The notes under the pieces were generated by a model. That model searched no databases, had not been told where the DNA came from, and saw nothing but the letters and a program-made list of their open reading frames with translations. A stretch of 64,000 nucleotides of DNA from Effrenium voratum. Taxonomy: Eukaryota; Sar; Dinophyceae; Suessiales; Symbiodiniaceae. The stretch lies in contig CAUJNA010002157.1 in the NCBI GenBank assembly GCA_963377175.1, positions 480,899 through 544,898 on the forward strand. Direction: 5' to 3'. Each line of letters begins with the position of its first letter. Position 1 is the first letter of the stretch. The position numbers were made by a program, and so were the translations under genes. Below, piece by piece: positions 1-64,000 of the stretch.

Positions 1-236
1 TCCCCTCGATGCACATCAACCAACCCACACTGCCACCTCTCTTTAACTCACTTGTGACATCCTAGAAGCAACTCAAAACCTAACATAGCAAAAAAAGACA
101 CGACCAGACCAGGGAAGTTCCTGCGACAAATTGTCACATGTCCCTCACAAGAGTCCTTTTGCTGGTAGGGATCCCCCAAACCGGGATCCGCGACAACTCG
201 TAGACCCCCGGAGAGAGTATTGAATTTTGAACCTAC

Positions 237-330
237 GGGTGTGTCGTTTTTAGGGGAGCCCACATTGGTGGCGTTTCCTTTAGTTTTCCTTTCCAACCAC
301 CAAGAAAGGATATCAACAAACGCCACACCC
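237..330. mobile_element. Short TIR element, family A (GGGTGTG...CACACCC)
   Basis: Starts GGGTGTGTCGTTTTTAGGGG and ends AACAAACGCCACACCC, inverted copies of each other. Length 94 bp, no coding capacity. Confidence 0.65.
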
Positions 331-350
331 ATTGTAGCACAAAAAATGCT

Positions 351-460
351 CGGTTGCTTTCTGCTCCCCTGCTAAAAGTTTAACTTTTAGTGGTTTAGTG
401 GAAAACCCATTAGTTGGCAAAAAGTTAAAGTCCTAACAGCCAAGCAAGATGCACCAAAGA
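351..460 (+). repeat. Dispersed repeat, family D, copy 1
   Basis: Begins CGGTTGCTTTCTGCTCCCC, contains CTAAAAGTTTAACTTTTAG, and ends AAGTTAAAGTCCTAAC followed by GCACCAAAGA. About 110 bp; two further clear copies at 2920 and 15982. Confidence 0.8.
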
Positions 461-1309
461 ATGGGTGTCGTTTTGTCCGCCGCCATCGCTGCAACCGAAG
501 ACAAAGACGTGCGTTCCAAGGCTCGTGGCCAGCCGAGCGCGTCTAGTTGGGCATCTGGCAGTAGCAGCTCCGCTTTCCTGGGCACGTCTGACCGAGGGGT
601 TTTCACAAAGATGTTGACCCCATGTTGAATTTTTCAACCAACCGGTATACCTAATTGGGGAGACAGTTCCTCCTGCAAAAGTGATGATGTCCCACTAAAC
701 CCAAGGACGCCCCCCTATAAATAAACTGGGGTTGACAAGAAATTGCCGCTGCCCTCAAATAGAAGCTGGTTGCCACGTGATTTTCGTGCGGGGTGGTTTG
801 GGGCGTGCTGGAAACCATCTTGGAACCAATGAGGCAAACAAAACTGGGGAGGCACGCCTATATCAAGGGAGCCAACAGGAAACCGCGCAAAACCCACTGG
901 TCAGGTCTTCGGGGTGTACCTACCAAAACTGCCAGATTCCATTTCAAAAGGGACCTCCGTATAAATCGACCAGGGGTTTATTTCCCATGGGTTATCATAG
1001 CAATTGGCGTTGACAAATTCGAGGAACCAAAGAACAAAGGGATCCCCAAGTGTTGGACATCTCCCTCCTGGGTTCGGGTTCCAATTACTCCCCGATTAAC
1101 CAGTCACGGCTTATGATTCCGTTCAGATTGGTATGTGTTCTTGAAACCCGTGTTGGGTTGGTTTCAAAGGGCAACCAAGAGGTTTGAAACCAACCTTTTG
1201 TGGGGCTACTTTTTGACAAACCCAAATTAACTTGGGTACCTTTTTTTAAAGCTCCCCCCTTTTTGGTGGGTTTTAAGGGAACCCCCCAAAGAAAACCCCG
1301 CCGACTCCA

Positions 1310-1398
1310 AAGCGAGCGTCAGCTGCTCCGCGCTCTCCACAAAGTGCCGCAAGTCCGCGAGGCGATCGATGCCGCCGTCCTGAAGCCGAACTTCGAGG
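1310..1398 (-). CDS. Exon-like segment of unknown product, strand uncertain
   Basis: A GC-rich island open on both strands. Minus reads LADLRHFVESAEQLTLALES; plus reads RALHKVPQVREAIDAAVLK. The minus strand is preferred only because its neighbours are on that strand. Confidence 0.3.
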
Positions 1399-1423
1399 GG
1401 TTGATTCTCCCATGTTTGTCATG

Positions 1424-1541
1424 TGGGTATGGGTCAAAATTAAAAACCACCAGCAATTGGACCGCAGGTTACCAGGTCCTTGGTTGCATTTACCGATCGG
1501 GCAACCATTTTGGGGTTACCCTATTTTTGACCCACAGCCAT
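1424..1541. mobile_element. Short TIR element, family B
   Basis: Ends TGGGTATGGGTCAAAATT and TTTTTGACCCACAGCCA are inverted repeats. Internal sequence shares GGACCGCAGGTT with the copy at 17138-17244 in opposite orientation. Confidence 0.6.
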
Positions 1542-1601
1542 GTAATGATCATCTTCATGAAATATGGACTTCATATTCTCCCATTCTCGGGTTCTCTCAT
1601 T

Positions 1602-1699
1602 CATTCTTTTCAACCATCGTTCTTTTCCCCTGGGTTTTTCATGGTTTCCTGAAAAGATTCGGATCCCTGGAAAGAATGGAAATGGATCCGGTACCCATT
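1602..1699 (+). repeat. Dispersed repeat pair E, copy 1
   Basis: CATTCTTTTCAACCATCGTT through GGAAAGAATGGAAATGG is repeated at 15418-15527 with an 18-20 bp length difference. Confidence 0.75.
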
Positions 1700-2015
1700 G
1701 AGAACTGGGCAACTGACATTGGGATATACCTGGACCGCCCCGCAGACCATGGGATGTTTGTTCTTCTTCTTTTTTTCCCCGTTTTTCAGAGATTCTCGGT
1801 TTCATATGCAGCCAGAATATGAAATAGTCTTGAAGGGACAGCGACTTGTTTCCGGGGACTGGCCAAAACCAAGTCTAAACAGTTTGTTTGTACCAATGGA
1901 AAGCAAACTGCACCCTGGGGCTCCAACGTTCATCTGAGATGTTGCTTCGAATATGTTGCTAAACTTCCTTGCAACACCTCTCCAGTCAAAAAGGCCCACC
2001 TTACATTCTGCTAGC

Positions 2016-2089
2016 CGGCTTGCCGGCCACCTCCGGGTCCTTCAGCCGCTGAAGCTGCGCTTGCAGCTGCACCAGCTCGCGCTGCTTGC
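2016..2089 (-). CDS. Exon-like segment, coiled-coil peptide
   Basis: Between ATTTGAG|G and a GC donor (CCG|GCTAGC) the frame reads KQRELVQLQAQLQRLKDPEV, a charged heptad-like helix, with strong GC at third positions. Splice signals match those of the transporter exons. Product not recognised. Confidence 0.5.
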
Positions 2090-2728
2090 CTCAAATGTTT
2101 CGCGGGGACCGTCTGACTGACCGCCTAAAGCCATGGACCCCGTGGATGTCCAGGGCACCACTGGAGGTCTGGGACTAAACTGAGAAGACCTGCGAACCTA
2201 AGATTGTGACAGAGGCCCAGTAAACTGGACTTATCTTTTTGGAACTAATTTGCTTGACACCTCCAAAAAAACATGCTTTGAAGGAAAAGCAAAAAGGTTC
2301 TGAGATTCTGGGAAGGGGCTACACTCAGAAGGGGCCCGGTTTTGTTCCGTTGAGATATAATCACATGTTTGCCCACCCGCAACATGGCGAGGATGAACCC
2401 CTGGCAAGGTGCTTCGGCGGCAAGTTGCTCAGCGTCTTGAGTCTCATTCCAACGGTGCATGCCCTTCTCATTACGTATCACACGTAGAACTTAGTACCCG
2501 CACATATCCGCACACATTCACAGAATGCAGGCAGGGCAAATCACAATCAGCTGGGGAGGTGATTTCAACGCAGCTGCCCGCGCTGCTCACTCTCTTCTGG
2601 ACTTCTATTGCAGAATTACCAGACACAAGAAGACAAACCAGCACACCTCACTACCAAACAAGCAAGCACAAAGAAAGAGGCTAGCAACGCTAAAAACAAA
2701 CCTGACCTCACACGTTGGCCAAGCTGCT

Positions 2729-2884
2729 CTGTCGCCGATCTTTGAGCACATCCTCCGCAGGCACCGCGAAGGGAACCGCCGCTTTGGGCGCCGGCGAAGC
2801 CGCCGGCGACAGTGCGGGGCTGAGTGGCGACGGCCGCTCCTCGCCAGGCCAGCGCATGCCTCGGGGTGTGGAAGATGTGGAAAC
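2729..2884 (-). CDS. Exon-like segment, Pro/Ala/Ser-rich
   Basis: About 52 open codons on the minus strand between AG|G and CGACAG, GC-rich at third positions. The peptide has repeated PSPLSPALSPAASPAPK-like sequence and ends in VPAEDVLKDRR. Product not recognised; a linker of a downstream minus-strand gene is possible. The plus strand is open too. Confidence 0.35.
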
Positions 2885-2919
2885 CTCTGACAAAAACTGC
2901 GAGGAGCAACCCGTTGTCT

Positions 2920-3030
2920 CGGTTGCTTTCTGCTCCCCTGCTAAAAGTTCAACTTTTGGTGGTTTAATGGGAAAACCCACTAGATGGCAAAAAGTTAAAG
3001 TCCTAACATCCAAGCAACATGCACAAAAGT
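2920..3030 (+). repeat. Dispersed repeat, family D, copy 2
   Basis: About 90% alike to 351-460 by eye over the full length, with the same ends. Confidence 0.8.
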
Positions 3031-3034
3031 TGTG

Positions 3035-3150
3035 CCATGCTGCAGCTTCGTTTTGCCATTCTGCAGCGTCTTTTTGCCAGTGGGCACCTGTGTTTTTTTG
3101 CCATTGCGAAATCCACCTTCTTTTGCCATTACACCACCTTATTCTATGGG
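3035..3150 (-). repeat. Tandem repeat built on TTTTGCCATT
   Basis: Four to five units of about 25 bp, each with TTTTGCCA. Minus-strand reading gives WQK/WQNE/WHN-type repeats, which I take as incidental. Confidence 0.6.
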
Positions 3151-5712
3151 TTGCGGTGCCATGCTTGGCCATGCAATCAAGTTAGGGATATCCATATTTT
3201 GGCCTGGCCCACGAGAACAAGAGGACAAATATCTATCCCCTCTCTCTGAATGGGCAATCAGACCCCGGAAAAAGGTCACCAACACCAGACTCTTTACCAC
3301 TGTCTAGCAAAACAGAATCTTTCAAGGTGGTTCGCTTTCATACAGTCACTATTCCCTTGCCATCTCAATATTTGGTTTTCAAGAACATGGATGTGCCATT
3401 TTGTTTTGGGGGAACTCACTCCTTGTGGCTGGCATTTAAAGGGAAGTCCAAAAGGAAACCAACCATTGGAGATGTTTCCAGTTTTTGTCTAGCTCCTTGA
3501 AGCGTAGTTCGTGTCCAAAGGGCCAAAGGGGTTCTCTTCCATGAGCTCAAGGCATCGGAGCCATCCGAAGCAATACGCTTAAGCCGCCTTCAACGCCCCT
3601 TTTGGGGGTCTCTAGAGTTGCAGTATCAATGACTCCTGCACGCTGTGAGTGCAAGACTGCGATGAATGCGAATCTCAGACTCATGACATCCTTTTCAAAA
3701 GGCTTCATGTCCGTTGCAAAGTGCCATGGAGATCATGTTCCGTTTGCTGGATGGTAAATACGCGTCTGGAAAATAAGCAACATATTCGTGCCAATGTGGT
3801 TTCTCTTGAGGGAATTGAACCATGTGAGTCAAAGAGCACCCAGTCTAACTCCAACTTGTCTTGTTTTTTCTGGATTGCTTTGTCCGGTGGGCCGGCAAAT
3901 GCAGAGTGCCTTAGCTTGGGCCGGCTGTTTGCGGCCATATCTTTTCTCTCGCACCAAAGCGATATTGCTGCTTTTCGGCTCTCAAACTGCCACCGCTCAA
4001 TGTGAACCTCGGATTCGTCCGAAGACACTACATATCCAAGGACTCCCCCTAACGTGAATTGGCTTCCCAGTGAAAGGGGAACTACCCGGAATTAGCTTTG
4101 TGCTCCGCATTAATATCCAAAGTGAACATTTTCTGGTGGCTTGAGTTTACTTCAAGCCTAGACAGTTCTTGGACTTCAAAGCTACAATTATTTTAATGAC
4201 CATCTTGTGGCGAAGCCTGGTCGAATATTCCACTGCCATAATCACCTTTGAAACAACTCGCACCGCACCGCAAAGAAAGCTAGTTGTAATCTCTCATCCG
4301 CGTTTGTTTCGCCTGCAGCAAGTGCGCTCGTGCAAGTTGTCTGTGCGAGTGTTCTTGTCATTCTGCCCCAAGAACCCTTCGCAATGCTTTCAGGGAAACA
4401 TAGCCATGTGCCAAGACTCTGGCTCGTGCTGACACGAGAAGGCGTGAGAAGACTTTCTGAGTAAACTCCACTTACAGTAGAAGCTGGTCATGCCGTGATT
4501 ATGCCCATTGCCACACCATGTACGCACCACAAATAACGCTGATTTGCTACTGTTGCCCTACAATTGGCATGCCACACAATGGACTGAGCAAAATCCCTCT
4601 GCGACCCGATTCGGCACGATCTCTTTTTATATGAAGCCTGGCGTATGTAGACATTGGCAACCGATGCTGGGTCACGACTCGGACTGAAACTGCCTGTCTC
4701 AACCTGTGCAAACGAAGGGTTCGTCTGAGGGTCTAATTGTTAAATGCGAAGGGAACCAAACGATTGAACAAACACCCAAGCCCATGTTTGCGGGGGCTTT
4801 CAGATTCCATGTTGAGACAGGTCCCTCCCTAACTTTGGGAGCCAAAGGGGCTCTCCGGCCCGACTCAAAGAGAGTTTCGAGACAGGTCAAGGCGCATGGC
4901 ACGCAGAACTTTGCTGTCGAAACTTGGGTCATGGACTTCCTGGATCCAATGCCATGGTTCTGGGTGAATTATAGTAGTTCACCATCCTGAAATAAGGTGG
5001 TTGGGGGCTATCCCACATAAACCACCATTTGGGGTGAGGTCGTGTGAGGTCATTATAATTCACCCAGATGGTTTGTGCCCAGCCCCTATCAACCAGGTGT
5101 GACTCTTGACAATGGCACATGTAAGCACGATCTGCTGGGACACAGCTGACTACCATGCCTACCTGATGGAAATTCAGACTTGCCAGGAGAATACCATCTG
5201 ACACCCCTAGCCCAACGTTTTGATTTGTGATACATCTTGAATAGATCCCAAATCAAATCCCATGCACCTCAGTGAAACGGTGAAGCGCATCTCTCAGAAA
5301 GTCGGGCCTTGGGAGAGCGGCATGTTTTGCCTAACTTGCACTGAGACACAAGTACCTGGCATGATGTCTGAACATACCATCTACTCTTGGTATGGTAGCA
5401 AATAATTTTGTTTTTTGCAGACCCCCAGCAAAAATGAACAGAACCACAAATCTAAAAAACATGCCAAGAACAGTGAACATACGCAATCTGAAAGATTGAA
5501 CATTCTGCACAGTGGCTCTTGCATTCTTCGACATGGGTACATCGAAAGTCAGAAAGGTATGTCCCTATCATACGAACATGAAATACTCCAGGGATTATCA
5601 TGAATTGCCATTTGCATCTCGGATCACTGCTGGCTCAGACTTTGAGAACAACATCTGGGCTATTATCGTGTTACTTCCACATCGGAGGTGTCAAATACAA
5701 TGGTTATCAACC

Positions 5713-5932
5713 GAAGTTGACCGGTTTCTACGGGGGAATTTGACCGGTGCTATGCGGAATTGGACAGGTTTTGAGACGGGTTTCTAGGGGAATTTGATCT
5801 GTTTCTGAGGGGATTTGATTGGTTTCTAGGGTGAATTTGACTGGTTTCTAGGGGACAGTTGGCCCGGTTCCACCGCTTTTGAGGGCGGATTGGATTTTGA
5901 CCGGTTTCCAGGGGGGATTTGACATGTTTCTG
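5713..5932 (+). repeat. Degenerate tandem repeat, unit about 25 bp
   Basis: About eight diverged units of the form GACCGGTTTCTAGGGGAATTT, with unit length varying by several bases. Confidence 0.75.
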
Positions 5933-8030
5933 CTCTTTCAAGTTGCGCATGCGAGTTGTGTCCTACCATGGCAGGACAAATGGAAAGCCCTTGGAAAAAC
6001 AAGCTCAAAACAAAGCTTCCTGTCAGATCCCTCGGTGCGGTGCCGTGGATCTAGTCCACATGCGCTACTTCTGTGCGGGTGGGTGTTTTTGAAGGCAACA
6101 CTTGTGAGGCTGGTTGGTCTGCCTGTTTTGACATACAGCCATGTCCTATGGCAAGTCAACTTTTAGCAGGGCCCCCATCTGTCCTACCAATACCTTGTCC
6201 CACCCACAAGCTAGTCTCACTTTTGGTGGCTGAACCTGCAGTAAATCTCAGTCCCGCAAACCCCGCACCCCCAATCTGCGCCCTCTGTGTTTCATATGCC
6301 CAATCTTGATTCAGTGCGGCTTATTGGGCTTGATGCTTGCCATATCTTCTCAAAGGGTAAGTCGTGCTGTCAAACACCCGGCTATATACACAGCTTTAGT
6401 GCACCTTGTGATCAAAAACCAGTCCTGTACACCTTTGATGCTCTGACTTCCAAATTGCTGACCCGTCCATGGCAGGATCATGCCTTAGGGTATAATCCTA
6501 GAACTGCTGGACACGTGTCGTTGTCCCCAATGTGAGCCAAGGACCCTTAACCCTTAACTACAGAGAGGAGTAACTACGTATCATGCAAACGCAGTTTAAA
6601 TTGAAGATGAACGACATGTTGTTGACAACCGTCGTGTAGTAGTGTTCCCCAGCTGACGAAAGTTGAACAGGGGGACTTCATGCCACACCAAGAAGTCTAC
6701 CATAGTGAGTCGCAAATCTGTATTGTCACATGTCCTAATGTCGGTACAATCCTTCAAGCGAATGGATCGAGCTTCCAAACAAAGACATGACTCACCCCGC
6801 TGAAGGAAAGCCGCTACAACCCTCATGCAAGACTCTGAAGGTTTTGGAGCAAAATATTGAGAGCAAGACCCCGTGCACCCGCTTTCCACAAAATACTTGG
6901 AAGGAAAAGACAGTCCTTTTGGTACATTGCTTAGAAATGGAGCAAACCGGCAAACCACAAGAGATTTTCACAACTGAGTACAGCATGTTTGAGCAGACCA
7001 ACATACCAAGCCCTATCAACAGGCGGATAGACAATACAACCTGGGTAAAGGGAATTTGCCGTTTGACCCCTTCGTGGGCAAAACCACATAAGGGGTGTCG
7101 CACTGGATTCGAGTCCGTGATACGCAGAACCCCTGCAACCGCGGGAGGGTCGTCCCACTTTAGAGGGAATGCTTCACCTTGGGGGGAACAACCCTCCTCC
7201 GCAAGGTTTACTCGCTGGTTTAACACGATAAATCCAAGAAATCCACCGTAGAGAACTGCATCGCCTTTCGGGACCTCTGAGACTACATTGTGGCTCCCGG
7301 CTTTCGCCAACGTGCACCACGACCTGGGCCGAAGGCCGAAAGTGACAGGCAGATGCAAGTGGGTATTTCCCAAAAGACGGGGTCCCTCGTAAACGGAGCT
7401 CAAAGGAAATCAACAGGAACCTACCCATTTAGTTTGGGCAGTAGGGGCCCCTATACTTGGAAATAGCCAAATTCACTGGAAAGTAATGAACATGTTTGAT
7501 ACCGGAGTGGCAGAAATGCGAACACAAATGCGAACAAAATCTCACTGGGCTTGGAGCAAGTGTCGGGCTTACGGACAGAAGGTTTCTTCTTGGCATGGAG
7601 GGTATGACACATGGACGCTAGCCTGGACTGCGTCACAGAAAGGCCTGTGAGACACTTAAATATTGCTGTCAACTCGGAACGGCCAAAAGTCAGATACATT
7701 ACCCGTACTGACGCATACTAGCAGTGCTCTCATTCCACAGCAATTCCATTTACCAGTAGCAGCAGCTAACCGGCCTTCAACAAATTCAGGGAGGATGTGC
7801 TCCGCAAGAGCTAGCTGTCCCCGTTACCCATTTGCTTGTCTCGCATACAGGAAAGCAAAGAAGGCAATTTGGACAGAAGCCAGGCTATGAGTGATATAAA
7901 GAAGAAACTGGAACTAACCAACTTGAGAGGGCCACAATCTGTGCCTGACACATAGCCATGCAGCTGCCGAAATGATACACAATTTGTCTTGACTGGTTAG
8001 CGATCGGTTTTTGCAAGCCTCCGCATTCAT

Positions 8031-8118
8031 GCACCGCTACTGTTAACCGTATTGTCTTCTGCACCACTACTTTAACATTGGCGTCTTCTGCACCGCTACT
8101 TCTAACCGTAGTGTCTTC
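8031..8118 (+). repeat. Tandem repeat, three 29-30 bp units
   Basis: Three units of GCACCGCTACT...AACCGTA.TGTCTTCT lie directly downstream of the GGDVDDIT exon. Confidence 0.75.
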
Positions 8119-8158
8119 ATAGGGCGCAACTCAAATGAACGCCCCCAGGCTGCATGTC

Positions 8159-8222
8159 TCAGGATCTTGGCTGCAGTGATGTCGTCCACGTCGCCGCCCG
8201 CCAGAATCCAGCGAGACCGAGC
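8159..8222 (-). CDS. PP2C exon: GGDVDDIT motif
   Basis: After CTCGTAG|G it reads ARSRWILAGGDVDDITAAKI, the final PP2C motif with the metal-binding DD. It may end at a GA donor near 8159 or continue to an in-frame TAG near 8071 through a short tandem repeat. Confidence 0.75.
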
Positions 8223-11200
8223 CTACGAGTCTGCCGGAAACCCGACAAATAAGGTGTATTTACTTGTTGTACTTGCTGGTTCAGCTTGAATGACCAAGCC
8301 CAATCTAACTAAACTGACCCTCTCAATATTGTCTGCAAAAGGTGTCTTAAAGCAAAGCAAATGTCGGCAAAACCAAGCGTGATGAGACATCAAAAACCTG
8401 GGAAGACTTAAACACATGACAAACCTTCTGTTGGCCAGCGGATTCACACCCCACTTCAAAAACAGGAAGGCAAGGGGCATCGAATCTGAAGGTTTGGGTG
8501 CTTAATTGCTTCCTCTTTCCAATTCTGTAGGGATTACGAAGTCCCGCTGGAGCCTTCGAGGAAGGACGCGGGGTGGGGTGAGGGGACCCGGACACCGTTT
8601 AGGGTTTCATCACTTAGTGGCTGTTGCGGAAAGCTCGACTCAAGGACAACGAAAATCCAAACGCAGAAAATCAATTGTTGAATGTCCCTGCAAATAGCGC
8701 ACACCTGGGGAAAATCCGCCACGAAGGACCTCGGGAAGGGAATCCCAATTCTGAGTGTGCGACGTCATGTGCCTTGCTTATGCAAGCAGCAAATGGCAAG
8801 TATTGCCCCATCAAGGACGCGTTCTTACCTTTATTCTCCCAAAAAAGAAACTGAGTCTTCCACAGATTCCTCTATGAGTTCCGCGTTCCTCATTAATCTT
8901 CGCAAAAAACCTAACCTCTCCAAAAGTAACGCATCTGTAAACTGGGTGTCTTTTTAGGGGACCACCCCCAGGAATGGGTGGGCTTTCCATTTTCCTTTTA
9001 AAACCACCCCGCCTCGGAGACCAAGGCCTTTGCCGCGATGCTGGGGCCTCAACTCATGGGCCGCCCTAACATTGCTGAGTTTATTTGGGAACGGACACAA
9101 AAGCTTATCAAGCCTTCCTTCCTAAGCCTTAATTAGCCTGATTTAGGCTTATCAGGCGCTTATTAAGGCTTACTGCGGGTCCACGTGTGTAACACAAGCG
9201 GCTGCTGCAACAAAACACCCAGTGGCTTACTACGTTGTCACCTACGCTGTTTGTGATGAGTTTGCACAGTGCAATCTAAATGCTGTTTCACAATGCTAAT
9301 GAGATGGCAATGGACAGGCCTTCATCGAACATTCAGACTGAACATGCCATGTGACATAGCATGGAACATGACTCTCAAACATGTGTGCAACCAAACATGT
9401 TGAAACATATATAGTGTACAGCATGCGTCTGGATGTTCAAAGCCTTCAAAGGGCAGCGTCCCTCCAAAAACCAAGGCTTTTGGTGATGCAGGCGGCTTCT
9501 GGCCAAACTTCTTCTGGTAGGCGTTTGGGGGGCTCTCAACCACAAGTTATGCTTGGAGTGGGTAGGTTGCTCCCATTCTGTGTTTGAATTCCTTCATGTT
9601 GTCATCCTTCGTAGTTCCTTGCAGGAATTCTGCAAATTGAACAGCTATGGATTATTCAGCCCTAACGTGGACACTATGAGTGAAATTGAAGTTCCTGCAG
9701 CTAATATGAAGGTTTGAGGCCCCTTCAAAAAAACAGACTGCTCCACCTGGGTGTGTTGTTCTTTGGGGCTTAAATGGGTTGTCCTTTTTTCCTTTCGATT
9801 CAAGCAACCAAAAATCGGCACCCTCAACAAAAGCCACACCCACCTGGTTTTGACAAACGAACAAGCGGGGATACGGAGGGACCGGGGATATCGGGGGATT
9901 CCCTTGGCGCCACTTCCCAAACTTAGTCAAGGTGCATTTAGGGAAAATCCTACCGTATCCCTGGTTCTCCCTGTATCCCTGCTAGTTGGTTTCCCTGACC
10001 TGGTACCTTCCAGCCCAAACAACCTCAACCAGCCAATCCTGACATTGAGCAACATGAACCGGCATCAAGCCACACGCACTTAATCAATAAGCACCACCCA
10101 ACATAAACTGGCATCAGCTGGCATTAACCTACATCAGGACACATCACCAAGTACCACCAGCACCTGCCAACATGAAAGGGCATCAACCGCCACCCTGACG
10201 TATTTAGCTACATGTGTCACAATCAAAACCTGGAATTAAGATGGTGTACCCAAACCCATGTAAAACTTCCCCTTCCTAACCTTCACTTAGCCGGGTTTTG
10301 ATTATGGCTACGCAACACACATTGACAAGCATGGAACGACATCAACTCTATCGATCGGCGTGGCAATCAACACCCTACATCAATCAGCATTAATGTGAGT
10401 CACTGAATAAAAAAGGACCCCCAACAAAAACGTTTTCTTTGGACTCAGTGGAGCAAACCGGTCAAAAAAATCGGGGGTCAAATGCGCGTTTCCCAAGTTT
10501 AGCTGTGGCTTAGTATCGGTTAGATTTGATTTAGTCCGCCGAGGTTGCTCGGCGTGTCGGACACCCAAGCGAGGATAGCAGATCAAATAAATGCAGAGGC
10601 GGGGGTCTCCCACGTACCGCCGCGGCAATTTGATGACGTTCCACTAAAAATAGTCTTCGGGGAGCTGGTGTCGCAAAACAGTGGTTGGGGGATGGGTGTT
10701 GCTTCGGGGCAAACAGCAATATCCGGATTAAGTCCCACATTTTTGTTGCGAGCCGAAAACAAATATAGTACTAGGTCCCCTTCTTATTGGTGGGAAAGAG
10801 AACCATTTTGGATTTGGTACCCTTGGATAAGCGCGTACCCGACATTACCCAACATGACCTACACCAACCAGCATGGACCAATATCAATATGGCCGTGGCT
10901 CAAAAAAGCAGTAATTACCAAAATGGCAGCCTGGTAAATGGAACCAAAGACTAAAACCCGCGTAGCCCCAGCTCTTTAATTTGAGCCATACCCATATCGA
11001 TCTACCACCAACAACCATCACCAAGCTGTATGACCCAGTCCCGCCTTCCTCCTCGTGGAGCTTCAGCGCTGCAGAGGTAATGGCCGCCGCCTCCTGCGGC
11101 GTGACCTGCCAGAGGCTGAGTCGGGCGAGACGTGCCTTGGGTCCATGGGATAGGCGTGGTGAAGCAATGAAAACAACTAGGTTTTTGAGTAGAGAGGCTA

Positions 11201-13728
11201 ATCTATTTTAGTAGGGGAACCCTCCCCCCAAAAAGGGTAACAGAGCACTACTGGCAGACCTCGACAAACAAAACAGGGAAGCAAACCATCAGCGCAAGGC
11301 GCGCAAAGGGCAGGAAACAAGAAAAGGGAAAACGGCAAGCCAAACATCTCGCTTCTCGCTCCTCGCTCGCCCCAAAGAAGCAAAGTGGAGTGCAGTGGAC
11401 AGCCAAAGGTCCAGCCCAAAGAACGCTGAGCAAGAACCTGAAGGTCAACCTGATTTCCAGAATCAATGTACCCTTGGTTCATGAAGGGAGCGTTTTTGAA
11501 GCAAGCCATCTTGACAAGTCCCCACGTAGGCCATACGAAGCATTGATGAGGCCCTCGGCTCTAAAAAGGCCTGCCACCTTGTTTCTGACGGCCTCATTAC
11601 TGGTTCAATCCAGATTCCCATTGCCCAAGGAAGCCAAGGGCTCCGGATCGTAGAGGCTCCTGTACCCCAAGACGATTTTACATGTCACGGTCTGGGGCAT
11701 GGCGACACGTGTGCCAAGTGAAAAACCCACAACTCCCCGCTATTTGCCGGAATGCATGGCAGTTGCCTCAACTCGACTCCTTGCTGCCCTGCAGTCCTGA
11801 CTGAAAGGACAGTCCAAGCCATCGCATCATTAATACGCATCAAACAAATCAAAATATCATGCCATCCAAGGATAGATCCATCAACACATCGCACCCTTCA
11901 GCTGAATATGAACCATGGTCCCATTCACTCATGTCTCAACCAATTCGATCTCTCTTCACCGGCCTTCTCCCACACGCCGTCGGATGCCAGAATCACCGCA
12001 CTGCCCAATGGGAGCCTTGCGGTCAGCACGCCGTGTGACTTTGTAACTCGCCACCCATTTTCTGCGTCATAGTCACGCAGGTCTTCCAGCAAAAAAACTC
12101 GATGTGGGCGCTTCTGTTTTAGGCGGTACCCCTGGTTGGGTGGGTTCAAAAGGGAAACCACAGGGAAAATCACCATTTTGGGGGGTCCCCTCAAAAAAAG
12201 GACACACCCTGTAAGCCTTCAGCAGCTTTAGGCATCTGGCTGTGTGCAGGTGTGGATCGACGGCTCGCTGAGGACGCCCACCGCACTGGCCTCTCAGGGC
12301 ACCCATCCCTGCCCGGCCCAGCCACAACTGTTCTTTACACGAGGGAAACCACACAATGTAGATGTGGTACCCTCCCTATATAAATATAATGCACATACAC
12401 ATATGCTCGCGTGTTCGGCGTGCTTGTGTATGGGCACTCTCCCACACGGAATCCACCAAACGGGGTCCCGTTTGGACATGGTCCAAACCAGGACCCCCAG
12501 TCAGCCAACATGTTAGTGGGAAGGTCTAGACCTTGGCATGGTCCAGCGGACTCATCACTTGCTCGTTGGGTCCGCAAGTGGAATCGACACTGGAAGCTCG
12601 CGCCCACTAAAGAGTTGGGTGCACCGGTTAGGAAACCATTGGGTTGCTTTCTCCAGGTTCCAAAATGGGTATTGGCGGCATTGGAAGCCCCATGTCCCGA
12701 AAAACATATTATCTAAAAGCAACACCATGCAACACCTGTGTCTGGAGGCAATTCAGAGGATACCTGACTTGGCAATACATTGAAGGTTTCTCATTTGGAG
12801 AAGTCATGATGGCCCTAGGTTTTTGCCACATGTTCCGTTCACCAAGAAAACCAAGGAAAACGGTAACACCCCGCTGAATGCATGAGGACCCCTCTCCCTA
12901 TACTTGGATTAGGCTCAGGGACTGTCCTCTACCGCTTTGCTCAAGTGAGGCAATCCAATGCGCGCTTTCACCGCTGGCCGCCCTGTACATGTCGCGACGC
13001 TCAGGCGCTGGCCTGGCGGCCATGGCCCAGTGGTAAAGTGTCAAGCCCTTCATCTGGGTGTGGCTCAAACATTACACAGGGGCAAACCGCAGGAGTTTTG
13101 GTCCATATTTCCGCACGGTACCGGCTTTTTGAGCCACAGCCTTCTTACCATAGGCGTCCTTTTTGGTTGATTTGGTTGAAAAATAGGGGGCCCTGGTTTA
13201 CCTGGTGGTTCAATCATCTACCAGGGCCATCTATTTTTACGAACAAAGGACACCTAATTCTGCATCTTGCGTTGATGCGACCCCGGCTTCTCAAGAAGGT
13301 CAGGAGTTCCAAGGTTCCGAAAAGGGGACCCAAAGATATTGCTAAATGGTGACCCCAAACTAATCAACCTGACAGACCATAGAGCAGCGTTCCTTTCCCG
13401 CAAGGATGCCCACCTCCCAAGCCCTCCCTGGGTCACGCCGAATAGCAACCGATTCCTCCCACACTGACATTGCAATCATGAACACACACACACACACACA
13501 CCCAGAATGTGTTTCTCCCTATCCGACAAATTGCCCGCACCTCCAAAAGCAATGAAGGCCGCAAAAAAGGGGTAATTATTTGACTTGAAGGGAACCTCCC
13601 CTCCAAAGCCAAACAACAATGGAAGTAGCCCACCGGGATGAAACACACGGGGCCGGACTGGGCGCCTCCACTGCGGGATGTTGGTCCAACTCCAGATTGA
13701 AGCCAGAGAGGTCGTCCAGCGTGCAAAC
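8159..13728 (-). CDS. PP2C-type protein phosphatase, C-terminal exons, gene span (partial)
   Basis: Exons at 12.0, 11.1 and 8.2 kb join in phase to AVILASDGVWEK, VTPQEAAAI... and ARSRWILAGGDVDDITA. These are the C-terminal motifs of metal-dependent Ser/Thr phosphatases (PP2C/PPM): ASDGvWe and GG.vDDITa, whose aspartates bind the catalytic metals. A further candidate exon is at 13.7 kb. The N-terminal half, with the R..MED and DGHGG motifs, is not seen, and there is little room for it because the transporter ends at 14.03 kb. The gene may therefore be 5'-truncated, rearranged, or joined to the transporter. Substrate unknown. Confidence 0.65.
9123..9172. repeat. Imperfect hairpin TAAGCCTTAAT...ATTAAGGCTTA
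   Basis: A 50-bp near-palindrome; the inner GCCTGAT/ATCAGGC also pairs. It resembles the end of a foldback element but no longer terminal repeats are seen. Confidence 0.65.
9749..9841. mobile_element. Short TIR element, family A, with ACCT flanks
   Basis: Starts GGGTGTGTTGTTCTTTGG and ends CAACAAAAGCCACACCC. It is 93 bp and flanked on both sides by ACCT (9745-9748 and 9842-9845), a possible target duplication, which reads AGGT on the other strand. Confidence 0.7.
10889..10996. mobile_element. Short TIR element, family B
   Basis: Ends ATGGCCGTGGCTCAAAAAA and TTTGAGCCATACCCAT; the interior shares CCAAAATGGCAGCCTGGTAAATGGAAC-like sequence with 17138-17244. Confidence 0.6.
11049..11105 (-). CDS. 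PP2C exon: helix after ASDGVWE
   Basis: Nineteen codons, VTPQEAAAITSAALKLHEE, after CTGGCAG|G, with a GA donor after GAG. In PP2C the ASDGvWe motif is followed by ..s.qEa...v, which this matches. Confidence 0.8.
11964..12000 (-). CDS. PP2C exon: ASDGVWE motif
   Basis: The peptide AVILASDGVWEK holds the metal-binding Asp of PP2C. The donor is GC (AAG|GCCGGT) and the next exon continues VTPQEA. The upstream edge is unclear: the frame stays open to about 12085. Confidence 0.8.
12104..12209. mobile_element. Short TIR element, family A, divergent
   Basis: The right end CCCCTCAAAAAAAGGACACACCC matches family A in reverse orientation and the middle carries the family's AAAGGGAAACCAC; the left terminal repeat is degraded. 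Confidence 0.5.
12250..12297 (+). CDS. Exon-like segment on the opposite strand (VWIDGSLRTPTALASQ)
   Basis: Sixteen codons after GTGTGCAG on the plus strand, GC-rich. It lies where a PP2C gene would need its GG.V..G...pGLA.SR segment, but on the wrong strand. It could be chance, or a small inversion. Confidence 0.2.
13055..13142. mobile_element. Short TIR element, family B
   Basis: Ends GGGTGTGGCTCAAAC and CTTTTTGAGCCACAGCC. It directly abuts the foldback element at 13151. Confidence 0.5.
13151..13256. mobile_element. MITE-like foldback element
   Basis: Ends TAGGCGTCCTTT and AAAGGACACCTA are imperfect inverted repeats, and the pairing continues inward through CCCTGGT/ACCAGGG, so nearly the whole 106 bp can fold into one hairpin. 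No coding capacity. Confidence 0.7.
13481..13502 (+). repeat. (AC)n microsatellite
   Basis: Ten uninterrupted AC units; other short dinucleotide runs are at 43097-43112 (AC), 43131-43147 (AT), 46789-46807 (GT), 52000-52021 (AT) and 56870-56891 (AT). Confidence 0.85.
13666..13728 (-). CDS. Exon, possibly PP2C (LELDQHPAVE)
   Basis: Twenty-one codons in phase 0 between CTTGCAG|G and a GC donor (GAG|GCGCCC). The tail FNLELDQHPAVE resembles the PP2C Lt.DH.P..e.E segment. Its phase matches a splice from the last transporter exon. A real exon is likely; its family is less sure. Confidence 0.5.
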
Positions 13729-14030
13729 CTGCAAGCCCGGTCTACCTCCTTGGGGCAGCTGAAATCATAACTTTGACAACAAAGCGTCGTGGATGCTACA
13801 ACAGCAATAATTTCGGGATTCACCAAACGACTGCCTCTTCCGGGGTTCTTTATATAGCATCTTCAAACATCCCCGTATCAAAGGAACCTCAAAGGAAACT
13901 CACTCCAACCGGACCCCACAGAAAATTATTTGTATCAAACCAAAAACATGTTTTTCCCGTGAAACAGATTGGCTGTGACTTGTGTTTTTTGTAACGGACC
14001 CCTGAGTGCTGCTCCTTCCCGATTTCCCTC

Positions 14031-14084
14031 TCAAGCCTGGCGCTTGACCAGATTCCAATAGTAGCCCTGCTTCGCGAGGAGCTC
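14031..14084 (-). CDS. ABC transporter exon: C-terminus and probable stop
   Basis: After GATAG|G it reads ELLAKQGYYWNLVKRQA followed by TGA (14031-14033), a normal ABC ending (eLl...g.Y..L). The CAG before the last Ala codon is followed by GC, the commonest donor in this gene, so the exon could instead splice on in phase 0. Confidence 0.88.
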   Translation of the reverse strand, partial: ELLAKQGYYWNLVKRQA

Positions 14085-17000
14085 CTATCACTCAGAGCCC
14101 TGGTTGGGTTCCATGTGACAATCGAAATCTGATAAAGTGGTCTACCCAAAGTCCTCACCTTTTCCCAAAAGGGAGGATTGCCGCACCTGTTCATGGTTGG
14201 GACTGTCCCTGACCTTCACTTTCACCGTTGGGTGGGAGCAAACCCCAAGGAAGACTACGCAGGGTGATTGGCTCCGCCAAAAGGGGCTCCACCAATTTCC
14301 CGGGCTTAAGTCTTAAGTCTACCTTGGGGTGATGAACAAATGGACACGTGGGTTCTGCTCCCGCTCCCCGCATAGTTACAAAACCCACGCGCGCGGGGGA
14401 TTGGGGGGATCCAACCCCAAGGGGTGCTACACGTTGCCTGTGGACAAACGACGGTTTCGTATGTAACAACAGTTTGAGGGCCTCAATAATTTGGCTCTTA
14501 GCATCATGTTTGAGCACTTAAGCCCTTATAGTACGGAAGGCGCTGGAACTCAGCAACGCCTCACCAGGAATCAGTCCTTTGGAGTGCCGCACTCCACAAC
14601 CACGCCATCTCGCATGCAAACGATGCTGTGAGCATTGCGGATGGTACCTGGTCACAAGGCTCCAGTTCATGTCCCAACAGGGCTGAAAGCTGTGTCAAAC
14701 CCTCCCAAGCAAAGAATCGACCTGAAGCTGGGCAAAATTGCGCACCACTGACTGTACTGCTTGTGGCAACCCACTGTTCCCTCTACCGACGTTGGGCGCT
14801 AGGTTGCAGGTCAGCCCCAGGCATGGAAAATGGGGGCTGCATGAAACAATCCTGCCGAAGAGAGCGAACACACCTGTCAAAGCAATCTTTCTCAATTTAG
14901 AGAACCCACACCTCAGCAACGTTTCCTTGCTTTCTCACATGTTTTCCCTGAAACAGCAACCAAAAAGAGTCCCCATTCGAAGGCTTTACTGCAACAAAAT
15001 CAAACCGCAAGCAACCGAAGAAACAAACAATCCACCCGGCGCACTCAAGCGATGGGCAATCACCAGGGTAGTTTTGCCCACCATGACCGTGTCCAGGGCG
15101 TCCTGGACTTAGTCAACGCTCAGCCCGAAAAAACCTATGGCCGCCCATGGCCAATCGGATTACCCGCAACAATGAACATTTTGATGGTGAAACGGGGAAA
15201 TGAATGAACACCCAAAAGTGCTGAAGGGAAGAAAGGATGGTTAAGTCTAGCAATGAATCTAAGGAGTCAAATATGTTGTGTCAGGTGTAGATATCAGAAC
15301 AACATATGCAAACGCAGAAGTAATTTCGGGGCCTCGCATTCGATACACATGGGAGTTCCATTCACTCGTTGCAAAGCCTCACAGTTGACCAAACATTCTA
15401 GGGGTTGATTGTTTGTCCATTCTTTTCAACCATCGTTCTTTTCAAAAACCGGATCTGTTTCCCCTGGGTTTTTGATGGTTTCCTGAAAAGAATCGGATCC
15501 CTGGAAAGAATGGAAATGGAAGGTACCCCGAGAAACATGGGCCGATTTCCCTTCGGCTGAAACCACAAGGCCATCTGGACCTGAGGCCACGCTTCGTAGC
15601 CCGGGAAGGCGTATGATCAAATTTGATAAATGCAACTGGAAAAACCAACACCGAAGGTACGTGTCACCTGGAGTTCGGGAGAGACGAAACACAAAAACTG
15701 CTTGTGTCATGACATGAGTAGATTGAAGTATGAATCATTTCAAGGAATGTGCCCGCAGCATTCTCAAAAAATAATCATCCATCCAGGCTCCTACCAATTT
15801 TTGATTTTTCAGGGAAACCAAACGAAACCAACTGCGTTGGGGCATTTAAACTCGCGGAACCACCCGACAAGTTTGCTCCTGCACAGCGCCCTCAGCTTCG
15901 GCGTCCAAAGCGCTGGTCGCCTGCTTAGGGAGATGACCGGGGGAAACCGTCAACCAAGCGAACACCAAACCCATGGAAACTCGGTTGCTGTCTGCTCCCT
16001 TGCTAAAAGTGTTTAATTTTTAGTGGTTTAATGGAAAAATAAACAACCATTAGTTGGCAAAAAGTTAAAGTCCTAACATCCAAGCAACATGCACCAAAGA
16101 AAAACCCATGGAAACACCACATCAAACAACCAAACCACCAAGCCACCAGGCCACCAAACCACAGAACCCCAAGTTTGGACTAATTATATCTAAAAGCTAA
16201 AGGCGATTTCTGCTGGGTGGAACCCTTGAAGCACGTTCAGCTGCGAGATTGCTTTGCATATCAAGTGACTCACTTGCGGATGGAATCGACTGAGCATTCC
16301 AGGGCAGCAATACTGCCGTGGCTCGACCCCGACATTTCAGCGGAGACAGGCTCGCTAGAGGTCTCATGGGTACACGTCGGGGCTCCCAACATGACCACTA
16401 CAGCCACGTCTAAACTGTTAACGCCTCTTCATTTGTCAACATCCAATCAGAACCATCACTAGCATGAAATAACATGGGGGCGACCCCCTTTGGTGCACAA
16501 ATGGCTTGACCCCCCCGGCCAGACGTCGGCCTGGGGAATCCTCGAAGAGTTGCGTACACAGATTGACTTTGTGAGAGGATCGACTCTTAAGGCGAACGCA
16601 AATAGATAGACTCCTGGAGGATCTCGAAATCCTTTCGCGAGGTCCCTGGATTGTCCCTTCCAAAGAATTAAAGTCCAAAGGCAATCTCTGTCAGCGGCCA
16701 TGGGGCACAAGGACATCCCCCATTTGCCCTCTGGTTGATTGACCTTGAAGAGAAACCCACACATAGAAGCGGTTTTTTGGGGCTCCAACATCATCAGATG
16801 TCTTCCTTACGTTTGTTTCGGGTGTCTTCCCGATCGGGTCGTCTCATGCAGAAACTAAGATAGCTGTCCCAGGGGTCAGGTCTGAAATAGCTTCACATCC
16901 CCACACGAACAAACCTCACCCAAAACCTGCTAGTTGAGTTCAAAGGACCCCCCACCCCCTCACAAAGAGAGTTCCTCGAGTATAATGCATCTTTCAAAGA

Positions 17001-20000
17001 TAGAGATAGCCTGATAAACAAGAGAGCAATTCACACATTCAGGGGACGCCATTCAGGTTTTCCGCACAACTAGTTTTCCAGTGTTCTGTCCCCCCAAAAC
17101 AAAACGCGGGTGGAACACACCCAATGGCGTACCAATATGGCTGTGGCAAAAAAATAGGTAGCCAAAACGGAACCCTGGCAAATGGAAACATGGACTAAAA
17201 CCTGCGGTCCATTTCCTGTTGGTTTAATTTTGACCCATACCCATTTAATCATAGCTGATAACAGGCATGCTACTCACGATCTGCCAGGCTGAATAGGGGT
17301 CTAGGAGAAACAACAACTTCCCCATCCGCTTTTGATTTGGTCGTTATTCACCCAGTCCAATTTGTTCGGTCACTTGGGGGCCGAGGGGTCCACGTGCCTC
17401 GTCCAGGACCAGGATCCGGGGCTTGCAGATCACGGCGCGAGCGATGCTCAGGCGCTGCCTGGCTCGTTTGGCCTCATAGAGGATGCGTCCGTTTCATTTC
17501 CCGTTGCATGCAACTGTCCCAACATCTTGATTGCTGTTGACCCCCCTGCAAAAAGTTTAACTTGTTGGAGGTTTCGTGGAAAACACCTTTATTTTCCAAA
17601 CACTTAAAGTCTGAAGATCCAACCCAATAGCCATCAAGACATGGGTACCCTCAAAAATAACATGTCCCAAAGCAACCAACAAAGAGTAGCCTGATGTACC
17701 CTGCCCCACACAAACCTTAAAAATAACAGTTCTAGATTAATTTCCCTCAAACAGACATCACTGAAACAAAAACAAACACAACACATTCTCAGAAAATATC
17801 CCCCAAAAGCAACTAAAACAAACACCCTTACACGAACCTGCCAACCCCCCCCCCCCCCTCCCCCACAAACAAAAACAAAACAACAACACGCAGCAAACAA
17901 CAAACTCCATCAAAAACGGAGCCTGGGACTCATCAACCCTTAGTTTATTAGTACGGGGTTGTCCTCTTTAGAGGGGGAACCTTCACCTTTAGGGGAAACA
18001 CCATCCTTGCATGAACCTTGCAATTGGGTTCAAAGACAGCAAACAAATACACCAGCGCCACCTCACAAACAGCAAAGTTCGAAAGCTCCTATAGATTCAA
18101 GGGTTACCGGTTTGGGGCCCAAAAGGAAACAACAAACCGTCCAAGTGCGCTGCTCGCACATTTTCACGCTTGAACAGCCACACTGCGGATGCAACGGATG
18201 TAAAACCCCAAACTGACCGATCAAATTCTTCACCCCCCTCTGCGTGTTAAAGGGGCCTTTCACAAAGCAGCCAAACAGAAACACAACAGAGGGAGAAGGT
18301 CATGGGGAACCGTTGTATACATGCAAACCATGACAGTTGCGCTTTTAGCGCCACTGCCAAGTAGATTGGTAACCGCTGCTGTCATTCCATCCTCCCCAAC
18401 CGGACCAGTTCTGCCAGCTGCCTTGGCTCCAATGCTCACCCTCGCGGGCGGCGGGAGCACTTTGATCGGCATAGCGAGCGGCATTGCGAGCGAGGTGCTT
18501 GGTGCTCTCGTTCTTTGAAAACTCAACTGAGTTTCGGGCATATCGCTCGTTCTGGCTGAATATCCAGTCCATTTCGTGGCGGAGGTCCTCGAGGGAATTG
18601 CTTCGCAAATGGATGATGCCATTCCAACATCCAATGCTGCGAGGCTTGTCCTGCTCGGAGACAACATTCACAAAAGCCCGTGGACTGTATGGCATTCCCT
18701 GAAACATGATGATCCAACGGGAACTGAGTGCATCCTGCAATTCGCTGGGCAAAAACTCCACCTCCGTCTTTATGTACGCGAGCCTTGCGATTCGCGACTC
18801 AGAAGTTGATCCAAGGCCAACTCCAAGAGTGCGCTGGGCTTGCGACTGCTTTGGAGCAGCCAAGACGAGGTTTGCACACAACTCCATGCGGAGTATATCC
18901 GCATCCCGACGGCCCACTTCAAGCATACGAACCCTGTATTGAAGGTCGAGTTCATAGCGATCAAGTAGAGAGTGGTAGCCGTTCTTCAGGGCGGACTTGT
19001 GCTTCTTCCGGGCCTCCTGAATGACAGCACTGTCCGGGGAGTTCAGGCCACGAAGGATGCTACTCCGATCCTCCTCGCGGAGGTCAAAAGTTCCCACGGA
19101 TGCCAAAACCTGGGCTGTGACATGGGTGCTGAGGCCCATCTTCTTCAGCAAATTGGAACGCTGCACAAGGTAATTCTTTTGCTGCTCTCTCAACAGGCGA
19201 GGATTGAGGGGTGACAACTGCCCACATGATGTGCAGTGGACCTGCCCCTCGAACACACTGTTGTTGCAAACCGGGCACGTGGCGACATTCAGCTCAACGT
19301 TCTCCATTGGATTGAAAGTCTTCTGTCTCTTCGCTTCCCCTTGCGGGGCGCGAGGAGACGCCACATTGGTGCGGGTTGTAGCAATGCGCTCCAGTGCTGT
19401 GGACCGATCATCAACCACGGCTTGGTCACGCTTCATCCCCTGGGGTTCATCCTCAGTCGCCTCAGCTGGTGCACCTGCATCCGATTGCTCGGAGCGAGTG
19501 TACCATACATCGCCATTTGTAGCGTCCAATACAGAAATAATCGTGTAGTTGGGCACCTTGTCGCGCGTGAGGACGCCATCGCTCTCTGTCTTGAAAAAGC
19601 AAAGCCCTGCGCGAATGGCCATCCTGAGGTCGATCTGTATTTCCAAGGGCTTGTTAGCGCGTACACCTGAGATGTAATTTTCGTTCGTGCTCGGAATGTC
19701 AGCGAAGAAAACGTGAGGTCTGCCTGTCTCGTGCTGGTCACCTCCTCCTGGAAGCAGTCCGTTTCGCATAATGTTGGCGAAGTTCCGCTTATCGGTGCGA
19801 TGATAGAGCACCGTAGGAGGGTTGCTGCAGACGTTCCAGCCAGACCAGCGCCCGAGGTCCGTCCCCGGGTTCACGTACCACTCCTTCGCGATGCCGGAGT
19901 CGTCAATTTGGAGCCAGTCCTCATGGCCTTGGGAGGCCTTGATCTTGAAAATCCAATGAGAACAGGGGACGTCTCCGCACCGGCTTGCGTCCGGGCAACC

Positions 20001-23000
20001 AAGCGCAATGAACCTCTGCTTTTTGTCGAGCTTGAAGATGTCCATGATGCTTTGAATATTCCATGGAATGGGATGTCGCAGCTCCTTGCGAAGCGCGAGT
20101 CCCAAATCTTCAAGGTCCATGTAGCCGTCCTCATCCATCACGTACCCACATCCTTCTGTCCCTCGACCACGGAGGATCTTCGAGATGCACGTCAGGGAGC
20201 TGTGGTACTCATTGCTGATTCTCCTGACGGAAGGGTCGTAATCAAAAGAAGGCTGCTTGATGATCTCAAGTCGCTTGGGGCCCTCACCATAGTCAACATA
20301 CTTCACGCCGTCATGGATGCTATAAACCCAGCAATCGTAGTGGCCCCCAGTCACGTTCCTCCCGTAGGAGTCGAGTGGTACCGGCCTGCTCGTCGCCTCG
20401 TCCCTCTGTGCCACCGCAGCCGCCTTTGCACCGGCTTGCGCCGGGCGAACACTTTCGGAAACATCAGCACCGGAAGGCTCACCTGAAGTTGCAAATTCGG
20501 CTGGATCGACAGGGGCGAAATCGAGGGGCTGCCGGAACTCCACTTCTTCACGGGTGAAAGGGAGCCCGATCATCTCTGACAATGAAACGCCGCACTTCGT
20601 TAGCGTTTCCTTGCAGTACGCGAGAACCTCAACGTTGACTGTGCAATCCTCTTGGTGGCGCACCTCGAGCACATCGATCGGACGCATTGTGCAATCATGC
20701 GAACGTGTCAGCTCGGCTACGCTGCCCATTGCGGGGCGCAAGATGGAAAGCATGTACAACATATGATGGGTTCCGCGCATAAACTGGACGGTCTTCGTGA
20801 TATTGTCGTCACTGAAGCACATATGATACCTGTCCAGCAAATCGATGGTCTCGACGAAGGGTGTAGCATCAACATATACAAACATATTGTTGGGGTCGCC
20901 GATGATGTAATCCCGGACTTCCGTCATGAAACGGTCCCAAATCATAGAGAAGCCGTAGAGGTAGCTCTTCGCGCCGGTCATGACTCCAAGGCATGCGCAG
21001 CCCTTGCGGGCCGCGAAATCCCTGGTCCAAGCCAGGTGCCGTCTGGTGTCAGCGAGAAGTTGCTCGGCGTCTCCGATGGGGGTGTCGTAAGGATATGTAC
21101 CAGTGGGCTCGAGGCCGTCCTTCCCAACGAGCTCGTTGCCATTCCAGTAAATCATCGGAATGATGGTGGCTGCTGGGTAGTCGGTACGCACCTCGTCGAT
21201 GAGGGCGGCCAACCGCTTGCACAGCTGTTGTAAGCCCTTGCCCCAAAGCATTTCAGACCTCCATGCACCGACACGCGCCGGGCGAGAGGCATCCAAACGC
21301 TCCGCAAAGTCGTACTTGCGAAGCTTGCGCTTCTTGCCCGAAACCATGGACAGTCCTGAATCAGCGACAGTCACATAGATAAGGAGGTCGCGGTCTGGTA
21401 CACGTGGGGCCTGCAAAACTTTCAAGTACGGTTCGCTTATGGTTAACAGGGGTGTAAGCAATTGCAGGTAGTGCGGTTGGTCCTGCACCCATGTATGAAT
21501 AAGCGACTGTGCAGAGGTCGTCTCGAGGAGGCCCTTGACCGTGGCGGCGAGGTTAGCGTCGTATTTGCCGTTCGTGCATACCGAAGTGGTAGCGACATTC
21601 TCCATCCATCTCCTCCATGCCGGATCGCAATCCCTCGCGGGATGCGCCATAGCCGTCGCGCTGCTCATTGCGAAGAAGATGCAGCACAATCACTCGAAAG
21701 CAACGGCTGCATGGTGGCATGTTCAGAAAATGCATTGTGAACGGCATCGGTGTAAACATACGTGTATCCCTCGGCTTCCTTCAAATGCGTACCACGGCTT
21801 TCATCATGCTCGTGAGAACCATCACACTTGAAGTACTCAACCACGGAAATAGTGGGCATATTACTGGCAACGACCCACTGCTTTTTCATAGGTTTTCCAT
21901 TTCTCCCTTTAATGCCGATTTTGCAACCATGGAATTCGTACTTGTTCATCTTGTACTTAGTCAAGAAACTCCGTAGTTCGGGCCATTTCCAATAACGACA
22001 CGCCTTGGGAAGTTCAAAGGCAACTCTAACGTCATCAGAATAGACATCATTGAGAATGCGTTTGAACCCTCTCAGCAGTGATCGGAATTGCTTGATGTGA
22101 CCCTCGATCTTGGCAGCACCTTTGGGAGTTTGCTGGTTGACATAACCCCACGGGCATCCTCCAGTGCAAGGCAATGAAACGTAGAACATTATTGCACCCT
22201 TAGGATTCTTGCTCCTAAATTCGGCAATTTCATGGACTAACCACTGCCTGCATGTATCAGAGCACCCGTCTTCGGTTTCAGTTACCCGAATGACACGACA
22301 TCCCTTTGAAGAGTCTCTTGATTCGCCCAACCGTGAGGTCGTCGAACAACAGAACTCAATAAGGAGGCGCTTGGGCTGAGCGTTGCATAGCGCGGCGATC
22401 TGCCCCCCCTGATCACTAACTTCTCCGGCCTTGGCGCACGGGGAGAGCAGCAAACTGGTGGCACAGGCTCGCGCCTGGCGATTGGGGGAGATACCGATCA
22501 GCTCAAGTGCATGGTGCCACACTGGGGTGCTGTCAAACGCCTTGGTCAAGATGTCTGCAGCTTGGAGGGTAGTGTCAACATTGATTAACTCGAACTGCCT
22601 ATTCACGAATTGCTCCTGGAGCCATCTAAAGCTAATGCGTTGGGTCCTATCCGTGTGCCTTAGCTTCTGTGAGTGTCCCTGCTGCAGGATAGTGATCGTG
22701 GCCTGATTGTCTTCCATCAGCTTAACTTTCCACTTATCACTGAGATGCACAGTTAGGGCATTGATATTCGCTACACTTGTGCCCGCATCAACATTTCCGT
22801 ACCGAATTTCATCCAACTCGGGGTCGATGCGAGCAACAATGCCATCGGGCACATCAAGGGAGGCCTTTCCTGCCTTTTGAGCATACCCATGTGCTTCTTT
22901 CCCAAACAGGCTGAGCTGGCAGAAAAGCGACAGCGTCGGCAATCCCTCTGCTCTGAGCGCCTGATTCGCAGCGATGACCTCGGCTTCAGTCGAGCTTGTT

Positions 23001-26000
23001 GCGGTCGCTGTCTGCTTCCTACTGAAGGCATTCAGTGGGTAGTACGTGTTTGGCCCTACCAGGATCATGGTGCAACCAGTTGTACTATGCGAGTCGTATT
23101 CGCCTGCCCAATCCGCGTCAGCGAACAACCACAGCCTACAATCAGAGAACTTATCCCCGATAAAACCTCGCATCTTTAGGTCCTTCGAACAGTGTATGTA
23201 AGACACAAGCCGATGTAGAGCGCTGTCGCACTCAGTGGACCATTTACTCACGCGCGAGGCAAGGCTTTGCGTGGCTCTTAGCAGGTCATACCTAGCCATG
23301 CGGGCTGCGAATAGAATCTTCATTAGTACTTTTGCAGCGATCGTTTGAAGCCTGCCCTTTGGCTCCTCTTCATTTACGACAGGTCTCGCGACCTTCGAAC
23401 CAATGAATGGAGTGCTAACCTTACTCAGCGAAGAAACGTTCACCTTGGCAAGTTCGCAATATGCGTCAACGCATGACTTGAGGAAATCAGACATGTCGTA
23501 CTCAACAATGTTGACTTCTTTAGTCATACAACCAACAGGTTTATCGCATATCGTTTCGGGTCCTTTGAACTTCGAAACCTTGACTTCTTTCTTTGCCGCG
23601 GTTTTGTCTCTCATTGATCCAGGCTTAGAGGGCAATGCACATTGCAGAGCTGCTTCCTGATTCTCACCGTAGGAAAACACAGTACGTCCGGTCCACCACG
23701 CGGTGTCCGCAGAAATGCGATCACTTGCATGACGCGACCACTCATCGCAAATTGGACTTGATTTGGATTGATCTTTGATTGTCACACGCTGGGGGTCGAG
23801 GCTGCAAGCGAATGCACTCATTTGCTCCTTAGGACGGAAAAGGCACTTTCTGGGCTGCAAGTGATAGCGTGTCCACGTTTTCGTGTTCTCATCATGCTCC
23901 CAGTAGTCCTCAGTCCTTCTTTGAGAGCAAACACCCGCGTGTTGCGCAGAACCCTCAAACACGTGATTGAAAGGGTGTTCCTCTTTAGACAATCTGACAT
24001 TGTTCTTTTCGATGTGATGACACCCAAAGTATCTACCGAATGGCTCGGGCGCGTCGATCTCGACAACCTTCCCGATCAGTTCCCATCCCTTATCAAGGCT
24101 ACCGGCGGGTCCTGCAAGCTTGAAGTCATCAACATATACGACGAGCAGCAGGTCGAGTTCCGGATGATGGAAAATGGATGTCCATATTTCGGGCAACACT
24201 CTTACAAAGCCTTGCTTGCTTAGGGCATCTTCGAGGTGCTTTTCCCAAAGCCCCCCTGAATCGGGATGTCCGTACAAGGCTAGCACAAGTGGAACAATGG
24301 GGTCAATGTATTGTTTGCTCCAATGGCTGGGCCATCTGTTCTTGGGCAATCTAAGCCATGTGGGAACGCCTTTGAACAGGGCTTGGATGTAGGCTTGCTT
24401 CGCATCGGCTTGCGCCTTGCGGTAGCCGGGCTGCGACCCGAAAGCGTCGAGGATTTTGGCTGCCTCCATTGACGCTGGGCTGGACCCTAGCTCCGCAAAT
24501 AATGCTGCAACAGAGTTTTCATCGTAAACATTGTTCCCTTGGAAAACGGTCCTTCCTTTGAATTTCTTGTTGGGATCATCATCAGGAAGCTCGCTACCCT
24601 TCTCGTAACAAGCCTCGAAAATCCTTCCAATGTGGACCTTTTCCCCTTTGTTCTGGGCTTCTCTGATGACGCGCCTACACTCGTTTACTCTGAACTCGTC
24701 CCAAGTGCCTTTCTTTCGAAGGTTTTCCCATTCCTTGTCAAGAGCAGCTTGGGCCTTTGGCGTATTGGCTACTTCGGCTTTTGGCACAAGCCTTGCAACG
24801 ACTGCACTGAACAGTTCAAGAGCAACATCAAATTCAACCTTCTTGATTCGCTCTTTGACCAACTCACGCAATTGCGGGCGATGCGGCTCCTTCGATGACT
24901 TGTCACGTTCCGGAAGAACGGACATCGCAGGCGCGTGCCGGATCACAGGCAATGTCGGCTCGCCCTCGCGGGCGGCGCTGGTCGGCTTTGCACTCGATGC
25001 GGCTTCGGGGTGCTCGGATCTGGCCTCCGAAGAGACTGCTGTCTCAAGCACTGCCTTCTTGGCATCTGCACGGAGCTGATCTTCATACTGCTGGGTTAGG
25101 GCCTTTCGGTCCTGGCTGCCGAGCATGACCCACATGTCAGACGGGATATCGGGAGGCCTTTTGGATCCGGCCTTCCTACGGACGAGCCGAACCCCATCCC
25201 ACACATAGCCATCAGGTACTGGTGACCCATCAGGCATTATGCTCGGGTCGAATGCACCGCCTTTGTCGGGCACGACAGGCTTGGTCTTCGCTTCGGATTT
25301 CTCCGATGCGGCGGGTTCCTCGATGTGGGCTTGCCCACGTTCCAACGGCACAGGGATCATCTCGTGTCCTAGCACTGGCAACAGGTGGATGAGATGCAGG
25401 GTCTTTCAACAACCTCATCGGGAAGATGAACTCATCAGTCGGAAGCTCAATGCGCTTTGTTCGCTGTACCGTGAGGGACGCATGTTCGATATGGTAATCG
25501 AGCCCTTCTAGTTTTGCAACGAGGAACTCACCCTTCCATGCGAACCCGGGCTGAATATGGTACCCGAGAAACACGCCTTCATTCGATGTTGGCGAAGTCT
25601 TGCCTGCCTGATTGTCAGCTCGTGCAGGGTTGTTCCAGAACAGTATCTTTGCTCCGAAAGGTATCTCAGCTTCATCAAAGGTCTTGTTAAACCTGAGGTA
25701 CCATGGCGAATCATTTCCATTCAACTGTGGCAGGATGTTGGTCGCAACTGCATTGTGCTGGATGGCAAATGGCCACATCGACAGTGGGAACCCTGACTGG
25801 ACAAGGTTCGCACGTGCTCCCTCCAACAGATGTCTGATTTCCCTTTCCACGAAAGATTTGGAAGAATCAACATATTCAATGGAGGTCTGATGACGGTACC
25901 CCAACTGCTCTATTGCGGCTTTCAATTCCCGGGAGTTATCAGTGTAGAGAACCTCAACCTCATCCCTACCGGAAATGAAATGCTGGATCCCTGCAACGGA

Positions 26001-29000
26001 TTGCTCCGTGCTTTTGCTGGTCGACGGGTAAACGTACCTGAACTGCGTATGCACGTCCTTGATCACAAGAGCACACCATTCACCTTTTATGCCTTGCTCG
26101 ATGTTGGCCTTGAGAATCACATGATCAGCAATGATGTGATCTCCAAACGCTTTCGTCTCGAGCCTTCCCTGCCCGCCTTTCGATCTTGCATATGGGGCAA
26201 GCATCTTGGCACGTTGGCAAGTGCGGCAAAAGGGATTCTTCGGATAGTGTGCAAACAAGTGCTCTTTGGTACCTGCTTCGGCAACCAGATCTTGCTCTTT
26301 GCGGGATCTCACAAACCGCTCAACTTCGTCGTCGGGATCATCACCTTCGTCGATGCCTTCGTCATGAACTGGCGCAGGCGCTGGCTTTGATGCTGCTACT
26401 GCACTCAACGATGGCTCAGCTTCACAACTAGAGTCCATGTATGGCACATGACCGTCAACCTTGAGCTGGATCAGAGCACCGTCAGGGCGAACCATGGTTG
26501 GTGCCTTCCCGGATTCCCAATGAAAGGAATATCCTTGATCCAGACACTTCACACCCAGCGACAGCACTGCGGGAGAACTCTCGAGGATGTAAGGCTGAGC
26601 AGGCTCGCACAATGCATCGACATTGATGTCGGCGATCTCGGAAGCAGTGATGTTTCCGTTTGCAGTCACAAGGCGAATAGGCTGCGGGGCCTGTTTTCGG
26701 ATTGCCTTGGACGCATTCCTCAGTGCAGCCTTGCTGATGAGGTCCTGCTCACTACCGGAATCAATGAGCCACACATCCTTTCCCTTTGGGGCAGGGGTGG
26801 CTGCCCTTGGCGCTTCGACATCCTTGCGAACATCGTGAGGCGGCATGGCAACTCTCAGGCACTCATCACACGATAGGCTTGAGATGGAATCAGATTCCAC
26901 ATCGCACATGAAACCGCAAGCGGGCTGGGCTCCATTCTCCATGGCTTTGACTACGGCATTCAACTGATTCGCGGCCTTGCGCGCTGCCTTGTTAGTCCCT
27001 TTGGTCGGCCTGGGGCAGTCCTTGGCACTTGGAAACATCCTATTGTACTGACGTTCCTCATACTCAAGCTTGAAACCATCGCCTTCGGCGGGGATTTCAT
27101 GAACATGAGCATTGGTGTCGAATGACACTCCAATTGGGTTGATCGGCTTTGCGAACATGGCGTACCTGGTGCAGACTGCAGCGGCTTTGGCCTTGGGCTT
27201 AGGCTTAGGTGAATTTGCACGCTTCTTAGCCGCAGGATTTGCATTGGCCTCGCTGCTCGATGCCGCGGCGGCAGATTTGCCGCCCGTGGAGGCATGGCTA
27301 AACTTGCATTTATCACCTCTCGTGCACTTCCCTTGGGCAAAGAAAGAACACGGTGCTTTCTCTCCTTTACCGCCTTTGGGGGAACTTGGCCTGCCGCGGG
27401 TCGCGGAGCGTCCTCGCGGCTCCTTGCGGTGCGCGTAAGGGCAGTTTGCCCCCCTCGTGCACGAGCCCTTCTGGAAGTCAAAACAGTACTTCTCCTCGGT
27501 GTCCTTCGGCTTAGGTGCGCTCTTTTTCTTGGGGTCCCTCTTTTCAGGAGCGGCAGCACCAGCCTTGGGCGTCGGGGCTTTACTGGCATTGACCTTGGAC
27601 ACGCGCTCTCGGTTCTCGCGGAGCCTATCCCTCTCGATTAGATCCCTCATGCAACGCATTAGGAAATCGTACGATTTATTGGGATCATCATCACGGCAAC
27701 GATCATATGTGTCGATGTCGTACCGCAACAGATGGCAGCTTCTCACTTGGCGAAGCAAGATGTCTTTCAACACCTTTTCTTCCGGCGGCCTTTTCATGCC
27801 GGCGATCACGGAATCCCAAGCATTCAGGAAACGCTTGAGATCGATGATTCCTTCGCCGTGTCGCGAGACACGCAACAGGTCCTCCAAGGAGTAGAGGTTT
27901 CCGGCTTCTTCACTGGTCTTGAAATATTGGTCAAACATAAACAAGACCTGCCTTCCTCTCATGGCCTTTCCCTCCTTGGCACATTCTTCCTTTGCTGTTA
28001 GGATTCGCTGAGCCAGATCGCCTTTCGCTGAACGCGTGAGCGCTGCGAGAATCTTCGTGTCTAGGGTCACGAATTTTCCCGGTTCGCCGAGCTCCTCCAA
28101 CAGCTTCTTCTTGTCCTCGCGATCAGACCAGACTTCCATGATCCAAGGCCAAGCCTCGTCTGGACGGTCAGATGCGGCGCGGACATCCTCACGAACCGAT
28201 GTTTTCCATTCACGGTACGTTTCAGGAGTTGGCATCTCCTTGAATCGCAACGTCTCGCTTTCGCGGGTTCTGGGCTTTTCATCGTTCGTGTGGCCTTTTA
28301 CTAACTTCATCAACATTTTGGCGAATGCTTCTTGGCCGAGGTTAGGCCCAAGGCCATCACCTTCGTCTTCATCACCATCGCCATCGCCATCATCATCAGG
28401 TGGCGGACCGCCGGGAGGCTTGCCACCCTGCTTGCGGTCAGTTGACATTGGCCCCTGAGAGAATTGCAGGGGTGGGACCGGTGCACTTGTTTTCACCGGG
28501 GATCGGCTGCTACCTGATGGCTTTTCAGCTGGTCCTTGCGGATCGCGAGCATCTGCGGGCAGTGCTTCGCATTCGGCAGTTGGAATCACGCTAGGGGTAT
28601 ATTCATCCCCGTAACCGTCATAGGTAACAAGCGACCTCAACTTTTCCTTTGCATATTGAAACGGATGGGTCAACGGGTCCAACATTGACCTTTGGGACCG
28701 AGCTGACTTCATGTCGTCGGTCATCAACTCTGGTGAATCCTCTCGGGTATCACCTACCCCTTTGGGCTTCGATCCATCCTCGCGGAGGTCGTGTTGCTTC
28801 TGATACTTCTTCAGCTCATCAAGCTCGTCCTGCAGAAGCCCGTTTTGGTGTGCCATCATGTCAACCGTTCTGGCGTGTGTAGCCTCGACACGGGCTGTGT
28901 CATCGGCATGCTTGGCAGCTTGCTCATGGAGGAGCTGCTGGGCTTCAGCCAGGGTGGATTCGATGGCTTGCCTAAACTCAGTTGTTTTGCGTCCCATTTC

Positions 29001-32000
29001 CGCTTCATGCAATGCTTGGGCATTTTCCTCACACACTTGGCTTATCCTAGCTTCAGCGAAGTTCACTTCTTGCATGAACTCATCGCTCACTCGCTGTTCG
29101 TATTCACGAATCCTATGCGACTGGGCTTGCACACATTCAGCGTAGTGTGCATGCAGCTGATTCTGTGCGGCACGGAGCTCCTCACGGTTTTCCGCTTGCA
29201 AATGCGTTACAGCTGCTTGATGCAGGGCTTCGGCTTCAGACCTAATGGCTGCATCATTCCCAAAAGCAAAGATTGCGGTATTGTACAGTTGAAGGGAATT
29301 CATCAGGGTGCGGTTGTATTGCGCATTAGCGCTTGATGCGAACATTCGCACACCGCCGCCGGTGGCGTTGCCGGAGCTAGCTCCGGCAGCATCCACAGGC
29401 ATGCTGGATCCATCAACTGGCACAAGGGAACCGTCCATTGCTTAGAGCTAGGGGCCTACGGCTGATAACCTATAGATTCAAGGGTTACCGGTTTGGGGCC
29501 CAAAAGGAAACAACAAACCGTCCAAGTGCGCTGCTCGCACATTTACACGCTTGAACAGCCACACTGCGGATGCAACGGATGTAAAACCCCAAACTGACCG
29601 ATCAAATTCTTCAGCTCCCAGGGATCTACTTATTTGAATCGGTGTCTGACATGCGTAGTGACAAGTTGAGCAGCCCTATCAATCTCAAGCAACCACACCT
29701 TGTGACCTTGGAATATGTCAGACATTGTGCAAGCACTTCGACATAGGACTCTCCCAGACTCGCATGATGTTGTGTTCGCTACAGTCGAGTTTTTTTTGTA
29801 GGAAAACCAGGACAACACAGCGAACCAAGTAAGGCTCCTGGTTTGAGATATGTAAATCGGAACGTCGGCGCAACGAAACTGAGCGCCCCGCTTTTGCCCA
29901 CCAGATATCTGAGCTCCTTGGTCGCCTCACGACAGCTTGGACGCATGTGCACTCAGAACGGACCACAACTGGCAAGCCAAACGATCAAAAGATCTGACTT
30001 TGGACACAGCTGCACGGGGGGGGGGGGGGGGGCAATGAGCAACGGGCCGGAGACGGGAACCTTCATCATTGATCATGAGTGAATTTGGCAACCCAAGCCC
30101 TTTTGAGGGCAACTCTTCATACCTACTTGCAGTTCAATGAATCCTTATTGACCCAATATTTAATCTTTAAAACCGCCGAAGAGATACGCTCCCAACCAAT
30201 AGCATGGAACTTGACAGGGGGATCCACGATAAAGGAACAATGGTCACCAGAGTGTTGGGTAAGCTCCTGGAAACGAGGGTAAGCTCCTGTACCCCTGCGA
30301 CATTCTTTCCTTGCCAACCGCAAGGTAGCATTGGAACCCTTTTGGGGTTGACCATTCAGCGGGAGCCCCTACCCTGAATTTGACGATGTGGAGCAAACCA
30401 GCACACCACGCGCCGAGAAAGTCTGGGTGCCGTGCCCACGTAGGTCTCATAGCCTGCTGGAAAGCGGAGGATGAAGTCATGGGCTGCTGCCATACGTGTC
30501 GCGGCCTCACTGTCGGGCGTCCGGCCGAGGGTCAAAACAAAGGCACATGGTGCATTTAAGTTCCCCTCCATTCCGGAGGGGAGACTCGGCACATCCAAGT
30601 AATTGAACACAAGCAATCTATCGGCAAGTACTCCCAGTTGAGTATATGGAATCGAGAATGTATTTTTATCATAGCTAATAACAGGCATGCTGCTGACGAT
30701 TTGCCAGGCTGAATAGGGATCTAGGAGAAACAACAACTTACCCATCCGCTGAGGGGTGTTTTGGTCCATTTGGGTGTTTTGGTTCTGAGGGTACCCTTGT
30801 CAGGAGCGTTTGTTCAAGGGGAAGGAACACCACCATCTTTAGGGTCCATAATTTGATACATGTCCGATTACACCTAGCGAATGATTCAAGTAGGCCACAC
30901 GACTGAAAGCACTCTTTTGCTCTCAATGCGCCTCGATCTCTTCGTCGGACACATCCCTGCCAAGGCCAACCAGCGGAAATGGTTGTGTACACGTGGACAT
31001 CATTTGGGTGCGGATTCATGTCCACCAACCACTGTTGAGGTGGTTTATGAAATTCATAGCCACATGTGCTTAGACGTGATCTGGATGGTGTTTAACAAGA
31101 ACCCTTGAAGGCCCGCGATTCGATCAATAATAGATTCTTTGGACCTAGTGTCAGGCTGGTCAGTGGTCTGTGCTGACTGTTTCACCATGGAATTTCTGCA
31201 CCTTCCTGATTTTGCGACCACAATGAAACAGCTTGCCAAGCACTCATGGTTCTCCTAGACCTTTTTCAGAGTCTGCGGTTCAGACTTTAGCCTCGTCGCA
31301 GTGAGTTAACGAGGCTTGGAGCTTGACTTCACCAAGTGTGAGGCCGAGCCCTGCGACTGAGGCTGTCCTGCTGTGCCTTATCTAGGACTAGAGTGACTTG
31401 AGTCTGGGCATAGAATAGGTTTGATTCCAAGGGTTGATTTCAAATGTTCCAAGTTCCAGATTTGATTCCGTGTTCCAGGTTTGCTTCCAAGGTCAAACGG
31501 GATGAAGGGTCTTTTGCACAGTGGCGTTTCAGCTGACACCCCTTGGGCAGTTCCCCAGCGAACTCTTCGCAAGTTCCCAACGGGCGACACTGGGATGGCT
31601 TCAGCAACCTGGCAAGTGAATGAGCAGCTCGGCGAGCCAGCACAATTGAGCAGAATCCACCTGTGCTCATCTGACATACGGGGTGCCCATTTCTCATGAG
31701 CGAGCTGCTCCTTCCTATGATTGATCCGAACAAGCTCTGCGCCTGAATTGAATTCACCCAATATCTGACCTACCGGTGGGACTGGGCCACGTCCCCTGGT
31801 TGGCTCCCACGAATGAGCATGCGCAGTGCATGCGCGTGCAACCTGGCTCTGAACCGAGAGTTGTTGAGAAACTATGGGAGATGTCCATTGGAACCGGATT
31901 TTCTCTTTGGTAGCTCAAAGGGTAGGCTCCATTCATGGATGTCTCAAAGCCCAAAGGCTTGGCGACGGGCTCAGAGCCGTGCGCAGCCACGCGTCCCATG

Positions 32001-35000
32001 GCCCAAGCTTCAAGCTTCCGCCAGCATTTGGGCGCTCCGTTTGCTTTTTTCAGACGAACATGGAAGCTCCCAAGAGGCCTCTGTAAATGGAGCCAAGTCT
32101 TCCAAAGGGGTCCGAGCTTCCATGTTACCATGTTGGGAGGGTAGTTCAAAGGGAAACCGCACATATTTTCCCGCGATTTCCACCACTGGTGTGACCCCCT
32201 CGTTTGGCCAGCCCCATGTTGCAATAGCCCCGGCTTCGGCATCGGCGTCGCTGGACTCCATGGCCAAGTTAGACCGGAGACTGAACTGGGCCCGTGTTCA
32301 GATCCCCCGCAACACGTGACCAACTTTTAGTGGGTTAAATGCGGAAACTGCCACTAAACACGAAAAGGTTTAAAAGGTTTAAAAGGCGAAGGAACCGGAT
32401 GGCTGGGAGGCCACCAAGAAAAACTGCGGGTCTCAAATAGGTCATCCAGCCCCCTTTGGCTTCCTTCTGGGGGAATTGCATCTGCTATTTGTACAGATTT
32501 GATGGCCGCAAGCAGAGGGTCTCGGGAGTAACCACAATACGGTCGGCACAAAGAAAAACATCAGAACTAAGAACATTGGCCGCCTCCACTGGTGAGGATT
32601 ACTTCCACCTTCAACTGAAATTCGATTCTTGCCTCAGACTCCATCACCCCGAAAAACCAAGCACGCCTGCGGCAGCCATAGGTCAGATTGTTCCGGATGC
32701 TTGTGTCGAAGAGCAAAGGCTGCTGTGCAACCTAGAGGTCCGCACATGAAAGCAGCCTTTAAAACTCCTCTTGACACAATCATCGTTGGAAAAAGCGTAA
32801 CCCCGCAAAAGTTGATAATTACAAACCCCCTCCATTTTCGGCTTTGGAGATTGTACGTAAACAACATCTCCCGTTTGCTGCGGCGTGTGTGGGTTGGGAC
32901 CACCCCATGATTCAAACTCAATGTTGCTCAATGACAACTTACTGCCATTGGTTCAAACGGGTGCAAACTTTCTGGCGAACGAGTTGGCTCCCCACACCTT
33001 GCCACAACAAACCTGGCACCCGTACCCTCTATTGGCCGTGCGACAAAGCTAGCAACCCTCCCAGTCAGCAAAAAGGAACGTAGAATTTACTCTGACGCCC
33101 AGATCACCTTAGGCCCAAATTTTTGCCTCTCCATGACATACGCGTTCGATGGGCGCGTAGGCGCGAAAAAGTGAAGTGAGCAGGAACACCTCATTTGGTG
33201 CGCCCCAGTGGAAACATCCAAATGAGGTCTGCCGGACCCCTGCTGGAGCTGGATCACTGATCCAACCCAAGCCTGAGGGGTTTACCGTCCCCTGATATCC
33301 CCTGTATTTGGGCCATCTTCCATAGTCGGGAGTTTTTACAGACCCCACACCCAACCCACCGAAGAAGCCTCACCAAAAACGAGTTCTTTTGTTTGGGGCG
33401 TGGGTCATCGCTCATTAGGCTTTGTCCATCTTAATAACTTCAAGTGGGTGTTGCTCAATTTTTATGCACCCCTTCAGGTGGTTGGCTTCCGTTTTGGTTT
33501 CCCCGTAAAACACATCCAAAAAGGTTTTTGGACCCCTCCCCCTTCTCAAGAGAAGGACCCAAGTTCACTGGAAGATTTCTCCGGGTGCCTCGGGCCAGGC
33601 ATTCGAGCTGAGTGGCCAAGGCCATCTGGGAGTGTAGCGCGGTGTTGTCCCACTGGCTGAGGCTCACATCGTCCACCAGCACAGCTCCCACCTAGAAGGA
33701 CCCCGTTTGGACCCATGTTCACAAAGAGGGTGCCCTTTTCACCTTGGTTTAAAGGGAAACCAAAAAAGGAAACCGAAACCATTTTGGGTGCTCCCCTTGC
33801 AGGGATCCTTACATTATACACCGGAACACTGCCTTGTAAATGGTGGTTTCCCTTTATTTTGGTGTTGAAAAAGCCATGTTTCAAATGGTTGCAAAATGTA
33901 TCTTTTAAGGAGCCCTGCCTTGGTTTAAAGGGAAACCAGAAGAGAATAAATCCGAAGCTGGGGGTCCCCCTTTGACAGATAGCTGTTTGAGGATTCTCCT
34001 CAAAAGAAAGGGACTCCCAATTTTAGGACACTTGTGCCCCGGATCTTGCTTTTTCAAGGGGCAATATCTTGTCCAATCCAGAACTCCCGTCCCTGCTTGT
34101 GTGTTTCTCTGATTGACACCTGTGCTCCCACCCCCTTCCCCCACCCCCATCTTTAGGGGTTGTTAGGGCTTGAGTCTGCAAAATACCCCTAGTGGTCCAT
34201 GCCTTCGTCTTGCAGGACCCTGAAACGCAACAGCAAGCGGGCGTGATTTTCCATGGTCCTAACCAAGGATTGCAGGTAACCCTAGATTGGTGATTTGGGA
34301 TTTGTGCTTCCGGATTTGAAATCCTGGTTGTGGGTAAATGGGGTAAACTCCCCCAAACCATTCCAACCACCAACCAGTTGGGAAGCTAAAGTAAAGGGTG
34401 GCTTTTTTGCCCCCCGCAAAAAATAAACAACTTGCTGGTCCCCTTAAAGGAAACCACAAGGGACTGCTTGTAGGGGTCATTCCCTCATTCCCTGCAGAGC
34501 ACCAGCAAGACAATAAACATGTTGCTTTTCCTGATGGTTTCCAACAAAAGACCCGTTAAAAAAAAAAAAAGGAATAATAAAATAATAATAAACATGTTGG
34601 TGTTCCCGATGGTTTCCAGAAAGACCCCCAAAAAACGGGTTCACCCCCCCCCCAAACAAAAAACAAAAACAAAAACGCCGCCCAAAGCCTCCAACCCCAT
34701 CCCCGCCAGCGGGTCGTAGTGCCGAAATAGCATCGCTGCGATGGTGGACTTGCCGCTGCCGCTGGCGCCCACCTCAAGAGCTCAAGCTTCAAAAAAAACA
34801 AACAACCTTTCATAGTTTCCCCCTTATCGGGTCTGTCAATTTTTATGGGTACTTTTTTTTGTGAGGGGGGGGGGGGGGGGAACTCAATTGGGAACCCCAA
34901 CCCCCCTATTTGCGGTAAGGGGAGGTTAAGGCTGAGGATGGATTGCGTGGTGTGTTTTGTTTTGCTGTTTCGTGTTCTGTTGCTTTGTGGTTTTGCGTTT

Positions 35001-38000
35001 TCTTCTTTGATATCCTTGGCATGTCTTATACGAGCTGTTTCTGCGCTGTAACAGTGGACCCGCGTGATCGCATCGGCGCGGAAGTGAAAAGACGCATGCG
35101 GCTTGCTTCAGCCACGTGGTTTATCGTTTTCGATGTTGTGTTGTCTTTCTTGTTCAGTGATTCTTTCCCTTTTGTCCTTGAGGGGAATTCTCCGGCGAGT
35201 ATGCTTGGATCAAGCGATGGCACAATTCCGCGAGGTAGATTGCATCACGCGCAACGCGCACAATCGCAATCTACCTCGTACCCGGCAATGAGGCGCACCC
35301 TCAAGGACAAAGGGTTTGCAAGCTTTTGACATGACCCCTTTCTCTTCCCAAGAGGATCAAGGCCTGATGCTTGTCCGAAGCGTCTATGAAGATGACAAAC
35401 TTGGAGGGAGGTCGGGTCAAAAGAGAGCACACAGACTTCAGCTTGCCCCTTGGCCCTGAGGTTTACTTGCGCTGACCGGCTGAGCACACTTCTGCTCGAC
35501 ATGCTTAACCCTGAGAATGCCTGAGCCGCCCATCTCCGAAGATGAAAGGTTGGATGGATACTTAATATGGGCCGAGAGTGGGAAAGAACAAGAGCAACCG
35601 GTTGGCTTGGGGCATTACAGGCACATTTTAGCCACTCAGCAGGCAATAAACCGCAAAGCTCACAATTGGCGTGAGGTGTTACATCATACAACGTGACGTT
35701 GTGAAACACGAATCAACTTGGATTGCGGCCGCATCCCATTCAGTCCAATCCAGGCTCATCCAAAGCCGTTGAGGCTCGACCATAGTCAGTGCCACAAACC
35801 ACAGTGACGCATGAGACATACCCATGACACAATCGTGCAGCAAATCCTTATGAATGCCATTATGCAAGCCAGAGTTGCTGGAAATGCAGCCCAATTCTTC
35901 AACACATGATGCAACTGCACATATTAATATCAAATGCTTTAAAGAAAAGGGTGCACATAGGGCTGAATTGATACCCTCCCATGAGCAAATCTTGAACACT
36001 TCCCTTCAGGTGGGTAATTCTGCATTCCCTGAAATACTCCGGTCGATGGTTGATCTAAACGCTTATCCCAGTAAGGAGATTGCTATGACCTGGATCTTAT
36101 CCATCGCGTGCGCAAGTTGGCCCCTCGGTGAGTTTTGCAGGGTACTCTTGGTGTGGTTTTAAGGGAAACCAATAGGAAAAGCAACGGTTTTGGGGTACCC
36201 AAATGTTTGGCATATAATATATCCATATGACATACTGTGGGTGGACAAAATCCTGCACCCCCTAAGAAAGCCTGGAATGGTTCGATTCCCTTGTAAATAC
36301 CGACAAGCCATCATTTCAGCCATGGTTTCCGAGTGGTGCGAAGGGATTTCGCAACCACCCACAGAATCATGTTGTCCTCAGATCCCTCGCTGAAGGTTGA
36401 ACTTTTAGGGGGTTAAATGGAAATCCAACCACTAAACACTAGAACAATCCAAAAAGTGGAACCGGATGGCTGGGCTTGCCACCAAGCATATCGTATGGGG
36501 GTTGGTCAAAAGGTCCTTTACATGGGATGCCCACTGGGGAAAGCCACAAAAAATATATTTGACTTTTCAACCACAAAAAATGGGAACGAGTTCCCCATGG
36601 CTATGTCACATATGGCCATGGGTCAAAATCCCGTATCCCCAGTGAACATCCCAATCCCCACTAAAATAGGTTCTAAAATGGGTGGTGCACCGAACAACTC
36701 AAGATGGTACCAAAATGGCTTTGACCCACGGCCATGTCAGCGAGTCCCAAGCGAGAAAGCCGCCCGAAAGCCGCGGAGTCTTCTCGACGGCCGAGCCGCC
36801 AGGGCGGTCATCTGGCCCTTGGCCATCCGGAAGCTCACGCCCCTGGCAATCCATCCGAATCGATGAGTTTCATAGGGGCGAGTCAGAGATCCGTGAAGCC
36901 GTGAAGCCAGTATCATTGACGGGCGTGTCTTGTTTAGAGAACCTTCCCCACCAAAAAAGAAAAACAAAAACATGAGGGCTTATTGATATGAGTCTTGCTG
37001 AGGGGCCCTTTGGCGGACATCATTTAGGTGGGGATTCATGTCCACCAATCGCTTATGAGGTGGTCCCCTACAAAAATTCATGGCCATATCATTGATGGGT
37101 GTGTCTATTTTGGAGCCCCCCCCCAAAAAAACAACAACAACAACAACAACAATAATGAGCGGTTTCCTTTTGGATTCCCGAAACCACAAGCAATGGGATA
37201 CCCTCAAACAAAGACACACCCCGATAGAGGGCAATCACACTCGCCTCAGCACCTGCACATCTGGTCGAGCAGGGTATGCAAACCTCGGCGGAGTCGGGCT
37301 AGTGGCCCAGTCTTGCAACAGCATGGTACTGTGGATGGACACAATCCTGCATCACGTCACAAACCCTGGAATGTTGATTTCCCTGTAAACAACAATCAGT
37401 GGTTTCCCATGGCTTCAAAGTGGCTCATTTCGTCCACAGTATGAGTCTCCATAAAGAGTGCGTCGTTCCATGGAGGTTCTGCTTCGGAGGTGGGCTCCGT
37501 TTCTACGGTAGACCAAAAGCCAGGAATGTGCCCGTCTCATGCTTAAAGGGTTTGTTCATCGTTCGTTTCGGCTCGCTTTTGCCAATCAGAAGCACCATGT
37601 CGCCCGCAATTTTGTATGACTTCGGAAGCTGCAAAGGAAGGTGCCCTGCAGAATAGCTTTCCAGTCACAGGTTTTCAGTCTTTTCACCTTGGTTAAAAAA
37701 AGAAAAACGCAAGGAACCACCACCATTTTGAGTCGAGGGTCCCCTGTTTTGACACATATCCATACCCAAGTTTGCAAAACGTGGTAAGTTGTCACGTTTA
37801 GCTAGGACCAAACTGCTGCTTCTGATAGGCATGGACTCAACCAACAGAACCGATTTATTCAAAACAACTTCGCTGTCCCTGCATCCGCTCTTGGAGAATT
37901 GCGCAACTGCTGCGCTCGGCAAATCCTTGGCTGCCACGGGGTGTTTGTCTTTGCCGCTTGCGGCCTGAGGCGCGGTCTCCACATCTCGGAATTCCACATC

Positions 38001-41000
38001 ACCCTGCACCTCAAATTCAAAAAAACACGCGCAAGAAGACGTCAATAAAATCAAACAGATGCAAGAAGACATGGTCACAAAGCATCTCAGTCCCCGCCTC
38101 TTCGGCGTGTGCTCCCGAACGTATTTGAGGAGTGCGGTCCATGAATTCGAAGTGGTCCAAAAGCAGGTCATGACCTCGGCAGCGTTGCGTGTCTGTGGAA
38201 TTCACGGTTGGAGCTGATGGAAATCAGATCCATGCCAAAGACACTGCAGTCATTCCTGAACACAAATCCAAATGTGGTCGCCTTGCTAAATGGCACGAAC
38301 TTGTCTTTACTTGTTTTTCTCTTTTGGTTTCTGTTTTTTTGCAGTCACACTATAAGGTGTCAAAACGATCTGAGGGCCAGAAACTGCTCCAAATCATAGT
38401 AGAATGTTTCAGGCGATGTACTGTACCACGGGCTCCCTATATAAAGTCCGACTTTCTCGCCTTTGCTTCGAGCAACATGACTGGGCCACAGCACTTGCTA
38501 AGAAAGTCAAAATAACAAAGCATGCTGTACCGCTTCAACCCCTCCAAACATTGGCATGTCAGCTAACAGAAGCAACATAACAATAAGCACAGTATGCATG
38601 ATCTTGTTGTGTCTTCACTGATGAAGCAAGAAAGCACTTGCCATATGGAGGGTCTTAAAAAAAGAAGGACTCCCAAGATTGTGCTTTCTTTTGGTTGTCC
38701 TTTACACAACACCCAGAAGTACCCGCAGAAGCCTCTTCCAAGCCTCCGGGCGTCGTTGTAGCTCGGTAAACTGGTGTCGCACCCTCTGCACCAAGCCCCC
38801 CACCTGCCGTGTCAATGCCAAATGGCCATGGAAGACAAAGGCATGTGGAACGCCAAGGAATGGACGCAAACGGAGTATGATCAAGAGTGTCAGGGTCATG
38901 ATTGTGCTTTCATGGTACCATAGAACAAATCCCAAGGCAAAGGAACTATCGCTCTTTTAACACTCGGAGGGATTCCCACTTAGCTCCGTGGATCTTTTTT
39001 TGATTGGTTTTATTACGTATGGTTTTGTTGTGAAGCCAAGCCTGTTTCGTGGCATCTTTGGATCCGCTCCTTGCCACATGGAGCGGATCCTGCATGTCCA
39101 GGATTTCAATGAGGTACTCATGGAACATCAGCCAAGGAAGCCAACATGGGTGTGTCTTTGTTTCGTGGACCCTCAAAACTGGTGGTTTTCCTTCTGTTTT
39201 TTTCTTTGAAGCCAAGCCCAGAAGGGTACCCTCAAAACCAGCCCCCACATCTCACACATGAATGATAGTGCCAATCTTTCCGAAAATCCGATTTGAAAGG
39301 TTGCTTGTTTGAATTTTGGCTGTCTCTTGTTCCTCCACCACACGTGTTGTAACCCAAGGCTACCTATCCAACCCACTGGTTTTCAGCAACCAACGTTGTT
39401 AGTTGCCTCCTCCGGAAACTGCACAGAACCGAACAAGCAAACAAGTCAACACACTCCAAAGAACAGCAAAGTAAGAAAGCGAGGCTCATATAGAGGAACC
39501 TACAAAGTAACTGGGTCCTTTTGGTCCAAAAGGGTGACCCACAAACAGCAACATCCAAATGAGGGGCTCTGAAAACCACAAACAACGAGCGGGGGGGGGG
39601 TCCAAAAAAGAGGTCAGGGCTGGAAAATCACCCCCCCCCCCCTGATGGCTCTCCTGCTGAATGAGGAGGAGGTAGGCGGTCATGTCTCCCGCGGAAAAGT
39701 CGCGCCTATGGCGCGGCACGGGTGAAAACACCTACGGCGCTTACTTACATTTGCTTTGGTCCCCAAAGCCTTCAAACTTTGTCGCTAGCCTCGACACCCT
39801 GCCCAGGCCTGCTTCCCAAGCCTAATATGTAGCATATATACACACCACATGCTATCTGGTGAGAATGGTTCACAAGCTCAACATAAGGTTTGCCGAAGAA
39901 AGGAACCTTCATAGGGGAGGTCGCAAAGCTCGCTGTGATTTGCCCATATAGTTGGAAGGTCCTTCCATTCCTTCCACCCTTGCAGCAAACAGGGCATCAA
40001 ACAAAAAGGGAACGGTCGTGCCGGTGATCAACTGGGTGGGGGTTCTGAGGTTGCTCGTGCATGGGCCATTCTTGACAATATGATCCCAATTGTCGCACTC
40101 TCACATCGGGACATTATGCCTGCTCATGGTTCATGCGACAAACAATGGCCAGACTGCTTAGCAACAATCAAACACACAAGCAGACATTCAGAGAAACCTT
40201 TACAAAACCCACCGAGATGGGACTATATGGGCTTTGACAGCCCATGGTTGTCAAGGTTGCCAATCCCCTGGCACAAGGCTGGAAACTTGGCCCCCGGGTA
40301 AAGGAAAATTAAAGGGAGCCGTTTGGAGGCTCCGAGCAACCCTACTGAATTTTGCTTGGGCACTCCATCCACACAAGGCCGCACCAAAGACAGAAGCAGT
40401 AGACGGAGCGCTGCGTGATGTCTGGTAGCAGTTGCGCAAGGCCTTGGCCAGTTTGGCAAATGACGTCTTCAACGCGGAGGAAGCCCAAAATGGGTGGGTG
40501 TTTCATTTGATTGCCCTTTGAAGCAACCCCAACAAGGGCACCCTCCACAACAAAACACTGCCCAAATAACGATGTTCAACTACTCTTCAGCACTCGCACC
40601 AAAGCGGCCTAAGCGTCTTTCCCAACGCAGCCCACACAAACATAAACGACTTGCAAAGTGCTCAGTCTACCACCGTATGCCAATCTTGCTATCATTTGAG
40701 ACGCGGCTCCAGAAGTTGAGAAATGCCAGAAAGCAAGGCATGCCGCAAAGGGCATCAAGAGCACACATTCTCACATACTGCCTGACTGGGTTCTCCAAAT
40801 CGTGGACACATTCGTGGGGCCCGTTACGGTTTGCCTCGCCTTTAAGCGCGTACGCAAACCTATTTGGCTTTGCTGGCCCTGGGTGGCGAAACTGGGGCAA
40901 GTCTGGTCCGAATGTATTCGGCAACATGAACCAATGCCCTGCACACCCACGCGCCAGCATGCGCCAGCTGTCAGCATCAGAACCTACGTTATTGCTGACA

Positions 41001-44000
41001 AATTGAGACAGGCCGGAACTTTCAAAACACGAAGACGCGACTTCCGAGAAACATATTCTGGAAGTTGGAACTCTTTCTGGCTCAAAGAGTTCTGACGGGA
41101 TAGACAAATCATTCAACCACGTATTCAAATTGTGTCGTGGCATCAAACAAAGCGATTGAATGAGCTACGTCATGCATATGCACACTGATACGAAGCAACA
41201 CACACTCACAAGAACATGAACACACTGCAATGCTATCTTGATTGGCACGCAAATACACACCGATCAGCAACCTACAGGCGTGCGCCAGTTGAACACAAAT
41301 AGCTACCAAGCCACGGTCAGATCCAACGACACGCACTTGACTTCGACATCCACGCACGAGCACACGATGAACAATAAACAGGCAACGTGTCTTGCCACGA
41401 CTGATCAATCCATTCATAACTTCATGCCCCAAACGCATGCACGGCCAACGACAGTGATGCAATGTATGTAAAGTTGCCTAGCCTTCAGCCGTGTTCCTTT
41501 CAATCTGTGGTCGTAAGTTCATTTGCCACTGCAAACCCTTTTAAGGACTCCTGGTTCAAGCAGACGAGGTCGACACATCAAACGGGCCCCTTTCTAGCAA
41601 GGGTTTCCTTTCTATTGCAAGGAACCCAGCTGCAACAGTCGACCACTTGCGGCCCATGACAAGACGCATCCTTGGTTCATGGATAGCCAACCTGCGGCTT
41701 GCTTCAACTTGTTGAAGTACTTGTCCCTGCTCATGTTGGGGTGGGCTCCCTTTTAGTAAAGATATGGTCTAGTTTTGGGGTTCTCTCTGACTAGTAGGGT
41801 CCTTCAAGTTGATCCAATCTTAACATGACCGTCCGGTAAAAACCAAATGATAGCTTCTTTGCTCACGCCCCCCTGGACAAAAAAGCAACAACAACGCATA
41901 TTTCCAGTAGTGATAGACTCACTTTAAAACCAACACGGGAAACAAAAAAAAACTCTTCAGCAAATGGAAGATAGCTTTGAAGATCGCCACATGCCGAGGC
42001 CCTGGCCTTGCTTTGCGCTGCGCAGCCGGTCGTTCTGTGTCTCCTGAGAACACCGACACGCGAGAGATGCTGCGTCCTCTGGTCAAAGAGAATAATCAAA
42101 GGAAACCTTGGTTGGTCCCTTTTGTTTGCTGTAAGTAGCAGCGACAAAGGATAACCAAGACATCTACTCGGGGGCCAGCTTAGTGTCCATTGTTTGCGCA
42201 GAACGTGGCGGCAGTTTGCCACTTGTCGCGGAGATATCAGCCTTGACAATAAACAAGGCAACAAACACAGAGTGGTAGGTGCTTTTACGCGCAGTGGGTG
42301 ATGCCTGAACAGTTCTTTTTTGCCTCATCTGCTGTTGGTACTCTCACGAAACTTGAGCAATGAGCTAACTTAAAAATACTGCAATGCATCTTGCCTGCAG
42401 GCCTGCTTCCAGGTCACTCAGCAGCCAAGCCAGACTTGACGACTATCAACGTACACTCAATGCAAGCATAAAAGTGGTCCAACCCCACGTGTTCAGCGTG
42501 ACGGCTGGTTCGCTAGAATCCCAAGGGGACATGCTATGATTGCCCGAACTCCTGCACCAGTTAGCGCAAAATAAATGCTATTAACACTTGCCTACAACAC
42601 CCACCAACAGGCGCATGATTTCGTTCCTCCACAGAATATCCTATAGGGGGGTTGATCAATACTCCTCACCCCCAAATTCCCAGGTGTTCCCATTTTGTGG
42701 GAACTATCATCTTTTGTGGTTTTTCCCAATGGCCATCCTATGCAAAGGACCTTTTGAGATCAACCCCCAGCCGCGTCTTGTGGTCGACCTCCCTTTGGAC
42801 AATACACAGCTCGCCTTGGCGATGCCGCTGGCAGCCAGCGACACCAGAGCCACATGTTTGTCCTCGCAGCTGATCTCCAAACACGCTGCGCAGAGACTAA
42901 CTAACTGACTAACTAACTGACTGACTGACTAACTAATCTGCTGGGAATGCTCACAAATAAGCTGTTGCCTCCAGGTTGTCGGTGTGTGTAGTTTCGCTTT
43001 TACTTGAACGGTCTGCAACCAACCCTTCTATGAACTTCAGCAATCCGATCTATGTGCGATCTATAAATCCCTGATTAGCTCATGTCCTCGACCTGACACA
43101 CACACACACACATTGGTATACACATACTATACATATATATATATATTAGATGTCGCACCTAAATATATTTTGTGTATAGTAGTGGCCAGCAACGTCACAG
43201 GTCAGCTGTCTACGGTTTGCAATTTTGACAAACACCGACAGATTTTGGCAGTCCCTGGTCTTTGCGCAAGGTTGGGGGTTGCGAACACCACGGCGAAGAG
43301 TTGGTTGGGGCCCGCTAGCGTAGTTCGTTTCTGAACGCGTTCTTGTATGTGCGCTAGCCCATGTTATACTCCTTCGTATGGCCGGCGTTGGCTGCCCCAA
43401 GCAACTTCTTGTCGTTGGTGGCCTTACTTCACAGCATAGTTGCTCCACTTCTGTAATGCCAGAAAAGCCCCCTTGACATACCGTGTTGGGAAATATCACA
43501 AGGTATCACAGGGGTGGGCGTGTCCTTTACCGTTTTTCCGACCGTGCGTGGTCCTTTCAGCAACAGTTCCTCACAACATGCAGTGGTGCTGTTTTGCGCC
43601 CGTCGTCCTCTCTGCTGAAGCACTTCACCGTCCTCCCGGCGACATGTTTCAAAACGCCTGTGCAACAAACAACAAACAACCAAACAACACATACAGCAAC
43701 AAACAACAACACCCTTCCTGCAGAGATTTGGGCTTTCCTTTTGGCAACCCAAACCCAACTTCACTGCGCCTTCCACAAGAGGTCTGGCCTGATCATTTGG
43801 ACCGTCTCGTTCACCACGCTCACCCTCAGGATGCGCGACTTGCTGCTAGTTTTGGCGATCTTACAGGCATTGCAGCGGATTGTTGATGGTCCAGCAGTTT
43901 CTTTCGGACACCTGCAAATGATGGTGACTCAGTTAGCCATGACGAAATCCATGGAGCATATAGTGAAACTTATGAGGTCATCTCCTGTCAGGATGGGCCA

Positions 44001-47000
44001 GCGAAGAAGGCATAATCCTGTCACGTGAGCGGACAAAGGAGGCGCAGCATGTCCTCCGCAAGTTACCAAATTCCGAAAGAGTCACAGTCAACAGCTGGTA
44101 GACGATACCCAAAACCCATCAGAAGCAAAAGGGCGGGGATCATCGCACCAATTGGGGCTTCCCTTTCGAATTACCCCATGCCAGGCACCCGGGCGAGATA
44201 TTGTGCAACCCTTGCTCCCTGCGCATCTGCGCGCGCAGGCTCGAGTCGAAGTACCTGCCACCCGGGAACCGCAAGACACCTCTCCGCGTCAAAGGAAACC
44301 GCCACTTTGACACGGGCCCATTATCCTTCCAATCCCGGAAGCTGGCCTTGCCTGTCCACTCCCATTGGTGGTTTCCCTCTAAACCCAAAGCCACGAATTG
44401 GAGAAGGTTCCCAACTCAAACCAAAACCGAGAAACCAAAGTTCTGGGGCCCTGACAAAGCGAGTTGCAAAAGCTGTGTTTTGTAAAAGGAGGCGTGTGTG
44501 CGCGCAACTTGCAGGGGCAAGGCGACTGACTATCAGCGGTGGCAATGATTGAGGGCGCAGCAGCATACCCTATCTCTGTGACAATAAGTTCGACCATGCT
44601 CCTACTCGGTAGTGAAAACAAGACCTAAAGCATATTTACACTTCTCTATACCAATTTGCCGCACCTTGGACGTCTACGTTTGAGAGCCCCAGATTTGTGA
44701 AATCAAGCCAGTACCCACTGTCAAAGCGGCCACTGACTCTAGCTTCAGCAACGCGCCTCCGAACTATCTGCTCCACCAGCGGCAACAGCACGGTATACGC
44801 AAGCCTCACGCATGCCGGGAGCCCTGTTCTGTCGCCGAAAAGGTTCGCTGATCGGCTGTCTTGGGTGCCCCAAGTGGGCATGCGTCCAATTAGCGTGACC
44901 CCCAAAATGAAGGTTTTCCATTTCGATTCCCTTCAACATCAACAAAGGGGGAAAAGGGTACTCTCAAAATATATACACACACACAAGTACCGTACTCTTG
45001 TCACCCAAATCAATCCGCCAAAGTCATCTTGTGTGCCTGGTCCAGGACCTGCTCCGTTATCTGAGCACAAAGGGAAACTACCGACCGAAAAAGGTCACTT
45101 GAGCAGCACACAAACCAATTGAATATGGGTTCCACTAACATAGTCATCGAGCTCCATAATTACACGCCTTACTTGACACCCAAGTAAACCAGGCAATAGA
45201 ACCTCCTTCTAAAATTGCCAACAAAGGTGTTGGGTGTTGCGCACCTAAGAATACTGGTAACATTTCATTGGGAACAGTCGCCCCAACCAACCCAGTCCTG
45301 CCAAAACAAACGGTGCACAAACAAAAACATATCGCGAATGGCATTTTTTCTCCGAGCTGGGTCTGTGCCCCGATGATGATGACATCCACCAACGAAAGGT
45401 CTGAACGTGTGCCAGCTGAACAGGTACCGCCGTGCAAATCAATGTAGAACGAACTAAAAAGGGGGCCCCAAAAGGCTTTTCAAACAGTTTCTGGGAGTTT
45501 TATGTCCGATCCAGTAAAAACAAGCAAACAACTGTTGGCGCACAACTCCAAAAAATCCATACGCCGCGGCTCAGTATAGCATTCGGACCCCCGAAATGGT
45601 TTTCGGCTCTCCCTTTGGTTTCCCTTGAAAAGCCACCTCGAACTAGGCGGCAACAAAAAACACACCCAATATACAATCTGGGCTGAAAAAACCTAAAACA
45701 CACTGATTCCCTGGTGTGCTTCACATGGGGAATATTCACCATGGGCCATTTAGATCTATTTAGATAAAAGTCCTACCCGGTCCTGCCACTAGCTCGCTGC
45801 TTTCGCTCCCTCAACCCCGGGTTTCTGCGGCCCAGATTCGGCTTGCTTTTGGGGGGCCATTGTTTGGGGCGGGAAAGGAACAACAACAAGAAAGCCACCG
45901 TGGTCCCAACCCAATTACCACCCCTGGACCAAAATCGGCGTTTCTAAAGAGAATGGGTGAAGGGAACGGGGAGCCAAACCTTGGATCTCTTCAAAATGGG
46001 CCAAACCCCTTCTTTTCCTTGGGCCTTCTCCATTGCTTGCGCCAGGTGTTGGCTCAAGGATCATTCGTGCTCAGCGTCGCTGGGAGGGTGGTGTTGGAGC
46101 GTCCACTCAGTGGAGCTTGGGCACTGCCCCACACAGCTGGGCAACCAGCAGGATATCTGACTCGGCCAAATGAGGTCAGCCTTTCCAGTGCCAACCTCGG
46201 GCTCCTCCAGAAATTCAACCTGCCCCCTGCCCTCGGAAGCCTCTCGAGGAATTACTGGCTTGAGGCATGAACAAAAGCATGTGGAGGCGCAGCAGCAACC
46301 TGCAAGCATCGAAGCCGCGTCGGGTCTGATTCCAACGAGCACCCTCGACCTGGACAAGAGCCGTCATATAAAGCCCACCTCGACGCTGCCAACTGACCCC
46401 CCTGCAGACGTTTCAACAACGACCACGTCTTCTGACCCCAGAGCAGGACGTTGTGGAACGTAGTTTCTATGCAACGCCTGACTGCATTGTCAACCATGTC
46501 AATCATGTCAATCATGTCAATGTCTTTGCTCAGCTCCTTGGGGTACAGGCTCAACATGCAGATGCCGCCATGTTCATCAACGTGCGACGAACACCGCGGC
46601 TTCCCAGTGAGGCCCTGCTTGGCGGCGCCATTCGGTCTCCTAAGCTCAACTTTGGAGCTTTGTCTTTGGTGCGGGCTCAATTTCTGTCAAACCTTGACGC
46701 CGAATCTGCGGGCATGGGCAAATGGTACCAATTCATGCGCACCATTGGTCTCTTCAAAAGGCAACTTGCACGATTCTGCACCACCTGGTGTGTGTGTGTG
46801 TGTGTGTCCCATTCGGGTGTCATCCATAGGTGAGGATTTCGCCCATGATGATAGAAGCCTTAGGAGCGCTCCCAAGTGTTTACGGGACATAGTTGGGTGC
46901 ACGGTTTCCTTCCAAGAAAACACCTCCCGGCATTAGCATCCAGGACCCAGGCAAGCCCCGAACGCCATCTGTTGCAAGGCTTTGTCTATGAAAACTAGGG

Positions 47001-50000
47001 TCACGCCAAGAATGGACGTTTCTCTGTTGCTTCTGTTGTAACGACCTGAAAAGGGTATCATCGCGAAAAGACACTGCCCAACGGACTGCAAGAAATCCAA
47101 AATTTGGATTTCTTGCAGTCCGTTGGGCAGTGTCTTTTCGCGAAGCAAGCCCTAAATAGCAGGAGGGTTCTCTCGGCACTGAAAGTCCTTGCTCTTTCAG
47201 CTTTGTACGGATTGATGAGGATTCAACCAAACGGAGTCTCAACAACTCCTTATTCTGAGGATATAACAACATTTGTGGAGACTCCAGGAACACTGAACAC
47301 CCCTGCCTCACTTGCCCAAAGGACCTGGAAATAAAAGGTTAACCTTTTGGGACCTCTACTAAAAATGAACCAAAAAGGGAAAACCAAAAGGTCGGCTTTG
47401 AAGAACTGAGCTGCTAAAAGTCCAATGGACCATTGCAGATTGCATTGAGCTGCGTGACCCGTGCCAGAAACTCCGAACGGCCAGAGCATTGGATCCATAC
47501 GCAAGCCACGTGGGAACTGCAGAGTCAAGCCCTCAAAGAACCTTGAACTTCCTGCAACGTTTACCAATTCATCAAGCCCTTTCTAATATATCTGCGGCAC
47601 CCACAAATACCTGCGCCATGACACAAGTTCAAGTGTTAAAACTCGATGTTTGGACCACCTTCCACTTGGCCGGGCAAAGACCCCACTCCCCATTGCCGGC
47701 CCTTCACAGGGTTTCTAGAAATCAAAACAAGCGCAAAAGACCGCACTGGGGCTGCGGGCGTCATCAAGGGGGAGATCGCGAAAAGAAAGACCAGCTGTGT
47801 TGCCAGCTTCACCTGGATTCCATTTGACGAAGACCCTTGGTTGATTTGTCTGGGGGGTGTCCTAGTGCTTTTGGAAAACACCCCCCATTAGTCCTAGGTT
47901 GATTGATCTGAACAGCAAAGTCCATTCCTGGAAGGCTGGTGTCGAGCGGTATGCAGCTATTGGTGTATACCCATTTGCTCTCTGCAACCAAGCTACAACT
48001 CCCCAGCACGACAACCAAGATAAGCTGAACAGGAAGAGCAAACTAAATGTCATAATATATCAGTTTACACTCACTGCAAACCAACAGTGTTGTTGCAAAC
48101 AAGCTCATGAGTTGCGAAGAAACTAACTAAACTTGCTGTATCCTTATGCCCCTTGAGGCATGTGTTGTAAACAGCCTATGGCAGGCCATCGTCACCGCCA
48201 CCACTATCACCATCATCACAATCATCACTATCATCTTCATCATCATCGTCATCATCATCGTCATCCCAACGTCACAATACGCTTTAGGCTTTGGCGAAGC
48301 TGCTTTTACTACACTTGTGTTTCGAGCGCTCATATCCACATGACCCAGCACTAGAGGAACCCCCGGACTGTTCCTTCACATCCCACCAAGAGCATCCTTC
48401 CAAGTTAGTGCCCCAAGCAGCCTTGCAACAAGTAGGCTCTGCCCTGGATACCTTGAATAACCAGCAGAGCTAACCCCTGCCCAGGCTTTCATGTGATAGA
48501 AAAAGTGCTTTCAGATTTCTGTGTGCTCGGAATAGTTCTTAAACCATGACCAAACAGGGTAGAATGAGCTAACCTGGCTTCACCCATGAGAACAAGCACG
48601 GTGTGGGTTGTGGCAATGTCGTATTAGGCCTCCCCGGCAACGCCAAACAATCCAACCCTAAAACCAGCTTAGCCCTAAACCAACCCGAAACCGACTGCTG
48701 CCTACATCTGCGGAGCTCAAGTCAAACCGACTGCAACTCTCTCGACATCCAGAGTCAAGAGCATCTTCACCACCTGCATTGCAGGTCAGTCGAATGTTTT
48801 CCATGACTAGTCCTCTTGGATCAGCACAAACACCCCTCGGAGCAAACCGACCGGAAAGCATGTTCACAAAGCGGAACGCCAAGACAACAACTGCGAAGGC
48901 ACTGTTGTCCTGAAACAGAGTTTCCGGGATGCACTCTCAGAGCAACATTCGAATGTGGCTGGGAACCCACGGTATTGTCGACGTTGCCATCTAAGTCTGA
49001 CTTCTGAGATCACATGCGCTTTCTTGAAACCGGCCAGGTAAGCCGTGGCTTGGGAAACCGACAACGTCCATGCCGTTGCAACGGCTTGTCATTGCAGCCG
49101 CGAGGGCCTTTGCAAAGGGAGGGATTTGAGACGTCTGAGGTCTTTGAGGTTCAAAATAAGTTGTTTTTTGGAGTTGTGCCTGACACCCCCGACGAATCAA
49201 ATGCTCTGCTGTGATGCTATACATCATACCCTCCAGCTTCACACATGAAGGGGATTGGTTTTGAGCTTGTCGAACAACCCGCCCATGCCGCCCATTTCCC
49301 CTAAGTAAACCAGAAACGGAGCTGCGCTGCCGAATTCACCTAAACCCATCTGAGCTGCCAGGCAATATCGCTGGCAATGCCCCAGACCCATTCCGTTACC
49401 TAGCGACACGATGAGGTCCGGCCACGTTTGAGGGCTGTGGGAGAGGGCCAGGAAGCGACTAACAGCTGTGGGAGCGACCATCAGAATCTATTTCTCTATC
49501 TCTCACCAAGCCACACAGCAAAGGCTTGGACACACGGCTCGCCTCTTTCATCTCCGCTTCCCCATTCACCAGGCTCTACAAGCTACATAACCTATTATTT
49601 TTTATTTATTTTCATGGATTTACTATTACCTTTATCATGTCTTAGTCATATCTTATTCATATTGTAAATCCTAAGGTATAACCGTCTATAACCAAGAATT
49701 TCCTAGAGCAGGCTCGTAATCAAGGATTATCTCCAATTCACGGCCAGTCCTTAGGGAAAGGACGGTGTAACCTCATTCCTCATCTCTTCGTCATAGCGGT
49801 TCACCTTTCCTTTTCCTTTCGTACACCATCAATCTCAGAGATGAACCGCTATTACAGAAAGGTTCATTCTCTCTCTCTGTCTCTATCATTGCCACATCAT
49901 AAATCCCTTGACCGCTACCTCCGTCCGCTGTCCCAATCTAATTCACGAGGCATAGGATTGGAAAAGAGACGGCACAAAGAGAAGAAAGAGATGATTATTG

Positions 50001-53000
50001 GCTGGTCTCACATCAGGCTCTTCTTACCAGCCACCATCTCACACCTCTTCATCCCTTCCCACCTATCCACTTCCAAGCCTATCAATCATCAACAGTGGAT
50101 AGGGAAGGGAGGAAGTGTGTGTGTCATCTCTCTATTTCCTGTGTGTTTGCTGGAATGAAGATATGAATCCATCAAACACAGACAGGAGAGAGATGTGGAT
50201 GAATGCAGCGCTTGGACTGGTCTCTAAGCCGGAAGGTAACTCAAGACATCTTAACTCAGCCCCAGATGCAACCATTATATTGGTGAGGGCTGAGGAGAGA
50301 GGTCGTGGGTTCCTGAGTTATCTTCCTTCCGCTGCATCCAAGCATTCTATTTCCCACGGCCACATATTAACTCCTTCCTACGACCTCGCTCATCTCTGTC
50401 TCCTAGGGCGGAGATTCCCTTGCACAGAAGTGGGGGTACACCCCTTGATCCCAGCACCCCGCGTTTGCAAGTGTCAAGAATTCCGGTTTCTTGCAAGAGG
50501 AAAGCTGGCTAGGGGTCAGACATGACACCAGAAAATGGACCTGACAACTCATTGCATTGTGGATCGTGAGGTCAGTGTAATCTGCGGTTTACGGACTAGT
50601 CTATGAAGGGCATTGAAGTGCATGTAATGCAGCAGTGATACCCCACAGAAGTGGATGGCAAAACAGAAGCGTGGGTGTCTTCAAACCTCGCCGATACCTT
50701 GCACCCTACTCACCAGTGCCCCTACAGCCTGTCTGATTCCGGTACCCGCGAGCTTTAAAGTACCTGAATTACCATCGTGCCTCGTCCAACGTCTGATTTA
50801 CTTTCAACCAAAATGTTTAGGAAGATAATTTTCCTTAGTTTGGGCAAGCAGAATCCTTCTAGGGCAGTCCATGACTCCTGACAATTGAGTGGTAGAAGGC
50901 AGTTCTTGACTCCCTAGGAAAGTTGAACACATAAGAACATTCAAAACTGCTTTATCTTGGTCATGAACATGCATCTTTACATAGAAGCCCCTACATCGCT
51001 TATCTGCACTTAATCCATGTTCGCACTTGTCACGAGATCCTTCCAATTCACAAACGATCCACTCACATGAGCGATCAATCCAGCCGCCAACAAACATGCC
51101 CTCATGCCTACTTTTTGCTGTGAATACATGCACCGTACTCCCTGCCCCCAACTCTACCAATACTTCTAAACCAGCAAAGTGACCGCTGACCCCAACTCCA
51201 GTAATACTAGGGGACACGTTAGAACCAATACTAAGCCGATCAACCAATGTTTCAGCCAAATCGAAACCCTCACAAATCTAAAAAGGTTAGGTTGCTGTTG
51301 TTTGCATCCCTTTCTCGGATATTGCCATGTTGAAAGATTTGTTGGGCCAGGAAAGGGGGCACCGAATTTGGACGACGACAGTAGCGCAACCCACCCTAAG
51401 AATAAATCTTGTTCCGTTCCCAAGGCCAGTGAGAATATTCGGGGGGCAGAGTTGGCATGAGGGGCAAGCAATTCTATATCATGTGTGTGGCAACAATCCA
51501 AAGGGCTGCTATGCAAAACCAAAGCTGTATCTGACAGGTTCGCTCAACACAGCTCCTCGATTGAAACCCATAGATGTTAAGATGTTTCATGACTTTCTGG
51601 CAAGTTTGGTTCCCAAAGTTGTTCTCGGCCCATAGATGTTGATGCAGAAACCTCTGGGGGCAACCCTTCGAATTTGTGGTTTGGTCCGGTGGTTTGGACC
51701 TTAAAGGGTAGCTTCCGACTTGGTTTCAGAAAGAGCCGGGCAGCTGGGGTTCAAATCCCCACTTCCCACCGATCCACCAGTTGGCTCACTTCCTGAGTGG
51801 AGTCCGAACTCTTTGTTTGCCAAGTTGAGGGGTAGTGGAGACAAACGCCAGCACTTGCCCTTTGGCCTCGTTCATGGCACGGAGCTCCACCTTCTGCACC
51901 AGGTCTCGCTGCCTACCCAATAGCCGGATTCAAGAGAAATGGCTTGGCGGCTCCAACTGGAGAAGCCGAGGGGGACGGGTGGAGAACACTAATATGTAAA
52001 TAAATATATATATATATATATGTTATGCCTGCCTGCTGCGCCCCCCCCCCCCGAAACTCATGTCGCGCCTAAACTCGCCTCCAGCCCCTCTGAAGCAAGT
52101 CCCTGAGGCCAGGTCCTTCCGCGGCCCAAACTATGCCCAGCCTTGAGGCGTGACCGTGTTGTCGGCCCAACAAACCCACCCCCAAGTTGTCTCCTCAAAC
52201 CAGACTTCAGTCTGGCATACTCATCAGCTGATGTCCCAGCCTCCCTCATCTTGTTGGAAGCACGGCAGGATGCTTCGCGTGCAGGTTGTCGAGCACACCG
52301 GAAGGGGAGCTTATTAGCGACGCGCCCCATGAACGCGTTGCCAGGACAAAAGCCAGCCTTTTAGCGCGAAGCTCTGCTTGGAGAATAAGCAGGTCAAATC
52401 TGAGCCTCAAGTAGCATTGCGCAGGCCGTGTTGCTATTGCCCCAACAGCTGTCAAATCTGCCGCCGAGGCAAGCAACGACATATTGAGGGGAGCGTGAAA
52501 AGCAACTTGAGTGAATTCCTGTCACTGCACCGGTGACCTCCGACCGCCGTCTTTAGTGGCTGGCCCGGCGCCTCCAGCCCTGGCCCTGATGGCTCCAACT
52601 TGTGGCTCCGCGCCCGACCCTGGCCCCGAATATCTCTGGCCCTGATGGCTCCAACTTGTGGTGCCTCTTTTGTGTTGCTGATGACCCCAAGCTGTGGCTT
52701 CAAGACTGGTGGCTCCAACCCTGGTGGCTCCAACCCTGAACCCTCACCTCCAACCGGCGGGTTGCTTTTTAGTGTACTCCCGAGAGGCCTCCGGCCCCAT
52801 CAGATCGAAGCTATATTGCTTGGGAAGGGCGACGCGCCGACTGTCGGGAGTCAGTTGGGCTTGGGAGTAGCGAAGCCGCCAGATCAGCTTCAGCAACCTT
52901 TAGTCATTTCGACGTTCTTCTTCAGAGCGCCGTCTCGAAGAGTCTCCCGGTGTGTTGCAGGATGCTGAAGCTTGCGTCGCTCTCGTGCGAGGACATTGGC

Positions 53001-55910
53001 TCGCTGTCCAATAATAGCCGAAGATGTGGAGCTTCACGCCGGCTCCAGATCGCCATCACCTTGCCCAGATGGAGGCAGTGTATCGACAGGTCAGTCACCG
53101 ATCACCCGGACAGCGTCTACATGAGCACGCCGCGTGTTCGATCTCAACGACGCAATATGTCGCATTTTTCCATACCCCGCTCGAAGTGTGAGCATCTATC
53201 TTCTCGTTTGCCTCGCAACTCCTCCCAGAATGTGGCAAACTGAATTCACGAAGAAGCCGAATGAGAATTCAAAATGAAATGCCATCTGTGAGCGGGTCTG
53301 CTTCTCTGCCTCCAGCTCTCCCCTTGCAAGAGCCATCAAAAGCCAAAAGGCTCAACAACGCGTGTAAACATCAAATATGACATCCACAGGTGAAGCGTCC
53401 CAGCCCTTTGTTCGTGGGCAGATAGGATTGCTGTTCAAGGTCATCGAAACCAGCTGAGGCTTGACGATCAAGCGTCACCTGACTATCACCCCGAATGAGC
53501 CAGAAACAACATTACTTGTCTGGAGTGTCTTCATTCCGATGTTAGGACGTCCCGTATCGTTTTGCAGCTTCGTGTTTCTTTTCAGGTGTTGGGGTATCGT
53601 TTTTTGGGACTTCTCGTATCGTTTTAGAACAAAACAAGCGCAAAAAACAAAACGTGCATGAAACACTCCTACATTACATAAAGTAAATGACTATCATTTT
53701 GAGGCTAACTCATATGCACTAGAGTAAACCCGTTATCTCCACTAACGGAGAAACACAAACAAAAACACATGCGGCGCGACTCACAACTCGCAGTTCTCGA
53801 CTCCCCACTCTCGACTCACAATTATCTCGACTCTCGATTTTTGCCTTTCACCCCTCCACTCTAGTCTTTCGACTCTTTAATTTCGCGACTGTCACCTCTC
53901 GGCTCGCGATTTTCGCCTCTCGCCTCTCGACTTTGGGTTAGCGGGTTTGGGTTTTGATGGTCGCATGTTTGTCTGTGAACTGGGAGTGCCACCATCGCAA
54001 AGGAATATCTGAGTCAAACTGATACACAGGTGAGTGCCCCAAAGAGAAGACGCCTTGATCAATACAACATCTGTCACTGCCTGGAAGAAAGCAAAAAATA
54101 AAGCACTCACCGCCCATCCGCGCCTGATCGTGTCGTAAACAGCCTGGCGCTTAAGCCGGCGTGTGCCAGTCCCACAGAGCAAGCAGGAAAGACCATGCGA
54201 AGATTGCCAGACGATTGCAAGACTCTGGGAAGACTGCCGAAAAGCTATCCGTAGCTTGCGGGACTGCGAGCAGAATTCAAGAATGCCACGGGACTACGGC
54301 TGACTATTGATGTGTAGCAAGACTTAGGTCTACTTCGCAGTACGCGGTCGGTCAAAGGCTTCATGCCAAGGTGATAATCACTGGCCCGTTTATCGATTTT
54401 CCAGTTCGGCAGGTCAACCAATTTCCTGGGCCATCGAAGGCTTGGCTGGGCCGTGCACCTACCTGTCATCGGTTGAGTTTCCACTTCATCAGGGAAGGAG
54501 CACCTGTGTTTCTTCCCGCAAAGCAACATGGGGCAATTTCACCCAGAACTCATCCTATAAACAACAAACTCCTCCCAATACGAACCCCATCCAAGTTGAG
54601 GAATCTCCCTGTTCCATAACTCCATGGTAGCAATTTTGGAAGCTGGCATGCAACAACAAATCTTTCGGGAAGCTGGCATGCAACGACAAATCTTTCGGGC
54701 AGCTGACACCGGACAACAAGAGGTTCACCAGCCAGGACCAGTACCCATCATGTATTACTTGAACTACTCCAATACTTTGCTTGGGCACGCGTCAAAATAT
54801 GAAAACGCGCCCTTTTCCAATCGGGTGCTCGATGTCCAGCAAGCAAAGCGTCTGGGACACCACCATGTCAAGCTGGGTTCCCGTTCAGCGAACATCAAGC
54901 TGAACCAAAAAAAATCGTGGAGGTTTGGTTGTAACACATGGGTGTTTCTCAAATCTCGGTTCACTCAACCGGTTGGTACTATGACAACCAAAAGTTAAGC
55001 GCCACCGTTGAACGGGTTTCGCAAGACCCGCGGAAGCGGCCCGCCTGATCCTGGGCCAGCAGGTGCTCAAACATGGCGATCCGCATCTCCTGGTTCTGCT
55101 TGTTACGCATCTCCTCCGAAGGCAAAAATCCGTAAGGCTGCGCAGGTCATTCGATGCGTGGCACTGAGTCATACTCAAAACCTGGTACTAGGGTCAACCC
55201 AAACACATGTAAAGAATTAAAAGCGGCCACACAACTATTTATGGTTGGGACTATACTAGCCTTCATCTACCCTTTGATTGTGTCTCCTGAGTTGACGGGG
55301 TGAGGTGTAGCGATCTGAGTGGACTTGGTTTCAGGATGTGTCTTGCGGTCCCAGGCACGCTGGCCTGGATGAAGTTTGGAAAGCGCGCACTGACATTGGA
55401 AACTCTGAAGGAGCTTTCAAAAAGGAAAAGAAGCAGCATGTGGGAAGCCGGTGATGTCAGCACATGTCTCAAAGAAACAAAACAAACACACATGACTGCA
55501 CTTTATGGGCCTGCGAAGTCTCCCCTAGGGCTGCCCACTCGGAGTTGCTTGCTCTAATTAAGGGAAACCAGGAGGAAACCAACCAGTCCAGCTGACCCCG
55601 CTTGGGAAAGACCTGTATAATATGGGCATTGACTCTTTTTTTCCCGGCCATGGATCCTCATAGTTGGTAGGCTCACTTCCCAAGTTGCCTGGCCCAAAAA
55701 AGTCCGGGAACTTTTTATTTACCACTAAAATGGTCTTTCCAAGAAGTTTAAAGTCCACCAACTCAGGAAGTGAGTAGGGGCCATGTTTGAGAAGCGAGAG
55801 GAACCGTCAGAAACCACGGCCTTCTTGACGCCGTCCCCCAGCACCTCGCGTGACAAAAGCAGCAGGCAGCAGGGCCCCCCCCGGCTGGTGGCATCGGACA
55901 GGCTCAGACC
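14031..55910 (-). CDS. ABC transporter gene (ABCB-like), many short exons, span of recognised exons
   Basis: A membrane ATP-binding-cassette exporter-type gene read on the minus strand from about 55.9 kb to a TGA at 14031-14033. Exons listed separately give, in the correct order, membrane-domain segments and then nearly the whole nucleotide-binding domain: start of NBD, Walker A, Q-loop, helical segment, signature, Walker B, D-loop, H-loop and C-terminus. Most readable donors are GC or GA and acceptors AG|G. Only one NBD is seen, so it fits a half-transporter or the last half of a full one; the N-terminus and parts of the membrane domain were not found. The canonical LSGGQ reads LS-R-Q when the 30.5 and 17.4 kb exons are joined, so a tiny exon may be missing or the signature is degenerate. 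A copia element occupies the intron between those two exons. Substrate unknown. Confidence 0.85.
14577..14647 (-). CDS. ABC transporter exon: C-terminal part of the ATPase
   Basis: After ACCAG|G the frame reads TIRNAHSIVCMRDGVVVECG and TPK, the conserved ..aD.I..m..G.vvE.GtH segment. The donor is GA (AAG|GACTGA). Confidence 0.92.
15045..15102 (-). CDS. ABC transporter exon: H-loop
   Basis: Starts after GTCCAG|G and reads DALDTVMVGKTTLVIAHRL, with the switch histidine in AHRL. It ends at a GT donor (TTGA|GTGCGC) with one base of a Ser codon completed by the next exon. Confidence 0.93.
15418..15527 (+). repeat. Dispersed repeat pair E, copy 2
   Basis: Matches 1602-1699 nearly exactly apart from an inserted AAAAACCGGATCTGTTT-like stretch. 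Confidence 0.75.
15879..15920 (-). CDS. ABC transporter exon: D-loop
   Basis: Fourteen codons, ATSALDAEAEGAVQ, between AAGCAG|G and a GA donor (CAG|GAGCAA). SALD is the D-loop. It is in phase 0 with both neighbouring exons. Confidence 0.92.
15982..16100 (+). repeat. Dispersed repeat, family D, copy 3
   Basis: Same ends as 351-460, with a short insertion in the middle; in the transporter intron between the D-loop and Walker B exons. Confidence 0.75.
17138..17244. mobile_element. Short TIR element, family B
   Basis: Ends GGCTGTGGCAAAAAAATAG and AATTTTGACCCATACCCA; it lies in the transporter intron beside duplicated segment copy A. Confidence 0.6.
17251..17330 (-). repeat. Duplicated coding-like segment, copy A
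   Basis: The minus strand reads RMGKLLFLLDPYSAWQIVSS then MPVISYD and a stop. It is 74/80 identical to 30671-30750, and all six differences are synonymous in this frame. It lies 67 bp downstream of the Walker B exon. Confidence 0.75.
17398..17458 (-). CDS. ABC transporter exon: signature end and Walker B
   Basis: Between GCCAG|G and a GC donor (GAG|GCACGT) the frame reads QRLSIARAVICKPRILVLDE. The last E is the catalytic base after the Walker B aspartate, and the next exon resumes at ATSALD exactly. Confidence 0.93.
17531..17625 (+). repeat. Dispersed repeat, family D, divergent copy
   Basis: Shares CCCCTGCAAAAAGTTTAACTT and CACTTAAAGTC with family D, but with many differences. Confidence 0.45.
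18085..18089. repeat. Target-site duplication, left copy
   Basis: The five bases GCTCC directly abut the LTR and are repeated exactly at 29614-29618. Five base pairs is the usual staggered cut of copia integrases. Confidence 0.9.
18090..18232 (-). repeat. 3' LTR of the copia element
   Basis: This is the downstream copy of the 143-bp LTR, preceded on the minus strand by a polypurine tract. Its only difference from the 5' LTR is T at 18164 where the other copy has A (plus-strand letters). Confidence 0.95.
18233..18241 (-). promoter_or_regulatory. Polypurine tract
   Basis: On the minus strand AGAGGGGGG directly precedes the TG of the 3' LTR, the position and composition expected for the plus-strand primer of reverse transcription. 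Confidence 0.85.
18345..21668 (-). CDS. Retrotransposon ORF3: SGNH-like + Tpt1/KptA-like 2'-phosphotransferase + zinc ribbon
   Basis: The ATG at 21668 overlaps the ORF2 stop as ATGA; about 1107 residues follow (the same frame is open upstream to a TTG at 21689). Residues about 93-300 resemble an SGNH/GDSL hydrolase: DSGLS near 103, WNGNEL near 175 and DRYHMCFSDD near 279. Residues about 483-715 resemble RNA 2'-phosphotransferases: an N-lobe with ISKILRG, a DEDGYMDLEDL segment, KKQRF and IKASQGHE, then an ART-fold C-lobe with VLYHRT, a GRPHVFFA motif and PLEIQIDLRM. Of the family's R-H-R-R tetrad, three Arg are recognisable (about 500, 552, 650), but the His next to the first Arg is Gly. A CPVC...CTSC zinc ribbon lies at 798-815, a helical charged region follows, and the last 33 residues are Trp/Gly/Ser-rich. 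Not a standard copia component; its role is unknown. Confidence 0.85.
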   Translation of the reverse strand: MSSATAMAHPARDCDPAWRRWMENVATTSVCTNGKYDANLAATVKGLLETTSAQSLIHTWVQDQPHYLQLLTPLLTISEPYLKVLQAPRVPDRDLLIYVTVADSGLSMVSGKKRKLRKYDFAERLDASRPARVGAWRSEMLWGKGLQQLCKRLAALIDEVRTDYPAATIIPMIYWNGNELVGKDGLEPTGTYPYDTPIGDAEQLLADTRRHLAWTRDFAARKGCACLGVMTGAKSYLYGFSMIWDRFMTEVRDYIIGDPNNMFVYVDATPFVETIDLLDRYHMCFSDDNITKTVQFMRGTHHMLYMLSILRPAMGSVAELTRSHDCTMRPIDVLEVRHQEDCTVNVEVLAYCKETLTKCGVSLSEMIGLPFTREEVEFRQPLDFAPVDPAEFATSGEPSGADVSESVRPAQAGAKAAAVAQRDEATSRPVPLDSYGRNVTGGHYDCWVYSIHDGVKYVDYGEGPKRLEIIKQPSFDYDPSVRRISNEYHSSLTCISKILRGRGTEGCGYVMDEDGYMDLEDLGLALRKELRHPIPWNIQSIMDIFKLDKKQRFIALGCPDASRCGDVPCSHWIFKIKASQGHEDWLQIDDSGIAKEWYVNPGTDLGRWSGWNVCSNPPTVLYHRTDKRNFANIMRNGLLPGGGDQHETGRPHVFFADIPSTNENYISGVRANKPLEIQIDLRMAIRAGLCFFKTESDGVLTRDKVPNYTIISVLDATNGDVWYTRSEQSDAGAPAEATEDEPQGMKRDQAVVDDRSTALERIATTRTNVASPRAPQGEAKRQKTFNPMENVELNVATCPVCNNSVFEGQVHCTSCGQLSPLNPRLLREQQKNYLVQRSNLLKKMGLSTHVTAQVLASVGTFDLREEDRSSILRGLNSPDSAVIQEARKKHKSALKNGYHSLLDRYELDLQYRVRMLEVGRRDADILRMELCANLVLAAPKQSQAQRTLGVGLGSTSESRIARLAYIKTEVEFLPSELQDALSSRWIIMFQGMPYSPRAFVNVVSEQDKPRSIGCWNGIIHLRSNSLEDLRHEMDWIFSQNERYARNSVEFSKNESTKHLARNAARYADQSAPAAREGEHWSQGSWQNWSGWGGWNDSSGYQSTWQWR
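21665..21668 (-). promoter_or_regulatory. ATGA stop-start overlap coupling ORF2 and ORF3
   Basis: On the minus strand the sequence GCAATGAGC contains the TGA that ends ORF2 and, one base upstream, the ATG of ORF3. Such overlaps support termination-reinitiation in several eukaryotic viruses and non-LTR retrotransposons. ORF3 is back in the ORF1 frame. Confidence 0.75.
21665..25381 (-). CDS. Retrotransposon ORF2: reverse transcriptase - RNase H - methyltransferase-like domain
   Basis: This frame is +1 relative to ORF1 and has no obvious start of its own; it is open from 25405 and numbered here from the TTG at 25381. The reverse transcriptase has ADAKQAYIQA (D326), LYGHPDSGGLW and the catalytic YVDD at 416-419. 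RNase H of the copia type shows D755 (FADADWAG), E799 (SSTEAEV), D891 (EDNQA) and D943 (AADILTK). The connection between them is long, about 300 residues. The C-terminal 230 residues resemble a cytosine-C5 methyltransferase: LLIEFCC (1006-1012) as the SAM-binding motif, SLPCTGGCPWG with the putative catalytic C1072, and FELP (E1123) at the ENV position, then HGCKIGI...KKQWVVAS. The ORF ends in an ATGA overlap with ORF3. Polymerase domains are certain; methyltransferase function is family inference. Confidence 0.93.
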   Translation of the reverse strand: MPVLGHEMIPVPLERGQAHIEEPAASEKSEAKTKPVVPDKGGAFDPSIMPDGSPVPDGYVWDGVRLVRRKAGSKRPPDIPSDMWVMLGSQDRKALTQQYEDQLRADAKKAVLETAVSSEARSEHPEAASSAKPTSAAREGEPTLPVIRHAPAMSVLPERDKSSKEPHRPQLRELVKERIKKVEFDVALELFSAVVARLVPKAEVANTPKAQAALDKEWENLRKKGTWDEFRVNECRRVIREAQNKGEKVHIGRIFEACYEKGSELPDDDPNKKFKGRTVFQGNNVYDENSVAALFAELGSSPASMEAAKILDAFGSQPGYRKAQADAKQAYIQALFKGVPTWLRLPKNRWPSHWSKQYIDPIVPLVLALYGHPDSGGLWEKHLEDALSKQGFVRVLPEIWTSIFHHPELDLLLVVYVDDFKLAGPAGSLDKGWELIGKVVEIDAPEPFGRYFGCHHIEKNNVRLSKEEHPFNHVFEGSAQHAGVCSQRRTEDYWEHDENTKTWTRYHLQPRKCLFRPKEQMSAFACSLDPQRVTIKDQSKSSPICDEWSRHASDRISADTAWWTGRTVFSYGENQEAALQCALPSKPGSMRDKTAAKKEVKVSKFKGPETICDKPVGCMTKEVNIVEYDMSDFLKSCVDAYCELAKVNVSSLSKVSTPFIGSKVARPVVNEEEPKGRLQTIAAKVLMKILFAARMARYDLLRATQSLASRVSKWSTECDSALHRLVSYIHCSKDLKMRGFIGDKFSDCRLWLFADADWAGEYDSHSTTGCTMILVGPNTYYPLNAFSRKQTATATSSTEAEVIAANQALRAEGLPTLSLFCQLSLFGKEAHGYAQKAGKASLDVPDGIVARIDPELDEIRYGNVDAGTSVANINALTVHLSDKWKVKLMEDNQATITILQQGHSQKLRHTDRTQRISFRWLQEQFVNRQFELINVDTTLQAADILTKAFDSTPVWHHALELIGISPNRQARACATSLLLSPCAKAGEVSDQGGQIAALCNAQPKRLLIEFCCSTTSRLGESRDSSKGCRVIRVTETEDGCSDTCRQWLVHEIAEFRSKNPKGAIMFYVSLPCTGGCPWGYVNQQTPKGAAKIEGHIKQFRSLLRGFKRILNDVYSDDVRVAFELPKACRYWKWPELRSFLTKYKMNKYEFHGCKIGIKGRNGKPMKKQWVVASNMPTISVVEYFKCDGSHEHDESRGTHLKEAEGYTYVYTDAVHNAFSEHATMQPLLSSDCAASSSQ
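25230..25405 (-). promoter_or_regulatory. ORF1/ORF2 overlap, probable +1 frameshift region
   Basis: Both frames are open from 25405 (after an in-frame TGA of the ORF2 frame at 25406-25408) to the ORF1 stop at 25230. ORF1 carries integrase and ORF2 polymerase, and both are intact, so expression of ORF2 needs a +1 (or -2) shift or independent initiation. The overlap contains GCT AGG A in the ORF1 frame, near the place where family-like sequence leaves ORF1. It recalls the Ty1 slip site CUU AGG C but is not identical. The exact site is inference. Confidence 0.5.
25230..29438 (-). CDS. Retrotransposon ORF1: Gag - protease - integrase polyprotein
   Basis: The ATG at 29438 lies 32 nt inside the 5' LTR; the frame runs 1402 codons. 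Residues about 60-215 are Gln/Glu/Ala-rich and probably coiled coil. An acidic Gly/Asp stretch lies near 340-362 and a Gag-like helical region near 400-610. Two zinc fingers at 652-670 and 697-715 have the spacing C-x7-C-x5-C-x3-H, i.e. CCCH fingers rather than the CCHC knuckle usual in Gag. The aspartic protease has the LIDSGS motif at 891-896. An HHCC zinc site (H1040, H1044, C1071, C1074) precedes an integrase core with D1105, D1167 and E1198 (FVER). Residues after about 1350 become Arg-rich and lose family character, because the true product shifts into ORF2. Assignment is secure; the Gag boundaries are approximate. Confidence 0.93.
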   Translation of the reverse strand: MDGSLVPVDGSSMPVDAAGASSGNATGGGVRMFASSANAQYNRTLMNSLQLYNTAIFAFGNDAAIRSEAEALHQAAVTHLQAENREELRAAQNQLHAHYAECVQAQSHRIREYEQRVSDEFMQEVNFAEARISQVCEENAQALHEAEMGRKTTEFRQAIESTLAEAQQLLHEQAAKHADDTARVEATHARTVDMMAHQNGLLQDELDELKKYQKQHDLREDGSKPKGVGDTREDSPELMTDDMKSARSQRSMLDPLTHPFQYAKEKLRSLVTYDGYGDEYTPSVIPTAECEALPADARDPQGPAEKPSGSSRSPVKTSAPVPPLQFSQGPMSTDRKQGGKPPGGPPPDDDGDGDGDEDEGDGLGPNLGQEAFAKMLMKLVKGHTNDEKPRTRESETLRFKEMPTPETYREWKTSVREDVRAASDRPDEAWPWIMEVWSDREDKKKLLEELGEPGKFVTLDTKILAALTRSAKGDLAQRILTAKEECAKEGKAMRGRQVLFMFDQYFKTSEEAGNLYSLEDLLRVSRHGEGIIDLKRFLNAWDSVIAGMKRPPEEKVLKDILLRQVRSCHLLRYDIDTYDRCRDDDPNKSYDFLMRCMRDLIERDRLRENRERVSKVNASKAPTPKAGAAAPEKRDPKKKSAPKPKDTEEKYCFDFQKGSCTRGANCPYAHRKEPRGRSATRGRPSSPKGGKGEKAPCSFFAQGKCTRGDKCKFSHASTGGKSAAAASSSEANANPAAKKRANSPKPKPKAKAAAVCTRYAMFAKPINPIGVSFDTNAHVHEIPAEGDGFKLEYEERQYNRMFPSAKDCPRPTKGTNKAARKAANQLNAVVKAMENGAQPACGFMCDVESDSISSLSCDECLRVAMPPHDVRKDVEAPRAATPAPKGKDVWLIDSGSEQDLISKAALRNASKAIRKQAPQPIRLVTANGNITASEIADINVDALCEPAQPYILESSPAVLSLGVKCLDQGYSFHWESGKAPTMVRPDGALIQLKVDGHVPYMDSSCEAEPSLSAVAASKPAPAPVHDEGIDEGDDPDDEVERFVRSRKEQDLVAEAGTKEHLFAHYPKNPFCRTCQRAKMLAPYARSKGGQGRLETKAFGDHIIADHVILKANIEQGIKGEWCALVIKDVHTQFRYVYPSTSKSTEQSVAGIQHFISGRDEVEVLYTDNSRELKAAIEQLGYRHQTSIEYVDSSKSFVEREIRHLLEGARANLVQSGFPLSMWPFAIQHNAVATNILPQLNGNDSPWYLRFNKTFDEAEIPFGAKILFWNNPARADNQAGKTSPTSNEGVFLGYHIQPGFAWKGEFLVAKLEGLDYHIEHASLTVQRTKRIELPTDEFIFPMRLLKDPASHPPVASARTRDDPCAVGTWASPHRGTRRIGEIRSEDQACRARQRRCIRPEHNA
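29451..29470 (-). promoter_or_regulatory. Primer binding site, half-tRNA type (inferred)
   Basis: Immediately inside the 5' LTR the minus strand reads GGTTATCAGCCGTAGG. It does not complement a tRNA 3' acceptor end, for which TGG would be expected. Its complement GGCTGATAACC looks like an anticodon stem-loop (GG + CTGATAA + CC, anticodon GAU). Drosophila copia primes from an internal initiator-tRNA half, with a site that also starts GGTTAT. The resemblance is suggestive; the tRNA identity is inference. Confidence 0.55.
29471..29613 (-). repeat. 5' LTR of the copia element
   Basis: Read on the minus strand it begins TGAAGAATTTG and ends GAATCTATA, so its ends are TG...TA rather than the canonical TG...CA. 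It is 143 bp, short for a copia LTR, and 142 of 143 positions match the other LTR. It should hold the promoter for the genomic RNA; I see no unambiguous core promoter in it. Confidence 0.95.
29614..29618. repeat. Target-site duplication, right copy
   Basis: GCTCC directly after the 5' LTR matches 18085-18089 exactly and fixes both LTR boundaries. Confidence 0.9.
29619..30413. other. Remainder of the retrotransposon-bearing intron
   Basis: Sequence between the 5' target duplication and the 30.5 kb exon; only a poly(G) run stands out. Confidence 0.5.
30016..30033 (+). repeat. Poly(G) run
   Basis: An uninterrupted G run of about 18 bases in the transporter intron; C or G runs of 8-18 also occur at 17848-17867, 34866-34880 and 39631-39642. 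Confidence 0.85.
30414..30509 (-). CDS. ABC transporter exon: helical segment before the signature
   Basis: Reads EAATRMAAAHDFILRF then PAGYETYVGTAPRLS, the very conserved AA..AHdFI..lP.GYeT.vG segment that ends at the LSGGQ signature. A GC donor after CTTTCTCG gives phase 2, compatible with the 17.4 kb exon. The intron that follows holds the retrotransposon. Confidence 0.9.
30671..30750 (-). repeat. Duplicated coding-like segment, copy B
   Basis: Second copy of the 80-bp segment at 17251-17330, encoding the same 27 residues but open further downstream. Similarity stops abruptly on both sides. It lies about 160 bp upstream of the 30.5 kb transporter exon; the two copies bracket the retrotransposon. 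Confidence 0.75.
30990..31070 (+). repeat. Dispersed repeat pair F, copy 1
   Basis: GGACATCATTTGGGTGCGG...CATGTCCACCAACC...GAGGTGGTTTATG...ATTCATAGCC is repeated at 37015-37090. Confidence 0.65.
32321..32420 (+). repeat. Dispersed repeat related to family D, copy 1 of 2
   Basis: CAACTTTTAGTGGGTTAAATG...CCACTAAACAC...GGAACCGGATGGCTGGG also occurs at 36398-36490. Confidence 0.6.
33567..33691 (-). CDS. ABC transporter exon: Q-loop region
   Basis: After TTCTAG|G the frame reads AVLVDDVSLSQWD, then LHSQMALATQ with the Q-loop glutamine, and LARGTRRNL corresponding to LF.GT.ReNI of the family. The acceptor is clear; the donor end near 33567 is approximate. Confidence 0.85.
34704..34772 (-). CDS. 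ABC transporter exon: Walker A
   Basis: Twenty-three codons in phase 0 containing VGASGSGKSTIAAMLF and HYDPLA. The GASGSGKST P-loop binds the ATP phosphates, and YDP after the helix is typical of exporter-type ABC proteins. The acceptor is TTGAG|G; the donor side (GCG|GGG) is unclear. Confidence 0.92.
35231..35278. repeat. Hairpin with 13-bp perfect stem
   Basis: CGAGGTAGATTGC at 35231 pairs exactly with GCAATCTACCTCG ending at 35278, loop 22 nt rich in CGCG. Confidence 0.7.
36225..36345 (+). repeat. Dispersed repeat pair G, copy 1
   Basis: GTGGGTGGACAAAATCCTGCA...CCTGGAATGGTTCGATTCCC...CATGGTTTCCGAGTGG resembles 37329-37432. The GGTTCGATTCC is a B-box look-alike but no tRNA surrounds it. 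Confidence 0.55.
36398..36490 (+). repeat. Dispersed repeat related to family D, copy 2 of 2
   Basis: GAACTTTTAGGGGGTTAAATG...CCACTAAACAC...GGAACCGGATGGCTGGG matches 32321-32420. Confidence 0.6.
36613..36734. mobile_element. Short TIR element, family B
   Basis: Ends TGGCCATGGGTCAAAATC and GGCTTTGACCCACGGCCA are inverted repeats; it lies just downstream of the 36.8 kb transporter exon. Confidence 0.6.
36797..36842 (-). CDS. ABC transporter exon: start of nucleotide-binding domain
   Basis: Reads GVSFRMAKGQMTALA between GCCAG|G and a GC donor (GCG|GCTCGG). This is the first strand pair of the ABC ATPase, ending directly at the Walker A loop; the next exon continues VGASGSGKST in phase. Confidence 0.85.
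37015..37090 (+). repeat. Dispersed repeat pair F, copy 2
   Basis: Matches 30990-31070; directly precedes the family A element at 37097. Confidence 0.65.
37097..37221. mobile_element. Short TIR element, family A, with internal AAC repeat
   Basis: Starts GGGTGTGTCTATTTTGGAG and ends CAAACAAAGACACACCC. An (AAC)n tract at about 37133-37152 has lengthened it. Confidence 0.65.
37329..37432 (+). repeat. Dispersed repeat pair G, copy 2
   Basis: GTGGATGGACACAATCCTGCA...CCTGGAATGTTGATTTCCC matches 36225-36345. Confidence 0.55.
39060..39090. repeat. Hairpin with 11-bp perfect stem
   Basis: GGATCCGCTCC and GGAGCGGATCC separated by nine bases. Confidence 0.65.
39654..39705 (-). CDS. ABC transporter exon: end of membrane domain, SAGDMTAYLLLIQQ
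   Basis: Bounded by CATAG|G and a GA donor (CAG|GAGAGC). The peptide DFSAGDMTAYLLLIQQ matches the conserved G.mTa.LL segment that leads into the last transmembrane helix just before the nucleotide-binding domain. Confidence 0.7.
42890..42937 (+). repeat. (CTAA/CTGA)n tetranucleotide repeat
   Basis: About 12 units of ACTA/ACTG alternate in a short tract. Confidence 0.8.
44219..44254 (-). CDS. Candidate ABC membrane-domain exon (weak)
   Basis: After GGTGGCAG|G the minus strand reads YFDSSLRAQMR before a possible GG/GA donor. In ABCB proteins a comparable E..RY...L segment follows the conserved RTV motif, and this position in the gene would be right. Too short to be sure. Confidence 0.3.
46491..46522 (+). 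repeat. 9-bp tandem repeat (CAATCATGT)
   Basis: Three to four units of TCAATCATG/TCAACCATG. Confidence 0.7.
47061..47143. repeat. Perfect 41-bp inverted repeat with 1-base spacer
   Basis: The left arm (47061-47101, starting TCGCGAAAAGACACTGCC) is exactly repeated in reverse complement at 47103-47143. There are no mismatches. It is unrelated to the other repeats here. Confidence 0.95.
48196..48275 (+). repeat. Imperfect (ATC)n microsatellite
   Basis: About 80 bp of CATCATCAT-type sequence with interruptions. Confidence 0.85.
51844..51901 (-). CDS. Candidate ABC membrane-domain exon (weak)
   Basis: A GC-rich minus-strand segment after GGGTAG|G reads QRDLVQKVELRAMNEAKGQ and meets a GT (CAA|GTGCTGG). 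The Q...A.NEA pattern resembles the cytoplasmic helix of ABC membrane domains, and its place between the 55.1 and 39.7 kb exons fits. Boundaries are approximate. Confidence 0.35.
52561..52745 (+). repeat. Degenerate tandem repeat of GGCTCCAAC
   Basis: GATGGCTCCAACTTGTGG and GGTGGCTCCAACCCT recur five to six times. Confidence 0.6.
53770..53935 (+). repeat. Degenerate CTCGACT repeat tract
   Basis: The motif CTCGACT/CTCTCGACT recurs about ten times with variable spacers. Confidence 0.6.
54639..54708 (+). repeat. Tandem repeat, 30-bp unit, 2.3 copies
   Basis: GAAGCTGGCATGCAACAACA plus AATCTTTCGG occurs twice with one difference and begins a third time. Confidence 0.85.
55045..55113 (-). CDS. 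ABC transporter exon: membrane-domain segment with FEHLLAQDQ
   Basis: Exactly 23 codons in phase 0 between CGGAG|G and a GC donor (CAG|GCGGGC). The peptide contains EMRIAMFEHLLAQDQ, matching the ABCB membrane-domain motif in which a helix ending LR..LF.HLL.QD precedes FFD. Confidence 0.65.
55689..55775 (+). repeat. Dispersed repeat pair H, copy 1
   Basis: AAAAAAGTCCGGGAACTTT...CCACTAAAATGGTCTTTCC...AACTCAGGA is repeated at 61817-61900. Confidence 0.7.
55821..55910 (-). CDS. Candidate ABC transporter exon, membrane domain
   Basis: Thirty codons between TTTGCAG|G and AAG|GC, open in one frame and GC-rich, including LSREVLGDGVKK and a Leu-rich stretch. It precedes the 55.1 kb exon in the same phase (0). 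Similarity to ABC membrane domains is only suggestive, and an eight-base C run lies inside it. Confidence 0.4.
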
Positions 55911-57319
55911 CTGCAAACCCCGGCCGGGATCCAGAGTTGAAAATCGCTTCGTGCAATGCATGTCGCACACATACACATGGGTGCCCATGATGGTTGTCCA
56001 TGTTTGAAGCAAGGTGTAGTCAAGATGAATCCTTTATTGCTGCTTCCCAATACGTATTCCTGGCAACCTCATGCCTCATGTGCAGGGAATGACCCGACAA
56101 CTTGTACTTGTTTGGAAGGGAAAGCAAGGGAAGCCGAATACACGCATGCTCATGTCCACAGGAAATCCCCCCAATACGACATGAAAACGGGTTTCCTTGT
56201 TTACCCCCAACCTTTTCACTGCAGACTTCCGGTGGCTTGCCTTAGCACATAGCCGTACGCGTAAAACGAATGTGGAACACATGCAAAAACTTCTGATCGA
56301 TTCGCGTGTTTTCGTCCCGTCGACAAGGGGAATCCCAACCAATCACAGGTGCTAATCTCGCTTCACTTCAAACCCACCGACTAGCGTGTTCAACGCACGG
56401 TGCAAGGTGTGACATGTCATGCAATTGGGGATTATTTGGCATGTTTAATTTGAATTCAGTAACACAGCAAGAAGCCGGTTGCACACACCCAACACCCGGA
56501 GCATCCGATCCGATGATTGGCTTCCATTAGGCTTGCCCGCCAGTCAGACCCCGCGTTTTGGTTACATAATTCAACTTGCTGCTTCTATGAAACATGGGAA
56601 TGCCCCTTTCCATGTCCGGCATCCGTTTTGGATTCTCCTCATTAAGAATCATAGGCATGGGAATGAATGTGGATTTGTCTCTAGACAGGGTATCCCCAGA
56701 AATCAGTTGGTCTCCAATCGGTTTCCAATTCAACAAACGTCCCGCTCACATAGGGTATCCTCGAAAATCAAAAGGACCTTCAGCCGGGGTGGGCTTCTTC
56801 TAACCCCAGGTAAGCTCGGTGTAATTTGCCCAGACCTCATGCTAAGATGGTTTCGAATTGGCACAAAGAAATATATATATATATATATATGTCTAGGCCG
56901 TATAACCCCATGCAGCCCAGCAAATCCATCTGCTAAAATGGCAAGACTCGGTTTTGGACGCTCGCAGCCGGACTCGACGGGTGGTTCACTCGACTCGGTT
57001 TTGGACGCCGGGCGCGTGCCAAGCTTTGAAGCACCGCCGCCAACATCAGGCCCAGGATCACGGAGCGCCTCGGAGTGGCCCACGAGAATTAAGCCACAGG
57101 GAACATCAGGCCCAAGGGTTGCGTTCATGTAAAACCCAAGCGGAAACCCAAGGGGAACCCAAGGGGAATAAAACCGGGGAGACAAACAGGAGAACCAAAC
57201 AAGGGAAGTAAAGGGAAACAACAAGGAACCACAAACCAGCCATTTGGGGGAGTTCCCCATTTAGATGTGGTTTTGCCTTTTTTGTTTGTTTTTTAAAGGC
57301 AGGTATCGCAGTGACAAAT

Positions 57320-57418
57320 GGGTGTACATCTTTTTTAGGGGAGCTCCAAAATGGCGGGTTTCCTGTTGGTTCGCTGTTAAAACCACAAAAAAGGTGTCCC
57401 CTCAAAAAACAACACCCC
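57320..57418. mobile_element. Short TIR element, family A
   Basis: Starts GGGTGTACATCTTTTTTAGG and ends CCTCAAAAAACAACACCCC; CAAAT flanks both ends, a possible target duplication. Confidence 0.65.
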
Positions 57419-59249
57419 CAAATGTGGCACACCCAAATATAACCCGCCAAGGGCTTCCACGCTACCCGCAAGGTACGGATCTTTCGATCAACGCGTTGCT
57501 GTTCAAACGGTCTCCTTCTGGAGCTATTTTGCCCCTGCAAACGAGCCATTCCAAACTTTAGCACAGAGCCTCAGTTTCCCGACCATTGCGTGGCCATAGA
57601 AACATGAGTTTCCACTTTGCTGCGGGTCTTGAGTTTTTCTGGAATCGAGGGATGGTACCCCTTGGAGATCGCGCTCCGCTTCACACGCCCACAAATTAAA
57701 GTTGGTATATCTGATTGGGACCCGCGAAGCATCACAATGGAGGCACCCTCATGCGATGGTTTTTGTCACCCGGCTACCCAGTCGTTCCCTTTGGAGGACC
57801 ACTCAGGTTGCTTCACTCCTTGGTTCAACTCCCCGGTGGCTTGGCAACACCTCTTTTCAAAACAAACAACAACCACATCCTAAAAAGAGAAACTGCTGAT
57901 TCAAGGCCATTGGACTGTCCAGGGTTTCTTGGACATATCAGGGCGGTGACAAGGTCTCAGAGCGCCCGGCAAGCGGCGCAAACAAAAACACATCCACCAC
58001 AAAAATATCTATGTACTGATCCCCATGAAAAATGTGCTCGCTCCCCGTTCCCCCACAAGGGTCACGACACCAATTTTCTTTGCCTGGCTTCCCCCCCTTG
58101 CCTCGTTGACGCCAAGCAGTCAGCATGTGTCCGCTGGATGAGTATGTCGCCCCATGAAACATCAAACGGCAGCGTCAAAAAGGGCGTCCCAGCTTTGTCA
58201 CCATACCCAAACTGCCCCCGGAACCCTGCCGAATGCCAGCCTCTCCCCCCAGCCCCCCAAATCTGTAGCTGAGCTTCGCCAAAGGGAGGCGGCCACTACA
58301 GCCAAAGGTCCAGGAGCACAGGAAGTACAGGAAGTGCGACTCTCGCTCCACCTGGAAGCTGTCCAGAGGTATGGTGGGCTGTCTCAGGTGGGGAACTCCC
58401 CGAAGTTTTCACTTTGATTTCCGCATCAACGACCCTTCTTTGCGGGTGGCTAAACAAAACCATTTCAGGGCTTGGTCTTGCTGTCAGGGCAGCCCTGCAC
58501 TTCATCCAATCACTTCAAATCCGTGTTTGAAGGAGCCCGTCATGTGACTGTTCACGCCGCTCAAATTCTTCTATTGTGACAATAAGATAAGCCAGCATTT
58601 GTCCCGCCTATGCCATGCTGCATGCCAACAAGCCACGATTTAAGGGACCCTCCAAACTCGCAGCTGCCTGCCAGCAGGGGGGGGGGACGGGGTGCAGAAA
58701 TGCCCTTTATCCTTGGGTGTCCCCAGCTCGGCCTGCAATTGATAACTTGTTGATGTTTGATGAGAAGATCAGCTTCATGCTACCATACCACCAAAGCAAA
58801 TACATATTAATACAAAGCAGCATATTGGTGCTTGGGCAGCTACTTTACCCACCGCATAAACACAATGTGCGGTGCGTGTCAAAAAGATCGCTGGGACCAA
58901 AAGTAAACATGCTCATCAAACATGGTCTTCTTGAATAGGTTGGCTCTACCAAAACAGTGGTGCCAATTATGACCATGTGTATCTTCCCGCATGACACGCA
59001 GCACGCTTTCACTTTAATTGCGGAGGTCAGAAAATCAAACTTCACAATCCTTCACTAAGAAGCAGAATGCCGGCTGCCATGTCAAACCTCGCAAACAGCT
59101 CTGCAGGTAAGCAAAGGAAGGCTTGTGAGGCTACTCGTGTCAACAATCAAGGGAGCCAAATCATCACGCATATGCCTATAGACATTATTAAATTTGCCGT
59201 TGGAGTGCCCCGCACCCCTGTTCTAATTGTTTGAGGCCCCTATGTTACT

Positions 59250-59347
59250 CGCTTTCCGACGAGGCATCGGCTCACGCCCAGCGCCTCGTGCTGATCGCCG
59301 TTGACAAGGTTGAAGACCGCGCCGGTCAGGACCTTTGGCTCAGTAGT
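59250..59347 (-). CDS. Exon-like GC-rich island, strand uncertain
   Basis: Minus strand after CCAAAG|G reads VLTGAVFNLVNGDQHEALGV; plus reads DEASAHAQRLVLIAVDKVED. Both show high GC at third positions. No family recognised. Confidence 0.25.
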
Positions 59348-61069
59348 GGCGTGCTGGAAAAATGGGCAGTGCTAGTCATTATCTTGCTGGTGTTCTCAAT
59401 AGATGCAGGGAATGAGAAATGGAATGACCCCGAAATGAACCATCCAACTGGTGGCTTCCTTTATTCGGAAATCCCCCTTCGGTTCATTCCCACATTCCCT
59501 ATTTATCGCACCAGCAAGTTCTCTGTGACTCGCGAGCTTTGGCTCGTATGTGCCAAGCACATTGCGGGTTGTTTATCGGTAGCACCTGGTCCAAGACACT
59601 GGAAGGCGGTGCCGTTTCAGCCAACTGTTGCAATGCTGTCTGCCCTTCTTGACCTTGAAGGTCGTCTCGTGAACGGTCTGAGTGTCATGGTGGCTTGCGC
59701 CCGTTGCATAGTCAGTGGAGATGCCACTGCTGGCAGGTGCTTTTTGTTGACTTTGAGGTGGTTAAGGTCATGCAACGTGACGCCGTTTACACTGGTGCTC
59801 CCGCAGAGCTATGGATCGTTGGGTGGTCTACGGCATGGTACTTATTTGGCAATTTGAAGCGTGAGACGACAGTGGCACAGATCTGCAACAAAGAAGTTTG
59901 GCCGGGACACTTTTGCGTAGTGGTGCCCTCGCTCAGCATGATGCGCAGCGGCAACATGTTGCGGAAGTGTTCAGCAGAGGAGACCGCTTTGCAGTTTGCC
60001 ATCAGCTGTCTACCTACACATAAGCGTTGCAGCCTCAGCAGGAAGTCTGGAAGAGAGTGAGAAACGGAGGAGGATATCCCCTGCTTCCGCAATGAAGTGA
60101 AAAGGCGTAGCTGGTCGGTTTGATGTCACCGGACAGGCCGCTGCAGTGATGCGTTTCTGTGTATTGTTCCGGTGTGTGATGCTCAGTGGGGCTGCAGTGG
60201 CAAGGCTACGGAATTATGTCCAAGTGGAACCCTCAGCTGGCTCTGCTCATGGTTTGCTGCCTCTTTGGACATCTGCACAGTGTGATTCTGGACTATTCAG
60301 GGATGTGCTTGTGCCACCAAATGTGTATTCACCTGTGGCTGTTTTTCCATCGAGATGTTGCGCAAGGGGAGTCTGTTTTGCTTTTTGGAAAGTTCTCAAG
60401 GGGGACGTGTTGAAGTCGGCAGTCAGCTTATGTGGAGGAAATTGGCTTTCACTCACTCATGGTGATTTATCTCTCTCTGTTCTGCGATTCTGCCTCTGCT
60501 TTGCATGTTTCATGGCCTTCGCGATCTCTGGTGCTGTCATGGAGCACATCCTGCAGAAACACGATTAGCTGGGCACTGCGCAGCGGTGGCAAGACGAAAG
60601 CAAACAGGTTGTTGCATTGGGGCAAAGTGCTAGGTAAGTCAGGGCTATGCTTCAAAGGCACGTGATTTTTGCCACTCTGTTACGCAGCCTCCAAGTGGTA
60701 AGGACAGGCTTTCAAAAACACAATGAACAAAACTCCTGTTCCAACGGCGGAACGAATCATCAGGCAATGTCATCGTGATTCTTGGAAGCAAGGGAGACCA
60801 AAGGTTCTGTCCCTGTTGGCGAGTTGTGCTGATGGTAGTGAACCATGTGAAGCCAAACTGAGTGTTCAACTCGACGCACAACCACTCCCAGAAGTTTCTT
60901 CAGTATTCTGGGCAACTTACTATAATTCACTCAAATAAGGAATCCTGTTAGTAAGGAACTTTTTATTATAATTATATTTAATAATTGGCTTGGGGCAGGC
61001 CCTGTAGTAGCAGGTGTTAACATCTTGAAGTTTAACCCTATCTTCAACCTGCGAGATGTTAAAACCCAG

Positions 61070-61215
61070 CTACGCTTGCCCTGGCCCTCAGCCAGAAGGA
61101 CCCCTCCCATCGCGGTTGCAATGGAGAGCAAGGCCCCGGCAGGCTGCCAGGCGTCACAGGACGACCTCACACATCGCCCGATTTGCCGCGTCTGCGTGAA
61201 GGTACTGGAGGTCAA
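61070..61215 (-). CDS. Exon-like GC-rich island, product unknown
   Basis: The minus strand is open through RQIGRCVRSSCDAWQPAGAL and a hydrophobic LLSIATAMGGVLLAEG stretch after CTTCACGCAG; the plus strand is also open. It may belong to an upstream exon of the transporter or to another gene. Confidence 0.25.
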
Positions 61216-61816
61216 GCGGGGGCTCGTTTGCCGGCTCCCCCAAAGGTTGCCATGGGATTCTCATGGGATTCAGAAACTGGTACTGGGACTCATTTTTCCG
61301 GCTCCCCCAAAAGGTTGCCTTTGGATTCCCATGAAATGCACAAACGCCAAAACTGAAACTGGGTCATGGGATTGCTTCGGCTTGGCACAAGCCGACCATC
61401 GGACTGCTTTGACCAAGGCTCCAGGTTGCCTGCAACTTGAGCTCGGTGTGTCGAATAAGGACCACTCTGAGATCAGCTCTGGCCGGAGACCCCACAAATG
61501 TTGTTCTTTGCTCAGAACCACTGGGTTGTGCTTGAAAATCAGAAACTGCTTGTGTTCTTGTTTTTTTTAGCAAAGACGAAAACAACCGAAGAGGAAAGTC
61601 AATTGCCAATGCAAGGGTCCTTGCAAGAACAAACTTTGGCACTTGGGCTGAGGAATCAAATGATCCAAGTCTGCAAATGGCTGAGATTTCAGTCAGGTAC
61701 TGAGCGTGCCGCCGGACGCAGATGCACAGCGCTACCTGATGTCCGCTGTGACCCCTTCTTTGGAAAGCGAAAGCCGGGAGCCCATGTTGGGCCTTGTTCT
61801 CACTTCCTGTTTGGAC

Positions 61817-61900
61817 TGGCCTAAAAGAGTCCAGACTTTCTGTTTGCCACTAAAATGGTCTTCCCAAAAAGTTTCAAGTCCATGAACTCAGGATTTGAGC
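61817..61900 (+). repeat. Dispersed repeat pair H, copy 2
   Basis: AAAAGAGTCCAGACTTTCT...CCACTAAAATGGTCTTCCC...AACTCAGGA matches 55689-55775. Confidence 0.7.
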
Positions 61901-62762
61901 GGTTTTCAAGAAAGGCTCAAGCAAATCAAGTTGAACAACACTGTAGTGACTGGAGGCACACCTCTCGAATCTGTGCCCATGAAGTTTCTGGAAATGTCAG
62001 GCAGGGTTTAGTTAAGGGACGCCCAAGAATCTGCGAGAGATGGGTTGGCTATTTCACAGATATGGCAGGGGACTTATGTAAGAGCTGAAGAGTCTGGCAT
62101 TCTGCACGGAAGCGCCTAACCAATGGGAGGCTGGAAGCTCTTCATTAGCTTGGCAGAAGTATCAGCATATCTCTGGATATTCTGCGCCGCACGAAATCCA
62201 AGGACAACTGCGCGCCCATGGGGGTGCAGTCTGAGAGACACTGCGAGGCTGGGTCAATCGATTCGGCCCATGGTGTCAGCGAAGTCGCAACGTGATCCTG
62301 ACCTTCCAGAAAGAAGCCCACTGCAATTCATCTTGAGGTTGGTGAATTCTGGCAAAATTGCCCAAACGCAACTCCATTGACCTCGACAGAAAGACCTGTC
62401 CCCAAATCCTCTCGACCTGGGACCATTGGGCGCCTTATCACCTGCCCTCATGGTTGATTTGATCTGGATTTGGTGGTTCCCTTTTAAGACTGAACAAGGG
62501 CACGCCGAATTCTCCAAACTGTGGGTATGAATATTCCGAAAGCCTGATTGGAAAGTCCACCAACCATGTTTAAAGGGCCCATTCGAGACTGAGGCCCAAG
62601 AATTCTTCGTCGCTCCTGACCATTCAGCCGAGTTGCAGTCGCTGAGCTCCAAAGATTCCTGTTGGCACAGAATGCGAAGATATGAACTGCAAGACAGCGG
62701 AGAAAACCTCAATTCTTCCCTGTGCTGATGGCAGGAATGAATGCGACAAAGTGATTGAGGAT

Positions 62763-62836
62763 AGGGCCCAGAAGGACTTGAACCTTCGACCTCCCGTTGG
62801 GTAGAGACGGGCGCGCTGCCATTGCGCCATAGCCCC
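62763..62836 (-). tRNA. tRNA-like gene, anticodon not assigned (possible pseudogene)
   Basis: The minus strand folds as a cloverleaf: acceptor GGGGCTA with TGGGCCC (one mismatch), D-stem GCGC/GCGC, anticodon stem CCCGT/ACGGG, and T-arm GAAGG-TTCAAGT-CCTTC with a good B box. The anticodon loop has nine bases (CTCTACCCA) instead of seven, so the anticodon is ambiguous and the gene may be degenerate or a tRNA-derived repeat. Confidence 0.6.
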
Positions 62837-64000
62837 GCACAGCATTGTGGCATCAAGAACACTATGTCAGCTAACGAGCAGGGATTGCTTGAATGGGTTC
62901 TGGGCTGAAAGGCTTTCAACCTGAAAAAACCACTCGGATGCTCACTGCGGTGCCTGCGCCAGTCCAGCAAGGACAGCACCCTCCACACCAGAGGTACTGT
63001 CCTGGTTCCGCTTCCAACCAGCAAACGGGATCATGCCCATATGATGGTCGTGCTCAGCCTTCAGGTTCTCGTTCAAATTTTAGACCAAACTTTGCAAATA
63101 GCCTCCACTGTCTAAAAACTTGTAACAAACCCTGTTGCTCCGCATTTTCAAGAAACCAGTCTGATGACTTTCGTGCAGGATGGATCTGCAGTCCTTCGCA
63201 CCCACGCCACCAACCTTGGTCGATGTGTTTTCGGCGATTTGTCTGGACCACTGCACAGCCAAGACCTGGCAAATACACGCGTGCGTGAAGCGAAGACTGC
63301 GTTGCATGCAAAGCGCATGCATACACCTCAGCTTGGAAACATGGACGATGCAACAAAATATACCCAACATTGTCCTGAGAATCTGCTCGACCGCATGACA
63401 TGATTTTCTGCTTTGCACGACCTTTTTGGCGGGGCTGGGGTTCTGCATGGGTAACCACCCTGGACAAAGAGATCTCAGCCAAGACACCCCTTCAGTGACG
63501 AGCTATTTGTAGACCACTGCTTCACGTTGAACTCCCCAGCATCTGCTGCTGCCTGCTCAAAGAGACCTACACTCCCACCAGCCAAAATGGAAGTGCATAA
63601 AAGTCCAGTCCGTCCTTTTGGAGAGTAGTCTTGCAAAAACGAGTCTAAGCACTTCCGTCCATATTTGCGGGAGCAGAAAGAAAGAAAGCTATAATTGAAT
63701 CTCATAGAATGTGCTCCCAAGAAACTGAGACGTTGGATTTTCTCTGAGAGTTTGCGTGAAGTTGCGGAACCTTGCCTTTGCACACTTGGCAGACGACTAA
63801 CGCTGTCAGGGCTTCCAGCTGAAGGACATTTTGAAGCAGATCAAGGCATGCCAAGTGTCCTGCTACGCACTTCCTTGGAGCACTCATGAGCCTGAAATGC
63901 AAAACCCTGCAGATTTCCGTCCAGCGTCGGCACAAGCCAGTCACAAACATCCACATGCAGCAAGCGTTGAAAAAGGCAACTCTGGGAAGCTGCAATGCTG
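62837..64000. other. Right end, nothing recognised
   Basis: No exon, RNA gene or repeat could be supported here. Confidence 0.4.

Follow-up and report, generated by a model that had tools for sequence, protein, structure and literature searches.

A Tpt1/KptA-family domain with an altered active site in the third open reading frame of a copia-like retrotransposon of Effrenium voratum

The third open reading frame (ORF3) of a copia-like LTR retrotransposon of the dinoflagellate Effrenium voratum encodes a domain of the Tpt1/KptA (RNA 2'-phosphotransferase) family. Purifying selection on this domain is strong, and its active site is altered both in the window (the whole 64,000-nucleotide stretch analysed; GCA_963377175.1, contig CAUJNA010002157.1, positions 480,899 to 544,898) and in 6/6 usable genome copies.

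Results

Architecture and recent activity of the element

The element, together with its target-site duplication, occupies window positions 18085-29618 and comprises the following features, listed in the direction of its transcription.

18090-29613, minus strand: LTR retrotransposon, delimited by the duplication GGAGC and paired LTRs
29614..29618, no strand: target-site duplication, 5' side, GGAGC
29471..29613, minus strand: 5' LTR, 143 bases, TG...TA
29460..29470, minus strand: candidate primer-binding site GGTTATCAGCC, immediately downstream of the 5' LTR, with a complement that resembles an anticodon stem-loop
25230..29438, minus strand: ORF1; a Gag-like part bearing two CCCH zinc fingers (zf-CCCH, E 8.2e-10) is followed by protease and integrase, read by eye (DSGS motif)
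21665..25381, minus strand: ORF2, copia-type reverse transcriptase (RVT_2, subthreshold; YVDD) and RNase H, read by eye
18345..21689, minus strand: ORF3, an open frame of 1114 codons from TTG
20283..21689, minus strand: ORF3 N-terminal region, possibly akin to SGNH/GDSL hydrolases (subthreshold)
19563..20186, minus strand: Tpt1/KptA domain (PF01885), ORF3 residues 502-709
20163..20171, minus strand: tetrad positions 1-2; Arg507 kept; in place of the His stands either Gly508 or, with Gly508 as an insertion, Arg509
19938..19940, minus strand: tetrad position 3, Lys584 for Arg (IKASQGH)
19794..19802, minus strand: NAD-binding His-x-Thr, His630-Arg-Thr632 (HGT in canonical Tpt1)
19719..19721, minus strand: tetrad position 4, Arg657 kept (GRPHVFFA)
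19218..19280, minus strand: zinc-ribbon-like CxxC pair, ORF3 residues 804-824 (subthreshold)
18233..18243, minus strand: polypurine tract GCAGAGGGGGG
18090..18232, minus strand: 3' LTR, differing from the 5' LTR at 1 of 143 bases
18085..18089, no strand: target-site duplication, 3' side, GGAGC

This is a copia-like LTR retrotransposon with many near-identical intact copies; LTRs, target-site duplication and polypurine tract are all present, and the near-identity of the LTRs indicates that it was recently active. The RVT_2 match in ORF2 (E 4.8e-4, 20.2 bits) lies under the Pfam cut-off of 31.6, and the position of integrase upstream of reverse transcriptase was read by eye in ORF1, where a Pfam integrase match is absent. 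Short LTRs, a 5-base target duplication, Gag-protease-integrase ahead of RT-RNase H (partly by eye) and a candidate internal-tRNA primer site are shared with Ty1/copia, from which the window element differs by its third, Tpt1-bearing ORF and by zinc fingers of CCCH type rather than the CCHC type usual in Ty1/copia. An in-frame ATG of ORF3 lies at 21666-21668, and its ATGA overlaps the ORF2 stop.

The primer-site sequence is identical in two of the three stretches fetched for comparison (L054 and L055), the third (L056) having no LTR match. A 17-base stem-loop derived from the site on the assumption of full stem pairing, and searched as one exact pattern, gave 0 matches in the genome. ARAGORN predicts one tRNA (Val) in the window and none in 56 loci. 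A spliced-leader-like 21-mer is missing from the window at up to three mismatches, and its 15-base end occurs in 0/56 loci, neither result being diagnostic.

ORF3 encodes a Tpt1/KptA-family domain

The initial annotation placed a Tpt1/KptA-like domain in this retrotransposon ORF, and the two-lobe motifs that it quoted (ISKILRG...DEDGYMDL and VLYHRT...GRPHVFFA...PLEIQID) are found in ORF3. The profile search that it called for bears the assignment out: PF01885 (PTS_2-RNA) matches ORF3 with E 2.5e-16 and 60.7 bits (cut-off 26), spanning profile positions 10-176 of 177 with the motifs of the RNA lobe and NAD lobe in order. Aligned by hhalign with the host-like Tpt1 and one LINE Tpt1 of the same genome, the domain matches over 170 columns covering both lobes (probability 95.6, E 1.1e-8), while its match to the class B Tpt1 described below is weak (probability 12.7). 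A phmmer search of solved structures is also weak; its top three matches are Tpt1 proteins (E 8e-4, 5e-3 and 6e-3) and the fourth is an unrelated dioxygenase. Identity to other Tpt1 classes is low (22-26%), and with the NCBIfam equivalog models the domain scores 37.2 of 239 bits, far under the cut-off, which the host-like Tpt1 of the same genome also fails to reach (89.6 of 239). AlphaFold2 gave unusable models for the domain (14-sequence alignment, mean pLDDT 42.0) and for whole ORF3 (20-sequence alignment, mean pLDDT 31.9), probably because the alignments were too shallow. The flanking regions of ORF3 have subthreshold matches to Lipase_GDSL_2 (N-terminal; E 0.13, 13.2 bits, cut-off 32.9) and Zn_ribbon_3 (E 0.24, 11.4 bits, cut-off 27).

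The domain is maintained across the genome copies scored

All 41 scored genome places, window included, are full length without stops; these are the best 41 of 759 candidates, so that among the copies scored the domain is neither confined to one copy nor decayed. A single, otherwise decayed copy had been named as counting against the proposal, as had the lack of a significant profile match. Because only the best copies were scored or fetched, and the six used for dN/dS were chosen for long frames, intactness is biased upward; in several rows of the window family the open frame is shorter, at 652, 604 or 412 codons for example. Compared with the six copies, dN/dS over the domain is 0.031-0.047 (bootstrap upper bounds 0.053-0.102). 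Locus L038 was excluded from the selection and tetrad counts, its longest frame being an ORF1 remnant.

Two of the four tetrad positions are changed

The canonical Arg-His-Arg-Arg tetrad, retained in each of the six canonical proteins in the alignment (bacterial, archaeal and phage), reads Arg-(Gly or Arg)-Lys-Arg in the window and in the 6/6 usable copies. The initial annotation had the tetrad His replaced by Gly: the loss of His holds in all four alignments, whereas Gly508 stands opposite it in two and Arg509 in the other two. The Arg-to-Lys change at the third position (IKASQGH) had been missed there; the same change occurs in the Tpt1 domains of two further loci (L045 and L046), which retain the His and group with class A. 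In the NAD-binding His-Gly-Thr the His and Thr are kept while Gly has become Arg, and where the six canonical proteins conserve a His (VHL/VHI), the copia-borne domain has Phe or Tyr. By alignment, the equivalents of RslTpt1 Arg16, His99, Thr101 and Arg137 and of CthTpt1 Arg121 are kept. Arg507, Gly508, Arg509, Lys584, His630, Thr632, Arg657 and Arg677 are identical in the window and the six copies, among which most codons for these residues vary silently.

Tpt1 in two LINE-like lineages of this genome

Outside the window, two LINE-like lineages (classes A and B) encode Tpt1 with an intact tetrad. One copy of each class has RVT_1 (46.5 and 34.8 bits) and Exo_endo_phos (26.1 and 25.6 bits) matches, all above cut-off, and in class B a subthreshold Pfam match also points to a helicase-like region. 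Among the 29 class A loci the Arg-His motif went unmatched in 4/29 and RATQGH in 1/29 with a pattern that demanded fixed neighbours. Since the copia-like element and both LINE-like lineages all encode Tpt1, the domain is present in three element lineages, probably through separate captures, and its intact form in the two LINE-like lineages suggests that the shared benefit is the handling of 2'-phosphate RNA damage, not tRNA priming alone. A search of viral contigs with the ORF3 domain gave no relative; with the host-like Tpt1 as query it gave one weak locus, matching residues 21-65, mostly ahead of the Tpt1 domain. A genome-contig search gave no match.

Discussion

Proposed mechanism

By analogy with characterised Tpt1 enzymes, the ORF3 domain may be an NAD+-dependent ADP-ribosyltransferase on 2'-phosphate RNA that acts in the element particle and whose second step is slow or absent, a tentative reading to which we give a probability of about 0.4. 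PMC6333775 reports that RslTpt1 with the R64A mutation is 210-fold slower in step 2 and 3-fold slower in step 1, that H17A makes step 2 3-fold slower and R16A slows both steps, and that NAD+ is served by His99/Thr101 and Arg137, as by Arg121 in CthTpt1. A slow or absent step 2 would follow from the change of the Arg64 equivalent, whose alanine mutant mainly impairs that step; Lys differs from Ala, so the R64A data apply only by analogy. The domain would still bind NAD+ as well as an RNA end or junction that bears a 2'-phosphate, and would transfer ADP-ribose onto this phosphate (step 1), while removal of the 2'-phosphate (step 2) would be completed slowly or never. The putative site of action is the element's own RNA-protein particle, and the substrates may be ends or scars left by RNA cleavage and ligation, either on the RNA of the element or on a tRNA primer that has been cleaved. 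Protection or marking of such ends would let the RNA survive, making reverse transcription possible. In yeast, mRNA left with a 2'-phosphate is reported to be cleaved and degraded (PMC6456296). It is unlikely as a whole, if conceivable, that three lineages independently took up Tpt1 and that the copia copy is a step-arrested RNA 2'-phosphate ADP-ribosyltransferase that leaves element RNA or primer ends ADP-ribosylated, as a guard against a host response that cleaves or ligates RNA.

Alternative readings

The tetrad changes together may instead abolish catalysis, since changing any of the four tetrad residues of human TRPT1 to alanine (R40A, H41A, R86A or R150A) is reported to prevent ADP-ribosylation of 5'-phosphate RNA (PMC6582358). 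The domain could then serve as a reader of RNA ends (2'-phosphorylated, cyclic-phosphate-derived or ADP-ribosylated) or of NAD+, and would help the particle choose or retain RNA. Two of four tetrad positions are indeed altered, and a binding role is equally compatible with strong conservation; nevertheless the retention by alignment of the NAD+ contacts (His-x-Thr, Arg657 and Arg677), the preservation of charge from Arg to Lys and the recurrence of this change in the His-retaining, class A-grouping domains make loss of catalysis rather unlikely. At the other extreme, a complete but slower 2'-phosphotransferase, with Lys for Arg and Arg509 for His, would fully heal 2'-phosphates, whether on element RNA or on a half-tRNA primer. 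The placement of Arg509 opposite the tetrad His in 2/4 alignments, the invariance of Arg507-Gly508-Arg509, the recurrent Arg-to-Lys change and a candidate primer-binding site resembling an anticodon-loop complement are all consistent with such an enzyme, which is nonetheless unlikely given that the tetrad is intact in 6/6 canonical proteins aligned and is reported as necessary both in vivo and in vitro (PMC6333775), and that the one exact primer pattern matched no tRNA.

Tpt1 homologues are reported to ADP-ribosylate 5'-phosphate RNA and DNA (PMC6582358), and the NAD lobe is described as akin to ADP-ribosyltransferases (PMC6333775), so a capping or counter-defence ADP-ribosyltransferase modifying other targets (protein, 5'-phosphate RNA or DNA ends) can be envisaged; the dependence of the human 5'-phosphate activity on every tetrad residue leaves this highly improbable. 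Chance similarity, or a decayed and functionless passenger, would fit the low identity to other Tpt1 classes. This reading has a negligible probability and was rejected on the PF01885 E-value, the 41/41 intact scored places and a dN/dS near 0.04.

Relation to known systems

The ORF3 domain resembles Tpt1/KptA/TRPT1 (PF01885) in profile, in the order of motifs in both lobes, in His-x-Thr and in the first and fourth tetrad Arg. It differs in lacking the tetrad His, in Lys for the third Arg, in HRT for HGT and HVFF for HVHL, and in its location inside a retrotransposon ORF between the N-terminal and zinc-ribbon-like regions. KptA in viral polyproteins and phages (PMC9503650) likewise provides a mobile parasite with its own RNA 2'-phosphate enzyme, for which RNA repair was proposed, although the carriers there are jumbo phages, Bodo saltans virus, sawfly baculoviruses and a few positive-strand RNA viruses; the text of that paper contains no instance of 'retrotransposon', 'transposon' or 'retroelement', and our literature search found no retrotransposon-borne Tpt1. 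A parallel comes from LINE and DIRS retrotransposons of Symbiodinium (PMC5890265), where one kind of enzyme was also captured repeatedly by several lineages and likewise sits in LINE ORF1; there it is a DNA methyltransferase (DNMT) rather than an RNA-repair enzyme, and the Symbiodinium Copia elements are reported to be without any DNMT domain. With the present elements, the repeated capture of enzymes by retrotransposons reaches beyond DNA methylation to RNA repair. The subthreshold helicase-like region of class B recalls the non-LTR retrotransposons with an acquired SF1 helicase described in PMC6338049, differing from those reported there in being coupled to a Tpt1 domain.

Tpt1 is reported to be widespread in organisms without a known need for it, its role there being described as an open puzzle (PMC6333775, PMC6582358). 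Retrotransposons that keep Tpt1 under strong selection make this puzzle testable, the question becoming which step of RNA-to-DNA copying needs a 2'-phosphate enzyme. That three kinds of element in one genome carry their own versions of Tpt1 suggests that RNA repair matters to their copying, and the intact-tetrad LINE copies set against the changed-tetrad copia copy offer a ready comparison of full with possibly partial activity.

Tpt1/KptA domain of ORF3

Residues 502-709 of ORF3, the third frame of the copia-like LTR element, match PF01885 (PTS_2-RNA, Tpt1/KptA) in Pfam with an E of 2.5e-16 and 60.7 bits against a cut-off of 26, bearing out the domain named in the initial annotation; no other Pfam family scores above cut-off in ORF3. 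Against the NCBIfam RNA 2'-phosphotransferase models ORF3 reaches at best 37.2 bits (E 2.5e-9) relative to an equivalog cut-off of 239, and the host-like Tpt1 of the same genome reaches just 89.6 bits with that model. Solved structures gave weak matches to the domain by sequence search (the top three are Tpt1 proteins, the fourth an unrelated dioxygenase), and by profile search Tpt1 came top (E 0.002), followed by an unrelated protein (E 0.02). Profile-profile comparison aligned the ORF3 family with host-like and LINE Tpt1 over 170 columns (probability 95.6, E 1.1e-8) and with the Tpt1 of class B, a LINE-like lineage, at a probability of only 12.7.

Features of the LTR element (window positions)
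18090-18232 and 29471-29613, minus: LTRs, a 143-base direct repeat whose two copies differ at one position
Flanking the element on both sides: target duplication GGAGC, 5 bases
Preceding the 3' LTR, minus: polypurine tract
29438-25230, minus: ORF1, two CCCH zinc fingers (Pfam); aspartic protease and integrase region by eye
25381-21665, minus: ORF2, RVT_2 at E 4.8e-4, under the curated cut-off (Pfam); YVDD and RNase H motifs by eye
18345-21689, minus: ORF3, after ORF2, one open frame of 1114 codons

The ORF2 stop and ORF3 start share an ATGA overlap (21665-21689), suggesting that translation of the two may be coupled; in other systems overlaps of this type couple termination to re-initiation. 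Directly 3' of the 5' LTR lies the candidate primer-binding site GGTTATCAGCC. Its complement, GGCTGATAACC, can be read as an anticodon stem-loop. Loci L054 and L055 carry the site unchanged; they are two of the three compared, the third being without an LTR. Drosophila copia primes from a tRNA half at a site of this kind; a genome search with one exact stem-loop pattern found no matching primer tRNA.

By eye, FCCSTTSRLGE and SLPCTGGCPWG in the C-terminal part of ORF2 (21665-22800, minus) bring to mind a cytosine methyltransferase, a family for which the Pfam scan of ORF2 gave no match. Flanking the element on both sides, an 87-base direct repeat (17244-17330 and 30664-30750, 92% alike) is perhaps an older repeat that received the insertion. 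ARAGORN predicts a tRNA-Val (tac) at 62763-62836, minus.

Copies and selection

ORF3 was searched against its own genome (1.156 Gb, 3699 contigs). Among the best 41 of 759 candidates, window included, all 41 span residues 1-1114, are 95-100% identical and contain no stop, and 38 have exactly 1114 open codons. Many intact copies therefore exist, which does not mean that every copy is intact, since only the best candidates were scored; in the PF01885 genome search the open frame is shorter in several window-family members.

Seven copies were taken for the selection comparison, six of them selected because their frames reach 1114 codons or more; the seventh, L038, was left out, its longest frame being an ORF1 remnant. 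Between the window and the six, domain dN/dS is 0.031-0.047 (bootstrap upper bounds 0.053-0.102), and the most distant copy, L036, retains 86% of the domain residues despite a dS of about 2. The window and the six copies form 21 pairs, 18 of which give a defined domain dN/dS (three are saturated); each of these 18 values lies below those of the two other ORF3 parts or ties for lowest at two decimals. The C-terminal part is under looser constraint, with dN/dS up to 0.74 in one pair. The Tpt1 domain is thus under strong selection. Because of this selection and the parallels in two further retrotransposon lineages, the finding is stronger than the initial annotation put it.

An altered active site

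The Arg-His-Arg-Arg tetrad is retained in all six canonical proteins aligned (Acetobacter, Pseudomonas, Pontibacillus, Haloprofundus, E. coli and Erwinia phage, picked from matches to LINE Tpt1). The window has Arg507-Gly508-Arg509, then Lys584 and Arg657, and the residue opposite the tetrad His is Gly508 in two alignments and Arg509 in two others. The doubt cast earlier on plain catalysis is upheld. All five residues are common to the window and the six copies (7/7) while their codons vary silently (Arg507 CGT/CGA/AGA, Gly508 GGT/GGA, Lys584 AAG/AAA, Arg657 AGA/CGA). Proteins P0001, P0002 and P0003 have the same residues at these positions, and in P0011 the HRT motif reads HCT.

Passages of PMC6333775 on the characterised RslTpt1 assign His99, Thr101 and Arg137 to NAD+, and by alignment these are retained as His630, Thr632 and Arg677. 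The same passages report that alanine at His138 makes the ADP-ribosylated intermediate build up; the window has Ala there, which says little because host-like and LINE Tpt1 also lack His at this position. Since R64A slows step 2 (finishing removal) 210-fold and step 1 (ADP-ribose transfer) 3-fold, and H17A slows step 2 3-fold (PMC6333775), the altered tetrad positions would lean towards step 2. Against this leaning, human TRPT1 is reported as inactive on 5'-phosphate RNA with alanine at each of the four tetrad positions in turn (passages of PMC6582358).

Other Tpt1 carriers in the genome

All of the best 150 of 558 PF01885 candidates score above cut-off, and three of these 150 have one internal stop. 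The places examined comprise the window family, a likely host gene and further repeat classes. Locus L001 (protein P0018), with 277 codons and an intact tetrad, is the likely host gene, judged with 1.5 kb of flank.

Copies of the two LINE-like classes
G000:C1668:29000-47999: class A copy (L031+L042), membrane-like segments in the 2062-codon first frame
G000:C1241:36000-54999: class B copy (L043+L032), helicase-like region joined to an intact-tetrad Tpt1

In the class A copy the 2062-codon frame carries Tpt1 (155.4 bits, PF01885); beyond one stop codon, an ORF in the same frame has Exo_endo_phos and RVT_1, an arrangement that from this one copy reads as a LINE layout; the stop could be read through. 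The frame has an intact-tetrad Tpt1 and an OTU-like motif by eye, though Pfam gave no OTU match. Loci L002-L030 (29/29) align to this copy, and a fixed-neighbour pattern recovered the first Arg-His in 25/29, the RA of RATQGH in 28/29, and HGT and RQHVHFS in 29/29 each. Domain dN/dS is 0.04-0.06 for diverged and 0.09-0.12 for close copies. L045, L046 and L047, known by their Tpt1 domain, join class A in the tree (support 82/77). L047 has R-H-R-R, with HAT where the canonical motif is HGT; L045 and L046 have R-H-K-R, with dN/dS of 0.16 between them, the same third-position Arg-to-Lys change as the window but with the tetrad His kept.

Class B runs from endonuclease and RVT_1 through an RNase H-like frame to a 1958-codon frame with Tpt1 (64.5 bits), an AAA_30 match under cut-off and a helicase-like look by eye. 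A second copy, on contig C416, aligns at about 94% in two blocks: the RNase H end, as far as 1 kb short of the helicase frame, and the part that starts at the helicase frame and takes in the Tpt1 frame. These two blocks, on either side of a 1 kb gap, are what the comparison covered. These frames very likely belong to one element, because C416 matches across them and breaks off within the RNase H frame in the manner of 5'-truncated LINE copies. The dN/dS of 0.22 between the two copies is a weaker sign of constraint.

The 16-sequence tree keeps three groups apart, namely the window family, class A together with its relatives, and class B, which adjoins the host-like protein (89/89). Three separate captures are therefore likely, short of proof, since the deep order lacks firm support and long branches are flagged.

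Possible role

Passages of PMC9503650 describe KptA from jumbo phages, Bodo saltans virus, sawfly baculoviruses and a few RNA viruses, and those of PMC5890265 describe DNMT captured by Symbiodinium LINE and DIRS elements. PMC6338049, which deals with retrotransposon accessory domains, mentions neither Tpt1 nor ADP-ribos. Among the open-licence papers listed, titles and abstract openings yielded no report of Tpt1 in a retrotransposon, and three of these papers contain both terms once each; such absence is not proof of novelty.

The identity of the domain, its intact copies, the selection on it, the altered tetrad and its presence in three element types are established. The domain may bind NAD+ and transfer ADP-ribose to an RNA 2'-phosphate, with a second step that would be slow, and the element's RNA would presumably benefit. 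Because LINEs are not known to prime from tRNA, RNA damage is easier to see than tRNA priming as a benefit common to all three lineages. In yeast without Tpt1, an mRNA bearing a 2'-phosphate is cleaved and degraded, and Xrn1 is stopped by the 2'-phosphate (passages of PMC6456296).
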